From positions 350,491 through 414,490 of the forward strand of contig JADNYJ010000016.1 in the NCBI GenBank assembly GCA_015501075.1: 64,000 nucleotides of DNA. The letters run 5' to 3'. The stretch is from Gymnopilus junonius. Its lineage: Eukaryota; Basidiomycota; Agaricomycetes; Agaricales; Galerinaceae. The position numbers and the translations under genes are program-made. Shown here piece after piece: positions 1-64,000 of this stretch (the stretch's first letter is position 1; each line of letters opens with the position of its first letter). Under the pieces are notes generated by a model. That model did not search any database. It worked only from the letters and a program-made list of their open reading frames with translations, and was not told where the DNA came from.

Positions 1-2581
1 AGGAATAGACGAGGACACCATAAGAGGCAAAGTACAGCCAAAGGCAAGGAAACAGCTCCTGAGAAATCCGAAGTGACCCCTCAACAAGCTCAGCCTGAAG
101 AGTCATTCGAAGGCATCGAGCGCGTCCTAGCTGCTGTTGGCTTCCCTGGTCCTGCCTCTCCTTCACGCAGAGGCGTGCTCAGTAAAGACCTTTTTGATGC
201 TCCTGCCATTGCTATTGAAGCAGATAAAGACAGACCGAAGATTGCACCCCTAGAATTTGGTCAGCCGGTAGCATCCACCAGTACAAATCTTTTCGGTGGT
301 TTAGAGGCGCCCAAGACGGCTAAGAGGAACTCGAAAGATCGCATTTCTGGCTTGCAAGATGGGCCGTTGTTGAATTTGCCGTATCCGTTCTCGAGGCCTG
401 GAGCTGGCCAGGTGTCGTCAAAGGACTCGGTGCCTTTCCCTCCTCCTGTTGCTGAAGGCAAGAAAACTAGAAGTAAAAAGAGTACGAGTAAGAGTGGAAG
501 TGGTTCCGGTTCCACTGAAGAGGAGAGCGGCAATGGCAGTGGCGGTACCGAAGAGGAGGAGGAGGAGGAGGAGGAGGAAGACGACGACGACGATGACGAT
601 GATGACGAGGAAGATTTTGGAGACAGCGAAATACAGTCTTCAGAACGTGCATCTGGGTCGATGTCTTCCCTTGGACAACCAATAAGCCCTTCTCGCTATC
701 CATTTGGCATGCGTCGACCAGTTGGTACTCCCGGGCAGGGACATGGAAGAAGCATGTCGGGCGTTTCCTCTGGACTATCTTCCGGAGGTGCTGGAACCGG
801 TTCGCAGTCGCACGGGCATAGCCATAGTATGAGCTCGCAGGGAGGCGCATTGTCTGTCGTTACCCATAGCACTGGTAATGCCGAGACAACAGACTCTGAG
901 TTCGGCCTGATAGGAAGCAACCATAACGGCAATGGCAATGGCAGCGGGATTCCAATGCCACCTCGACACCCACATATTTCTCAAGGCCAAGGCAGAGGAA
1001 GGAGTTCGACGGTGGTCAGTACCTCTTCGGGGTCTTCATCTGCAGCAGCTGCACTGGCAGGTATGAATGTGAATGTCCTTACAGCACCTGTGGCGTTCCC
1101 GAGCCTCCAGCAGCGGGGAAGAGTGGAAAGCGGAAGAGGGATCGTCGTTGATCCGTCACTGCTCTATGGTATTGATCTGGCTGATGATGAGGTTGTGGCC
1201 GAAGATGCAGATGCAGATGCGGTTGCCGACCTCGAAGAGCAACAAGCCCCAGGAGAAATGGAAGAAGATGCAGAAACTCGTGGAGAGCATGAAGATCGTG
1301 TTGGGCTCCTCGGACTGCCTACTAGTGCTCGTAATTCACGCGTCTCATTGACCGGTTCATCTTCTGGCTCTGGGAGGTCACCAGCACATTCCTTCTCGTC
1401 ACGCTCGCGTTCAAGACATTCGTCTACACAGGCACGATCCAGAACGCGTACTCACTCTTCTACCTCTGTGCGTGAAAGAGCGCAATCACTAGGTGCTTCT
1501 ATGCGCTCGCTTGTGCAAGGTGCTGCCTCTGCATCTCTGACGTCGCTGACGCAGCTTGATTCTATTATGCGAGGTGCGACGGGTCCAGCAGCTGGACTCG
1601 GTGGCTGGGAGGTAATGGCGGCGGTACCAGGAGCAGACCGAGAAGCCGCGTCAACTCTTCCATGGCGAGATTGGAAGAGGAAGTCGTCTTTTCACCTTCT
1701 CATGCCACTGAGTTGAGCGAGAGAGGCAGAAGGGGAGCGAGTGGTGCCAGTAGTGGTAGCGGACGTAGTGGCAATAGTGGTGGAAGTAGCGGAGGAGCTG
1801 TGGCTCTCAACCCCTCGTAGGCCGCGCAAGGAGGGAGGCTGAAGCTGCCGGCTACGCATCTTCTGTTTCTGCTGGAACTCATTCCAGGAGTGGAAGCGAG
1901 GCCGAAAATTATACATTCGGAAGGCCGATTGCATTCATGAGGCCTCAGCCAGAACAGCACCAGGATACAGTGCAGGAGGAAGGCGAGATCGGCCTTGGCC
2001 CTCAACCAGGCAGCCTGCCTCAGTCTTTCTCGGTATCGGAGTCCATGTCGTTCTACTCGTTGCAGCCATCTGAACATACTGCAAGTCCACCAACTGGTAC
2101 ATCCTTGCCCGTCCCTATACATGTGTACCGTGAAGATGCAAGCATAGAACACTCACCCTCCCCACCTCAGTCCACCTCCGATCACTCTTCTGAGCGCCAA
2201 GGCATTGCCATTCCATGGTCTCAGTCTCAGTCATACACGCAGACTCAACATAATTTCCTTGCTCCTCCTCGAGCCGGAGCTGGCAGTCGCGAGGTTCCTA
2301 TCTCATCTTCACCCACGACGGGTAGCGGCAGCGGCAGCAGTCCTCCGGATATCAGCACCGCTGCAGGTAGCTTCATTACTGCACCTGCTACCATAGATGG
2401 TGTTACTACGACCGCGACTGAGAGCACTGCGTCCGTCGGAAGTTGGGATACTGCGACTGGCATTCCGATCGGCGGAGGGCCCTTAGCGGCAAGGAGGAGA
2501 ACTGAAAGTGGTGGTATGGTGGAGAGGCCTGGAGATGATATGGGTGCTGCGGGTGGCCATGGCGCATGGAGGGTTGTGTGA
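1..2581 (+). CDS. Ser-rich acidic protein of unknown function, 5' partial
   Basis: I do not recognise this protein. The frame is already open at base 1, so the gene begins left of the window; the GTG at 73 is not a real start. Visible are an acidic block of Glu then Asp codons at about 556-620, an RS-rich stretch (RSRSRHSSTQARSRTRTHSS) at about 1400-1465, and long Ser/Gly/Pro-rich, probably disordered sequence to the TGA at 2579-2581. Coding sense passes from frame 1 to frame 3 near 1605-1611 (GGG run) and to frame 2 at 1811-1814 (CCCC run). One extra base in each run restores a single continuous frame, and candidate GT-AG introns there would be only 4-19 bases, so I read both as base under-calls. 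Likely a large regulatory or scaffold protein, but no domain is visible in this part. Confidence 0.7.
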
Positions 2582-3804
2582 TTGTCCAAGGAAGAAGAGA
2601 AGACCACAGAAGACTATCTCCGCCTGGTTCTCATTTCATATTCATTGAACCCTTGGTATGTTTCTCACCCACTCTTTTTTCGTGTTTTCTCCCAATCTGA
2701 CTTGTCCCGACCAGCGTTTGACTTCCGCTGCTCTGCTGCTCCGCTTGCCCTGTTGTACTCGACCTCGCCTCATCCTTGTTCTCCTGAATTTACTTCTTCT
2801 CGAGTGGGACGTCATTGCATCATACGTTCCGCCTTGCCCGGGAATGTTATCTCCTTGTTATCCCCACGACTTCGACGACTGCTGTTCCATGACCCAAAAT
2901 GAGCAAGACATCGAAGCATCTTGTCATCGTGAACTCTTTTCGACAAGTCATCTCGCAGCCTTTCACAACTTCACAACTGTACTAATCCTGATTCCTTCCC
3001 TCTCCCACTTCTGACTCCAATGCGTTTACTCACGAGTTGACGTTCTTCATGTTCTGATGTGCTATTCACGTCTTTATGACATTCTAAATACCTTTACGAC
3101 TTACGCCTTCCCTTTCCAAGATTCTTCCATTCGTCCTCTACACAGTTTGCCCTTTCACCCTACTTCACCTTGGAACCTCCTACTCTCTTCATCTTCCCAA
3201 AAAAATCCTTGTCATCCTATAACCTTTTCCTTTTTCAAAAAGCCTGCGATTCCGAGTGATACACAACATCTTTACTTCCTAATCCCTCAATACACTTCTC
3301 CTACCTTATCTCCTTTGCTTTCAGTTATCCTTGTTCTATTACTAGATTCTATTGTTGTTCATCACTTCCCCCATTCCCAACCCTGCCATTCTCAGTTATT
3401 TCATCCTAACTTACGAACGCTTTACGTTCCATCTACTCCCTATTTACGAAAGGAAGGAACTCTTTTGCTAGCCAAGCAGAGACAGGTCCTTAAACGTTAC
3501 TTTAAGTAATTTGTTCACACCGCATTCTATTCCCCTCTATCTACTGCTTTTTGTTCTTGGCCGTCTCCTTATATTCATTACAGTTGTATATAGTTCCTTG
3601 TTTTCATTGTCGTTTTAACCAGTTCAATGTGTTTCTGTTCGTTTTCGCCTGCAATGTTATTCTAAGATGCTCATTAACAGGATGTGGTGTGATTCCTAGT
3701 CAGGCTTACGAACGAACATTCAGAAAATATAGATTAAGGGTCAGGTCCAAAATAAACTTGAAACGGTATAAATTACTGAGATTAAATTATTATCATTGAA
3801 GTAT
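2582..3804. other. Gene-free pyrimidine-rich spacer
   Basis: This lies between the ends of two convergent genes. The plus strand is strongly C/T-rich with many short oligo-T and oligo-C runs, especially 2640-3620. Open frames here are long only because stop codons are rare in C/T-rich sequence; they show no domain or normal composition. It may hold the 3' UTR of the left gene. I see no gene. Confidence 0.6.
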
Positions 3805-6800
3805 CTATCGAGGACCTGGAGCAGTTGTACTCTTCCTGGCTCCAAACATTGTCCGTAGTCGCCTGACCACCCTTTCAAGGCCCACCCCGACTCCCAGTAA
3901 GATGCCAATATCCACAGCCAGCAACTCTAAAGCAGCAGCTATAAACCTTGGCGCAAAGACCTTCCACACCATCAAGTGTCTCCGTAAGATCGCTGCACTA
4001 ACTGACGTCCCAAGCAATAAAGCAGAGTAATAAATCATCATCCCCAAAGCGGCCAGTGTACTTTCCCCTTTGACTTGCACGTCCAGCTCTCGTTCGGGCT
4101 GGCCTTCAGGTGTGGCTAAAGGCGCTCGGTTCCATAGTGCCGTTAGTGGCACGGCGAGTGCGAATAAGAAGACCGGTCCGATGTTGTTGATGACGATGGT
4201 AATGGCAGAAAAGGGGTAAGCAACGGTAGGCGTTAACATAAATGCGGTTTTCAATTGGAGAGAAGAGATGGTTGATTGGTGGCCTGTACGGTAGAAAGTG
4301 TGTAGACCAAGCAATGCGATAGGGACGATATCCGCGAATCGGATAGATGGTGAAAGGCTCAGAGACGCTGCGGCGTCCAGGACAGAAGAGGGAGTAGATG
4401 ACTCAAATGCTGCCTGGATGCCTCTGGCGTCGCGCGCACTATCCAACACCTCTAGAAATGATACAAGGGCTACTGTAGCAAGTATCAGCACCACCTGTCC
4501 GGTGAGCTGAGTGCAGATATACACCAGGGCAAGGAATATACTCCAGAAGACGAGGTATGGCGACCCAAAAGCATTCGCATATCCAAGGACCTTTATCTGA
4601 CGTTTGCCTCCTTCAGTCGATACCTCAATGTTCAAGCAAAGAGGAATCAGCAACCATAATGCGCCTCCTGCGAGTAGAATCCACCCAAATGAGAATCTCG
4701 CAATCCACGTCCTTCCGAAACGCAGGGCAGGGGGCCAATCGTCACCTAGAATAGACGCAGAATCCGCCCATTCCATGATCCAAAACAGGGATCCCCCAAT
4801 GAGAGTAGGGACAAGGAAGAGCGGCAAGTACGTCTTTGCCAAGCCAGTATCTGACCGCGTAATACGCAGAATCCGCTTGATGAAATACGGCAGTGAAACA
4901 GCTGCTGGTAAGCAGAGGTACAACACTAGCTTCGATGGTTCTGCAAGGGAGGAAGAGGCGAAGAAAGTGACGTGACAGTAAGGCTGTTGCTCTTCTCTAC
5001 ATACCGTGCTGGTTGCCATCAGACGGACGCAAACAGCGTAAAGGAGAGAAAATCCAAGTATGCGATATCGGAGCCGTTTGCTTGGGGCCGAAATACCTGT
5101 CAAGACATACGGGACAAGTGAGGTCATGAGGAGGAAAGAAACAATCCGATCTTCCCAAAAGGTGAAGGAATTTGACAGGAACGCAATTGAGTGGAGCAGG
5201 AGAATAATGGGTGTCGACTTGATCGTCTCAAAATCGATTTTCGGTGGTGACAATAATATGAAGGTGATTGATGAGACTAAAGAAGCGATGAAGATGCTCC
5301 AGTCAAAAGCGTTGACTCCAGGAGTGAAGGTTCCTAAAAAGAAGTGACCAACGGCTCCCAATACCGCACCTCCAGCCGCAACTTGAACAGCCTCAACTAG
5401 ACGAGGTGACAACCAACCATCCCAATCTTTCCTAAATACCAAAGACCCGAATAAACAGCCCACGACGCGCAAAATCCCATGCTGAGAAGCGACAGTCCCA
5501 AACTCATCAAAAGAGGATTGAATTGGGCCCACATTGCGCGACATGCAGAAAGTGCAACTCGGTTGAAATTCATGAGGGTGACCAATTCGCTGTCCGATGA
5601 CACTCCGGGCGTTTGAGTTGCCTTCCACGCCTCCTGAATTTTGTGCCACGCCTCGTCCAATTCACCCCCCGATGGACTTGAGCGGTACGTGTCAAGGTAT
5701 CTCATAATTTGAACAGTGTTGGCTTCTAAAACTTTTCTGAGGGTTTGTATCCTGTTCCCGCGCCAGAACAGCTCTGGAATGACAGTCCCGAGGTTGTTGA
5801 ATGGTATTGGTACTCCTAAAAGGAGTGACATGGTCGGGAGGATATCAATTTGTTGGATTGAACGGTGACGAGTGTCGCATCCGGGGAATATTTTAAATTG
5901 AAGCAAACCACCTGGGACCCGGGGCGAGAGGTCCGTTAGTGGTGGTCCTTTGCTGTATATCCACATGCCAGCGGACGTTTCAAGAGGACTATCTCCTCCA
6001 TGGTCTCCAGACCTATCCATTCCATGATCACCCAAGACAACCAACAACGTGTCCTCTTCTAGGAGCTCGACCACCCGACTAAGAACATCGTTCATTTGTT
6101 GCAATTTTGTCTTCATGCTTGGATGATATGGACTAACTCGATGTCCTACATGGTCGACGCCAAGAAAATGACCAATGAGGAAGTCAAAAGGCTTTGAACA
6201 TCCTCTAAAAGTGGGAAGAGATGTTTGATAACGCCCTCATCTACCGTGTGGAGATCTTCGACGTTGAACGAGTCGTATGGAAACCTCATGTTCGGTTCAA
6301 AAGTATCTGGAAAGACAGACATCCATGTATCATCCCCCATGAAAGCCAACTTGCTTCAAGATGGCGTTGAGTGTCGTGTAACATGAGAACAGAATGACGG
6401 TACCTTCTTGCCAGCCGATTTCAATTGCTTCAGTATAGAATCCTCTGCGATAGAAGAGCCTCCGAAACTATTGCCTATATCGACAAACGTAGGTAAAGAC
6501 CCCGTCGTAATGCCCTTTATCCTCTGTAGCGTTGTCGTAGGAGGGTCGGCATAGGAATTGAAGATGAATGAGTGTTTTGGGTGTTTCTCCGTTAATTCAC
6601 GAGGTAGAGTCAAAACATTGTGATGAAAAGGAGATTGAGGGGTTGGAGGATCAGGCGACACAAAGTCAAATCGTAAAGAGTCGATTATGAGCAGTACTGC
6701 TCGTTGATGAGTAGGGATTATTCCGCAGTTTGGTTCTGAACATGTCGACGTATTTGAAAGAGAAAGCCGCGTCAGAAGAAATCCTCTGGTAAAAAGATAT

Positions 6801-6859
6801 ATACCAGCAACATGAATGAGGAAGACCCAAATGAGGAGGTATAAACGTGAAATGCCCAT
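3805..6859 (-). CDS. GPI13: GPI ethanolamine phosphate transferase 3 (PIG-O / Gpi13)
   Basis: Transfers phosphoethanolamine to the third mannose of the GPI-anchor precursor in the ER lumen, the bridge by which proteins are attached. The ATG at 6859 is followed by one hydrophobic helix, then alkaline-phosphatase-fold motifs: LLIIDSLRFDFV (metal Asp), TTTLQRIKGITTGSLPTF (Thr nucleophile region), FMGDDTW, the PIG-O type SFNVEDLHTVD, and LGDHGMDRSGDHGGDS. A long multi-pass membrane half follows to the stop at 3805. A 54-base intron lies at 6350-6403 (GTACCG...CAAG). Two frame breaks, at TTT 6193-6195 and TTT 5428-5430 (plus strand), are each healed by one extra base and then read straight through family-conserved sequence, including the FLIGHFLGVDH segment. 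Since this enzyme is essential in yeast, these are more likely base-call errors than mutations. Confidence 0.93.
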
Positions 6860-7315
6860 TGTCTAGATGCGAGAGACAAACGTCGTGCAGTGACGTTTAA
6901 ACGGAAAATCTCTTCGCAGTCCCGGGCCGTTCCAACCGTCAACCATCACCAGAAAATGCAAAGTAGTACATACGTTACATCTCCGCTTTCAAGTCTTGCG
7001 ATTTCGCATCCTCAAACTGAAAAAGCGAATATATACGACACATGAAAGCTTCAGAGGTCACTTATAGCGGTATGCCAAACAAGAAACCGAACACATATGA
7101 ACAGATAAAGTATACACTGAGTATACAATTTCAAAACCTGAATGGCAAACAGCAAACGTATTAAGTCGGCATGTATTCTCTCGGTCCTCGAGTCAGTTCG
7201 TAAAGCAAAAGGAATTTTCTAAAACAAGAACAAAATTAATGATTGACAGTTTTTTTATCTAACAACGGGGAAGAAATATACTGTTGAAGAACCTGTTCTC
7301 ACCGTTGTTCATTAA
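6860..7315. other. Intergenic spacer upstream of GPI13
   Basis: AT-rich spacer of about 450 bases between the GPI13 start and the end of the next minus-strand gene. It should hold the GPI13 promoter, but I see no clear TATA box or conserved element, and no coding sequence. Confidence 0.5.
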
Positions 7316-7858
7316 TTATAAGTTTTCGCATTGATTCCTTATCTTGTTGATCACTTCTTTCAGTCTTATGGCACCATCATCTTCTAGTAGATCGCAGTCC
7401 CACCAATCAGCGGGAGTAGTGTCTTCATGCTGTCCAAGGACAGGTGCGCGTGCAGGAAGAATGGCCTGTCCAGCAGTGACGGTGTAGAAAGCCAACCTTG
7501 TCCCAAAAGCACACACAGCATTCAAGACTGGCAACGGACAATAAGGCAACAAATCTCGAACATGCGTTCGCATATGATCGTCCGCGGCCTCGCGAGCAGA
7601 TATACGAGAGAGAGTAGGATAAGAGTGGAGATCCAGCAAGAAGACAGGCACGTTATTGAAGTATACCGTGAAGGTCGTGCGTGCTGTTACATGCGTAAAG
7701 TCTTCATGTCGGTGAACCTGCGGAAAGACAGTGTATGGCGTATTAACTGGAAAAAGTGTATTCAGAAGCTTGTTATAAGCTGCCGGACTGAAGTCGGATT
7801 CAAGGTCTGGTTTGACGGACTGAAAGCAATCCATGAGCTCTGGTGACCATGGTGCCAT
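7316..7858 (-). CDS. Agaricomycete hypothetical protein, possibly nuclease-like fold
   Basis: A single-exon protein of 180 residues with ATG at 7858. The layout resembles an expanded family of uncharacterised mushroom proteins: a central beta segment (FTVYFNNVPVFLLDLHSYP), a helix (RISAREAADDHMRTHVRDLL), a strand pair around VLNAVCAFGTRLAFYTV, and a C-terminal WDCDLLEDDGAIRLKEVI block. In relatives that I remember, the strand after the central segment carries an E-x-K pattern suggesting a restriction-endonuclease-like core. Here that position reads LLDLHSY, so catalytic residues may be missing. Function is unknown and the family link is from memory, not a search. Confidence 0.65.
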   Translation of the reverse strand: MAPWSPELMDCFQSVKPDLESDFSPAAYNKLLNTLFPVNTPYTVFPQVHRHEDFTHVTARTTFTVYFNNVPVFLLDLHSYPTLSRISAREAADDHMRTHVRDLLPYCPLPVLNAVCAFGTRLAFYTVTAGQAILPARAPVLGQHEDTTPADWWDCDLLEDDGAIRLKEVINKIRNQCENL

Positions 7859-7978
7859 CTAGCTAAATGGATAACGCGATAAAGGCTTGTGAAAGATGGT
7901 GCTATTTAACTGAAATTTGCTGGGTGTTTGAATAATTTAGCATTTAGTAAATGGGCTTGCGATGAGACAAGCTTACTT

Positions 7979-8371
7979 CTAACCACAACTCTGCTGAAAT
8001 TTCCTTTTCGCGCTAGGATGTGCTGCGAAACGATAGTTGGGTGCGAAAGGGTTGGAAACAAATAGACAACCTATGAAGACTGAGCATAGAAGCAAAACCA
8101 GCTTATGTAGCAGAGCACCGTGACTGAAATAGGAGACATCTCTGAGTCTAGACTCTCGGCGTCTCCCTGCCGGACCTTCCAAAAGATCCACTTGAAATTG
8201 AAATACTGTCCGTCTGTCTCTCTCGACATTGAGATCGTGCTAACTTGGGGGCAACAAACCTCTTGCTGGCCCGGGAGCTTGAATAGGTTCAAGAGGAATG
8301 CCAATGACATTCAGAATGGACCGTGAAGTGATGAAGCCTGCTAGTAGTTCTTCATGTATCCATCTCTGCAT
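7979..8371 (-). CDS. Possible small single-pass membrane protein with an in-frame TAG
   Basis: From the ATG at 8371 the frame reads MQRWIHEELLAGFITS and continues in protein-like sequence to a TAG at 8240-8242. The same frame then runs on without another stop to 7979, through a basic stretch (GPAGRRRESRLRDVSYFSHG) and a hydrophobic helix (KLVLLLCSVFIGCLFV). If the TAG is an error or is bypassed, the product is about 130 residues with one C-terminal membrane segment. A TATA-like ATATAT lies at about 8410-8416, just upstream. No family recognised. It could equally be a pseudogene or two chance frames. Confidence 0.35.
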
Positions 8372-9375
8372 GGTTCGTTAGCTTTGTATCGAATCTATAC
8401 GACGGGTGCTATATATTTACACGCACCAAGGGGGCTACTTAAGGAAGGCTATCCCTGTATCCTTAGGTGAGAACCACTACCATTTACATCCTCGGTTTGA
8501 TAACCTACGCCTTTTTGTACAGGATCTATCGAACGTGCACAGCGCATCATCTTCGTTGATTTGAACGGAAATAATCTTGTCTATATGGTTAGCAAGAGCT
8601 TACAGAAATAGCTCCACTTGACTTCTGTTCTCTCGGCCTATAGACCATGCTTTGTCCACGTCGTCTGTCGGCCCCAAGTTTCTTTGAAATCGCATGCAAC
8701 ACTTGCGCAATTAGCAGCCGCGCAGCTTCACCAAAGCCGCTCAATCCACGTTTGCCAGCTCGTTTCTTACACCCGTCTCGCACGTCCAAACTTGGTCCTG
8801 GGCTTCGCTTCATTTATCTATGACACTCGCTGCGTTCCCTGTCCGATGGCGGATAGCCAGTGCTTCTTACAGCAGCTTCTGTGGGAGCACTCTAACGATT
8901 TCGGGTTCGAAGGATGCGTATCTCGCAATCATTGATAGTGCTTGGGTCCACGGCTATTGGAAAAAGTCTTGCAATAACAGAACTGTAGCTATACGGAAGC
9001 ACACGGAGAACCGATGTGCGCAGCAATGTCAAATACTGCTCAGAACACTGGTCCATTCATGCAGGCACCAAAGGTAGCGTGCTGCTTTTATCTTATCAGC
9101 CCATTGCCCTCTCCTACTTAGGAGCCGCGTTCCCAGAATACCTCCACACACCAAATATAAATACTCAGAAGATTCCCATTGATTGCTGCTTCCGTGTGTT
9201 TTTTCAAGACTCCTTCGTGAATTCTATGCATAGTCCACCGGCCCACTCTGATCATAAGGCCATATCTTTGCAATGAACCGCATGGACGCAAAATTTGAAA
9301 ATTGCTGAGCAGACCTCTATATAATGAAGTCGGAGAAGTAAAGCTGCCAGACTTTTTGCTGTCTCGAGTTCGACT
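8372..9375. other. Spacer without recognisable gene
   Basis: About 1 kb between divergent transcription units. It holds the promoter of the M28 peptidase at its right end (CTATATAATG at about 9316-9325 could serve as a TATA element). Open frames at 8590-9276 on both strands have no recognisable domains. Confidence 0.45.
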
Positions 9376-10891
9376 ATGCGCGGAATTCTTGGCATCTATG
9401 CTCTCTGCCTATTGGCAAAGAGAGGTGAGCAATATGGTACTTGATTTGAACGAAGCTAAGCAAAAATCCATTATCATAGTTACCTCTCAAACGATGGTCT
9501 TTCCCAATGAGCTGAGTCCCTGGCCCCCAGGACCTGGGAATACAATCGCCCCACAAGAGCCTGACCCCGAGCTAACACAAATCCTCAACAAGATTGACCC
9601 CAACAAATCCGGGCTATAATTGAGAAGCTTACCACCTTTGGCACCCGACACACTTGCTCTTCACAGACCGATCCCGTTCGTGGAATTGGTGCTGCGAGAG
9701 ACTGGATCGCGTCCGAGCTAAACACGTATGCTAAAGCTTCCAATGGTCGGATGACAGTTTCTGTCTCGGGTTATGTTCAAGCACCCATCGGCACGCTTAT
9801 TCCGAATGCCACCCTCATCAGCAACGTCGTTGCGACTCTCAAAGGTTCGGTCGAGCCTAACCGTGTATATGTTGTATCTGGGCACTACGACTCTCGCGTG
9901 ACAGACATCGATAATTTCACTGACGACGCGCCTGGGGCAGATGACGATGCGTCTGGTGTTGCAGTCTCAATGGAGTTGGCAAGGGTAATGGCGTCGCATG
10001 TCCCAAAGGCGACGATCATGTTTGCAACTGTCGCGGGAGAGGAACAAGGCCTTTTCGGGTCCAACTTTATGGCCGAAACTCTGGCGTCGCAAGGAGTGGA
10101 CGTGCAGGGCATGCTCGACAACGATATTGTTGGAAGTTCGACTGCCGACGATGGTACCATCGACAAGTTCGATATTAGGATGTTCGTCCAAGGTCTTCCA
10201 TCGAACAACACTGCGCAGCAAAACCTCAATCTTGCTTCCATTGGGGCCGAATTTGATTCACCAGCCCATCAGCTTGGTCGATTCGTTGCTGAGGTGGCCC
10301 AAAATCAAGTCACGCAAATGAACGGTAAGTTCTCCTAAATGTAAAGGCTAATGCTTCGAGCAAGCGTTGACGAGATTAAATGGGACAGTACGGCAAATTT
10401 TCCGCCCAGATCGATTCCTGCGTGGAGGAGATCATGAATCTTTCCTCCGGCAAGGATTTCCCGCTGTTCGCTTCACCGAACCGCATGAAAACTTCGCTCA
10501 CCAACATCAAAATACCCGCCTCGTCAATGATGTACAATTCGGCGACCTTCTTGAATTTGTCGATATCGATTTTACAACTCGAGTTGCCAAAGTCAACGGT
10601 GCTGCCATTTGGTCCCTTGCACAGGCTCCAGGAATGCCCAAAAACCTACTGATTGATACCAGCGTATTGACGAACAATTCAACTTTGACCTGGACTGAAG
10701 ACTCCAATGCCGATGCTGGGTATGAGGTCGTCTGGAGGGAGACTGACGTACCTCAATGGCAGCGCGCCATTTCTGTTGGTAAAGTTGGCAAGACGACTGT
10801 CCTGCTTTCGAAAGATAATGTGCAGATGGGTGTCCGTGCTGTGGGCAAAAATGGATTCAAGAGTCCTGCTGCATTCCCGAAGCCCAACTAG
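9376..10891 (+). CDS. Secreted M28-family zinc aminopeptidase
   Basis: Zinc peptidase, probably acting outside the cell on peptides. The ATG at 9376 begins a signal-peptide-like start (MRGILGIYALCLLA). Introns: 9425-9479 (GTGAGC...ATAG) and 10325-10388 (GTAAGT...ACAG). Family M28 landmarks in order are SGHYDSR (first metal His), DAPGADDDASGVAVS (bridging Asp), AGEEQGLFGSNF (catalytic Glu pair), DNDIVGSS, RGGDHESF and NFAHQHQN (last metal His). The C-terminal 90 residues form a beta-rich extension typical of mushroom members. A frame break at AAA 9605-9607 is healed by one added A, joining the DPNK segment to the IEKLTTFGTRHT segment. I chose 9376 because it alone gives a signal peptide followed by a proper GT-AG intron. 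Confidence 0.9.
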
Positions 10892-11232
10892 ATAGTCTAA
10901 ATTGAAATATCAGTTTCATCCATTGATCTCTTGTCCTTACAGAACCACTTGAAATTTGTACCTGAGACGAGGCAGTTGGCACGCCATATCTTGAAAGAGG
11001 GAAAACCCTTTGAGGATACTATTTGACAAAGATGGCAACAGGCTCATCCCAAGAAATTCAGCGGTTTCAAATGAAAAAAGCAAACAAGTTTAAGGAAAAG
11101 CAACAGAATGAGATATCAAAGCCATAGTACAATAAAAAAAGAACACGAATTATAGATTTGTATGCCTCATACAACGCCGCGAGAAGAAAAGTACAAAACT
11201 GGTTTGCAACTTTCGATGTGGTGTAGTATTCT
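10892..11232. other. Spacer between convergent M28 peptidase and SMT3 genes
   Basis: Holds the 3' untranslated sequence of both genes. Nothing else is visible. Confidence 0.5.
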
Positions 11233-11851
11233 TTACGGAGATACTTCGCAATACCCTCCGACCTCTGTAAAAGAAGAAACAAAGGGCGATCAGGGCAATC
11301 GCTATTAGACGGAAGATAGAGATAACGTACGCTCTACCATGACATCAATAGTGTCTAGATTCCCGAGATCAGTTTAATTAAGGCATTAATGCACTACAGG
11401 ATAAAAAAACAGACCATTGTCGTCCATGTCGAGCGACGCAGGAGTGTCGTCATCGTTTATCCGGGCACCATCGTATAAGAACCTAATCAGAGAAAAAGAA
11501 ATGAGTCAGCTTTGGTCTCAGATGCACAAATGTCCTTCGAAGTGAAAGAGCGTGAAATCCTATAGAAACCCACCGAATGCTGCTGACATCCTTTCCCACT
11601 TTGCTAGCATATGCCCCTTGGAGCTTACTGAGCTTGGTGCTTCTCTTGATCTTGAAGAAAACCTCCTCTCCAGTCGAGCTCACGACCTAGCGCCAAAATC
11701 GACATCAGTGAGCAATCTCATAATGTACGACGAAATCGGGCGAGAAATCACAGTAAAATCGGCGTACCTTGATGTTAATAGTCGAGTTCGCGTCCTCGAC
11801 CTTGGGCTCTGGCTGCTCTTGGGTCTGTGGCTGCTGTTCTTCGTCAGACAT
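11233..11851 (-). CDS. SMT3: SUMO precursor (Smt3/Pmt3)
   Basis: Ubiquitin-like modifier that is conjugated to lysines of nuclear proteins. Five exons give 106 residues: 11768-11851, 11574-11686, 11415-11482, 11331-11354 and 11233-11264, all with GT-AG introns and in frame. The N-tail is acidic and Gln-rich (MSDEEQQPQTQEQPEPKVED). The beta-grasp core shows GEEVFFKIKRSTKLSKL, SSIRFLYDGARINDDDTPA and SLDMDDNDTIDVMVEQ. The chain ends in VGG followed by YCEVSP, so a SUMO protease must remove six residues to expose the Gly-Gly end. Core spacing agrees with yeast and human SUMO. No frame breaks. Confidence 0.95.
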
Positions 11852-12486
11852 GGTTATCAAGTGTGTGCAACGGTTTTAAGTTGGATTTAAGCTTTGAAAT
11901 ATTTGGCGGGCAGCGGGTTTTGATCAACCGTCGAAAGCTCGCTTCAGAAAAGCTCAACAAAGTGAAAAGGACGCGATGGTGAGTGGTTAAGGAAGGAATA
12001 GGCCACCCCTGCCTGAAATCTCATCGTGGATTATGTAATGGCGGGAAAGATCACGCCCACTAATGACAAGAACAATTGAAGATCATGCATCCTAATAAGT
12101 ATCAAAGAAGAAACTTGATGACACCAGGCATCGAGCTTTCGTTTTGCTCAGGAGTAGTTGAAAGAAAGACGGAGAAAAATTAAAAGAAATGCATTGGAAA
12201 TGTATCATCAACTTGAAGCAGATCCGAGCCGCAGGGGCATCCCAACCTGCTGAAGTCGGGAGCATAATTACTACTTACAGATACTAATGTAAAGTTTTAG
12301 GGTTGCAATATATGGGACAGACAAAGAAGATACATAACAAAGAGTGGATAAATTTATCTTACACGAAAAGAACAAAATAAAAATTAGATAGGTTGATGAA
12401 CAGGTCCGCAGGCATTGAAGCAAGATTACAGCACAAATGTCCCTTAAGAAAAATATCAACGTCAGAACGGACCCACAATCACATCA
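11852..12486. other. SMT3 upstream region and 3' end of the BAR-like gene
   Basis: About 630 bases. The right side (12250-12480) is A/T-rich and is probably 3' UTR of the long gene. The left side should contain the SMT3 promoter. No gene or clear element seen. Confidence 0.5.
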
Positions 12487-15400
12487 CTACCGCCTCTGAT
12501 TAGCAACCAAACGCTGAACATCCTTCTCCTTCTTAGCCGCCCTCGTCAACATCCTCTTCGCTCTCGCATAATCCTCGTCCTCACTCTCGTCCGAGTCAGC
12601 CCACATGTCACGGATCTTCTCCTCCTCACCCGAAGCAGCAGGAGCAGAAGGGGGATGAGGTGGAAAGGTTTGTGCTGGCCGTGATAGCAGCTGTGTAGCA
12701 ATGGTGGTCGACTTTGGGGATGGATGGTGGAGGTGATGCCCACCGACACTAGATCTACGCTCGCGTTCGCGCCTGGCCTCGTCCGAAGCCCAGGGAGCAT
12801 ACTCTTTTTTTCCTCCTCGGGAGTGTATTCAATAGCAGGAGGAGATGGCGAATATGTAGGTTGCAGTGATACACGAACGCTCTTTCTCCTCCGTGGAGTC
12901 GGTGTCGTCAACTGTGCGGGTGCGTTCGCATTACCCGCGCCAGACTGAGGTTGCAGAGACTGACTTTGAGCACCCGTCAAAGTTGATGCATCAGATTGAG
13001 AAAGGACTAAGCCATTCTCGGAACTTCCACTATGACCACGATCCTGGTCATGTTCCACAGCATGCCCATTCGCAGCTCCATTAACAACCTTGCCTACAGA
13101 AGGCGAGTCAGCCTGTGAGACGATGACAGCAGGAGCAATCGCATCCTCTTTCCGTTCAACATCCTGTTCGTAGTCCGAAAGCGTCTCGTGGCCAGTCTCA
13201 AAAGATTCGGTATCGCTCGTCTCCTCAACAGGCGGAACGACCTCCTTCTGTTTCCCCTTCCTCTTATCCACACCGTTCCCCACAGCAGACTGCTTCAAAG
13301 CCCCGTCTCGACCCCAAGGCAGCGTCCCGTCCCCAGGAGACGGGGGAGCAGCCTCTTCTTCTCTAGTACGCTCTGCGTTAGCAACTCGATGTTGAGGTGG
13401 TGTCTGTGTCTGAGCCCGAGCCTGTTGCGCACCATTGGGGCGGACAGCAGCAGGAGAAGGCGACCTGCTACTAGAATACTTCAACACACTTCTCAAAGGT
13501 GACGGCGCCTTGGGCCCAACAACTGCGCTGGGTCCTGGCGATCCAGATTTCGAGGTACCGCCATTGGGAACAGTACCAGTAGCCCAAACTTGAACTTGCT
13601 CATGCTGCTGCTGACTAGCCCTCCGAGGCTGAGGCTGTGCCACTGGCAAAGCAGAAGCAGACTCAGCACTGTAAGACGGGACATTACGAGCATCAAACAC
13701 CGATCCAGGCGCTCTGATCTCAAATAACGCTGAACCCGCCTTCGTCCTCGACGCAGCAGCGGCAGCAGATGCAGGCGTGACAGTCGACAATGAACTCGTC
13801 GATGTCATCCCTTGGCCACCTGCACCACTTGCAAGAGCCTTGATCTGCGCCTCGCCTATCCCAGCCAACGCCTCCCTTTTCAACGGAGACGGGGCCTTCA
13901 CTGACCCGAGCTCAACTAGCCCAGCAGGCTTCTGAGTACCACCAACGCTCTTCCTGTTCTTCTCCTGCCCCCAACCTTCCTTGTTGGCTCTCGAGACGCC
14001 CTCGACTATGCTCATCAAAGTATAAGTAGCTTGAGAGGGTTGTACGACGGAGGTAACTTTATTTGCAGGAGCAGTTGGGCTGGCAGATTTGGATGGCGTA
14101 ACAGCGGGAGCAGGCGACCCACCACCTAAGGAAGACCTCCTCACCATCCCAGATCCACCACCACTGCTTACGCCACTCGTTATACCTTGCCCAAGTGTGC
14201 TCTGCTTCCTTCCTCCTTTCCCGCCAGGAGGAGCACTAGCAGCACTAGTGATCGACGAATTCCTCGACAGGCCCCCTGTTGCATTCCACCCTAATGACTG
14301 CTGAGGAGGACCAGCACTAGAGGCTAACGTACCGCTTGGCCGATTATTGTTCGCTGGTAAGACAGTAGCTAGTGTAGATGAAGATTGTGTTGCACGATGA
14401 GAGGGATGGGGTGATACAGAAGAAGGCGGCTTAAGCAAGCCCGGCTTGGCCGGCGTGAAAGTCTAGAGCTAGTAGGAGGAGGGGCGGTAGGAACGGGAGG
14501 CATAGTCGTAGGAAGAGGCGGGATTGTTAACGTTGTCAGCACAGAATTTGAAGGAGGTTGACTCCTCTTCTTTGTCAAACTCTTCTTCCGCGGCACGCCA
14601 TGCGTAGAAGCAAGTGCCATAGCAGCCGTGTCGCTAGAATACCCTGGCGTAGCTGCTGTACCCTTCACATTGCTGAGAGTCGACTTGGCTGGAGCACCTT
14701 TTACCTTTGCTCCCGCCGCTATCTTCGTCGTCGTAGCAGAAGCGGAGCCCTTTCCAATTTCACTTGCAGTCCTCCTCCTCCTCCCTAAATCCACGATCAT
14801 CCCTTCTTCCTCACCTTCCTCTTCATCCACCACCTCCTCCCAACTCCTCCTCTGCATAGAATTATTATCCACACTCGCACTTCTCCTTGTAGCAGGAGGA
14901 GGAGGTACCTTGAGGATGGACGAGGAAGGGCCGACTTTGGCAGCGACACCGCCTGAAAACGTAGGCGTAGGCGCACGGCCAGCAGTTTAACACGGGCACC
15001 AGTAGAAGGCTCAATAGTTGAGCTCGCCGTAGACCGCAAGCTGCCCGAATCTTCCCCGCTTCCTCGAGTCCCAGCGGAAAGCGCAGCACCGGCAGAAGGC
15101 GATATGGGTGGCCCACCACCACCAGCGCGGGTTTTCTTCAGCCTTCTCCCACTCCCACCACCAGCTCCAGTAGCAGGAGCAGAAGCTGGGCCAAGTCCCA
15201 CATCGCTGACTGTCCGATTCCTCGCCGGCAGTTTACCAGCATTGGCCACTGCATCGGTGGCGATAGCACGTCCAAAGTTGGTCCTTCCAACTCCAACACC
15301 GCCAGCACCGGAGCTGATACCAACAACACCGTCATAGCTTCCTCTCCTTTCCACAATCTCTCTGATATTCTTATCCGTCCTGGTGTACCACCGAGGCGCC

Positions 15401-17854
15401 GGGAATTCTTTCTCCTTCCCCTTGTCTTTTTTCGCCTTCGACTTCTTCCCATGGAAGATACTCTGTAGTCCACCACGGCTACTCCTTCCAGGAGTATCAC
15501 TGTCCGAATCATCTTCCACATCATCGTCGGATGGGACCAGATCACTTGGAACATTTCGAGGAAGAGACAGAGAACGGGAATGGCCACGGGGCGTAGGAGA
15601 CGGGGCGGGAGATGGGTGCTTGGTGCCAACGAAGAAGTCTTTCAAGCTGCCTAAGAACCTTTTGGACGGAGAGGAAGGGCCGCCAGCCTGATAGTCTGGT
15701 TGTTGTTCTGTAAACCTAACATGAGCTGAGCCTTGCTCTTTTCCCTCTGCGACATTTCGAGGGTGTGAAGGAGAATGGAAGAATGTAAAAAGCTTCTTCT
15801 CCTTCTCTCCTTCCATCACCCCCTCTCTTTCCTTCCCCTCCTTCTCTAGCCTCTTCCTCTCGGCCTCCTCCCTTCTCATTTTCTCCCTCTCCAACTCCCT
15901 CTTCCGCTCCCCAGTCATAAATTTTGGGTTCTCAACCATCTCCAGCTTGCCCTCCTTCAGCAGCTTACTTTCATCCACAACCTCTTCCAAGCTCGAGCTG
16001 TCGTCCTTGTCGACACTCATTTTCTGGATGTCTTCCTCCGTTATCCTCCTCTCCAGCACCCGCCGAGGAGCGGTTACCGAGACTAGCTGCTGCTGGGATA
16101 GATTGGTAGCTTTGAGAAGGAGGAAGTATTTTGGGGTGTTGAAGGAGCTGAGGATGTCGCTGTTCTGACATGCTGCTGCTCATGCCGTGAAGGACCAGCG
16201 ACAGGCTCAAGAGAAGTCAAACGGGCGGTAGGTATCCGGTAAGCATCCTCATCATTCATGGCATGAGGCGCAGGTATCCGCATCTCCTTGAAAAGTTCGC
16301 TTCCCGGTGGAGGAAGAACATCAGGAATTTCCCTTTCTCTTTCCTTTTCTTTTGCAGGTACGTGTAAAGCTACAGCTGGTGCATATGTCATAGTTTCCAG
16401 CTTGTAAGTAGCAGGTGTGGCAGGGCTGTAGTATATCGACGAGCCAGTAGTAGCCATGGAGAACCCAGAAGATGGGCGGTTGGTTGCATGACTTTGAACC
16501 TGGAGACTATCATGACGATTGACATCAGTGTTATCCTTTTTTGACGAGTCGTCCAGTTGGCCCATTAACGAGCCGAAGGATATTGCAGGAGGTGGGAGCT
16601 CCTCGCCTCTTTGAGAAGCAGACTGCGATGGGGAAATGGAGGAATGGTCGGACGAATGACGAGTAGATCCGGGTCCTGCGTGCAGAAAGTCATGTCCTTT
16701 TTCTTCAGTAAGAGATGTAATGTGAGGTTCGTGCACGAGTAGTGGACGAAGTAGGTTTTGTTCTGAATACGTAAAATGAAACATCGTATCAGAGACATAA
16801 ATGAAAAAAATCGAACAGAAACCAACATACCCATGCTTTCGACTTTCAACTCCTCAAGGGCTTGCAACGCCTGTTTACCGACTTCGCCCCATACCCACCC
16901 ACATTCGATAAGAGCTCGTATCCGCGTTCCGAGGCCATCACGGACAGTAAGACATCTCTTGATGGCGAGTTCGCGTTCTTTGGCCGCTAAGTGGTTTTCA
17001 CAAGCCTGTAACTCCGACTGCGCGGCAGCAAGCTTGGAGGAAGACGAAAAGGATGCTGATAATGGACCTGCAGAGACGACAGGCGCCAGTACAAAGATGG
17101 TTAGCGCGTGGAGTAAAATATAGAACTTCAATAACAAGGCAAAATAACGTACGAGACGGGGACGGTGAAGGGATTCTTGATTTCCGACCGACAGGGAAAG
17201 CGACGAAGAGGACGAGGGGACGCTCTTGTGCCCAAGGAGCAAGGAATCGCGAAAGTTGCCAGTGCTGGTACTCTTCCGCTCCGATCTAGAGGCCTTAATT
17301 AGGCGGTTGACCCTACATTAAGGCAAAAAGACATAAGACAAAGATCCCGTGAACAGAAAACGACTAACAAAATCTCTCTGTCTCGCATGATATTGCCGAC
17401 CTCGTCCTCAGCCTCCTTCAGCTGCTTCATCATCTCCCTCCACTCCTCAACACCACGTGTATACCGCCTGAGGGCCTCATCTGCGGCAGCGAGTGACCCA
17501 ACTACATTCATAATAACAGTAGAAGTCGGTGGTGGTGAAGCAGCAGCATAAGCGGAAAAAGAGGCGAGAGAAGCATTGGAGGAGTCGAGGACATGGTTGA
17601 GATGCTTTGTGTAGTCCTTCTCTTGAGACAGGAGATTTGTGAGTAAACGCGAATCTGCGGGTCTGTGGACCATCTGCCCGCGATATTACGAGTGGAACTA
17701 AGGTAGAAGAGAGAGACAACCTCCCTGCTTTTTTTTGAAACGGTGTGTGTTCTAATTTCTGCCGCACGGTGATTAAGTAAGCTACATTCATGATGTCACT
17801 CGCAGGGTACTTTATAAGAATAGATTTCGGAAATCCCTCGACACAGCGAGCCAT
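12487..17854 (-). CDS. Large protein with N-terminal BAR/IMD-like coiled-coil domain and long disordered tail
   Basis: The N-terminal third, coded at about 16780-17670, is helical: SRLLTNLLSQEKDYTKHLNH, ADEALRRYTRGVEEWREMMK, RDREILVNRLIKASRSERK, KLAAAQSELQACENHLAAKE, then TVRDGLGTRIRALIECGWVW. This pattern resembles IMD/Ivy1-type BAR proteins that bind curved membranes. The remaining 1200 or so residues are Ser/Pro/Ala-rich with a charged coiled coil near RITEEDIQKM and a basic-acidic C-terminus ending at the TAG at 12487-12489. Clear introns include GTTAGT...TGTAG near 17330-17375 and GTATGT...TTCAG near 16770-16830. Frame breaks, each one base short, occur at 16111-16113, 14986-14988, 14458-14460 and 12716-12719. 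The first exon (ATG at 17854, 17711-17854) is probable but its junction is off by one at an A8 run, so the start is uncertain. Confidence 0.75.
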
Positions 17855-19467
17855 CGTTCAGAGCTCCGGTACCGGAAAATCTCGCATGGCCCATGAGCAA
17901 GCTAAACTCGTGAGTCGTCTTCACCATCCAGTTTAATTTACGAGATAAGGGCTATATTTAAGCCACCTGTGTCCTCGTCAAAGAAACCTGCTGACCGCCC
18001 TCAAACTCCACCACCAATTGAAAAAAGTCCTGACCCTCATTCAACTTCCAAAGTATATATCCCTGAGCTTGGCAAAAAAACACCACCTCGCTGAAGGACA
18101 TGCCAGATACAGCATATTCGCATATGGTTGCTCACCAAGAGTGTACCGCGGTATCGATGATCTCCACAAAACATTGTATGCGCTTCTCTTGAGTTTGCAT
18201 GACTTCCTCGGAGAGTACCCACATCAAAACAATGAATCACTCAAAGCAGTGCAGCGAATGAAACCATTTTGGAAAGGAAGGGAAAGGATTGTTACCACTG
18301 GGCTGAACATGATGCTATCCTCCATGGTCCTGTTCCAGCTGTAAGGGAAGATTTTCAGGTTGGGAAACAACATGAGTGAAAGATGTAAATGCTGGTGGTT
18401 TTTTCTGATTTGTAGGGTAGTAGTAGATACGGTTGTAGGGCTGTCTGGGTATGGTAAAGTCAGATGGACACAATTACGCTGGTTGAGTAGCGTACAGGAG
18501 GGCACAGGGAGTGTCAGGGAATTGTTGATCCTGCCTGTAACTCTTTATCCTATTGATATCCTATTGATAATTCTTGATATTGTTTCATTTTTATTCTAAA
18601 CACCCTTGCCATATATCGACCTATCGCTATACATCATGGCCCCTTAGACCCTCGATCATCATCACAGAGTGGGGCGACCCATCAAACAGGTGAATGTGGC
18701 GCAGTCTGCCTGCTCATCAACAACCAATCAATTGAGACACTGATTTCATTGATATGTAAAACAGAGGAGCCAGAGGGAGCCAGATTTCTGCTCGCTCAAA
18801 AGTGTGTCTTCAGCTCAACTTCAGATGCTTGTCTCCACGACTCTGCTAGCCTAAGTCTGACCTGACAAGGTGAACTATTCTATTCGAAATTGGCCCTTAT
18901 GCCTGCCCAAGATATATGCATTTACTGTTCTCTTTAAGTTTCCTGACTAATATAGCTCGTATGATTTTATAGCTAGAAGCAGACTGTTTTTAATTCAGCT
19001 GATTTTTTAAGGCTATTTGCTCATAGTCTCATACGTTGATGGCCGCCTCAATCATTTCATACGCTCTCACCATTAATACTGTGAGTACATTTAATGCTCA
19101 AAGGACTGCTGTGTGTCTTTTGGTACAAAAGCTACTTAATATATGTAGTTATGGAACAAACACTCGGCCAACGCAATGTCGATTGAAAATTCTGATCTAC
19201 TTCTTTGTAGCGCGAGGTGGCAATGGAAGGAAAGGAAAGGATCAAGAGAATGCAGTAATAAGAATGTTACAGATGTCGAGAAGAAAAGACAGTATACAAT
19301 AAAATTATTGTCAAAAGATACTTATATGGCAGGAAGGGAGAGACAAAAGAGAGAGTCAAGCCGAGCTGTGCAATGGAAGGCGGATAATACTGAAGTGGGG
19401 AACCATATGGCACATAGAGGAGTTGAAAGAGAAGATACAGGGCATATGCGGGGAATTGTCAAGAAGT
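17855..19467. other. Gene-free spacer of about 1.6 kb
   Basis: Contains the presumed promoter of the BAR-like gene on its left side and the end of the TFIIS gene on its right. The longest frame (18018-18344, plus) has no start context, introns or recognisable domain. The sequence from 18530 to 19250 is A/T-rich. No gene supported. Confidence 0.5.
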
Positions 19468-20879
19468 CTATGAAAACTTCCACCTGCGAAAGACAATCAG
19501 CACGCAAAACTTTGAGAATATCGGTTCAAACTCGCCTGTTTTGACAAACAGTGCATCTTCGATAAGAGAAGGTTAATTAATGTCATGAGAACCGTAGGTT
19601 TTGTCAAAACATACGTGACAAAGGTCTAAAGGAAGAGCAAGATTAGCCTCTAATTCAGCGAAGTCGGATGTACCAACGTACAGTCATAGGTTCGTCGGCA
19701 CTGCGAGTCTGTTGCTGACGGTAGACACATTTTCTCTGAGACCACAGTAAGAACATGCAGGGAAGCACTTGTGAACATCTTTTACGCACCTGCTTGCACC
19801 TCGAGCACTGGAATGCATCCGTTTCTGCTTGCTTTTCAGCAGCCGAAAGCGACTTGAAGAAGTTCTCTTCTTTGATCTTCTTGTCCGCAGCCTTCCTTTC
19901 TTCTGATGCCATATCCTTTAATAAATCTCATAGTCAAATCGCTGATGATAGAGCAAATGAGGCTAACACGCACCTGACTGGTCATCCTACTGAATTTCTC
20001 CGGTGTAAGTGACCCATCTACTATGCTGGCTCGTAGACCGGGATTGCTCTTGTCCTTGAGATTAACGAAGAGCGATCGAATCTTGGACTTGTATTCTGTG
20101 TTGGTGCCACCCATATTGGTCCAGACACACCTTTCGATGTCGTGAGCCTTTCCAGCAACGAGCTCGATGGCTGGGATAGCGATGAGTCAGTATTGTATAG
20201 AGGACTCAAGAATGGAAATGACACACGAGCAGTGGCATCGCAAGCCAGGGCATCATAGATAAGCTCGACACATTTGTCCCGCGTGTTGTCGCCCGTCTTC
20301 CCCTTCACGTTATCCGTCTTGGAGTTGCGGACGGCCGCATTCGTTGAGGGTGTCGTTGGCGTCGATGCACCGGGGGTTGGCTTTTTACCTAGATACGCGT
20401 CGAGTGTAAAGTAATGGGAAAGCCTAGAGGCTGTTATACGCACCTGTGTCCCCATTCGCTGATGCTGTCGAGCCACCCGCCTTCGACTTGGCCTTTTCCA
20501 CCGCCGTCTTCCAGCTTTTGACGATCTCCTTTGCAAGATCGGACACGGGCTTGGAAGCATGGGTCCTGAGTTTGCCCACCGCCAAACCGACCTTGCTCTC
20601 CTATCGTGAGGATCAGGGATGTTAGTGTTCCGGCTTCTAATCCCGAATAGGAGGGAACGAAAAAAAAAATGACGAGCAACACCCACCCTCAGAATAATCT
20701 CTGTTACGTGCTTTGGTTTGAGGGTATTCAAAATAGACAGAATTTCCTAAAGGAAAAGTAATTAGCACCACAGAAATGACAGGGTTTATGTAGTAAATGT
20801 TGCATACCTGCTCGTTAACAGCACTTTGCAACTGTTTCACTGTCTTTTTGAGTTCAACTACCACAGAGTCGGACATCAT
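19468..20879 (-). CDS. DST1: Transcription elongation factor TFIIS
   Basis: Nuclear factor that stimulates RNA polymerase II to cleave back-tracked transcripts. It starts at ATG 20879 (or 20876, since the chain begins Met-Met). The order is: N-terminal helical bundle (EIVKSWKTAVEKAKSKAG), central domain (RDKCVELIYDALACDA, DIERCVWTNM, YKSKIRSLFVNLKDKSNPGL, GSLTPEKFSRMTSQDMASEE), and the C-terminal zinc ribbon (FQCSRCKQRKCVYRQQQ, QTRSADEPMTTFVTCTVCQN, RWKFS). The ribbon has its four Cys and the catalytic Asp-Glu of RSADEP. The gene is cut into many exons, including an 11-base exon at 19615-19625 and a 21-base exon at 19536-19556. The intron after the latter starts with GC (AG|GCGAG) and ends CAG at 19484, a GC-AG intron. 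No frame breaks. Confidence 0.95.
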
Positions 20880-21181
20880 GTGCTAAAAGAATTGTACAGT
20901 TTTGTGCTACGAAAGACTACGGTGGCTGCTCGTTCACTTTCCTGCGAGTGGCGGGCAAATATTCACTGCTAGAACACGACCGTTGTTGCAGAGTGCCCCC
21001 AAGCCTTTGTCAGTCAATTGGATGCTCTTGCCAAGCAACGCCAAACACACACTCGTACATACAGAACTTGGTCTTTATCCTTCTTTCCGTCCCTGACAAG
21101 GGTACACAGTCTAGCTTTGGGTTCTTTGTGTCGACATACCTCGTTTCTGCAGTTTTTCTTCCAATACTATAATTCTCAAAA
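20880..21181. promoter_or_regulatory. Shared divergent promoter of TFIIS and PRP46
   Basis: The start codons of the two genes face away from each other across only 302 bases, so this interval must contain both promoters and both 5' UTRs. I see no clear TATA box, which suits housekeeping genes. Both products act in RNA polymerase II transcript production, so co-regulation is plausible but inferred. Confidence 0.6.
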
Positions 21182-22890
21182 ATGACCACTGCATCGCTGC
21201 CTCCACTCGATTCTCTATTCAAACGAAGTGCCAAACGGACGAGGGATATCTTTTCAACAGAATCCGGAGATTTATTATTAGAGGAGGAATCTAGGTGCGC
21301 AGCTTTTACGCTGTTTTGTTTTCCTTGCTTGCTCAAGTCGGAGTAGTGCGAAACTTCGATTGGCCGTCAAAATCCGTGATGAATATCGCGACTTCAAGGA
21401 GCTACCGCCAGCCCTGCTTTCTCAGCAAGGACCAGTTGGCCCTTCACGGCCACCTTCTACAAGGAAGATGATAACAGCAGGAGGTACGTTGGAAACCAAC
21501 CCCAATTTCGAATCAGCAATCTGAATGTTTTCCAGAATCCACTGACAGCAACACGTCTCGAATGATTGCAACAATAGACGATACACCGCAAGCAAAGCCA
21601 TCCACGTTCACCTCATCCTCTAAACTATCGCAAGCCCTTACACTTCACAAGACAACGCGAACGATTAAGCCAGAATACCATCCTCCATGGAAACTCATGC
21701 GCGTCATTTCTGGGCATCTTGGTTGGGTGCGCAGTGTAGCCGTTGAACCTGGAAATCAGTGGTTTGCTACTGGTGCCGGGGATCGTGTCATTAAGATTTG
21801 GGATCTTGCCAGTGGCGAGTTGAAGCTTTCTTTAACGGGACACATCTCGACCGTCCGCGGCTTGGCTGTGTCGTCTCGACACCCATATCTTTTCTCATGC
21901 GGAGAAGATAAGGTATTTCACTCATTTTATGTTTTACGAGTTCATGTTCATCGGCCGACAAATCTTTTGTTTTCTCTTCTATAGATGGTCAAATGCTGGG
22001 ATTTAGAAGCAAACAAAGTTATACGCCACTATCACGGACATCTATCGGGGGTCTACTCTTTGTCTTTGCATCCGACACTTGATATTCTCGTAACAGCTGG
22101 CCGAGATGCCTCTGCTCGTGTCTGGGACATGCGGACAAAAGCCCAGATTCATGTTTTGTCAGGACACACGGCTACCGTTGCAGACGTGAAGTGTCAGGAG
22201 TCTGACCCTCAGGTCATCACCGGGAGCATGGACTCGACAGTCAGGTAAGTGTTGGAAATTTTTTTACAAGACCCGTACCTCAGGTAATAATTCTCGAATC
22301 TAATTTGCATAATGACAGGCTATGGGATCTCGCAGCTGGCAAGACCATGACGACTCTCACTCACCACAAAAAGTCTGTACGAGCTCTGGCCATTCACCCG
22401 ACCGAGTACTCTTTCGCCTCAGGTTCAGCGGGTGGAAACAACATCAAAAAGTGGAAGTGTCCTGAGGGAGCATTTGTATTCAACTTCAGTGGCCACAACG
22501 CAATTATCAACACGCTATCGGTCAACTCCGAGGGCGTCTTCTTCTCAGGAGGTATGTCTATTTCTGCCCTTTTTTCTCTTCGTTTGTTACTTCTGTCTTC
22601 CCTCCACGATTGCTGACGTCTTCTTTACTAACTTAGGCGATAATGGGACATTGACATTCTGGGACTATGCTACTGGAACACCTTTCCAGAACATGGAGGA
22701 CGTCCCACAACCAGGGTCGCTGGAGGCCGAGGCAGGCGTCTTCTGCTCTACTTTCGACCAAACTGGTACACGACTTATTACCGGAGGCGCAGACAAGACT
22801 ATCAAAGTACGCCTTCTTTCCTCGTTCTCCTCGCCTTTCCTATAGGTGTATTGACACGGTTTTCTCTAGGTCTACGCAGAGCAATCGTGA
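21182..22890 (+). CDS. PRP46: Pre-mRNA-splicing WD-repeat protein Prp46 (PLRG1)
   Basis: Component of the Prp19-associated complex that activates the spliceosome. Seven exons join cleanly: 21182-21294, 21338-21483, 21536-21912, 21985-22244, 22319-22551, 22637-22806 and 22870-22890. The N-terminus holds the family segment [20 protein letters not shown]. Seven WD repeats follow, for example [95 protein letters not shown] and [18 protein letters not shown]. The chain ends [14 protein letters not shown]. Length, about 440 residues, fits the family. Frames are intact throughout. Confidence 0.95.
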
Positions 22891-23577
22891 TGGCCCAATG
22901 CGCTTTTTTTCATTGTCATGATGTTTCTGTACTCTAGTGTATGACATAACCTTATCCATTTCTATTTTTTGCTGTAATCCCAGGCTTCTGCAACATGATC
23001 GTGATCTGCAATCATCTATGACGAGTGTTGGGTGTCCTATATTAGCCTTTTAGGTGTCCCCGCAAGAGACGAAGCGGCGCGCTCAGGTAGCCTTCTCATG
23101 CGAATATGACACCCCTTGCAACCCCGCATTCAATTACACTGGACCGCGGTTCTTCGGACATTGCATGTACTTATTGCAAAATTAAAGTGCAAACTTTAAG
23201 CCCTCATTCAGCATACCTTAACTGACTTTAATTAAACTCACGTACGGGGTTGCATAACCTGCGATGCACCCTGCAAAGACTCAATCAAATACTTACATCT
23301 ACTTGGGCATTATGTGGCACGAAGATGTATTATATCACATAGCAAAGTTTACGACTCGATAATATGTACAACCGCTTTTTACCGAAAACTCCCCCCAAAA
23401 AGTACACCAAAAGGCAGAATTTTAGAAACGCCAAAAAGAAAAAGAAAAAAAAAGAAAACCCTGACGGCAACTGCAAGATTGATAACATGATATCTAGAAA
23501 TACAAAGAGAGGAAGAGAATGATTGTCTGATTTTGCTGCATAGAATATCCAATGAAAATGACCAAAAACAAGGGTGA
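22891..23577. other. Spacer between convergent PRP46 and MED25-like genes
   Basis: About 690 bases holding both 3' ends. The right part (23380-23460) is rich in short A runs. No gene seen. Confidence 0.5.
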
Positions 23578-26204
23578 TTAAGACCCCGCCCAACCAGTGA
23601 GGGAAGAGCTGTAATTAATGGTATAAGCAGGAGCGTGGTAGGTCGCCGGCATTGCTGCTGTCGTTCCATTCATCATAGTGAATGCCGGCGCCTGGGAAGT
23701 CGGAATGAGTCCAGCAGGTCTTTGTGAAGCACCCGATAATGGCTGGATATTATGCTTGTCTCTGGTGGCGTACAATCCCCCCGCCTGCGAGGCTGGCAAC
23801 GTAGCAGGCAGAGTCCGCTCAATGTCCTCAGTGACCAGACCCGAACTCATGCCTGGAAATTGGGGTATGAAGGAAGAACTTCAGTATCAAAGAGAACAGC
23901 AGTCGCGGCAACGAAGCTTTCTCCAAAGGTGAAACGCTCTTCGTCTTCTGGTGCCGACTTTTTGTGCGAACGGGACGTAGAACTTGGCTGGTCTTGTGGT
24001 ACATTGCGGTCCGGTAGAGGTGGCGCGTTTAAAACATGCATGGTCGCATCCGGCACATTCACATGAGGTTGCATTATGTTTGAAACCGGCGGCGACGCAC
24101 TTTGCGAGGGAGAGCTCAATACGGACTGCTGAGGGTGCTGTACATTAGGAACAGGCGCCTGCGAGTTGTAAGAGGAGGGCGGCAATCCATGCTGTTGAAG
24201 CTGCAAAACAGCAGACGACGGCGGAACCTGCGCGCATGGCAACAAAGTCTGGTGCGGATAAGATAGCGGACAATCGGGAGCAGCAGGAGCCTCCATAGAT
24301 TGCTGAGGAAGGGGCTGACCGTTGGACATGGGAGACGGCGAGTTGTAAGAATGCGGTAAGACTTGTTGCTGAGCAGGCACGAGATGAGGCTGCATGTCAT
24401 AGTTGCCATGATTTTGGGCCATTTCATGATAATACTGATGTCCGACGGGCGGAAAGTATGTTTGAATGCCAGGGTTATAGGAACCAACATAAGGTGGGGG
24501 TCCAGGAGGCGGAGGCCAGCCGCCTTCGGGGGTGCCTCCGGGATGGTGTGACGCGGTTTCGTGAGAGGTACCATGAAAAGAATGCGGCTGGGAATAGACG
24601 TCTTCAATGGTTGTCGCAGGAGTTACCGGTGAGGACATGTCCGACGACATGTATGAGGAACTCCCAGGCGAAACATCGTGGATGTGGCCTGCAGGAGAGA
24701 ATGGCCACGACTGGTTGTCGGGTTCAGGGGTGGACAGCCGAGAACCACGACGCGCCCACGTAGGTTGGCGACGCGCATGATGATCAGTAGGGCTAGCCTG
24801 GCTTAATCGGCTGAGTCTATCGGCTCTAGATTGCGAGAGTGCTCTTCCACCAGCTGTTGGGGAGGGAATCTGCTCGACTAAAGGAACAGGCATAGTCAAA
24901 GGTGCAGGCGGCGGTCGATATTTATGCTGAACGCGTTCCTCTTTGAAAAATGGTTGGCGGACAGGCTTGGCACCGTATACCTTTTTCTTCGTCAGTCCAT
25001 GCACTTGTTGTAGTTGACTGACCAGGCTAGGAGCTTGTTGATCTCCTTCGGCGGGCCCGGCCGCAGGGGTCGTTTCGTTGAAAACCTCGGGGTAAAAATT
25101 ATCCAAGGATATGAATTTCTCCTACCAGGAAAAATTCTCCCGGCAGGCTAGGGAAGCAGTGCTCGTTGAGAATCCTGCATTGAGCATGGTGATAATGTTA
25201 CGTACGAATGAGTAGATCCTATTCCGAGAGCGCCGATATCAGGGACATATTCCTCAACATTAATAAGAATCAGAGGCTCACTGGTATCACTGCGGGTTTC
25301 GTAGAACGGCCGCGCTGAGAGTCTGAACTTTAACTGCGTCAGATCCGGTGAGGAATAAAGAGACGTTTCGACATTTCCCTGAAATCGAAGCTGATATAGT
25401 GTTCAGTTTGCGTGATTATGGCGAGCCAGACAGCCCCCAAAGGGTATGGCCTAAAAGTGCTAGTAAAACTCACTGTCTCTCGAATAACAATGTTAGCGAG
25501 CCCATATCACTTTGTGAACTCACGACAATGTGGCAGTGAATCTTTTTCTGGAGAGCCGGATCTTCGGTCAGAAGGACAAGTCAGATCTAAGAAAAGTCTA
25601 AATTTATCTTACTTCACTCATTTTTTGAGCGAGGGATATCCACGGGGAATAACCAGTGCCGGAGAATGCCAGACTATTGTCGTCGGAAGGCGTGGTTGCT
25701 GCAACAATAATCAAGTGCAGTGCTGCTAACTGGGTCTGCGCCTTCATGGAGTCGAGAATCTCGAAGGGAGTCAGCAAAAGAATGATCAATGATGGGAATA
25801 ACGGCATACTTCGATACAATTATCTACCCGACCTGCGGTTATTTTATTTGCAGGGTTGGGATTGAAGGTGAGGTCGTGCAAACTATCATAGTACCCGCTA
25901 TACTGTCGAGGGATAGAAGAGTTCGGTCCAAGACTTTGAGAAGGATAACTCTCGAGTACGGACAGAGTAATCTGATGAATGGAAAAGGCTTCAGTACAAG
26001 AGTCAGTGGTAGTCATCGGCAAAAGGCCCTGACCGGAACAGAGGGGTTAGCCTGCACGAGGTTGTCGATGAGTCTCTTGAGGTGATTATCTCGCAGATCA
26101 GACCAAATATACGACATTGCTTGGGAGTTCTCGATGAGGAGTAGTGTTGCCACTGGCTGATGAGGATAGTCTGGCTTGAACACCGAGCCGAGCGAATTAT
26201 CCAT
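23578..26204 (-). CDS. Mediator subunit 25-like VWA-domain protein
   Basis: The ATG at 26204 opens a von Willebrand A-like domain: VATLLLIENSQAMSYIWSDL, LKRLIDNLVQANPSVPV, SIPRQYSGYYDSLHDLTFNP, AALHLIIVAATTPSDD, GYSPWISLAQKMSE, KKIHCHIVVSSQSDMGSLTL. A second folded part contains LTQLKFRLSARPFYE and LILINVEEYVPDIGALGIGS. The last 500 residues are Gln/Pro/His/Ser-rich and disordered, ending at the TAA at 23578-23580. This layout matches what I remember of fungal proteins annotated as Mediator subunit 25, which link activators to RNA polymerase II; the exact identity is inferred. Several GT-AG introns lie between 25100 and 25850. Frame breaks at 26021-26024 (AAAA) and 23862-23865 (GGGG) each lack one base, and two exon joins near 25390-25600 are also off by one. 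Confidence 0.7.
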
Positions 26205-27186
26205 GGCCGAAGGTTGCCAGAGGAGGGTTCTTTGGTAGATAGCGTCGATAACCGGATTTCAATGGTATAAGAAGGGAAAAGAGAGTGAGGTCGTGTCGGA
26301 AGGGATGTCTTTGAGAGGAAGTGGATCCTTATAGGACTTGGTCGGGCTTTCTAATATGACAAGATTGCGATTATGGACCGGTGATAATATAAATAACCAG
26401 GAAATGTATACACACCTTGCAGAGGCGATAAATTACTTCTCCCGGGTGCGATAGAATCCCAGAATCCTCTTCGTTCGACAGTCCTTGATCAAGACTCGGT
26501 ATATCGAGTCAGGTAGTCGTGAAATCGACGTTTGGGGGGCACAAATGTCGATAAATCAGTCCCTAGATCGTGGCTGCAAAGACCAATAGATTTCGGAGGA
26601 GATTTTTCACCACACTTGTCAACGAAAAGATGTCGGCTATGATATAGAGTTTTGGGAAGTGGGTTCTACGAAGACAGGGAATTCGTGGACGATGGTCGAA
26701 AAGAGGTTAAGCTGAACCCACGACAGGGCACGTGGTGGCAAGCTTCCCCCTATGGCACATGCCCCTGTTGGCGTCCTCGTTGCGTTCACTTCCACCAACC
26801 TGCCGTTCCACTGCAATGCTGACTGTCCACCGGATTCGCAGTACATTGCTAAATCGTTCACTATGTCTGATATATCGATTTTGAATAATCAAATGTATTT
26901 GGCCATATTTTGCTCCAATTTTCCGCAGTTTTGGAAAGGGGCCAATGAGCTGCATGCGCCCTCCTGCCTCTCCGCTATGTCGTTCCCCAATGTAAATCTC
27001 GACATATATTCTGGGTATACAACACATCCACAAGTATTTTTACTCGTATACTCGCTTTGAACGCCCCGCGTTGAGATTTGGCCCGACAATGCACGCCTTT
27101 GTACACCGTCACTCCGTACTTGGCCTGCAAAACTTTACCAAACAGTTCTCCATTGTTTAAATTAAGTCCTTTCGTGTCCCCTGCTA
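26205..27186. other. Spacer without recognisable gene
   Basis: About 1 kb upstream of the MED25-like gene. Frames at 26637-27089 on both strands are mutual shadows without recognisable domains. The right side of the MED25-like promoter should lie near 26205-26400. Confidence 0.4.
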
Positions 27187-27433
27187 CTACATTATCAACA
27201 GCTCAGCAACCACCCGGTTATCGACCAGGATAGCAGGGACCTTGACCCCCACATAGCCGCAGAAGTCGCCATAACCGTCCAGCTGGCGGGTCCGGAAAGC
27301 GCCGCTGTTTCGACAACAGTCATCACGGCCGTATTCTTGCCAAGAGTTCACGATTTATGGATCTTTCTTGCCTTTCGATGAAGATGTCCAAGGTTTCCAA
27401 GAGCACCAAATTCGTATACGCACGAGACGACAT
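27187..27433 (-). other. Possible short gene or gene relic
   Basis: From an ATG at 27433 the frame codes a helical stretch (MSSRAYTNLVLLETLDIFIE) and stops after 36 codons. A second frame then reads a Cys/Gly-rich, protein-like segment (CCRNSGAFRTRQLDGYGDFC) to a TAG at 27187-27189. C-rich third positions over 27190-27340 look coding. A frame break or small intron could join the two, but I cannot prove one. No family recognised. Confidence 0.25.
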
Positions 27434-28346
27434 TTTGGTGTTACATTCCCTCTCAGCTCAGAGCTGGTAAAACCGACAAGCGAAGGGGCGGAGAAAACAT
27501 GAGATGCTGAGGTGGCAAGAATGTATGAACATTCTATAGTTTATTCCAGACACTCCTGATTTTGCCAGCAAGGGAGACGTGTCTCGACGATATATCTGAC
27601 TGATAATCATTGGAGCAGTGACTGAGATTTTATGCAAGACCAGACCCGCTCGACTCTTAGGCACGTCCGTTTTCGCTGACGCATGTGATGGTCCAATGAA
27701 ACCTTAAGTTGCATCAATTGTCATACTTAGTTCTTACATGGCAAGAGCTAATCGAATACCATCTCGTCCTACTATTCTGGCAGGGTCTCATGACTTGGAA
27801 GATAATGATAAAATCGTGGACCGAGTCCTGTTGCTCTGTCCAGCTTTTGACCTCGAGATTATTTACGACACACAGATCGGCTGACTTCTGACTGGTCTAG
27901 ACGTAAGTAAACCAAAATAATCTAATAGGTTGCACCGGATACCACCGCCGCCTGAGAACTCCGACCCGTTGCTTAACGGAAAATAAAGTGAGGAAAAAGA
28001 AATTATTCCCACAAGGAACATGCTTACTCAAAATCTGATTGGACTCCGGCGTGGAATTTTGACAAGATGACACATGTACCCACCAAAATGGTGGGGACAT
28101 ACCTACCCGCACTATCCTAATCGCACTCGATATTTAATCCTAATTTTAGCACCGGAGACTCAGAGACGACGAATATTCTCCGACTCAGAATTCAATGATC
28201 GATATCTCATTCCTAGATGATAACACCAAACCTATCGTGTGGAAGAAAAGGCTAAATGGTGTCTCATTGATTGATTGTTGATTTTCAAGATTTTTTTGAG
28301 TATAATTATTTTTGGAGAGCCTAATACTGGGGTCACACCGAGGCGC
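27434..28346. other. Spacer without recognisable gene
   Basis: About 900 bases of A/T-moderate sequence with only short unsupported frames. Nothing else seen. Confidence 0.4.
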
Positions 28347-28744
28347 TTATCGATTTGCATCTATCTGCTTGCTTGGTTGATTATCGATGGCCTTGTGGGC
28401 CTTGTTTTTGTATCCGAGCTGGAATTGTCCTGATTCGGAGTTGATGGGAACAATGAGGCTCATTTCCCGCTTTAGGTCGCCGACTCGCGACGGATGGCGA
28501 AGAAGATCTTCCAATAACTGTACACGTAGAACTTGAACTGTTCGAACCGCCTTGTCAAACAGTGATCGTGTTTGCAGGCGCTTTCAACTCAAAGACCAAA
28601 GAGGCAAGAGCGGGGGCTGTGCCGTGATGCCGATTGTGGCGCACGTTGACGTGGGGACGAAACGGAATCACATCGTACTTTCACGGCAACCACCACTACG
28701 GCAAGTCCTCGCGAGGTACAACAGGGCACAATGCCAACAAACAT
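28347..28744 (-). CDS. Unknown short protein with frame breaks
   Basis: The C-terminal 60 codons are convincingly coding: VQLLEDLLRHPSRVGDLKRE, then SLIVPINSESGQFQLGYKNK, ending at the TAA at 28347-28349. Upstream, after a one-base break at AAA 28557-28559, the frame continues backwards as HGTAPALASLVFELKAPANT. A possible ATG at 28744 opens a short frame with MFVGIVPCC. The three parts could make a product of about 130 residues, but the first join is not solved. Only 47 bases separate its start from the end of the GNAT gene on the same strand. It may be a relic of a longer gene. No family recognised. Confidence 0.4.
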
Positions 28745-28791
28745 AGGCCAGTTTTATTTCGAATACAGCCAGTTATGACAGTGGCCTAGCC

Positions 28792-29593
28792 CTACTTCAC
28801 GCGCTTCATGATGACCTCCACCTTTTCTCTACCACTATCTTCCCAATCATCCCAACAATGACTTAACATCGCCGTGTCTCTGCCCACACACTCCCTCCTT
28901 GGATCACCTTCCCTCAATTCTTTGCCATTTCCTGCACCGGCAGCCTCCTTTCCTTTCGGAAGCACCCTATCCCATCTCAAAATCCTCTCAAGCTTGAATC
29001 CCATCCTTTCCGCAAGGCGTATGCTCGGCTTGTTCAGGACATTGGCTTGCCAGAATACTCTTCTTAAACCTAAAGCCCCTGCCTGTTGAGATGGCAGATT
29101 GAGTGCATATTGCAGTAGGAGGCCAACAGCATTCGACGCAATATGAGTTTTTTGGAACGGAGGCAAGATGATGATGCAACCAATCTCCGTTGACAGGTTC
29201 GCTTCGGAAGAATTGATTAAACCCAAGGTTCCCGCGATTGCACCTGGATGACCATCTGTCCCTGGTTTAGTCTTATCAAATATGGTGAAGAGAATATAGC
29301 CGGGGTTTAGACGGATTCTGCTCTCGATGAGATTGGTTACAAAGTCGCTAGCATCCTTAAAGGGGCCGAAAGGGAGATAAGTCCATAGTTCTGGGTAAAG
29401 AAGCGCTTGATCCATGAATGGTTTTGCATGGTTAGAAGGCTTCAAAGGTATCCTGCTCAGCTTCAAACGTCTCCCAAGCGAATTTGAATGCTCTTACTAT
29501 GAACGGCGTCAGTTGGACGCGTTCGTTTTCCAACGTCTCGGGCACAGAAAAACAGAAGTTGATGTCGTATCGCCCTGCTGATTCATTAGCCAT
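28792..29593 (-). CDS. GNAT-family N-acetyltransferase (RimJ/RimL type)
   Basis: Probably transfers an acetyl group from acetyl-CoA to an amine; the substrate is unknown. Exon 1 (29498-29593, ATG at 29593) gives MANESAGRYDINFCFSVPET and the usual strand before the fold (ENERVQLTPF). A GTAAGA...GCAG intron follows, and exon 2 starts at 29452. Family landmarks are LYPELWTYLPFGPFKDASDF, AGTLGLINSSEANLSTEIGC, ILPPFQKTHIASNAVGLLL, RRVFWQANVLNKPSIRLAER (the N-x-x-S acetyl-CoA helix) and MGFKLERILRWDRVLPKGK. The splice join is off by one base, so one base is probably missing near it. Length of about 250 residues fits the family. Confidence 0.82.
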
Positions 29594-30289
29594 TTTTCAG
29601 GAGCTCGGAGAAATGTTCTAAACGCGTTGTGGACCGTTGCGTGCAAGGTGGAAGAGAGAAAGCTGGCAGTTATTTTGTTCTGCGAGGACGGGATTAATAC
29701 CAGTGTGAGTCATGTCGGTACCAAATTTCAAATTGTCACGCTACACTTATGTGCTCGAAGCCTCGAACTCAAGAATTGCCGACGAGATCTGGCAGGCATC
29801 GAAATCGATAATATGGTTATCTATCAACGTTCAGGGAAGGCCTAATGTTTGCCTGGTGAGAGCCATGATATAATCAAAGGTTTCAATTCCTGAAGGATGA
29901 GAGGTTCTTGATGGGCATCAACCATGGCCAGCAATCACATCTTCCAGAAAAAGAGAGGCAATGAGTTATTTGGCATAGCCTCACTGTCGAGTCCAAGGAC
30001 GTCGGTCATCGATCAACTGGAGGCTGGATGATTTCAGGGCTGTACATATCATCATGGTGCCCGCGCGCATAAGCTTGCCGGGCGTGTCCCGCTCGACCGG
30101 GCCGTACTATGATGTCAGGATGTATTTTAGGGCTGCCAGCTCGCCTCCTTACACCACTCAATGACGCTTGTAGAATGCACTGAACGTTCACTCGAGGTAT
30201 TCAAGCTCAACGTCATTGGGTACTTAAAATTCGGTCCCTTTCTGCGTTCCACAGGGTCGACGTCATTGGATTTGGAGGTCATCGACAAG
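29594..30289. other. Divergent spacer between GNAT gene and small hydrophobic gene
   Basis: About 700 bases containing both promoters. No coding sequence supported. Confidence 0.5.
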
Positions 30290-30297
30290 TATAAGAG
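30290..30297 (+). promoter_or_regulatory. TATA box of the small hydrophobic protein gene
   Basis: TATAAGAG lies 70 bases upstream of the ATG at 30367, a normal spacing for a TATA-driven fungal gene with a short leader. Confidence 0.5.
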
Positions 30298-30366
30298 TCC
30301 CCGCTTTACACTTATGTCTTCACTTTAACGCAAGTATCAACCCTTCTGAACAAATTACACGCAAAA

Positions 30367-30704
30367 ATGGCGCGTTTATTATACTTGAGAGTATCTGAAT
30401 GGCTAATTGAACCTTCATTTCTTGTTCAGGGCTCTATATTTTCTGCGATTGGTGGCGGCATCAACGCTGTTATTTCTGCCATTGCTGGCGTCATCATGGC
30501 TATTGTCTCTGCGATTACAGCTGTAAGCATTCACACCTCCCCATGCAGTTTCATCCAGGCTAATTCGTATACGACTTGTAGGTGATCGTAACAATCTTTA
30601 ACGTGATCGCCGACATCCTTTGTTGTCGATGCTTTGGATCTCGCAGATCAGGACGGCGCACAAGAAGAGGACGTGCTGGCAGAGGAATGGGAACTTCGTA
30701 TTAG
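30367..30704 (+). CDS. Small hydrophobic basidiomycete protein with basic tail
   Basis: A short protein of about 70-85 residues. Its core is a long Ile/Ala/Val helix (GSIFSAIGGGINAVISAIAG, then VIMAIVSAITAVIVTIFNVI). It is followed by Cys-Cys (DILCCRCF) and an Arg/Gly-rich tail (GSRRSGRRTRRGRAGRGMGT) ending at the TAG at 30702-30704. An intron GTAAGC...TGTAG at about 30522-30581 joins ...ITAV to IVTIF in frame. A strong acceptor (TTGTTCAG) ends just before GSIF, so an upstream phase-0 intron probably removes about 39 bases and the mature N-terminus may be near that site. Very similar tiny proteins are common, often in families, in mushroom genomes; function is unknown. The Cys pair could be palmitoylated (inference). 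Confidence 0.7.
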
Positions 30705-31590
30705 GCCCTATCCTTTCTCACCTCCAATTCCCATGAAACATGCACGACCTACTAACATGACCCCGATATCGATATACCCTTGTTACCAAGACCTTCTAAT
30801 GCTGTATCTTTGACTTAATCCGATTTATTGTGTAGATCGTACAATATCCATAAACGCTAGTCCCATCTCGACAAATTTAACTGACTTGTATTCTGACCCG
30901 TCCAAAGTGTCAATTTGCATTCAATTATCGAGCTTATGATCCGAGATACGAGCACGAATGACCCACATTGCTTCCCACTATAGGCAAGGACCAATAGCCT
31001 CGGACCAAGGCTGGCTTAAAATAGGCTTGAGCATGCCGAGTCTATCAAGTCAAAATAAGATAAGATTACATATGATGATGATCTATTTCGATCACCTCTA
31101 CATAGAACAGTCCTCATTTCACGACGCTCACCATGCCCCCCATCCCCCTCTCTCGCATACCCCCATCATCCTGAGCATTCCCCTCGTATAAATACAGCAC
31201 CTGTAGTTATTCATTTTCCTTACCTTGCTTTCCCCACGATCCCAGCTGATTGACCCTGATCCCAGAATTTGCTTAAATCTCCTTTAACAGAAATCGACTC
31301 CGGAGGAACTTGCTTCCATCTTGGAAGAAAAACAGGGTCTATCGACATATATCCTTGGTATAATTTACGGGACCGGTGTCACTCTTCTTGGTCCTGCTAA
31401 TCGATCGATCATCGTGGTCGTTTGAGAGGCATTTATACCATATGCACCCGGCTGGAATTATACTTGTCATATCACAGGATCATCCCTTCCCGAATTATTC
31501 CAAATCTTCCAAGTTCGTTCCCTCTCTTGGTTTTGTGGCCCACACACGCGACCACCCGGACCGTATTTCGAAACAACACAGTTGCTAATT
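30705..31590. other. Promoter and leader region of F-box gene 1
   Basis: About 890 bases with no supported gene. A TATA box is listed separately at 31187. The interval from there to the ATG at 31591 may be a long, possibly spliced 5' UTR. Confidence 0.45.
31187..31194 (+). promoter_or_regulatory. TATA box upstream of F-box gene 1
   Basis: TATAAATA follows a C-rich tract. It lies about 400 bases before the F-box ATG at 31591, so transcription would give a long leader, or the true start codon lies elsewhere. Confidence 0.4.
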
Positions 31591-33018
31591 ATGCCTCTCT
31601 TTTCATTATCGGATTCAGAGGGCGACTCTCCGCCGCTTACACCAGTCACCCCGCCCCCATTCAATGGGCCATCTAGAAGGCTGCCTATTGAGCTCCTTTC
31701 GGAGATCTTCCTTCTATGCGTTGAGGAGCGCATGGATGAGAGGAATACCATTGAAATACCCCTCCTGTTGTGCAGCATTTGCTCAAGATGGCGTGATGCA
31801 GCCATCAGCAATCCCCTCTTGTGGTCGCGCCTGTCGATCCAACTCCGTGGGTCAGTGTCCAAGCAAAAGACAGCCCTCGTAGACACTTGGCTTGTTCGTT
31901 CTGCAGCATGCCCACTCACGATATACGTCTTTTGGGAGGAGTGTCCTTTTGCAGACAATCACGTCGTCCTGGAGAGGCTCATGGCACACTCTGAGAGGTG
32001 GAAAACAATGTTCTTCTACTTACCATACCGTGCCTTCAGATCATTTGCCGCCGTACGGAACCGTCTGCCAATGCTTACCGACCTGAGCCTTGGTACAGAC
32101 GACGACGTCAGTCTTCCCTCTCCAACCCCATCCAACCCGAGTCATTTCAATATGTTCGAGATCGCTCCTCGGCTCCGTTCTCTAGAGTGCGTCAACTTCT
32201 CACCAACCATCCTCAAATTTCCATGGGCTCAACTTGAGGAAATCCCACTCGTATCGGGGAACGTCGAAGACTGCCTCAACATCCTGCGCCGCGGCATCGG
32301 GCTCTCAAAGATCAGCGTCATCTTTGTAGAAGGCGGACCCGTAAACGCGTCGCCGATAGGACAGTACCCACACGTCTGCCACAACCACCTAACGTGCCTC
32401 ACTATCATGACGCCGCCGTGGAACGAGGTTGTTGACCTTAGAGCGCTCTTCCCCCATTTGACATTGCCGCACCTCGAGACGCTCACCATATGCAATTTCA
32501 ACTCCACCTTTGGGCAGGAATTTACGCAGTTTCTCTCTAGGTTGCACACTCTCAAAACTTTACACCTTCGGAAGACGGCATTGCCAGATGACCAGCTTGT
32601 GGACGGACTGAAGCACTTGACATCGTTAACTAGCCTGATAGTGTTATCGTCTTCTAGCAGACCCGCTGCGGCCGCGCATGGTGATGGGGAATCAGAGTTG
32701 ACAGTGACGCGTTATCTTCTAGAGGCCCTCACGCGCAATTTTTTCTCCAATGACGCGATGGACGGCATGCTACTTCCGCACCTGCGGAATTTAGAGCTCA
32801 CAGTGAGCTCTACAGCAGCTCGGGAACTCGACATATTCATCGATATGCTACAGTCCCGCTTACGCGACGATGAAGGTTTGGCCAGGCTGGAGCATGTCCG
32901 AGTCCGACCGTCTGTGGAATTGGACGCCGAGTTCCTCATAAGACTGATTGAACTGAGGGACTTCGGTCTGGAAGTGGAGGTTGAAGTAGAGGACACGGCA
33001 CCGTCCGAAGCTTTTTAA
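31591..33018 (+). CDS. F-box protein 1 with LRR-like repeats
   Basis: Likely substrate adaptor of an SCF ubiquitin ligase. A single exon gives about 475 residues from ATG at 31591; an in-frame TTG at 31582 is less likely as start. The F-box is near residues 25-75: RRLPIELLSEIFLLCVEER, then LLLCSICSRWRDAAISNPLL. This is the typical mushroom F-box-like pattern (LPxELLxEIF ... VCxxWRxxA). The remainder shows irregular leucine-rich segments such as LPHLETLTICNFNS and LHTLKTLHLRKTALPD, and an acidic end. The frame is intact. Substrate unknown. Confidence 0.85.
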   Translation: MPLFSLSDSEGDSPPLTPVTPPPFNGPSRRLPIELLSEIFLLCVEERMDERNTIEIPLLLCSICSRWRDAAISNPLLWSRLSIQLRGSVSKQKTALVDTWLVRSAACPLTIYVFWEECPFADNHVVLERLMAHSERWKTMFFYLPYRAFRSFAAVRNRLPMLTDLSLGTDDDVSLPSPTPSNPSHFNMFEIAPRLRSLECVNFSPTILKFPWAQLEEIPLVSGNVEDCLNILRRGIGLSKISVIFVEGGPVNASPIGQYPHVCHNHLTCLTIMTPPWNEVVDLRALFPHLTLPHLETLTICNFNSTFGQEFTQFLSRLHTLKTLHLRKTALPDDQLVDGLKHLTSLTSLIVLSSSSRPAAAAHGDGESELTVTRYLLEALTRNFFSNDAMDGMLLPHLRNLELTVSSTAARELDIFIDMLQSRLRDDEGLARLEHVRVRPSVELDAEFLIRLIELRDFGLEVEVEVEDTAPSEAF

Positions 33019-33406
33019 CGAGTGCACGCATCCTCTTGCCCATCATGATCGTCATGAATTCGTCTCTCTGGCTTTTCACGACAGAAAACGGGTATTATCT
33101 TACAATCCCTATATATGCACTTTGGTCGCCACTGCACTGGAGGTACGACGACACAGCCAAGCAAATCCATTCATGTACAGATTTCTCCAGGGTCTAGCAT
33201 CTCAACGTGTAATACAACTCGACTCTATTCTTTGTCTGTTCTTCGTTGTCTTTGCAATCCACACCGTATGCATAGTGTCCTCGGTATTTTAGTTCGACGT
33301 CTTTGTTTTCTCTTTCCACCTGCACCATTATATGTAAATTAGCAATCTTATAGAAACTTGCGCACACCAGAAGACTTTCCAGCGACGGGCAACGGGCAAA
33401 AGGTAC
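33019..33406. other. Spacer between convergent F-box 1 and carrier genes
   Basis: Holds both 3' ends. The carrier may use an extra last exon here: GTGAGT at the final codons and an acceptor TATAAG near 33350 would add a short hydrophobic tail instead of the TGA at 33407. Confidence 0.4.
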
Positions 33407-34766
33407 TCACAAATCCATGAAGAACTGCCAAAGGACAGAGAACATCAGGCCCTGCAGACCATTAGCTAAAATCCTGGTCTTGAGTCCTCGTCCGAAGAGT
33501 CCGCGAAGCCCATCGACAGCTATCACAGCTTGTGCAGCAGCGGCATATCCGATGCGGGTTTCATTCACTTGTCTGTAAGTCTTGACAACTCTAAGGGAAT
33601 TAGAGACGGTGTCCGATGCTATGGAGGCAACGAAACCGATGAATGCACGTCGAGCTAGTTTTTCCAAGGTGGTGTGTGCTTCTGGAAGATGGCCTTCCAG
33701 GAAATTATAGGTACCGAACCACTGCAAAGAAGAGGTAAGCGTCAGTGTAGAATGACAACAAAACTTTGTGAATACGAACGGGATAATGTCCCACAAACGT
33801 GGCCGCAGCCGTTGCTATCGCACCATACCACAAAGTACCAATGCCATATTTCTTGACCTATAAAACACAACCAAGGAAAAATTTAAATAGAAAGCCTTCA
33901 AATGAAGAATAAGGGTACACACCCGAGCTTTGAGGATGTGAACGCCAGGCTTCCCCTGAGTCTGCAGCGTTGTCTTGATAGTATCAATCGGCGTCAAAAC
34001 CATCCTAAATGTAGCTGCTGCCAATGACGCAAACACCGACTTCACCAGATCAGGGAGTTTCTTCATGTACGGGTTCGAGTTAAGCAGGGCGAAAATACCA
34101 GCGTTAGCGGCGGTATCGCCGAAGCGAGATACCGGGCCCTGGACGAGAGCGGCTGTGAGTCCTTGGTAGTAACGCGTCCATCCGCCGTCAGCGAAGAGGG
34201 TGTGGATAGCTTGGGTGGTGGTTGTGCCGTATCGGTATTGATAGTTCATAACAGTACGTAGAGGCTATCAAAGGGAAATTTTTAATTAAGAGGCACTGCA
34301 AGACGAAAGGGTAGGTATACCATGAGGGTAAGGACTTGCAAAACCATTGCTAGAAATTTCCCTCAGAACATGGGTTGGTGATGCACTGGCACTGGTAGAA
34401 ATACCTGCAGCACCACTCAAACCACCTCCAAGAGCACTCTTCAAGGCTCCCGCGAGGTCGAACTGGCAGTGTACCGAGACTTGATAAGCAACTTCTGGCT
34501 CAGCAACACCATTAAGAACTTACATCCTTGTCTCCAGATTCGATAAATCCCTTAATGAGCAGGGCCAAAGCCACCAATCCTCCAGTAATAAGGGCCCCAT
34601 AGAACGCGTACCACCTCCAGTCTAAATCGTCGGCTTTGGGCGATACGTTTTCACCGTTCTCGACAAACTGGGCATGGACGTTCTCCTCGTCGGGTCTTTG
34701 AGGAGTCAGAAGAGGTTGCCGTTCGTCTCCACTCGCAGTCTGCGAGGGCTCCTTTTGGGCAGTCAT
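33407..34766 (-). CDS. Mitochondrial carrier (SLC25) family protein with N-terminal membrane extension
   Basis: Six exons join in frame: 34524-34766, 34405-34462, 34321-34349, 33923-34264, 33780-33857 and 33407-33721. The first 80 residues are an acidic, Pro-rich leader followed by a membrane helix (WRWYAFYGALITGGLVALAL). The carrier part follows: GALKSALGGGLSGAAAMVLQ, TLMPLRTVMNYQYRYG, a signature PIDTIKTTLQTQGKPG, then VKKYGIGTLWYGAIATAAAT and SDTVSNSLRVVKTYRQ. Only one repeat keeps the canonical PxDxxK signature; the others are degenerate. The extra N-terminal helix sets it apart from normal six-helix carriers and suggests an unusual transporter or a non-canonical inner-membrane protein. 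Substrate unknown. Confidence 0.82.
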
Positions 34767-35282
34767 GGTGGAAGAGGTGAGAGAGGAAGATTGAAGCCGG
34801 GACGTCTTGCCATCCGTATCATGTTCGGTGTGAAAGAGGTATACGCCTTACCAATCAATCTGACACCATGGCTGACAGTCAGGACTTCCTTAATCTGATT
34901 AAAAATATTGCTAATATTCTGCCTAGGCTCAGCTAAGCAAGAAATTCCCACCCACGTGAAACGTGAGTGGGGCTTATACCAAGGTAGGGGTTTTACCAGG
35001 GCAATGTAAAGTTAGGGCTTTTTCAATTTATGACGCTCCATCCCTTCAACAGAATTATTTACTTTATAGAGAAAATTTTAGTAAAATCATTTCTGAGTCG
35101 AACTATCATTTTTTCCGATTTTATAGTGAGGTTTGTGTTTTGATAATGACGAAATGAAAAGTAGTGGTGAGATTGTTTCAACTTTGTAGTCTCTTTCGCT
35201 TTGATCACCGGCGTCACAAAGACGTCACACGCGGCTCTCTCTCGCTTTTACCACCACCGCGCCTTCAACAGTTGCCTCAACG
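34767..35282. other. Carrier gene promoter region
   Basis: About 500 bases, A/T-rich at 34880-35160. It should contain the carrier promoter; no clear TATA element seen. Confidence 0.4.
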
Positions 35283-35456
35283 ATGCCCCCGGGTCAGCAA
35301 ATCCATGAGGATAAACTCCAGAAGTCTGTTCAGGCCCTCAAGCGTCTTGGCTGGCAATCCACCAACAAATTTATCGAGAAGTACTACGATGATAATGTGT
35401 CTGAATATCTGACAGGTGACATCTTCCAGAACTTCCAGCGGGACTGTCTGACCTAA
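35283..35456 (+). CDS. Short ORF of unknown function, 57 residues
   Basis: ATG at 35283, TAA at 35454-35456. The product (MPPGQQIHEDKLQKSVQALK, then RLGWQSTNKFIEKYYDDNVS) has normal amino-acid balance and two predicted helices. It resembles the beginnings of mushroom proteins often found with DUF6589-type mobile-element genes, which start with a similar helical segment; this is a weak recollection. It may be a truncated first exon. An overlapping minus-strand frame (35277-35708) is Pro/Ser-rich and less convincing. Confidence 0.3.
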   Translation: MPPGQQIHEDKLQKSVQALKRLGWQSTNKFIEKYYDDNVSEYLTGDIFQNFQRDCLT

Positions 35457-36244
35457 GCGTGGCCAGGGTGTGAGTTCCGTGGCAGGTGGATTGGGCCGCA
35501 GAGGTGCAGCTGGTGTTGACGGCACAACCTTGCATTTTCGAGGTGTATTATATACATTAAGGGGGAAGGTGGTGGGCCATAGAATACTTGAAGAGAGTGG
35601 ACTTGAATAATTAGTTTGAGAGGTAGCGTAGGGGCTTTCTATACCATTTTTCATGGCATCAGAGGCTAGGTTGTAATATATTTCAGAATTTCTCCTATTT
35701 TCTGTCATGCTCTGAGTCCGGTAACTAAAACTTTTGTAGACTTGAATTTCAAAGACTACAAATCAAATGTAATGGCCGTGATTGATCGCATTGCCCTGCC
35801 ACATGGCCTACTTTCACACAAGACCGTCCACTGTGTGGACGTGTTTTGGTACGAGACTAATATTCTGCCATACGGTAACGACACACGTTCATTAGCTTCA
35901 GGGGACCGACCCAGCTTTCCTTGGAATAGAAAGAAATTAAACCAACTGGGATGCCGTCAATCCCAGAGCGCTCATTCAATCTCCAAAAATGTGTCAATAC
36001 AAGCTAAGTCTGCAGCAAACTCCAACAACTTTGATCCATTTCCTTCAGAGGGGAGATGTGAATGGTTATGGTCGAAGGGAACTCTCGGTTAGATCGATAT
36101 CTTCAAGGGCAGCGCCGCGGCGTATGGGCTGCGAATAGTCATTAGAAATACAGCTGCACAGAGTAGAAAGAAGAGTAGTGTAGAGCACTTACATAGTGTA
36201 CAAACCGCAGCGGTATAATCCAGCAAGAAATCTTCCTTTTAGCT
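35457..36244. other. Spacer without recognisable gene
   Basis: About 790 bases. One plus-strand frame (35742-36092) has no domain. The right end holds the DPH3 3' UTR. Confidence 0.4.
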
Positions 36245-36650
36245 TCAGGCCGCTACAGCCACAACCTGAGGTGGCTCGTCCTCGATAGTGAGCTTCTCAA
36301 GAGCATCCTCAAAGTGATCCTCATCGCTATCATCCTCCTCCTCTCCCGTCTCCTCCTCTCCCTTCCCAGAATCTTCGTCGTCGGGTGGTTCATCCTCAAA
36401 GTCGAGCTGAAAACGCAACACGAATTAGTAAAGCGAAATGGAGGACAGTATATGCTAGGAAACACACCGGATCATATACGACTCGAATAATAAGGCTGCA
36501 GCTCGGACACGTTGCAATGTCTTCATAATTCGCGAGCTGCTTTCTTGAAATCTCAAAACGATCCCCGCACGGGCAGGGGTAGTGGTACACCCGCTTCTCT
36601 TCGTCCCAAGCCATGTCCTCGATTTCAATCTCGTCGTAATATGCACCCAT
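36245..36650 (-). CDS. DPH3: Diphthamide biosynthesis protein 3 (CSL zinc finger)
   Basis: Small electron carrier that serves the Dph1-Dph2 radical enzyme in making diphthamide on elongation factor 2; in yeast it also supports Elongator. Exon 1 is 36468-36650 (ATG at 36650) and exon 2 is 36245-36406, with intron GTGTGT...TTCAG. Exon 1 contains the entire CSL finger: [20 protein letters not shown], then [12 protein letters not shown] and [16 protein letters not shown], with four zinc Cys in CxC...CxxC form. Exon 2 adds a very acidic tail (about 53 residues) that is longer than in yeast. Frames intact. Confidence 0.95.
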
Positions 36651-36831
36651 GGTAATAAATGTACAGATTTTTAGTTCTTTCCTGCGGAAATATTAAACTT
36701 GAACCTCGAGGCGTATCATAAAAGAGAGGACGGGAAGGCGAAATGGTGGATCGAAGTCAAGCATGGCAGGTTTTCTAACTGACTCGGAATCGGTAATAGT
36801 GTCGTGCGAAATTGCACAGCCACCTTGTTTT

Positions 36832-37350
36832 CTAAATGTATCTTCCCCTTTTGGTCGGGTGACTACAATCACCGCTACTTGCTGGACGTTTCTCTACTCT
36901 CAACAACTTGTCCAGCACCTGTCTAGCGCTTGGCCGACTCTCTGGATCTGCCTTTAAACAACTACCCACTATGTCTCTGTACCACTGAGGCGTGACATTT
37001 TCCCCTTCTCCCCACACCAAAGCAGGTTCTGCGAACTGATTCCCCCGGTCAAAGCCCCAAACTTCTTCTGCAATCTGCCACATCACGATCCCAAGAGCAA
37101 AGACTGTGGAACAAATTGTTTTCCAATCGCGTCTTTCCGGTAATACTCTACGACTTGTCGCGCTCCTCACACTCCCAGCACCCCTCAGACTCCTCGCCCG
37201 CCTCGCGTCGTCAGCACCCCTTACACTCGCCCTCCTTCAGTTTCCAGCAGCCTTCGCACTTCTTACATTCCAAGCGAACTTCGCTCCCCAGGCAGTCCGA
37301 CTCCCAGCCACAACCGTCCGCGCAAATCGCTGTAGATATTGCATGCTGGC
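36832..37350 (-). pseudogene. C-terminal fragment of a protein kinase domain
   Basis: The frame ending at 36832 carries kinase subdomains IX-XI: DWKTICSTVFALGIVMWQIA, then VTPQWYRDIVGSCLKADPES and RPSARQVLDKLL. No ATP-binding lobe or catalytic loop is found upstream. Instead, 37160-37340 reads in another frame as a Cys-rich stretch (RLECKKCEGCWKLKEGECKG) interrupted by a TGA and followed by GCWECEERDKS. This looks like a broken gene whose kinase core was cut by a Cys-rich insert plus stops, or a relic left after deletion. Start and left limit are not defined. The family (fungal-specific kinase) is inferred. Confidence 0.5.
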
Positions 37351-38204
37351 CTTGTACATGTGCTGGCCATTTCAAGGTTATTTTACCTTTTATCGAGTGA
37401 GCTGCTAGGAACTTACTTAGAAGCTTGATTTCAATGTATTGAAATTACATCCACGTTCCTTTTTTTTCTATTCTCAATATACTTTTTACTTTCAATTTAT
37501 TACTTTGAATCGAATCATCACGCCACTGTTGAGAATCGGGAGGCGAGTCGATGCGCACCAGATCGATGTGCCACTCAATTCCACAAAAGACCCCTGTGCC
37601 ACTCCTTAACCGTATGTCCTTCGCATTTCTATCTGCCGTTCCTCCTATTGTCCACGCTCTATCCTTGCGTTGTAACATAAATAATAATGTTCTTACTCCT
37701 GTTCGATATTCACTATCATGATCCTTAGAAACTTCTTATATTTTGCTATCTTCTACGTACTGTGCATACTATAAAAACTCGGCTAAGTACTTTCTCGATG
37801 CTTTCCTTACTTCGAAGTCTTTTAACGGACAAAGTAAAGGCACAAGAATGCATTAATGAGCATTCAAATAAAGCAACCTGTCTGATTTTGAAGGATTTGT
37901 GAAAATTGTGAAAATAAGAGAGCCTAGAACGGAGAGTTTTGCCACTCTTTTTGGCATCCATCATGGGTCGGATCCGATTTCTATGATGATAGGTGAAGCA
38001 GTCTAGGCAGGTTGATCTTGTACCATCATCATCATGCATCACCCAGTCATGGCAGCTGTGCAGAGTCGTTGTACCTGGATCTTTCCACGTACTGCCATTC
38101 CATGTTCCTGTCAGCGCCCTTACAACCGTACACAGCCTTATTTTTGGGCAAATACTTAACGAAACGAGCAAACGGCGGTCGATTTTCTTGAACCTTTACC
38201 ACCC
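37351..38204. other. Spacer with F-box gene 2 promoter
   Basis: About 850 bases, A/T-rich at 37400-37800. No gene supported; frames on opposite strands at 37746-38241 are mutual shadows. Confidence 0.4.
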
Positions 38205-39894
38205 ATGCCTACATCTGATTTACCTGTGGAACTATGGTTAGAGATACTTGCGTATCTGCCGCGGACTACGCTTCACAAGATGATTGGTGTTAACCGGACG
38301 TTGTTCGAGCTGGCGCTCAACGACATGTATGAGGAGGTGCGGTTGATATCAGATGATAAGCAGATGATAAAGACTTTGAAGCAACTCCAGTAAGGATCTC
38401 CCTGGATACCTTCAGCGATGTTAAGTCTTATTCTCGTTTTCAAGTCATCAAGGAATTTCGGGACGAGTCCGACGTTTGTTTATCAGACCTGCATTCTTGC
38501 CAGGTATAACAGAGAACGTCGATTTCGAGTTCCGCAGCAGATTTCACAGAAGAGTCGCGTCAAGCATACGCTCTCTCGGAAACCTTGTGAAGAGTCCGAA
38601 GTCTATCCCCGAAGAAACACCAGAAATATTACCAGATTCTGTATACGCCATCTTGAACGTGGCTAAGAAAGCCGTGAAACATTGCGGAAACCTCAAAGAA
38701 ATCACGGTCGTGGTTCACGACCATGCATTGATCCCACCATTCATGTCCTTCCTTAGCTCACTCTGGGCATCAGACTCTATAGGACCGAATCTGCGGAAGC
38801 TCACAATTGACACTACTGTCAGCAAAATACCGTTTTTGTTGAAGCCCTTGGATAGATTCTCAAGTGTTCTAACGAATCTCGACGAGTTCCGCCTTGACCT
38901 CTCTATAAGCCGTCGTAATCACTCTTCGTCAGAATGGTGGTCTGCAGGCCAGGCTCTCGTGTCGTTCTTCAAGACCTTCAAAGGGACCATTACCTCATTC
39001 TCGTTTTCTTCCTTAGTCATGGATAACCTTGGAGAATTGTTTGAAATGCTACCCCGGCTCCCCAAGTTGAAGAAATTGGAGGTCCTGGCGATCGTAAATT
39101 CAACAAGTTTGCCCAAGCCGGAGGGCTTTACGGGATTTATAGCCAAGCATGCTCCCACCCTGAAGACATTAGTTGTCAAACCGCATTCGCGCCACGTCTC
39201 ATTTCATCATTCGAATGATGAGTATACGTTCTGGTTGAATAACGCCATCTCATCCAAGTCCAAAGACCTATACTCTTTTGCCAATTTGAACCTCTCAAAC
39301 TTGCGCTGTCTTGATGTTGAGCTTAGGGATATGAACCCATATCATGACCGTCTAAACGGAGATCTGAATGCACCGTCACTACTTCCCCCTTTGTCGCAGG
39401 TTGCTCCCAACCTCACGAGGCTGGTGATGACGGGTACGATGCTTTCGTTGCATCGTCTCACTGATATTGTCGATAAATTGTCTCGTCGCGGTGAAGCGAC
39501 GAATGTACTTGAGGAGCTCTCGTTTACTTGCTCTTGCCTCACTGTACAACACTTCGACTTCCTTGCAAAGAAATTACCTTTATTGAAGGCTCTCACAGTT
39601 CAATACGAAAACGTTAGTGGGCCCACAACTATGAATAGGGTTTGTTCTTTGTTGCTTGTAAAGATTGTGTGCTGATGATGGTTTTTTAACATGCAACAGT
39701 ATTCAATGCCCACCTTCGATAATGTCATGCACGGACGCACTTATCCCTCTTGGCGACTGCGCTACCTTCGCCTGGCTTCCGTGTCCGCATGCGGCCAAGG
39801 ACACCCACGGCTCGACGACATGAAAATTTTAGCAGCGAGCCTCTCTGACCGTGTGGTCTTGGACAACGAATATGCATGCCATTGTAGACGTTAG
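38205..39894 (+). CDS. F-box protein 2 with LRR-like repeats
   Basis: Likely SCF adaptor. Exons: 38205-38389, 38445-39639 and 39700-39894, joined by GTAAGG...TCAAG and GTTTGT...ACAG introns in frame. The F-box is at the very N-terminus (DLPVELWLEILAYLPRTTLH, KMIGVNRTLFELALNDMYEE). After it comes a conserved-looking RRLFIRPAFLPG segment, then leucine-rich segments such as LPRLPKLKKLEVLAIVNSTS and LPLLKALTVQYENVSG. Total is about 524 residues. Frames are intact. It shares its layout, including the ...VNR... F-box end, with F-box gene 3 at 44409. Confidence 0.87.
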
Positions 39895-40108
39895 ATCTGT
39901 AAATAGTTAAAATGCAAGGCTTATGCTTGCTTTGCACGTGAATGAGTCATTTAGAAGCGTGTTCACAGTGGAGCCGAATGTGATATGCGCGTCGCGGGAG
40001 ACTCGACCCCTTGTCTTTGTTTTGCTTTGTATAGAGGCCACCATCTCCAAACTGAAACAACAACACCTTTGAAAGCTTAACCACACACACGTTCTCAATA
40101 CATACAAT

Positions 40109-40684
40109 ATGCCCCTTCATCACCTAGCTGTTGGTGTTCGTGACATCGATGAAATGCGTGATTTCTACGCTGCTGCCCTCAAGCCACTTGGGTACAAAGT
40201 CATGATGACATACTTGGACGGAAAGGTCGTTGGGATGGGCGCAGGGTACAGTCCCGACTTTTGGCTTTCCCATTATCATGCGCGCGAGGAAACCGCTTTA
40301 TATGACATACCTCAGGAAGCCGAACATATCAAGAAAAAAACCCATATCGCTTTCGCGGCGTCGAACAGAAAGCAGGTCAGGGATTTCTACAACGCAGCTA
40401 TGTGAGTCTTTGTTCTTCCCTTAGTAACTTCCTCTCTTCTAATCACTTGTGACTGTCCTAGTGCTGCCGGCGGAAAAGATAATGGAAAGCCAGGTCTTCG
40501 CCCTGAATACTTCGCCACTTACTATGGCGCTTTCGTTTTGGACCCCGAAGGAAGGAACATTGAAGCCGTCTGCCTTAAGCCTGGATTTTTGGCGGAGCCT
40601 TTGGGGGTGACTGGTTGGTTGACTGTTGCTAGCGTACTGGCTGCGATTGGGAGTGGTGCGGCATACTATGCAGGATGGGTTTGA
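40109..40684 (+). CDS. Glyoxalase/VOC-fold protein with C-terminal membrane helix
   Basis: Two exons (40109-40401 and 40462-40684; intron GTGAGT...CTAG) give about 170 residues. The vicinal-oxygen-chelate fold is plain: LHHLAVGVRDIDEMRDFYAA, LKPLGYKVMMTYLDGKVVGM, HIAFAASNRKQVRDFYNAAM, YYGAFVLDPEGRNIEAVC. His at residue 5 and Glu near the end of the second half are usual metal ligands. Unusually, the chain ends in a hydrophobic segment (GWLTVASVLAAIGSGAAYYA) with two residues after it besides Gly, as in tail-anchored proteins, so it may sit on a membrane. The reaction is unknown; it could be a glyoxalase, dioxygenase or binding protein. Confidence 0.88.
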
Positions 40685-41057
40685 ACAGTCTAATTAGCCT
40701 TATTTAGTGTGATTCACGATTCGAACATCCATCAATTAGCGACGCGTAATTAGCGCGTACTAAGCAATGACCACGCCGTGTCATGGCACGTGCGTTATTG
40801 TCACCTTCAAGTTCAACGATGTTGAAAATCAAAATCCTCGACGATGTACTTGATATCCGCATTCCATTAATATTATTCCGTCTATTCCGCTCCCATCTTT
40901 TTTTTCAACAAGCCTCCACAAAGTCAGCGACTCCGTCTTTTGATTTGAATGCACTCGCGAAGGGAATCACAAGCCCCAGTTTCATGATGTCATTCTTTGA
41001 CATCACCGTCGTCTATAATAATAAGGACAAGGGCTATTCGATACACCTGAAATCGCC

Positions 41058-43527
41058 ATGTCTTCCAGAGCGATACAAGCCATTCATCAAATAACAAACG
41101 AATATGTCGCGCATTCCGAGAAATGTTTCCGTAGGAGAGAGCTCTTCTCTTTGCTCAGTCCTATTCGGTTCTTCGGTTTGATATGGGATTACTTTTACAT
41201 TTTGGCCCAGCTGCCTATAGTTTGGTTCTTTAAAGCGGTGAGTGCACAGTTTGATACTCTGGATATTCGTATGTTTTCTTGAGTTGGTCCGTGGCTTCTA
41301 GCCACCTCCCAAGACAGCTGAACCGCTGAAGAAACCTCGTGGAAGGATCGCAGTCATCGGCTCAGGTGTCACTGGAGTAAGCTCTGCTGCGTGAGTGGTC
41401 TGATTAGCTATTTCAGGTAGTCATACTATACTTACCGTCCTTCCAGCCACGCAATCTCTCATGGATTCGAAGTGGTCATATTCGAAGCAAAACCCAAACT
41501 TGGTGGAATCTGGTTGGACGTGAACAGCACCTCCAGTCTCCAATTGAACTCTCTGCTATATCGTTTCCACCCTGCGGTTATCTGGAGCAGGGCTTTTCCT
41601 TTGAGAGATGAGATTCTAGGAGGTGAGATCATATTGCCACATACAATAGAATAAGTCTCTTATGCCACTGCAGAAATTCGCAGAATCTGGAAAGAGTATC
41701 ATCTCGATACGAGGACACGCTTTCAGGTGATCATTTTTCCTATTTTCTTTGCTTCTCTAAATCCCCAAACCACTCAGACGGAAATCAAATCTGTCAAGAG
41801 GGCGTCTCCCCCTTCAGGTGACTCATGGGACGATGATCCTGACAGGTCAAGATGGGTTATCAATGACGCAGAAGACGACGTCTTCGATGCCGTCATTGTT
41901 ACAGTCGGCACATGTGGTGAACCAAATTGGATCAAGCTCCCCGGCATGTCAGAAACGCTTGGAGAAAACCTGAAGAAGAAAAAGAAGAAGAAGCGAAAGA
42001 ACCAGTCTCCGACACAAGATCGTCCACCTTCGCCTGAAACCGGAAACGCAGATCATGATCACAGGGGATCCGAAGACAAGTTTACAAAAGCCATTGTTCA
42101 TTCATCCCAGCTCGACTCTCCTGCCTTCCAACTTAAGGGCGGCGAACGAGTTGTGGTTATTGGCAGCGGAGCGAGTGGTGTGGAGGCGGTTGAGACTCTC
42201 CTTGACAAGTATGGCAGCGTTTTGGACTATCAAGACGCATCTTCAGAGGAAAAGGATAGCGAGAAAAAGCAAAAGAAAGGTGCTGATATTACTGTGATTG
42301 CCCGGAACGATAAATGGATTATTCCTCGAAATATTTTTTTCGATACGTGTATTGCTGGGCAGCCTTTTGGACGAGAAATGCCCCTGAGGTATTTTATTTT
42401 ATTTTCTGAAATGAGCGTATTCACCGATGAGTGCCTACGTTTCTAGTTTCTTGTGGGAAAGCTTTTTGAGGCATTGGCAGTATGCAGGAGTGGAAGAGCT
42501 CACTCCCTCAAATCTTGGGATTTATGAATCGACCCCAGTTGAGTTGTTCCACTCAACAATCTTGGCATCTTCTTCTAACAATCGATATCCTAGGTCGTAA
42601 ACGACGAGTTCTTGAAGCATGTGCGCACCGGTCGTTGCCATTATGTCCGTGGCGAGCCAACGCGCTTGACCAGCGAGGGAGTAATCGTACATGCTCGCAA
42701 ACCAAAGAGAGGAGCTGGAAAACCCATCAAACAAGAGGAAAAAGCGACAAATGGCCAAGTCACTGTCGAAGAGATTCCAGAAGGGGAGGAAAAGCTCATA
42801 CCGGCCGATGTTATTGTACTTGCCACTGGGTACAAGAAGCCCACGATCGAATTTTTGCCCGATGAATTGTTCCCTGAAGGGTATCAGGTTCGTTGGTTCA
42901 ACGTCGTGAGGAAAGTCTGATGTTGATGCAGAGTGTTTTAGCGCCCTGATTTGTATCTTCAAAATTTCTCCACTGAGGATTGGTCAGTACTGATGACGAA
43001 CTCGGCGTACCAGAATGCAATTGGGACTGTGTATGTGTTTTTTGACTGCCTCATCCGGAAGCTTACTGATCAAGACATTAAACAGCGGTCACTTGTGCGT
43101 ACTCTTATAACTTCATAATTCGTCTTCTATATCCTTACATTTTAATAATCCCTTCAGCCATATTGGAATATGTATGTTCCAAGTCGTTGTGATCCCCTTC
43201 CGTATAGTAACTAATGTAAACTGTTCGCGCAGATACTCGCATCCTCCTCACCCTTCTCATGGACAAAAACGCTAGACCAGAATCCAAGGACATGAAGCTT
43301 GGGTAGACGTGCTTCGCTTTGTCAAGCGTGGCGCAACAGGCGGAGCGTTGGGGTTTTTCACTTACATGGAACTCAGTAAGTCGATCGGAGTGTATTCTTC
43401 TGAAGAAAGTGTTGAACCATTCGTGTGTCTAGCCATCTGGTTACTCTTGTTCCACATTTTCAGGCCTGATCGACTGAGGTGGTTGTTTTTCATTATGAAT
43501 GGCTGGGGTGTGTATGCTCAGGAGTGA
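41058..43527 (+). CDS. FAD-dependent monooxygenase-like membrane protein
   Basis: Flavin-dependent monooxygenase (FMO/Baeyer-Villiger type). The ATG at 41058 starts an N-terminal membrane region (IRFFGLIWDYFYILAQLPIV). Then come the FAD loop GRIAVIGSGVTGVSSAAHAI, the GGIW motif (KPKLGGIWLDV), the linker FDAVIVTVGTCGEPNW, the NADP loop ERVVVIGSGASGVEAVETLL, and the late ADVIVLATGYKKPTIEF motif. Exons include 41058-41237, 41302-41390, 41447-41622, 41676-41726, 41778-42388, 42447 onward and 42942-43030. A one-base gap at 43299-43303 (CTTGGG) breaks ...KL from WVDVLRFVKRG. Lys-rich low-complexity inserts sit at about 41970-42060 and 42240-42280, the first between the two dinucleotide loops. The C-terminus ends in a hydrophobic segment. 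Substrate unknown. Confidence 0.87.
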
Positions 43528-44408
43528 GAGTATTGTGTGTTCAAGTGACTGGTTGAGTCCTGATGGCGGTGCCTTTGGGAGAAGAAGAATCAAAATATGT
43601 ATTTTATGCCAACCCTGGACTTCACCATAAATAAGTCGCAAAAAATGGTTTGTAGTAACTTTGTCCTATTGTATTTGGACGTGATATGTTACCCAAGGCC
43701 GTCCCTCCAAGCGCTGTAACGCGATGAACATACGTGCCAAACAAGGGCGCCCTCGCACGAGTCGCGACGCGCCCGTACCAGTCATACAGATATGCCAGTA
43801 TTAGATTGTCACAAGGAAGTTTCTATTATAAAGTGCATAGCAATGAAAATAAAAAATACGCGTTTCGAACGTTTGGAGGCGTGTGTGTGTGATGAAGTTT
43901 GTGATGATGGATCAAAAATTAGTTTGGGACGAATGATGAAGCAAAGAATCAGATCAAACGACCCTCGTATGCGATGCTCTTCTGTTCGTCTAGAGTATCG
44001 ACGAGATAAGATTAGAAGCGATGATTGTGGCTGTGCTTGCCCATCGAATTGTATAGCAGGCCACTATCCCCATTAGACCTATCTCCATATGCTATGTCAA
44101 AGTTCTGTCTTCTTTAACCTGAACAGCGGAGAAGCCGACATAGCAGTGTCTCTGACGGACGCATAGCTTTTCCACTCTATATCATGGGCAGCAATTTCCT
44201 GATACCTTTATCTTGCGGGCGACATACTTACTTGCGGCCCACTGTACATTGAAATTTGAAGGGTCCTTCCTCCATTGTTATCTCGTCTCATCTGTAACCT
44301 CCGAAGTCGACGGTGGCCCTCCACCCAAGGAGCACTATCGATCACCCAATTTCCGCCCGCCCGCGATTCCGCCACGGCCCATATAGAAGCAACGGGGCTT
44401 CGGATCTG
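43528..44408. other. Spacer with F-box gene 3 promoter
   Basis: About 880 bases. A plus-strand frame at 43792-44076 has no recognisable domain. No gene supported. Confidence 0.4.
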
Positions 44409-46269
44409 ATGCGCATTTCTTCCTTCCTTACCACTCCTCTCCCTGCAGAACTTTGGTGCATATCATCGATCACATCCCCACGCGCGATCTACTTGGGCTT
44501 GTTGGAGTGAATAGGATTTCTTTGAAGTGGTCATGAACGAGGTGTATAGCCAGCTTAGCTTTATAAGCGCTGATCCGAGGATATTTTACGACAAATTGAC
44601 GACGCTGCAGTGAGTTGACTTTTGCCCCTCCGTGTTGGTGTTAGAAAGTGTACTGAGGATGATGCTTCTAGGAATCCTAATCTCGCAGAACGCATTCGCT
44701 GCTCACCGTATGGCCTAGTGCGGTGAGAGACGCGATCAATGCTATTGAACACGATAGATCAAGACCGCCTGGGCAGCCTGACGTGCCTGAACGAAGCAGG
44801 ACGCCCACGCCGAGATTCAAACACGTCCGATATCTCTCAAGAGGGCGCGAATACGTTGAGGAACTACTAGGCACCACAAACCCCCTCAGCCCACTCCAGC
44901 ACCGAACGCAAGGAACCCCTCCCTTCCCTGGAAGAACGAACGGAAATGTTCAAAGAGTCCATCCGGAGGCTCATCCACGTTGATGAATTCGAACTCAACT
45001 GGTACATCGACCAGGGCAAAACGAGCATGCGTGGAAGTTTGCGCTTTTCCCCCATATTTGGCAGGGGCGTGGGCAGCAGATCAGGCGGCTGGGCTATCGA
45101 TATCCAAGTCGCCAAGATGGGGGATGCAGTCACTTCGTGTGTCTCGCTGCCGCGCTTGGAGGTGTTGGATCTGACGCTGAGATGTTATCCGAGCAGAGGG
45201 GATATGTATTCGGAGCAATATCGGGGGGACACGATCGTCCCGTATTTCATCAACAAGTTCGCCCGACGCTGCAGCAGCTGTCGATGAAGACCATCGGGCA
45301 TCAGGAGCTGTCGCAGAATTTCCAGCTGTTGGGTGTTTTCCCCCGTCTGGCAAAGTTGACGATCGTCATGCCGCTCGATCATTATCATCTGCAGGATCCT
45401 ACGGGCTTTCGACGACTGCTGAAAAGTCACCCGCAGCTGAGGGAGTTGTGCATCAAGTATGCCAGATGCTGCAGGGATTGTGTGCAGGACGGGTTCGATA
45501 CGTATGAGGGCAAACACAAATTGTACGGCGATGTGAGTCTTCCGGCTCTTCGATCCTTGGAGCTGGGATTACACATCCCTGTCCCGCAAGGAATCATGAA
45601 CAACGCGCTTATCATAGCGTAGTGCGACAACTGGGGACAGCCAACTCGCTGTATTATAACCTTGCGCAGATGGGGAGCGAGCTCACGTCTCTGACGCTGA
45701 CGGACCGGAATCTGACGCTGGAGGAGGTCAAGACGTTGCTGGGGCTATTCCCTAGCTATCGGCTGAAGAAACTGTCGTTCTTCGCAAAGGTGCTGAGTCC
45801 GCGGCTCATAGATGCCATCGCACAGGCCTGTCCCTCTCTGAGCTCGTTGTCTCTGGACGTCGAGACAGTGAGCTCTCAGGATCCGTGCACGGAGACGTAT
45901 ATGAACCCGGACGTGGAGGGATTCTCCAAGGCGTTGTATAATTATGGTGTGGACCGTCAGAATGATCGGTGGCGGTACAGAGCATGGACACTCTCTGACG
46001 TCTCGGTCATGCGCTGGGAACTGAAGGTCGGGCATCAGTACAATTGGGCTTGCATGCAGGCGATCGCGGCGGTCGTGCCCTCGGTAAGGAGTTTTGCGGG
46101 TCGAGGGCATATGGAGGCAGAGAATGATCTGAAAGTGGGTGGAGGAGGACAGCGGCATGTTGTTGATTGGATGGGCGGACGAAGCCATTGGATACGTGAT
46201 GAATATGTAGGACGACGACTCTTGACGATTAATGACATGATTAATTTATTGTATTTACATGTATTCTGA
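44409..46269 (+). CDS. F-box protein 3, frame interrupted several times
   Basis: A probable SCF adaptor. The F-box can be read in pieces from ATG 44409: PLPAELW, then IPTRDLLGLVGVNR, then FEVVMNEVYSQLSFISADPR. A GTGAGT...CTAG intron (about 44613-44670) follows. LRR-like parts follow: FKESIRRLIHVDEFELNWYI, LPRLEVLDLTLRCYPSRGDM, QLLGVFPRLAKLTIVMP, LPALRSLELGLHIPVPQGIM and LTSLTLTDRNLTLEEVKTLL. The stop is at 46267-46269. At least six one-base gaps interrupt it; those I can place with confidence are TTT 44517-44519, CCC 45262-45264 and TT 45609-45610. Either the base calls are poor here or it is a decaying copy. Layout resembles F-box protein 2. Confidence 0.65.
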
Positions 46270-46490
46270 CAGTGTTGTATGTATTTCATAGGTGTAGCAA
46301 CTAATGATAAATGGCTATTGGCAATCATGCAGTGCAGGAAGGATCGGTGCGACCATCATCAACATTTCCCGAAATACAGCACCATCATGACGACTTGTTA
46401 AAGACTCTCCCTCCGTACTTCTATTTCCATGTAATACAACAACCCACGCCCATCCTCCATTCTCTTTCGCGGCGACTCTCTGCGCCCGCC

Positions 46491-47443
46491 ATGTCGCGCT
46501 ATTCCCGCATTTTTCTTCGGCACAAGCACTCGGGCCATGCATCCTCCTGGACCGCCGAGTCGAGCAGCGCTGAGCCGGCGAGCACGACCAGCCCGGGGTT
46601 CTCGTACCCTCCGAGTTCCACCTCCCGCTACTCCCCCTTTCCGTTTCAGCCCAATTCTATATCAATCGCCTCCCCCACCTCTCCCCATCCATACACCCTT
46701 GGCGCCATGCCCTATGCTATACCAGAGACCAGTGCAACGACCCATACCCAGCAGACCACGACCGAGTTCTCGACCACTCGCGAGAAACCACCCGACAGTC
46801 CTGGCGTAGGCCACCAATACCATCAGCGTACTGCGCTGCTCTCGATCTCCCGCCTGAAGACACCCCCTCCCGCGCTCCGCCCCTGCCGCTGCACCTACGC
46901 CCTCTTGTGCTACTGCTGCTGTTCCTCCCGCTCCCTCCTTTACTCTCCTTCATGTATCTAGTAACCGGCCATGCGTTCCTCCGCGCTATAGAGATGTCCC
47001 CCACCTCCATCTACCGCACTCCATTACTCGCATCCCTAGAAGCAGGTGCAACAGGCGGCGTCATCCTCGCGCTCCCCATCGCGTTCCTCCTCTACCTCTT
47101 CCTCCTCTCAGCCCGGCCTTCATCCGCCCCGGAAGATTTCTTTGATGATGATAATTCCAGTATACTCGCCCGTGCGGCGTGGGTGAGGTACACGGGCTAC
47201 ATCGTCTCCGCCGTCCTTTTCATTTGTATCGGGGGCGCTGCGGGTCCCTTGGGTGTGACGTGCTTATCGAGCGGCGACTTGGATGCGTTCGTCGCGCATA
47301 AGAGGATGTTGAGTGCGGATGCGGCGGCGGCGGCTGGGCTTATCGGGGGCGTTTTGGTGGCGCTGGGTATATTGGCCATGTGTGTGGTTGGTGCTGGCGT
47401 ATGGACCATTTGGATACGGCAGAAGGAGCCTTCTGGCTCATGA
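46491..47443 (+). CDS. Multi-pass membrane protein with Ser-rich N-terminus, unknown function
   Basis: The ATG at 46491 (MSRYSRIFLRHKHSGHASSW) is followed by about 130 Ser/Thr/Pro-rich residues. A frame break at CCCCC 46863-46867 lacks one base. After it the frame reads four hydrophobic segments: LVLLLLLFLPLPPLLSFMYL, LEAGATGGVILALPIAFLLY, YTGYIVSAVLFICIGGAAGP and AGLIGGVLVALGILAMCVVG. Total is about 318 residues ending QKEPSGS at 47443. No family recognised. It may be a small plasma- or organelle-membrane protein with a cytosolic disordered tail. The upstream in-frame region 46311-46490 lacks coding character and is treated as leader. Confidence 0.65.
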
Positions 47444-48509
47444 CCAGGCTCCTTGGGTTTCCGACTCTCTATTTCCCTCTCTCTCTACTCCTTGTGGAAC
47501 GCTTTCTCTTCGCGCTCAATCACCCTCTCTATCATTCATTCACCCACGCGCACGTTTGAATATTGCTATACATGTTGTACTTTTTCTTATTTTCATACGT
47601 GAGTATCATCCCCCTTTCCTCCACGTCGTACCCGTCACGACTCACAAATAGTCATTACCATCAAATCTCCACAGCTGCATACCCTGCCTTCCGCATATAT
47701 CATTTACATCTGACTCTGACGCTCCTTCACGCTACACTATCATCATTCATTCACGTTACGTACCACCTGGACCTCATGCAAAACGGAAATCAGCACTCCA
47801 CCCCTCCCACATTGTCATTTTTGTTGTAATTTATTCTCTTTAGGCAACGCCACCACGGACTCTCCCCTTTTTTTATCGTGTATTTAACTGGGACTCCTTT
47901 CGCTTTCGACATTCACATCCTTCGTATTTTTTCTTCTTCTTGCAAGTCTCTCATACTTATATACAACTATCATCCAGGTTGGAAACATAGAAGAAGTAAC
48001 AGGTAGTCATGGTTCACTACTATTACAGTGTACACTAATTTATCACGCTTTCCAAACATCGATATCATTATGAAGTGTATTTTCTCTCCTGCTCAGAAAC
48101 TTCTCCCACCGTACAGAAAAGTGCATCCTAGTTAGATTGTTCCAAACTTTCAAAAGTCAGCAGAGGGAATGATGGAATGATCAGGATTCAAACAAAGTGC
48201 GCTTCTCATTTCTAAAGAGTTGAGAGTACATATGATATCAGGCATGACGGTTGCTGGGTAAGCTCGCTTCAATTAAAATTACATTCTCTCGACTTCATGC
48301 GAAAGAGGAGAGGGGTATAAATACGATTCTGTTGTTATTTTCAGCCTCGAACGAGTCATAAAGCAATCCTTCGAATTCATCAGAGCACTTCGAGAGCCCT
48401 CAGGCCTATGGCTCGCGAGATAAAATGACATGGGTTGTGGTCAACAGTGAACATACAGTATCGTACACCTATCAATACAAGCATTACAAGCATCATTCAG
48501 ACATTCTGA
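47444..48509. other. Spacer between convergent membrane-protein and Argonaute genes
   Basis: About 1 kb; the left part is C/T-rich (47450-47960), the right part A/T-moderate. No gene seen. Confidence 0.5.
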
Positions 48510-51500
48510 TTAGATATAAAACATGCTGCCCCTCATATCAGGGTGGAGCTAGAATAACAAAATACGCATCAGCATTAAAGAACAAAAGAGCTCAGACGAA
48601 ACCAATGAAAATAAAAATAAAACATACCCCTTCACCCCACGCCTTCTTAGCAGCGTCAAACACCCTCTTCGCCTCCTCCTCTCTATCCTGCTTGCCCCTC
48701 CTACCCGCACCGGCGGTAGACGCCTTATCGTCCAGGAAATCATTCAAATAGCACCTCCCCGCTCACAAGCCAAGTCGGCGTAATACGCGGCAGGGATCAG
48801 GCTCACCGCCTTGGTCGCTCTCGCGTACAGGTAGCTGACATCGTGCGTGCCCACTTGGATGTCGTCCGCTGAGAGGCCGATTTCGTCATATACGACGGTG
48901 TAGTGCGTGGCTTTTACTGTGCCTTGCAGGCCGGCGTGGGCTTGGAGGTAGAAGTCGAAGTCGAAGCTGACAGGGTTCAGAAATCAGGAGCGGGAAGGGG
49001 AAGAGGACTATAAGAATAACTTACACTCCTGTGATACCCTTGTCGACGATTGTTCCCGGACGTGTATTGCCGTTCTTGGCTGCATATTGAGAATTGGTGG
49101 GGTAAAACCTGGATTGTAAGGTGCATGATGGTCAAATTCATGTAACGAAGATAGAAGCAGGTGACGAAAAGCACCTTGCGTGGTGTCTCTTTCTGATCGA
49201 TAAGGAGATAGTTAGCAAGATAGAAAAAATAGTGAAGACAAAAGAAACACGCACCCGCAAATGATAATGGATAATTGAGGTTTGTATGCGGTCTTCCGTT
49301 CCTTGGTGCTCAGCTTCTTGAAAGCATTGAGGATCTGCGGGAGTTCTTGTTCCAGAACCGTGTCAAATTGACCCTATAGATAGTGATCAGCCCAGCCAAA
49401 CGATTGACACAGAGGAATGCAAACTAACCTCAGAGACACCGTCACGATAAACAATTACTCTGTCAGGAAGAGTCTTGTTCTTCTTCTCGTATACTTGAAG
49501 ACGCTCGATTAACATATCACTCAGTTCATCCAACATCTGTTAAAACGAATTATTTATAACGTTTGGTCAAATTCCAGGTGGTTCCCATACCTCTTTCTTA
49601 GTCTCTTGAATACGTAGGCTGGCTGGGAATTGAACGAAAGAACTGTCGACGCTGGCAACGACGGCCGCGATAGATGGTGTCCCCTCCCTACTTCCAGGGC
49701 CGGGGTGTGTGACGTCTATTCCAACCATCATCGTAGATTTCTTTGTCAACCACCTCATTGCTTTCTCATCGAGCTATTCAAAAATAGGTAAGTACATCGA
49801 CGCTAGTAAAAACAAGAGGGATCATACCAAATGATTCATTCCGCCCAATTTCGTGTTGACTTTCAGCGCCACATTCGAGAGATATTGATCTTGTTTCTCT
49901 GGCACGCCCAATGCCTTCCCGAGCTGCATATGAATAGTGTGGGATGCCCAGCTCCACGTCCCCGATACGCTATGGCAAAGAGAGGGTGAGCAACAAAAAA
50001 GAGAAAAATCAAGTAGACGTAATACCTTGATTGCAGGGTAGATGTAGTTGTCCCGGTTTTCAAGGAGAACGAGAACAAAGCTGGGCTTGGCTGATCCACT
50101 CAAAGCCTGCTTCAATGTATCTCTGATTATGCCGATAGATACCGATCGATCTGGATCTTCTCTGGGGTTTTCAAAACTGCTGGAGGCAAAAGTCGAGGTC
50201 TGGTATTAGGTATGGCCATTCCACTGGAGCTCAACTTCTTCCGGAAACCATCGATAAGGCCCTCTAGCTGTGGGTCTTGTGGTCCTTGAATCGTGCCTCT
50301 CCCATCTCTGACAACCAGGACCCACCAACTAGAGATATTGGCGCCCCGATGGAATTTGACATCCAAGATATTCCAACTGCCATTCTGTACCCTAGGCCGG
50401 CCTACTTTATAAGCCAATCCAGGGGCAGGGAGTTCACGGCCTGGGATCTCAGCCATCTTTGTATCGATGGAAATTCCAAAGCCGTTGGTGGGTTGTTGGA
50501 CTGGAGCGAGGCCCATAGCAGGAAAGCCGCGGTTCACAATGAATTCAGCGTTGATATTGGGAGGATTGGCAGCGTATTTGATCATTTCCGCTGTTGCCCT
50601 ATCGCTCAGCTTCTCTCGAAAGGCATTGCCGGGCTCGATCTGGCACAACTCCGCAGGAATCCAAATGGTCCTTTGCCTAGAACCAACATCGATGACTGGT
50701 AAGTCAGCTGCATGCTTGAGTTTCAAATTCGGATACTCTGTATTCCATTTAGCCAAAGATTTCGATTAAAGAGCACTATAACCTTACTTTTTGCGAAGTA
50801 CTGCTCGACAGAAACTTTGCCTCCGGGCCCTGCTAACTCTTCGCATTCAAAAAATGTATTTCGGGCCGATGTTGTGCCAATGGCATTGACTTTCTTCTTG
50901 TGACCAAGGTGCAGAGTCTTCACCTTCAAGTTTCTGGATAATCCCTTCGGTAGTGTTGGCATTCCTCCTCTGGATTCTTGGCGGAACTCATTGAGCCTGT
51001 CTGCTAGATTTCCTGGTACGATGAAAGCAGCCATGCATACGTTACTATGAGTTAGAAATTTAGCCATAGCTAAGGTTGATACATAACTAACAACTTACAC
51101 ATTGACCATCAGTTGCTTGAAAGCTGGTCGAACGGAAGCATAAAAGCCTTGAACGGCTTCAATACCGGGGCCTAGGTTAAGCCTCTCCGAGGCGGGGAAG
51201 AAGTAGCGACTTCTCCCTACGCGTTCTTTCGCATTTTCTCCATCTTTTTTAACAAGTCTCCCTATGCGGAAGCCGGTTTTGTTGGCATGATGTTGGGTAA
51301 CTAGATTGAGAGCTGACAGCAAAGGAAGAGGATCGTAACTGTGATACCGAGCTTGCCCTTCCATGTAGCTGCAACAAAAACTACAGTGAAGACGACGCCA
51401 ACCAATAATCTAGGCATACCTTGTTAATTCACTGGTATTCAACTCTCTGTCCAATTTAATAGACATCATATAGACCTTGGCATCCTTAGCTGGACCACGT

Positions 51501-52150
51501 TCGTGCTCTTCATAGAACGGAATCTGGATGTCCAATGGCTGGGGAAGCTTCTTCGCCGATACAAGCCTTTGGCTTCGGTCGTGCGCAATATATGGTAAAT
51601 GAGGCCTGCACAGAGCAGACTGTTCCAGGAGGTCGAAGAGTCGCATTTTAATCTTATTGATATCTGTTTGCGGCAAAATCTCCACGACGTAATCGTACAC
51701 TGGGCCTTTGGGCAATGTCATGGCGAAGAAATTGGCACGGAGCTTGATGGGAGTCCCGACAGTCCCATAGCCTGGACGGAGTGGCATTTCTGGCTTGACC
51801 TTGACAGCTTTAAATCCAGCTATCAACTGCTTGAGCTGTGCATCGTCTAGCCGGGCGGGGATCTGAACGGGCACGTTTTCCTGGAAGATGCCAGGAGCGC
51901 CTCTGCCACGAGGAACGCCTCCACCGCGCCCACCTCTGTCGAAGCCTCTCCCACCACCGCCGCCTCTGTCGAAGCCTCTACCACCACCACCGCCTCTGTC
52001 GAAGCCTCTGCCGCCCCCACCTCTATCAAAACCTCTACCGCCGCCTCTATCAAAGCCTCGACCACCACCACCTTGATTGCCAGCTTGGGGGGAAGCGCCT
52101 CGGTTTCCACGACCGCGAGGTTGGCCTCTGCCTCTTGGATTGCCACTCAT
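48510..52150 (-). CDS. Argonaute protein (RNA silencing)
   Basis: Binds small RNAs and cuts matching transcripts. The ATG at 52150 starts an Arg/Gly-rich leader with FDRGGG repeats. Domains follow: N (IQIPFYEEHERGPAKD), linker, PAZ (RNLKVKTLHLGHKKKVNAIG; KLKHAADLPVIDVGSRQRTI), MID (SFVLVLLENRDNYIYPAIK) and PIWI. PIWI keeps MMVGIDVTHPGPGSREGTPS (first Asp), VIVYRDGVSEGQFDTVLEQE (second Asp), IIICGKRHHARFYPTNSQ and VGTHDVSYLYARATKAVSLI (catalytic His), so slicer activity is likely. The last exon (48510-48548) ends LHPDMRGSMFYI, a typical Argonaute C-terminus. Many GT-AG introns. One-base gaps lie at CC 50132-50133 and CCCC 48757-48760. Related to QDE-2/AGO1-like fungal proteins. Confidence 0.93.
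51930..52085 (-). repeat. In-frame minisatellite coding FDRGGG-type repeats in Argonaute
   Basis: Five near-identical units of about 27-33 bases encode GRGFDRGGG(G) in the Argonaute leader. RGG repeats bind RNA and are methylated on Arg in animal PIWI proteins; the latter role here is inferred. Unit number probably varies between strains. Confidence 0.8.
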
Positions 52151-52884
52151 TATGATCCCAAGGAGAGAGATTTGTACTAGTATAACGACTGCGGAGGGGT
52201 ATTTAAAGGTTCTGGATTAGACGCCCAGATGAAGGCCATGCGGGATCCAGGTAACCTGGACCCTACATGCACCACACAAAAAGAAGCATGGCCTCGCTGT
52301 GATTTGAACGGCCAGGTGTCCACGGCTATCTGCAACTGGGTAATCTATCGCAGGGTCACTTGCCATTGTCAATCGACTCCCAAAAGGAGAAACGTTGGAA
52401 AAACGCACCATGAAATGAAATGGTGAAGCCTCCCAGTACGGTTCGAATGTATGAGTAAAAAAAGGTGTGTGAGCAGGGTGATGAGTAGGACTCATGTCGC
52501 GGTTGACGAAACTTGACGGAAGGGAGTTCGAAGGTGTACATCATGCATGTACAAGGCGAGTGTCTTTGGCACGTGACCGATACTTAGCTACCCATGATTT
52601 CGGGTTTTTTTTTTACAAACCTGGAAACCAACGATAGCGAACATTTGACGGAACGTAATCGACAAATGAGTACAGGTAAATCGAAGTCGAGGACTAATTC
52701 AAGTTTTCAAACGCGAAGTGCAAAATGAGCGTATGAACGATCGCGACACCAAATACCAATTTCCAAGTTACACACGGAAGGAAATGACAAATCAGTCAGA
52801 CTGCACCCCAGAATGACAAAGGAGGCCCAGCAGATACATTCAAAGTTCGTGAAAATTCGTAAAGCACCACAGGACCAAGGCGTC
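52151..52884. other. Argonaute upstream region
   Basis: About 730 bases. It contains the Argonaute promoter at its left side and a tRNA-3'-half-like stretch at about 52265-52330 (see rejected items). A T9 run sits near 52604. No gene supported. Confidence 0.45.
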
Positions 52885-54989
52885 TCAGAATGCGTCCAGG
52901 TCAAGCACAGCATCATGCCACTGGTCATCTTCGTCTTCGCTGAACAGTTCCTCCTTAAGGTCTTCGTCAACGTCCGAGTCCATCGCCATCCAGGTAAAAA
53001 GGTCTTCTGGGCCACCACGCTGCAATGCATTGGCGATTGAGAAAGCTGGTGCAATCTCTGCCAGAGACAGAATGTCAGTACCCATTTCTTCAGAGCAAAA
53101 TTCCCAACTGGAATCTTCGGCTGCAACTTGAACAAGATCTGGAAGATTGAGGATTGCCAAAATTTTTTGGATAGACCTCTCAGTGCTCTCATTGAAATGC
53201 TTCAGGCTGCCCCTCCCCGTTGCCTCGTCAGTACGATAGTTGCTCCCATTTGCCAACGAACTCCGACAGAAAGATGAATCCCGATAGAACAAGTCGCGGA
53301 AATTAAGGTCATCCACTTCGATCTCTCGGATAACCTTGAGGACATCCTCTAAATAGTCGTCTCCATACAGGTTCTTCGGGAAGACCCAATCATGTTTTCC
53401 TGACCACTGCCTCTCCCAGCGCCAGGGTCCGAAGCAACGCACATACGAGCATTGTTGTTATTGAGATGTTTGGTCGGACTTTGATCAATAAACCATACGA
53501 GGGTTTGGGGCCTCTTGATTGATTCGTCAAAAGTAGGTTCCTCAAGTTGAGCACGAAGTTGATCTAGAGTGGTGTCCGAACCGTCGCTGCGAGAAGTACT
53601 CGGCAAACTACGCACTTGCTGATAGGAGAATCCAAAGTTTGCTCCTTCGGCCCTGTCTTCGCCCAGTCCCAGATCGAGTTCAATATCGTCTTCGTCAAAA
53701 TGTTTAGGAAGACGAGCAGGAGCAGCGTCGAGGGATGGTTCGTGGTCCCGGCTGTAGACTACAGTGGGCAAGATGGAGATCATGGTTGGAGAGCCGTTCA
53801 TCTCGTCTGAGAGCTGGGGCACAAAATGCGAAGGATAAATAGAGGGATCTTCCCCCGCTTTGAAAGTTTCAGGTGCGGAGGGCGAAAAAACAGCAGTGGC
53901 AGGAGTTTCGAGAGCCGAAGATTCCAGAGTATCGCCTGAGACCGAGATAGAGAGGACAGTCGCGTCAGAACCGGAGCTGGAGGTAGACTCGTCTTCGGGT
54001 GCGGCTCTCCGGAAGATGCAATATCGACGAGCGAACCGGCTAGCTTTGGCAGAACTTACAACAGGTGAAGGAAGGACAGGCTTAACACAGGCAGGAGGTG
54101 TAGGAAATTGGTCGAGGAGGTCAAAAAGATCGGAACGTCTCTTCTCCTTTACTTCCTTGTGCGAAAAGAAGATGTCCGGAATTTCTATGGGAGGAAGTGC
54201 TGAAGCGTGTCAGTATCTCCAACTCGATGTACAGATGAGAACGAGATTACCAAATTGAACAACGCGGAGTTTACGCCTTGGTAAACTCTTTACATAACGA
54301 ACTGTCGCAGTGCGAGGTAAAACAAAAGTCTTCGCACCGTCATCTTCGACGAGGAAGGAATCAAGGTCATCAGCCTGGATAAAAGAAAGCTCGGCGAGAG
54401 ATTGTTTTGACAACCTAATTTGCGCATTGGATGAACCGACGATACGCAGGTTCACGTATTCAACCTTAGCGCTACAAGGCGTGGGTGTGGCGGTGCCGGG
54501 GTTGACGATGACAGATTTAATAACATCTTGAAGGGATGGTAAGTATCGGGAAAGGTTTATAAAAATAATCTTACTGATTGTTCTGTCCTGAACCCGCTTT
54601 AGAACGTTATCGACGATCCGAGATTTGACGGGTTCAACGGAAGTATGACGAGAAGAACGACATGTTCGGGTGTTCAGAGAGGCCAGCTGGCTATTTAAGT
54701 CTATCTCGACAAAACCATCTTTCACCGGGATAAAAAAGCAAGTGGCTGTCTTTGAATTGTAGTTGACACCTATGAGCGTACCGTCAGTATATAAACAAGA
54801 ATATAATCCTCTGCATGGGCACCAACCAATTGAAGGCTCCTTTTCGGCTGTCTGGGGTTGGATGCCTGCTTCTATATCGCAAGATTTGATGTCGAATCCT
54901 TTGTTATACGTAAAAAACGCGAGGATAGACGCCCACAGCAATTGAAGGAAGTGATATATAGACGAAAAGAATGTGTGCACTACGGCCAT
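52885..54989 (-). CDS. Unknown protein with N-terminal membrane helix
   Basis: The ATG at 54989 opens MAVVHTFFSSIYHFLQLLWA, an N-terminal hydrophobic anchor. A probable 57-base in-frame intron near 54768-54824 (GTTGGT...CATAG) removes a Cys-rich stretch. Next come a beta-rich part (KTATCFFIPVKDGFVEIDLN; RTISKIIFINLSRYLPSLQD), a 51-base intron at 54200-54250, then IEIPDIFFSHKEVKEKRRSD, a Ser/Pro-rich acidic middle, and a folded-looking C-terminus (WVFPKNLYGDDYLEDVLKVI) ending in an acidic DLDAF at 52885. One base is missing at TTTT 53395-53398. Total is about 640 residues. I recognise no family. The strong acidity of the second half suggests a regulatory or adaptor role, but that is a guess. 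Confidence 0.65.
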
Positions 54990-55798
54990 GGCCGAGATAA
55001 CGATTAAAGAGCGACAGGATGGAATCGGAGAGCAGAGTGTTAGTGGCAGAGATCGACCTGCGAAAAGAGGTACAATTTCGCCATGGGCTGAATTATGTGG
55101 GCCTTCTGCATGGCTGACGAGATGAGAAGGGCATCCACGATTTTGAAGGTGCCTCAAAGAAAGATTGTAATAGAGACTAGGTGTGTAACAGATCTGGGTT
55201 TCAAATCTAGTCTGTTCCTAATGTTATCCATCCAACTCGCAAGAATAAACAAGAAGATTGAATATCCCACCGTCGATAGAGATTTGGCCTTGAAGTCATT
55301 TCGTAGATACGTCGTAATGTATGTCAACAAATGACGTAATGATGTCAGAAAGGCAAGAGAGAAGACTGGATTGTTCACCAGTATGGTGGTGCATGCTCAC
55401 TCAGAGGGAGATCCAATTTTCAAAAGCAAGGTCGGTTGATATGATGACGGTCAACATGGATCAATAACGAAAATATTCTCACAGTCCGGAATAGCAGGCC
55501 TCGCAACGGATCAGATCTTCAGATTGACACCTCTCCGATATCCTACCTTATCCCACATATACTCTATTCAACTTAAGGCCATGTACATCAGGAATTTGTA
55601 AATGATAAGTAGATGTAGTTGGTTATCTTTAAGGTTCTCATATCTCAACGTGACGTGGAATATTAATAATTCAGACACCAAGTTTTCAAAGCAATTGCAA
55701 TATGGTTATTATGCGAGAGCAAAAAGCACACTCAACGTCAGCTACAAATACCAAATGTCATCTTAATACTATCAAGTTCGTCAATGTACGTCGAATAT
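54990..55798. other. Spacer without recognisable gene
   Basis: About 800 bases, A/T-rich toward the right (55430-55790). It should hold the promoter of the 52885-54989 gene. The in-frame extension to 55157 of that gene is not needed and lacks coding character. Confidence 0.45.
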
Positions 55799-56229
55799 TT
55801 AAGCGCCGATGACGGCAGGAGTGCAATTGATGCCGATAAGCTGGTCTAGTAAGAGCAAATCTCAGTGAAATTCAAAAAGAATAAATTAAGACGGTAATAT
55901 TCTTACTGGAGAAAGTGTGCTCGCAGCAAACAGGAGCTGAGGCACTAATAAATATTTTAACTCCGGATTCATGAATACAGAGAAAAAAATATTCACCAGT
56001 TCGCGCCAGTACCAGGACCAATCCCGGTGATGGGACTGCACTCGAGACCAACTTGGCCGGTGATAGCAGAGACGGCGACACCAACGAGGTCGGCGATAGC
56101 GTTAGCATTATATTCCTCAGCGGTCTGGACAGAGCCGCAGCACTGAATAGCGCCGGTGTTGCAGCTGAAGGCGAAAACCGAAAGGGCACCGAAGGCGACC
56201 GCAAGGAGAGTGGCGAATTTGAAGAACAT
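55799..56229 (-). CDS. Class I hydrophobin
   Basis: Small secreted protein that self-assembles into amphipathic rodlet films at hyphal and spore surfaces. Three exons (55997-56229, 55907-55944 and 55799-55845; introns GTGAAT...TTAG and GTAAGA...CTAG) give 105 residues in frame. A signal peptide is clear (MFFKFATLLAVAFGALSVFA). The eight Cys follow the hydrophobin order: FSC, IQCC, GLEC, ANC, APVCC, GINC, with long spacing between the third and fourth as in class I. It ends TPAVIGA. A TATA box lies 96 bases upstream of the ATG. No frame breaks. Confidence 0.95.
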
Positions 56230-56324
56230 TTTAGCGTAGAAAAGTAAGAGGTTTGGTGTTGGCGAGTTTTTTAACAGTGAACGAGGACTTGTTCGACTGA
56301 GGAACCAGTGAGGATTTCCTCCAG

Positions 56325-56332
56325 CTTTTATA
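56325..56332 (-). promoter_or_regulatory. TATA box of the hydrophobin gene
   Basis: Minus-strand TATAAAAG, 96 bases upstream of the hydrophobin ATG at 56229. Strong TATA boxes are usual for highly expressed, stage-regulated hydrophobin genes. Confidence 0.65.
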
Positions 56333-57027
56333 GATCTGAGAGGCAGGACCCTGAGTAGCAGGACAAAATGTGGACAAGCTCCGATCACTTGTTAGCTCTC
56401 GGGTCCTCTGTCCTCGACACACTAACCATTTTCCTTTCGACCCTGCCATATAGAGCTGACATCCTTGGAACAAAAATAAATCACATCTGGAGAGTCACAA
56501 CACCACATTTGCCCTTTTTGGTCTAGGTCGTATTGTACTTGTTAGTCAAATTCATTTTAAAAATTATCTTCTCGCTTGTGGCAACCTACGGCGAACGTAA
56601 AGAACTCACATTCTGTCAACATTATGTCGCACCGAGTCCAAATGCCTCGATTCTGGCCCTGAAAATGACCCCGTCATAAAATTTACCATTTTCTTTCTGC
56701 GAAGATACTTCCAGGTGGGATACTCATACAATTTGTGTTCCCGCAGATGAACACCGTAACCTTCACCAAGCTTTCAATCCAACATACATTATTCGGCTGC
56801 AGTTGGAATGCATGCTATTTAAAAGCTACCGTGAGTCTGACTGCTTCCTGACGTCTAAATTTAGACAAGTATGATCGCTGCCTAAAATAGGCAACCAAAC
56901 AAAAAAGCAACGTAAGATCAACTAGCACAACAATGTTCTTCCGCCCTTCGCACTGTACTCCCGCTCATTTTCTATCTAAATTCCGAAGTCCAGTATCATC
57001 AAGGTCGAATTGGGGACTAATAAACCC
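56333..57027. other. Divergent spacer between hydrophobin and coiled-coil genes
   Basis: About 700 bases that should hold the upstream control region of the hydrophobin and the promoter of the gene at 57028. No coding sequence seen. Confidence 0.5.
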
Positions 57028-58219
57028 ATGCAGATGGAAGTTGAGAGTAATGTGAACGTAAATACGTCTGGGGCACCATTACGAGGTAAGGTACTGGTCA
57101 GTTCATGTTTTGTTATTTCCCGCTAATAACTCGAGTTGGTGGATTTAGCTGAGGGTGAAAACGACTCAAGGCAAATCCACCACAGTGCAAGCAACCATGC
57201 AAATCCCGTGAATGCAAAGCGCAAATCGGAAAAGACGACGGTGTTCAAGTTCATAAACGTCAAAAGAATGAGTACATCAACAAGGAGAGTCCAAGAGAAA
57301 AGCCTGGAGCATTAGCTTCAACCATTCAGGAAGCTGGGTCTTCGAAATCTTCAAACCGACGCTCACCTAGAGCACCTTATCCCCCTTCAGGGACTAAACC
57401 TAGGTCAATACCTCAATCTCGACCTTCTTCACGACCTTCCTCTCGGCAGTCTTCACCGTCAATGTTTGTTGCTTCCTCCTCAAATATATCGCAAGCGCCT
57501 TTGAATGGTCTCCCATATGCCCTCCCGTCAACGACGTATCTAAATCCTGGTGATACCTTGCTCTTCCCTCCAAACTTAATCCCATCTCCTCAGATTCATG
57601 GTCACGACCATGTGTCCCTTATTGCATGCCTTCCTCCACCGCCTCCTCCATTTCCCCTAAATCCTCTTTCACAATCTCAGCATGTGCAACCTCTGGACCT
57701 TATCCATCACGGGTGATTGAGCAACAGGCGGAGAGAATGGTGGAGGTAATCCGAGACGAAGAGATGTTCGTCTGGCGGGCTATGAAAGCTCAGGAAAGGA
57801 AGGATGAGAAGGCCCGGAGTTCCGAGGCAGCTGTGCAGTGCGAAGGCAGTGAAAGAACATCTGAAGGGATTCAGACCGACGCCGTACACAACTCAAACGA
57901 AGTTGACGAGAAGGCAAAGCACACTGCTCTTCAAAATACTCTCAGCAATGAACGTCGAAGTTGGTCGAGTGAGCGCCAATCATTAAAGGAGGAGAAGGCC
58001 CGGTTGAAGGGTGAAGTTGACAAGCTCGAAGGGACTGTCATCAACTTGGAGGCGAAGCTGGAAGTCCCGTCTAAATTACCTCCTCCAGAGAGACAGAAAT
58101 TCGTAGCGAAGATCAGAAAGCTCGAAGAAATTAACTGGCGACTCAAGGGAGTTATTCAACACCTTGATCCAGAAGTTATTGTCACTGAGGATGGCTATGG
58201 AATGTATACAACAGATTGA
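57028..58219 (+). CDS. Coiled-coil protein of unknown function
   Basis: Exon 1 is 57028-57085 and exon 2 starts at 57149 (intron GTAAGG...TTTAG). The middle is Ser/Pro/Arg-rich (RSPRAPYPPSGTKPRSIPQS). The last 170 residues are a long charged coiled coil: RVIEQQAERMVEVIRDEEMF, SLKEEKARLKGEVDKLEGTV, INLEAKLEVPSK and KIRKLEEINWRLKGVIQHLD. One-base gaps at AAA 57173-57175 and CC 57690-57691 must be filled to join the parts. No family recognised. It faces the 58264 gene tail to tail, with 44 bases between stop codons, so their 3' UTRs must overlap. It may be part of the same accessory block. Confidence 0.65.
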
Positions 58220-58263
58220 AATGAGTATCAGTAAGTAATAAATTCCGTGGCGAAATGTAGATG

Positions 58264-60085
58264 CTAATTCAAATTGCTTCCAGAATAACGGTTTACAGAA
58301 TAATCGTTTCCACTGTTCGTGATAGTGACAGTATGGACATTTCCGCTATTCTGGTTAATTACCTGGACCGGCCCACCTCCGAGAGATATGCCGCTATGCG
58401 AGACGTTACTCATCGATGGAGGTGTATAACCAGGATGCATATTTGGTAGAACATGGTAATAAGGAGAAGGAATCAGTTCATTCTGTAGCGATGAACTGCT
58501 GTGGTTGAATTGGTTCCCCTTGGGATCTGGCTTCGGAGACTTCTCAGAAACTCCATATCGTTCTTCAAGCCTGAGTCCTTCAAGATCCTCGGGAGGAAGG
58601 CCGCCATACCCTATTTCGAATGAAGGATTTTTACGAGGACTACGATCCCTGGGCTTTGGTTTCGCCTTGCCCCTTTTAGGGCTTCTGCCGGTCCTCTTCT
58701 CCCTCTCCTCTGCTTCCCACTTGCGTTGTTCAATTACAGCAACGCTCACCGCTACTTCTTCATCCTCTTCCGCGAATTGTCGTTGGAAGTCCGCATGCAG
58801 AGCAGCAGCCAATCTTTCATCCTCCTCGATTTGCGATTTACTCCTCGCGTGACTTGAAGGACGATTTATAGTCTTTTCTAGATTTCCAGGTTGCCTTTGG
58901 AACAACGCTAGTGCTGTATACGCGGTGGATGCGTTTGTAGAATGCACTTCATCGATAGGGCTGGCTTGGGGAAGCTGAATGAAGTCTTGTTCGGATTTGC
59001 GCCAGCGTTCCCTCTCTGCCAACTTTTTCACCCTCTCATCCTCAAGCCTTTTCTTCCTCTTAGCTTCAGCCTCAATCCTTTGCCTCTCTTTCTCATCCTC
59101 ATTCCGAGTCACGGATGCCGATAAAACACTCCGCAGATTTTGTTGCTGGGGTTGCGGCTCAGGAGTTCCGGTTCTCGAAGGAGGATTTTTCGTGTTGGGC
59201 AGGGCATTCAACGTTGGCAGCAGCTTTAGCGGCTTCTCGTCTGGCAGTTTTGGAGGGGCGGGAGGTAGCGAAGGGGAAGGAGTAACAATCACAGGAGGCG
59301 GATATCGGACAGGTGTTAAGGGCCTTCCTGCCTCGAGAAAGGTTTGAGCTATGAACTCCTTTGGTTTCTTTTCCCTCTGTTCAAGCCTGCGAAGCTTTTC
59401 GTCGATAACTTCCTGCAGCACATCGTGGATGGATGTTTCGGTGGATTGCTGATCATAATATGAGCCAATTGTTCCTTTACCCATTGCCGATATTAGGGAC
59501 TTACGCCAAACTTACTCATCCATATCTTCAGCTGTTGGCGATAGTTATCGACCTTTTCTTCATCAGCACTTTGTTTGATAATTCGCTTTATGAGTTTTCT
59601 ATTGGCCTTCTTCTCGACGAACCCTGCGATACTCTGCAATGTCCTGGCTGATCCTTTAGCTTCAATGACAATGATCAAATAAAAGAACAAGCAACCTAGA
59701 AAGCTCGCCGCTGTTGATTTTCATCTGATCGAACACGCTTCCGTCCCTCTTTGACTCTTCCTCGCATTGGTTGATCACAATGTAAACTAAGCCTAAAGAG
59801 TCGAGGCCGAGAGCCACAAAATCATCATCAAGATCTCCGTCCTCTATGCCCTGAAGTACAAGATCAAAAGTATTTGCCAGTGCATGGGGGGAGCAATCAT
59901 ACCTGGATGATAGCAAGAATGGTGAGTGCATTAGACGAAGCTTCTTTGAGAAACAATAATTGCTCCAAGTTGCCGACATTCTTCAAAGCATTTATGACAG
60001 CCTTTGTGGTCTCGAGTCGATTAGAGGTGGCCGCAATCCCAGCCGGGATTTTACTATGGCGTTTATTCTCCTTGCCTTCAGGCAT
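58264..60085 (-). CDS. Protein with HeLo/MLKL-NTD-like helical bundle and Asn-rich beta-prone tail
   Basis: The ATG at 60085 is followed by helices that resemble the four-helix bundles of fungal HeLo-like and MLKL-N-terminal-like domains: TTKAVINALKNVGNLEQLLF, LKEASSNALTILAIIQ, GLVYIVINQCEEESKRDG, SIAGFVEKKANRKLIKRII and EEKVDNYRQQLKIWMSKFG. In relatives such bundles insert in membranes and trigger cell death. A long charged, Pro-rich middle follows with a coiled coil (ERQRIEAEAKRKKRLEDER). The last 43 residues are Gly/Asn/Ser/Thr/Val-rich (GGGPVQVINQNSGNVHTVTI, TNSGNDYSVNRYSGSNLN), like an amyloid-forming signalling tail. Introns: GTATGA...TTCAG after IIQ, one after GELSR (join off by one), and GTAAGT...ATCAG after KFG. 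Domain assignment is by pattern only. Confidence 0.6.
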
Positions 60086-60494
60086 ACTCCGATTCGACTA
60101 TCGAAGAGAGGTGATCTTGCTTTTAGCAACTCTGGTTTAAGGGCGGCCGGGAGCCGTTATGAGTTGTACGCTGTGGTGAAGCGGATGTCATTACAAGGCA
60201 ATGTCAACCTTAAATACATCAAGGACTCAAGTGTGTTATAATTATGACAGCGTACATATTGTGCCCGTATAACCGTTAGCACCGCCTTCGAACCTTGTGC
60301 TGTTCTTGTGTTACATGTCCTCATTGTTATGGTAAACAGACCATCAAATTACGGAGTAAGTAGAAGGGCATAATCGCATAGGAACAAATTTACAGAGTAC
60401 AGAGCACAGTAGAGCAACAGCAGATAGCGACGACGACATTACATATACAGCAAACCCTCTCTCTTAGGCAGTTGATGATATCTAGAACATGAGT
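60086..60494. other. Spacer between two same-strand accessory genes
   Basis: About 410 bases holding the promoter of the 58264-60085 gene and the 3' UTR of the 60495-62257 gene. No element stands out. Confidence 0.45.
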
Positions 60495-62257
60495 TCATTT
60501 TCGGCGAGAGAAAAGACCTCGTTTCTTCGCAGGTCTCCTTGCTTCAATCTCTAAGATATTATCAGAACTGTTGGATAAAGAGGAACAGTGTTTGGACTCA
60601 CGTTCTTCCGCAGTGTTCACATTAGTAGATTTATCGTTGTATGAATCCTGCACGACTGTACTGTGAGTGTTGAAGGATCCGATATTCGTGGTGTTGACAC
60701 TATAGTCGTGCGTTATGTAATTTCCACGAGTCTCCGTCAAGGCAGAATTGCCTTGAAAAGCGGAAGGTGGAATACCCCAAGCGTGAGGGACTTCGGACGA
60801 AAGCAATTGAGGGGATACTTGGGGTCTCTGATCAGACTCAGGCTCTGAGGGCGGCGGAACATGAGAAGGAGGAGAATTGCCCAAGAAAGGCTCTTTCAAG
60901 TGCTGAGGCAAGTCCCGGGCACTACTTTCAGCTTGACGAGGATCGGCTTGCGGTCTTTGGTCAGATGTCGACGGTGGTGGGGCATAAGGGTAAGGATTCG
61001 CGATAAAAGGTTCTTTCAAGCGCTGAGGCAAGTCCTGGGTACTTGCAGTTTGACGAGGATCGACATGGGGTAAGGGAAGGTCAGACGAAGTGGTCTCAGT
61101 TGGCTGGGGCAACTGAGGGTCAGATTTATTGAACGAGAAAGCAGGACGTAGTTCGTCGTTGAGTGAAAGATTGGCCATGCGGTTGGTGACAGGATCATGC
61201 ATTCTCTTGTCCTCTTCCTCCTCTTCCTCCTTCTCCTCGGCCTGCTGATCTTCTGGTCCTTCTTCCTGTGGTTCCCATCCTTGTTCGCGTGCAATCTGCT
61301 GGAACATCGCCGAAAGATGTTCTCCCACCAAGGGGCTAAGGTCTCTACGATCCCCTGGTGCCAAAGTGGCGTTATTGTATGTACCTGGTGGGTACCCATT
61401 CACACCTATTGGCGGCGGAAACCTGAATGGCTGTACCCAAATCTACCAAACTGGGGAGTGGGCAGAGGGTTCTGATTATAGGAATTGACAGGAGAGCGGA
61501 AGGTGTGCGGGATATAATTTAACGGGTCAGATGCGTCATTTCTTCCTTGGAACGCTGTATTACCCGTCACTAACCATAAAGAAAAGTTAGAGAGATAGAT
61601 TTTTAATCACAGTATGAATAGTCTTACTTTGTGGACTAGGGGCCGGGTCGATTGCTGAACCATGACGTGCATTGGCTGGACGGACACCTGATTAAGTTCA
61701 GTATAGCTTAGTATCTACATCAATAGAATAGAGTACCATAGTTCGTTGAGTAGTTATTGCGAACGTTTCGCACATCGTTGTGAGTGGTATTGAGGGAGTC
61801 ATAGTTCTGGGTACGACTTCCGGGTGGGAGATATTGAGGATGCAATATCGGATTTGGAGCTTGCGGAGGAATGTATTCTTTGCATATGACAAACTGAGAT
61901 TGAAATGGCTCTACAGCAGGCTTTAAAGTATACCTTGGAAGGTCCTTGTGTCCGATCGCCCTTGATCTCGTTGGGAAGTTCGTTGCAGTCGAGGTATTTG
62001 CCTCGGGTCGACGTTATCTATCAGATAGGGACATGAGTACACGAAGTCAGGTTTTACACGGGAATTTACTAACCGAGATTGGTGGAGTAATTATTGTAAG
62101 CATCCTGCGTCCTCCTAATCGTGGTATTGCCTGAATTTATGTTCGAATGATGTCGGCTATTGTCATATACAGTCTTGTTCCCGTTGTGCACGCTGAAGCT
62201 TCCACCTGTGATACTGACGTTGCTCGCACCCTGAAAGAAACTAACGTTGGAAGCCAT
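60495..62257 (-). CDS. Protein with GGxF-type N-terminal motif and Asn-rich tail
   Basis: The ATG at 62257 starts MASNVSFFQGASNVSITGGS. The FxGAxNVxIxGGxF pattern is, from memory, common at the N-termini of mushroom NLR-like and related proteins. Exon 1 ends in NNYSTNLG and a later exon in NNYSTNYG, each just before an intron donor (GTTAGT and GTACTC), a duplicated element. The last exon holds an acidic run (about 61205-61260), two copies of a DLPQxLKEPF repeat, then GNYITHDYSVNTTNIGSFNT and a basic end (RPAKKRGLFSRRK) at 60495. The CCC at 61436-61438 lacks one base; another exon join near 61890-61930 is off by one. Total is about 460 residues. No catalytic domain is visible, so it may act as an adaptor or scaffold. 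Confidence 0.6.
60840..61066 (-). repeat. Tandem in-frame repeat coding DPRQ...DLPQxLKEPF units
   Basis: Two diverged copies of about 130 bases encode DPRQxxSxxDLPQ(R/H)LKEPF(I/L)xN followed by a Pro-rich spacer and DQRPQ. They lie in the last exon of the 60495-62257 gene and suggest a repeated binding segment. Confidence 0.75.
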
Positions 62258-62906
62258 GTTGGTGGAGGAAAGAGGGAGGTTGAGTGAGAAGGGTTATAAG
62301 CGCCGTCTCATTTAAGTAATACAGGCATTGCTTTCAGAGAAGCGACGAGCCACTGCATCACGAGGTTGTGACAGTGCGGGAACATGAGAACAAAGGGACT
62401 CGAGGTAGGTAATAATTGTGCACTGCTTTTTATAATTTTTTGGGTATGATCGGCCTCGACTCGGGTTCGGTAGATTCTCCACAGAGCGTGTACTTTCGGA
62501 GAGTTCGTATAATAGACGCAGGTGATCTGGGTTCGTGGTATTTGTACTAAGGAAACAATGATAACAGGTCGGACTGCTGCGCCATGATCATGATCAACTT
62601 TCTTCTCTGTCACACTAGGAATGGGTAAGCACAGCCTAGATCTCAGCCAAGATTAAGCAACTAAAAAGAGGCTCAAAAGTTAGAGCAGTGTCATCTAATT
62701 ATCAGTAGAAGCACTGACCAGGCGAAAGAAGGTCCGTTCTTTCCTTCAGACATGCAAGATCTGTTAACGCTGTTACAGATCAAGGATAAACTCGAAGAGT
62801 GGGGCAAGGTGCAGTGAACAAGAACCATGTTAATTCACGTGTATTTAATACATACCAATCCAAGATCGTCCGTGTTGATATGGTGATACGCATAGAAGGA
62901 ATGTGC
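62258..62906. other. Spacer with promoter of the GGxF-motif gene
   Basis: About 650 bases. No coding sequence supported. It holds the promoter of the 60495-62257 gene and the 3' UTR of the EI24-like gene. Confidence 0.45.
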
Positions 62907-64000
62907 TTACTCTTGCTTGAACGAACCGCCGTGAAGCCGCTCCTGTGCAATATGGTGCTGCCTCTTTTCAAGATCTAAGTATAGAGTAAAGACCGGCCTT
63001 AAGAAACTCATCAAAGACCGAACGTACCATGAGCCCACATAGCGGCGCCAACACGATTCGAGACAGTGAAAAACAAACCAATGATGGGTATACTTTCAAG
63101 AAGGGCCGCTACAAACCCGAAAGCTTAGAAAGAAATGTCAGAACGAAAATAAACTTTAGATATGAAATGCATTTTCCTACCTCGGTAATCCCACTTACGC
63201 TCTTCCATGAAAACAAAAATCTGTGGCCTGGTCATTTTCTTCGATTCAAAATACTTAGGGAGGAAGATGTCAGGTATATACAACTAAAGGAACGATTGAA
63301 GCATACGCGTCGATGAAGGAAGCGGGACGTTCCAAGAGCCTTGAACCACGCAGAAACCGTCAAGCCGACAAAGGGGTAAATTTGGAAAGGAGCAAGTAGC
63401 ACTGGAAAACAAAACCGATCAAAGTATCAGCGATAACATCGAAATAGATATTTTGGATACTAATATGCACATACCTTTCTTGACAATAAATAACCCAAAC
63501 CATCCGCCCAACGACCTATCCACAAACTTATCCCAAGGTGTCTGCGTTTCAAGGTTTGGAAGGTTATCCCATTCCTCAACGTAGGGTTGCCAGAAATCCT
63601 GGCCTTTCCCACGAGATGCGAGGGTCTGGTCCCATGCCCTGTCGCGTGCGAGGCGGATATTTTTGCTTAAAAAGAAACGCAGGATGTAGGTCGCTTGGGA
63701 ACCTATCATCATTATGGTTGCATCTAATTCAATTCAAGCAAGTCAGATGAACGAAGGGTGCAGGATTCAGCGCGGCTCACACGTGTAAAGACTGAAAGGC
63801 ACCTTGAACCCGAATACCGTGTCGTCGCGCGACAATCCAGTGATCCTTGGCGAGCTGCAGACAGTAAAATGAAAGCAATTAATAAAAATACAAGTATTGG
63901 GAACAGCCAAGGAGGTACCAACTTTGAAAGAAATGTCTCTATGAACCTCCTCTGAATCGAGAACGTCAAAAACGCCTGGCATGCATTGATTCATGTTTCA
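62907..64000 (-). CDS. EI24/Lds-Rrt8-like integral membrane protein, 5' partial
   Basis: The gene enters from the right edge. Readable exon pieces in order are: HWIVARRHGIRVQGAF, SQATYILRFFLSKNIRLARD, RAWDQTLASRGKGQDFWQPY, VEEWDNLPNLETQTPWDKF, LLAPFQIYPFVGLTVSAWFK, ALGTSRFLHRR, YFESKKMTRPQIFVFMEERK, FGFVAALLESIPIIGLFFTV, SNRVGAAMWAH and DLEKRQHHIAQERLHGG, ending at the TAA at 62907-62909. Introns are GT-AG. The pattern AALLEsIPIIGLxFxxSNRVGAAMWAHDLEKRQ is typical of fungal EI24-domain proteins related to yeast outer spore wall/lipid-droplet proteins Lds1/Lds2/Rrt8; the mushroom role is unknown. The exon boundary near 63720-63790 is unclear, probably from a missing base. Confidence 0.75.

Follow-up and report, generated by a model that had tools for sequence, protein, structure and literature searches.

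Two adjacent genes of Gymnopilus junonius, here called A and B, share a sequence motif, NSGN, that forms the C-terminal tail of A and is repeated along B. In A the motif follows a putative MLKL-type helical domain, and in B it is combined with an N-terminal GGxF motif of the kind that directly precedes NACHT in some receptors (NLRs) of the same genome. A first-pass annotation of the window (the whole 64,000-nt stretch of DNA that was analysed) had described two neighbouring same-strand genes at this locus, and the observation was confirmed, with corrections: A and B lie in tandem on the minus strand of the contig with 409 bp between them. Gene structures were obtained by splice enumeration and are as follows:

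58264 to 60085, minus strand: gene A, 553 aa, four exons
60085-59903, 59850-59696, 59643-59505 and 59448-58264, minus strand: exons of gene A
60495 to 62257, minus strand: gene B, about 494 aa, six exons, with homologs P0005 and P0006
62073-62018, 61933-61878, 61736-61688, 61627-61570 and 61489-61431, minus strand: introns of gene B, the last uncertain

The 553-aa model of A is a 100% match to the NCBI protein CPB84DRAFT_1844194 of G. junonius. Two near-equal models were obtained for B, of which the 494-aa model, with the last intron at 61489-61431, outscores the 493-aa model in alignment to both homologs (698 versus 659 and 341 versus 325).

The N-terminal part of A is assigned to a helical domain, supported by a paralog, C268, and by a fold match of the homolog P0008:

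59368 to 60043, minus strand: predicted MLKL-type helical bundle of A, about residues 15-186, with three introns inside

A profile of the A family aligned to C268 with P 1.4e-16, a result equalled by none of 60 shuffles, and C268 matches Pfam MLKL_N with an E-value of 5e-4, under the curated cut-off. Through this intermediate, the helical domain of A appears to be related to MLKL_N and BaMLKL. The N-terminal segments of A and of the proteins P0003 and P0004 gave no direct match to Pfam MLKL, HeLo or HELL at E up to 10 (a search in which HMMER filters discard most weak matches), and neither did the paralog C723 at the same threshold. PF17111, sought as Helo_like_N but carrying the name PigL_N, also gave no match. 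The earlier proposal of an MLKL-type helical effector is upheld by the route through C268 to MLKL_N and not by a direct profile match of the helical region. In the second look that gave the fold match of P0008, four designed helical proteins ranked first; the Foldseek list itself was headed by unrelated coiled and designed proteins, and a structure prediction of A from a 4-row alignment had a mean pLDDT of 46.7. A phosphopantetheine-binding identity for A was rejected: PF00550 matched the N-terminal segment at E 0.0011, which is below the cut-off, reached E 0.036 in P0003, was absent from P0004, and covers a segment that falls in a predicted helix.

The C-terminus of A carries a tail that is conserved in the A family and supported by a genome search:

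58267 to 58416, minus strand: C-terminal tail of A, residues 504-553, SMSN..SGISLGGGPV..NSGN..GNDYSVN
58291 to 58356, minus strand: NSGN motif core of A, 22 aa, which includes the DYSVN of the first-pass annotation at 58291-58305

The tail has the consensus NxNSGNVxxTxIxNxGNDYS, with alternating polar and hydrophobic residues and conserved G/N positions, and a variable, charged and proline-rich linker separates it from the helical bundle. A has its C-terminal motif behind a variable linker, as expected of the effector in an NLR-associated amyloid signalling pair. The NSGN tail is present at eight further loci in the G. junonius genome and also in Galerina, Agrocybe and Crassisporium. Its reappearance on other helical-bundle genes bears out the first-pass proposal. 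The nine loci, the ninth of which is C86, include three near-identical pairs, and the helical domain was detected at seven of the eight loci other than A, the helical exons at C212, C50 and C680 being identified by profile; no helical domain was found within about 3 kb upstream of the tail-bearing gene at C59. When four effector tails were searched genome-wide, three recovered the tail of A (E 2.8e-5, 0.0068 and 0.012). The tail of A has no match to a Pfam family and no sequence match to solved HET-s structures, and kinship with HET-s by sequence was set aside.

Two of the copies show irregularities. The C98 copy looks interrupted, with some 2.6 kb between its helical exons and the tail beyond them, and a frame break is possible in exon 2 of C212.

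Gene B possesses three NSGN-like repeats along its length in addition to the N-terminal GGxF:

62168 to 62242, minus strand: GGxF motif at the N-terminus of B, SFFQGASNVSITGGSFSVHNGNKTV
62078 to 62143, minus strand: B repeat 1, NINSGNTTIRRTQDAYNNYSTN, a profile training row that aligns to repeat 3
61741 to 61806, minus strand: B repeat 2, NYDSLNTTHNDVRNVRNNYSTN, a profile training row recovered genome-wide by a paralog tail, E 0.0013
60621 to 60686, minus strand: B repeat 3, NIGSFNTHSTVVQDSYNDKSTN, a profile training row recovered genome-wide by the P0005 N-terminus, E 9.4e-5
60693 to 60707, minus strand: DYSVN of B cited in the first-pass annotation, outside the repeat that aligns to the DYSVN of A

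A seven-row profile built from B-family repeats only was searched against 5,048 six-frame ORFs from the window and 40 loci, and, its own three training repeats apart, the tail of A came out on top (E 0.12). None of 5,000 shuffles reached the score of the A tail (4,960 reported) or that of the Galerina tail (4,864 reported). Profile alignment of the A tails with the B modules gave P 2.3e-5, with none of 200 column shuffles equally good, in agreement with the proposal that A and the adjacent B have a motif in common. The paralog tail that recovers the middle repeat of B is one of the four effector tails and comes from another contig, and several single-sequence genome searches did not join B to A. 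Judged by sequence, the resemblance between the A tail and the B repeats exceeds chance in these tests.

The word DYSVN, which had been taken as the common core of both tails, does occur in both, but at non-homologous positions that are out of register. In A it forms the end of the repeat, and in B it precedes the last repeat; the counterpart in B of the DYSVN of A is NDKSTN or NNYSTN. On this alignment, the unit shared by A and B is the NSGN repeat and not DYSVN. With the pattern used, which also admits other residues at the third place, the genome was found to encode the word 12 times, two of them at this locus, and the codon pattern is no commoner than its reversed control (27 versus 50). 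Among eight other loci fetched, the word is present in five and lies in such a tail in none.

GGxF was found directly upstream of NACHT at 11 of the 30 loci read, out of 47 NACHT matches, compared with 1, 0 and 0 of 30 at control positions, which bears out the earlier recognition of GGxF as an NLR N-terminal motif. The match of B to receptor N-termini was equalled by none of 200 column shuffles, the rows having been selected by GGxF. As a single query, the N-terminus of B recovers no NLR genome-wide, and several single-sequence genome searches did not join B to receptors. The tails of A do not match receptor N-termini (48 of 200 column shuffles were as good), and direct kinship of the A tail with the GGxF of NLRs was rejected. 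In the 30 loci scanned of the 47 NACHT matches, the NSGN profile found nothing ahead of NACHT on the strand expected.

In B, hmmscan at E up to 1 gave only SPAN (E 0.22); neither NACHT nor NB-ARC, nor any other receptor or enzyme domain, was detected. All listed hits of the NACHT search lie outside the window, the closest of those on this contig about 73 kb away from A, and 1.7 kb of contig remains upstream of B. Because no nucleotide-binding domain could be found in B and no NACHT is listed in the window, B was rejected as an NLR, and its earlier casting as the receptor side of a HET-S/NWD2-like pair is not supported.

We tentatively favour, at a little under an even chance, a reading of A as an amyloid-type effector and of B as a two-motif adaptor or nucleator. 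A would be a BaMLKL-type effector made of a helical bundle, linker and 22-aa NSGN motif, and is likely a membrane-attacking cell-death protein. Stacking of the NSGN motif in A with those in B would build a cross-beta (amyloid-signalling) polymer, which would cluster the helical bundles of A and switch them to membrane attack. NLRs with a GGxF motif would recruit B through its GGxF end, and the NSGN repeats of B would serve as templates for A and for the remaining NSGN-tailed effectors in the genome. Since B carries the motif of A together with an immune-receptor tag, it may connect receptors and killer proteins. A broader proposal, which we consider unlikely, is that B founds a new type of immune component, in which GGxF would relay from many GGxF-tagged NLRs and NSGN would pass the signal to a set of MLKL-like killers.

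The strongest alternative, itself somewhat unlikely, is an NLR-free two-component system in which B is a dedicated regulator of A (inhibitor, decoy or nucleator), GGxF is merely another self-assembly segment, and activation follows from altered dosage of B or from a B allele that is incompatible. It would suit the immediate proximity of A and B, the repeated motif on B, the distance to the nearest listed NACHT, the mismatch of the A tail with NLR N-termini and the single-query result for the B N-terminus. However, the GGxF of B is the motif placed just before NACHT in this genome, and no neighbour resembling B lies within the 9 kb read around each of the NSGN effectors at C723 and C98. Quite unlikely is a role of the tails as non-amyloid homotypic oligomerisation elements, such as a beta-solenoid or trimeric beta-roll, scaffolding a complex that need not kill. 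Against PDB profiles the A family had a single match, to a trimeric autotransporter adhesin; it falls in the tail region and is not significant (E 0.79), and the alternation and conserved G/N positions of the tail are in keeping with such a fold; the motif, however, sits C-terminal to an MLKL-like domain after a variable linker, which is the place of known amyloid signalling motifs in the available excerpts of PMC9815663, and neither form is backed by structure. Least probable is a likeness without common function, due to Asn/Ser/Thr/Gly-rich composition or to gene conversion acting locally on the two neighbours, which fits the Asn-rich tails, the out-of-register DYSVN and several negative A-B comparisons but not the failure of composition-matched and column shuffles to reproduce the match, the higher score of the Galerina A tail than the Gymnopilus one under the B profile (22.2 versus 16.2 bits, with one Galerina B row in the profile), or the recovery of B genome-wide by a tail from another contig.

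The RIPK1/RIPK3-MLKL necrosome employs RHIM adaptors. The locus resembles it in that the partner has more than one assembly segment, and differs in having no kinase and in bearing the motif on the putative executioner A itself; an MLKL-type executioner below an amyloid-mediated platform would be a further likeness (PMC10197012, in excerpt). HET-S/NWD2 of Podospora anserina, as outlined in excerpts of PMC9815663 and PMC10197012, is similar in its adjacent genes, the related motif on the partner, and a C-terminal motif that accompanies a helical domain of pore-forming type. Unlike NWD2, B has three repeat copies and a second motif, with no NOD or WD domain found, and the A tail lacks sequence similarity to HET-s as noted above. 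Also comparable are the BaMLKL proteins of Agaricomycetes, in which, in the excerpted text of PMC9815663, a stand-alone MLKL-like domain of an agaric is followed by an amyloid-like motif at the C-terminus, alongside many short motif-bearing NLR N-termini in the same genome; compared by text and not by motif logos, A differs in having as its neighbour a non-NLR with both motif types.

The claim of novelty in basidiomycetes went too far, since a 2022 study had already proposed amyloid signalling associated with NLRs for Agaricomycetes (Wojciechowski et al., PMC9815663). The available parts of that survey report no neighbouring NLR with a similar fragment for BaMLKL homologs in any case, give 0 neighbours and 0 effectors for the NLR05, NLR08, NLR22, NLR29 and NLR44 motifs, and list the commonest basidiomycete NLR motifs in Table 1 without neighbour or effector. 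Our literature search found no adaptor like B in print, nothing on the NLRs of G. junonius, and nothing that connects functional amyloid of mushrooms to both NACHT and heterokaryon incompatibility.

GGxF is the start of many NLRs in the G. junonius genome, and basidiomycete NLRs are numerous, with a mean of 83 per genome in the excerpted text of PMC10197012. One locus here holds an NLR-type motif, an effector-type motif and a putative MLKL-like effector, and the question of NLR targets is therefore directly testable with peptides. If the broader proposal is true, and if GGxF is among the common motifs of the survey in PMC9815663, the effector counterparts missing from its available parts would be explained by an intervening B-type adaptor. 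The locus would also suggest that fungal amyloid immune relays can use a separate adaptor, beyond the direct NLR-to-effector templating of ascomycetes.

Gene A (553 aa) and gene B (about 494 aa) are arranged head to tail on the minus strand with 409 bp between them and B upstream, which bears out the first-pass annotation of two neighbouring same-strand genes. The window (1-64000) corresponds to C68:350491-414490 in the 58-Mb assembly of this agaric, and C68 ends at 414,490, which is 1.7 kb upstream of the B start codon and beyond an EI24-type gene.

60085..58264, minus strand: gene A, helical domain, variable linker and C-terminal tail with the 22-aa NSGN motif core
62257..60495, minus strand: gene B, N-terminal GGxF motif and a 22-aa NSGN-like repeat in three copies (N-terminus, middle, C-terminus)
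62900-63700, minus strand: EI24-type membrane protein gene, 5' neighbour of B (Pfam EI24, E 7e-10; exons joined by eye)

The gene A model obtained by splice enumeration is 100% identical to a deposited Gymnopilus junonius protein. An A ortholog (P0003), a B homolog (P0006) and an A paralog (P0008) of Galerina marginata are all listed with a 3,629,680-bp contig, which we take as one and the same contig, and an A ortholog and an A paralog of Agrocybe pediades carry the consecutive locus tags D9613_004579 and D9613_004580.

A HeLo/MLKL-type helical bundle had been proposed for gene A; a search of its N-terminal part against Pfam returned no direct match for MLKL, HeLo or HELL, and what stands is a kinship with MLKL_N through a paralog on contig C268. 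Paralogs of A were detected by genome searches with family members as queries. The C268 paralog shares a 165-column alignment with the A-family profile (P 1.4e-16; real score 104.6, best of 60 shuffles 24.5) and matches Pfam MLKL_N at E 5e-4, under the curated cut-off. Introns fall at matching between-helix places in A and in the C723, C848 and C268 genes, as judged by eye. By this chain of sequence matches through C268 we call gene A BaMLKL-type. AlphaFold2, given 15 sequences, predicted a confident helical domain for P0008. Foldseek alone found nothing with E < 0.001 for this model; on a second look its best natural matches, ranking below four designed proteins, were the Cbl four-helix bundle and MLKL executioner domains, at Z scores that helical bundles attain without kinship. 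The predicted fold is consistent support only for the BaMLKL-type assignment.

A third protein search gave 11 homologs of A: one from Gymnopilus, four each from Galerina and Agrocybe, one from Crassisporium and one metagenome protein. The tail consensus, SGSAISLGGxP..NxNSGNVxxTxIxNxGNDYS, was derived from gene A, C723 and nine homologs (11 sequences); omitted were four sequences with eroded tails (P0004, P0010, P0012 and P0013) and P0007, the C723 gene itself. For 14 sequences, among them the eroded rows, mean pairwise identity comes to 0.47 (helical part), 0.30 (linker) and 0.42 (tail). The A-type Galerina paralogs P0010, P0012 and P0013 are all listed with a 1,322,501-bp contig, and their eroded tails suggest that the motif was lost after duplication. 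The N-terminal half of the tail, SGSAISLGGGP (window 58364-58416 and the matching Galerina part), is also conserved; no counterpart in B or the NLR motif passed controls.

Within this genome the tail was found at nine loci (C68, which is gene A, C723, C98, C848, C86, C212, C59, C50 and C680), in a diverged form (NARNITNTVIKNSFNTYT) at C848 and C86. C723/C98, C848/C86 and C50/C680 are near-identical pairs, which leaves about six distinct genes. With a profile built from the A family and C268, helical exons were located at eight of the nine (E 2.3e-8 at C212, 6.7e-4 at C50 and only 0.024 at C680) and none at C59. In the C98 copy of the C723 effector (C98:52203-55470), the tail lies about 2.6 kb past the helical exons, as if inserted DNA interrupts the gene.

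Gene B has no significant Pfam domain (best E 0.22). Its homologs are P0005 and the Galerina protein P0006, whose model is without an N-terminus. P0005 is a reading frame of 463 aa whose contig measures no more than 1,553 bp, and so perhaps comes from a spliced transcript. As a genome query, the P0005 N-terminus matches both the first exon and the C-terminal module of B (E 9.4e-5), which indicates kinship between the two ends of B. Under a profile made from seven B-family repeats alone, the A tail ranked fourth of 5,048 six-frame ORFs (E 0.12), preceded by none but the three repeats used in training; 0 of 5,000 shuffles of the tail equalled its score. Alignments of A tails and B modules match over 21 columns (P 2.3e-5; column shuffles as good, 0/200), and the C212 tail, searched against the whole genome, finds the B middle repeat (E 0.0013) and the A tail (E 0.0068). 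Other searches count against this resemblance. An effector-only profile gave Gymnopilus B a weak score, though the B proteins P0005 and P0006 outscored every reported shuffle. Genome queries with the tails of P0008, C59 and C50 did not find B, and the Galerina B repeat matched B alone.

The B N-terminus (SFFQGASNVSITGGSFSVHNGN) resembles NLR N-termini of the same fungus. Among the 30 NACHT matches with loci (47 in the genome), an [ILM]xGGxF motif precedes NACHT by 260-292 bp on that strand in 11, compared with 1/30 downstream and 0/30 in each of two opposite-strand controls, which supports GGxF as an N-terminal motif of NLRs in this genome; the 11 include two near-identical pairs (L030/L031 and L033/L041). 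B modules match ten of these NLR N-termini (P 1.4e-5; shuffles as good, 0/200), a result flattered by the choice of NLR rows by GGxF, which leaves the positional control unaffected. As a single genome query the B N-terminus did not reach NLRs, and A tails did not match NLR N-termini (shuffles as good, 48/200). Two other non-NLR genes, at C679:166890-166964 and C892:35156-35248 (L010, L055; L011, L056), have an N-terminal SFFQGANNVSISGG-type GGxF followed by YDNDDRS/YDNDNHS words; B and NSGN profiles detected no repeat in them, and the one searched against Pfam had no match. Among the proteins found, B alone bears both motif types.

Known fungal systems have an amyloid motif on the C-terminal side of a pore-forming helical domain, with a related motif borne by an NLR (PMC9815663, PMC10197012); the effector half here fits that arrangement, whereas the NLR half does not. 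Amyloid signalling was proposed for Agaricomycetes in 2022. Of 500 BaMLKL homologs in that survey, only a few had fragments resembling motifs, and in no case was a similar fragment found in a neighbouring NLR (PMC9815663); the motifs of the survey may overlap with NSGN or GGxF. No adaptor like B, with GGxF and NSGN repeats, was seen among the papers listed in literature searches. The main rival explanation is that B is a stand-alone regulator of A. The economical reading, which we propose, is a relay from NLR through B to A and its cousins: an NLR bearing GGxF would start it, B would follow in the middle with its GGxF and NSGN repeats, and A and its cousins, with their NSGN tails, would act downstream of B.
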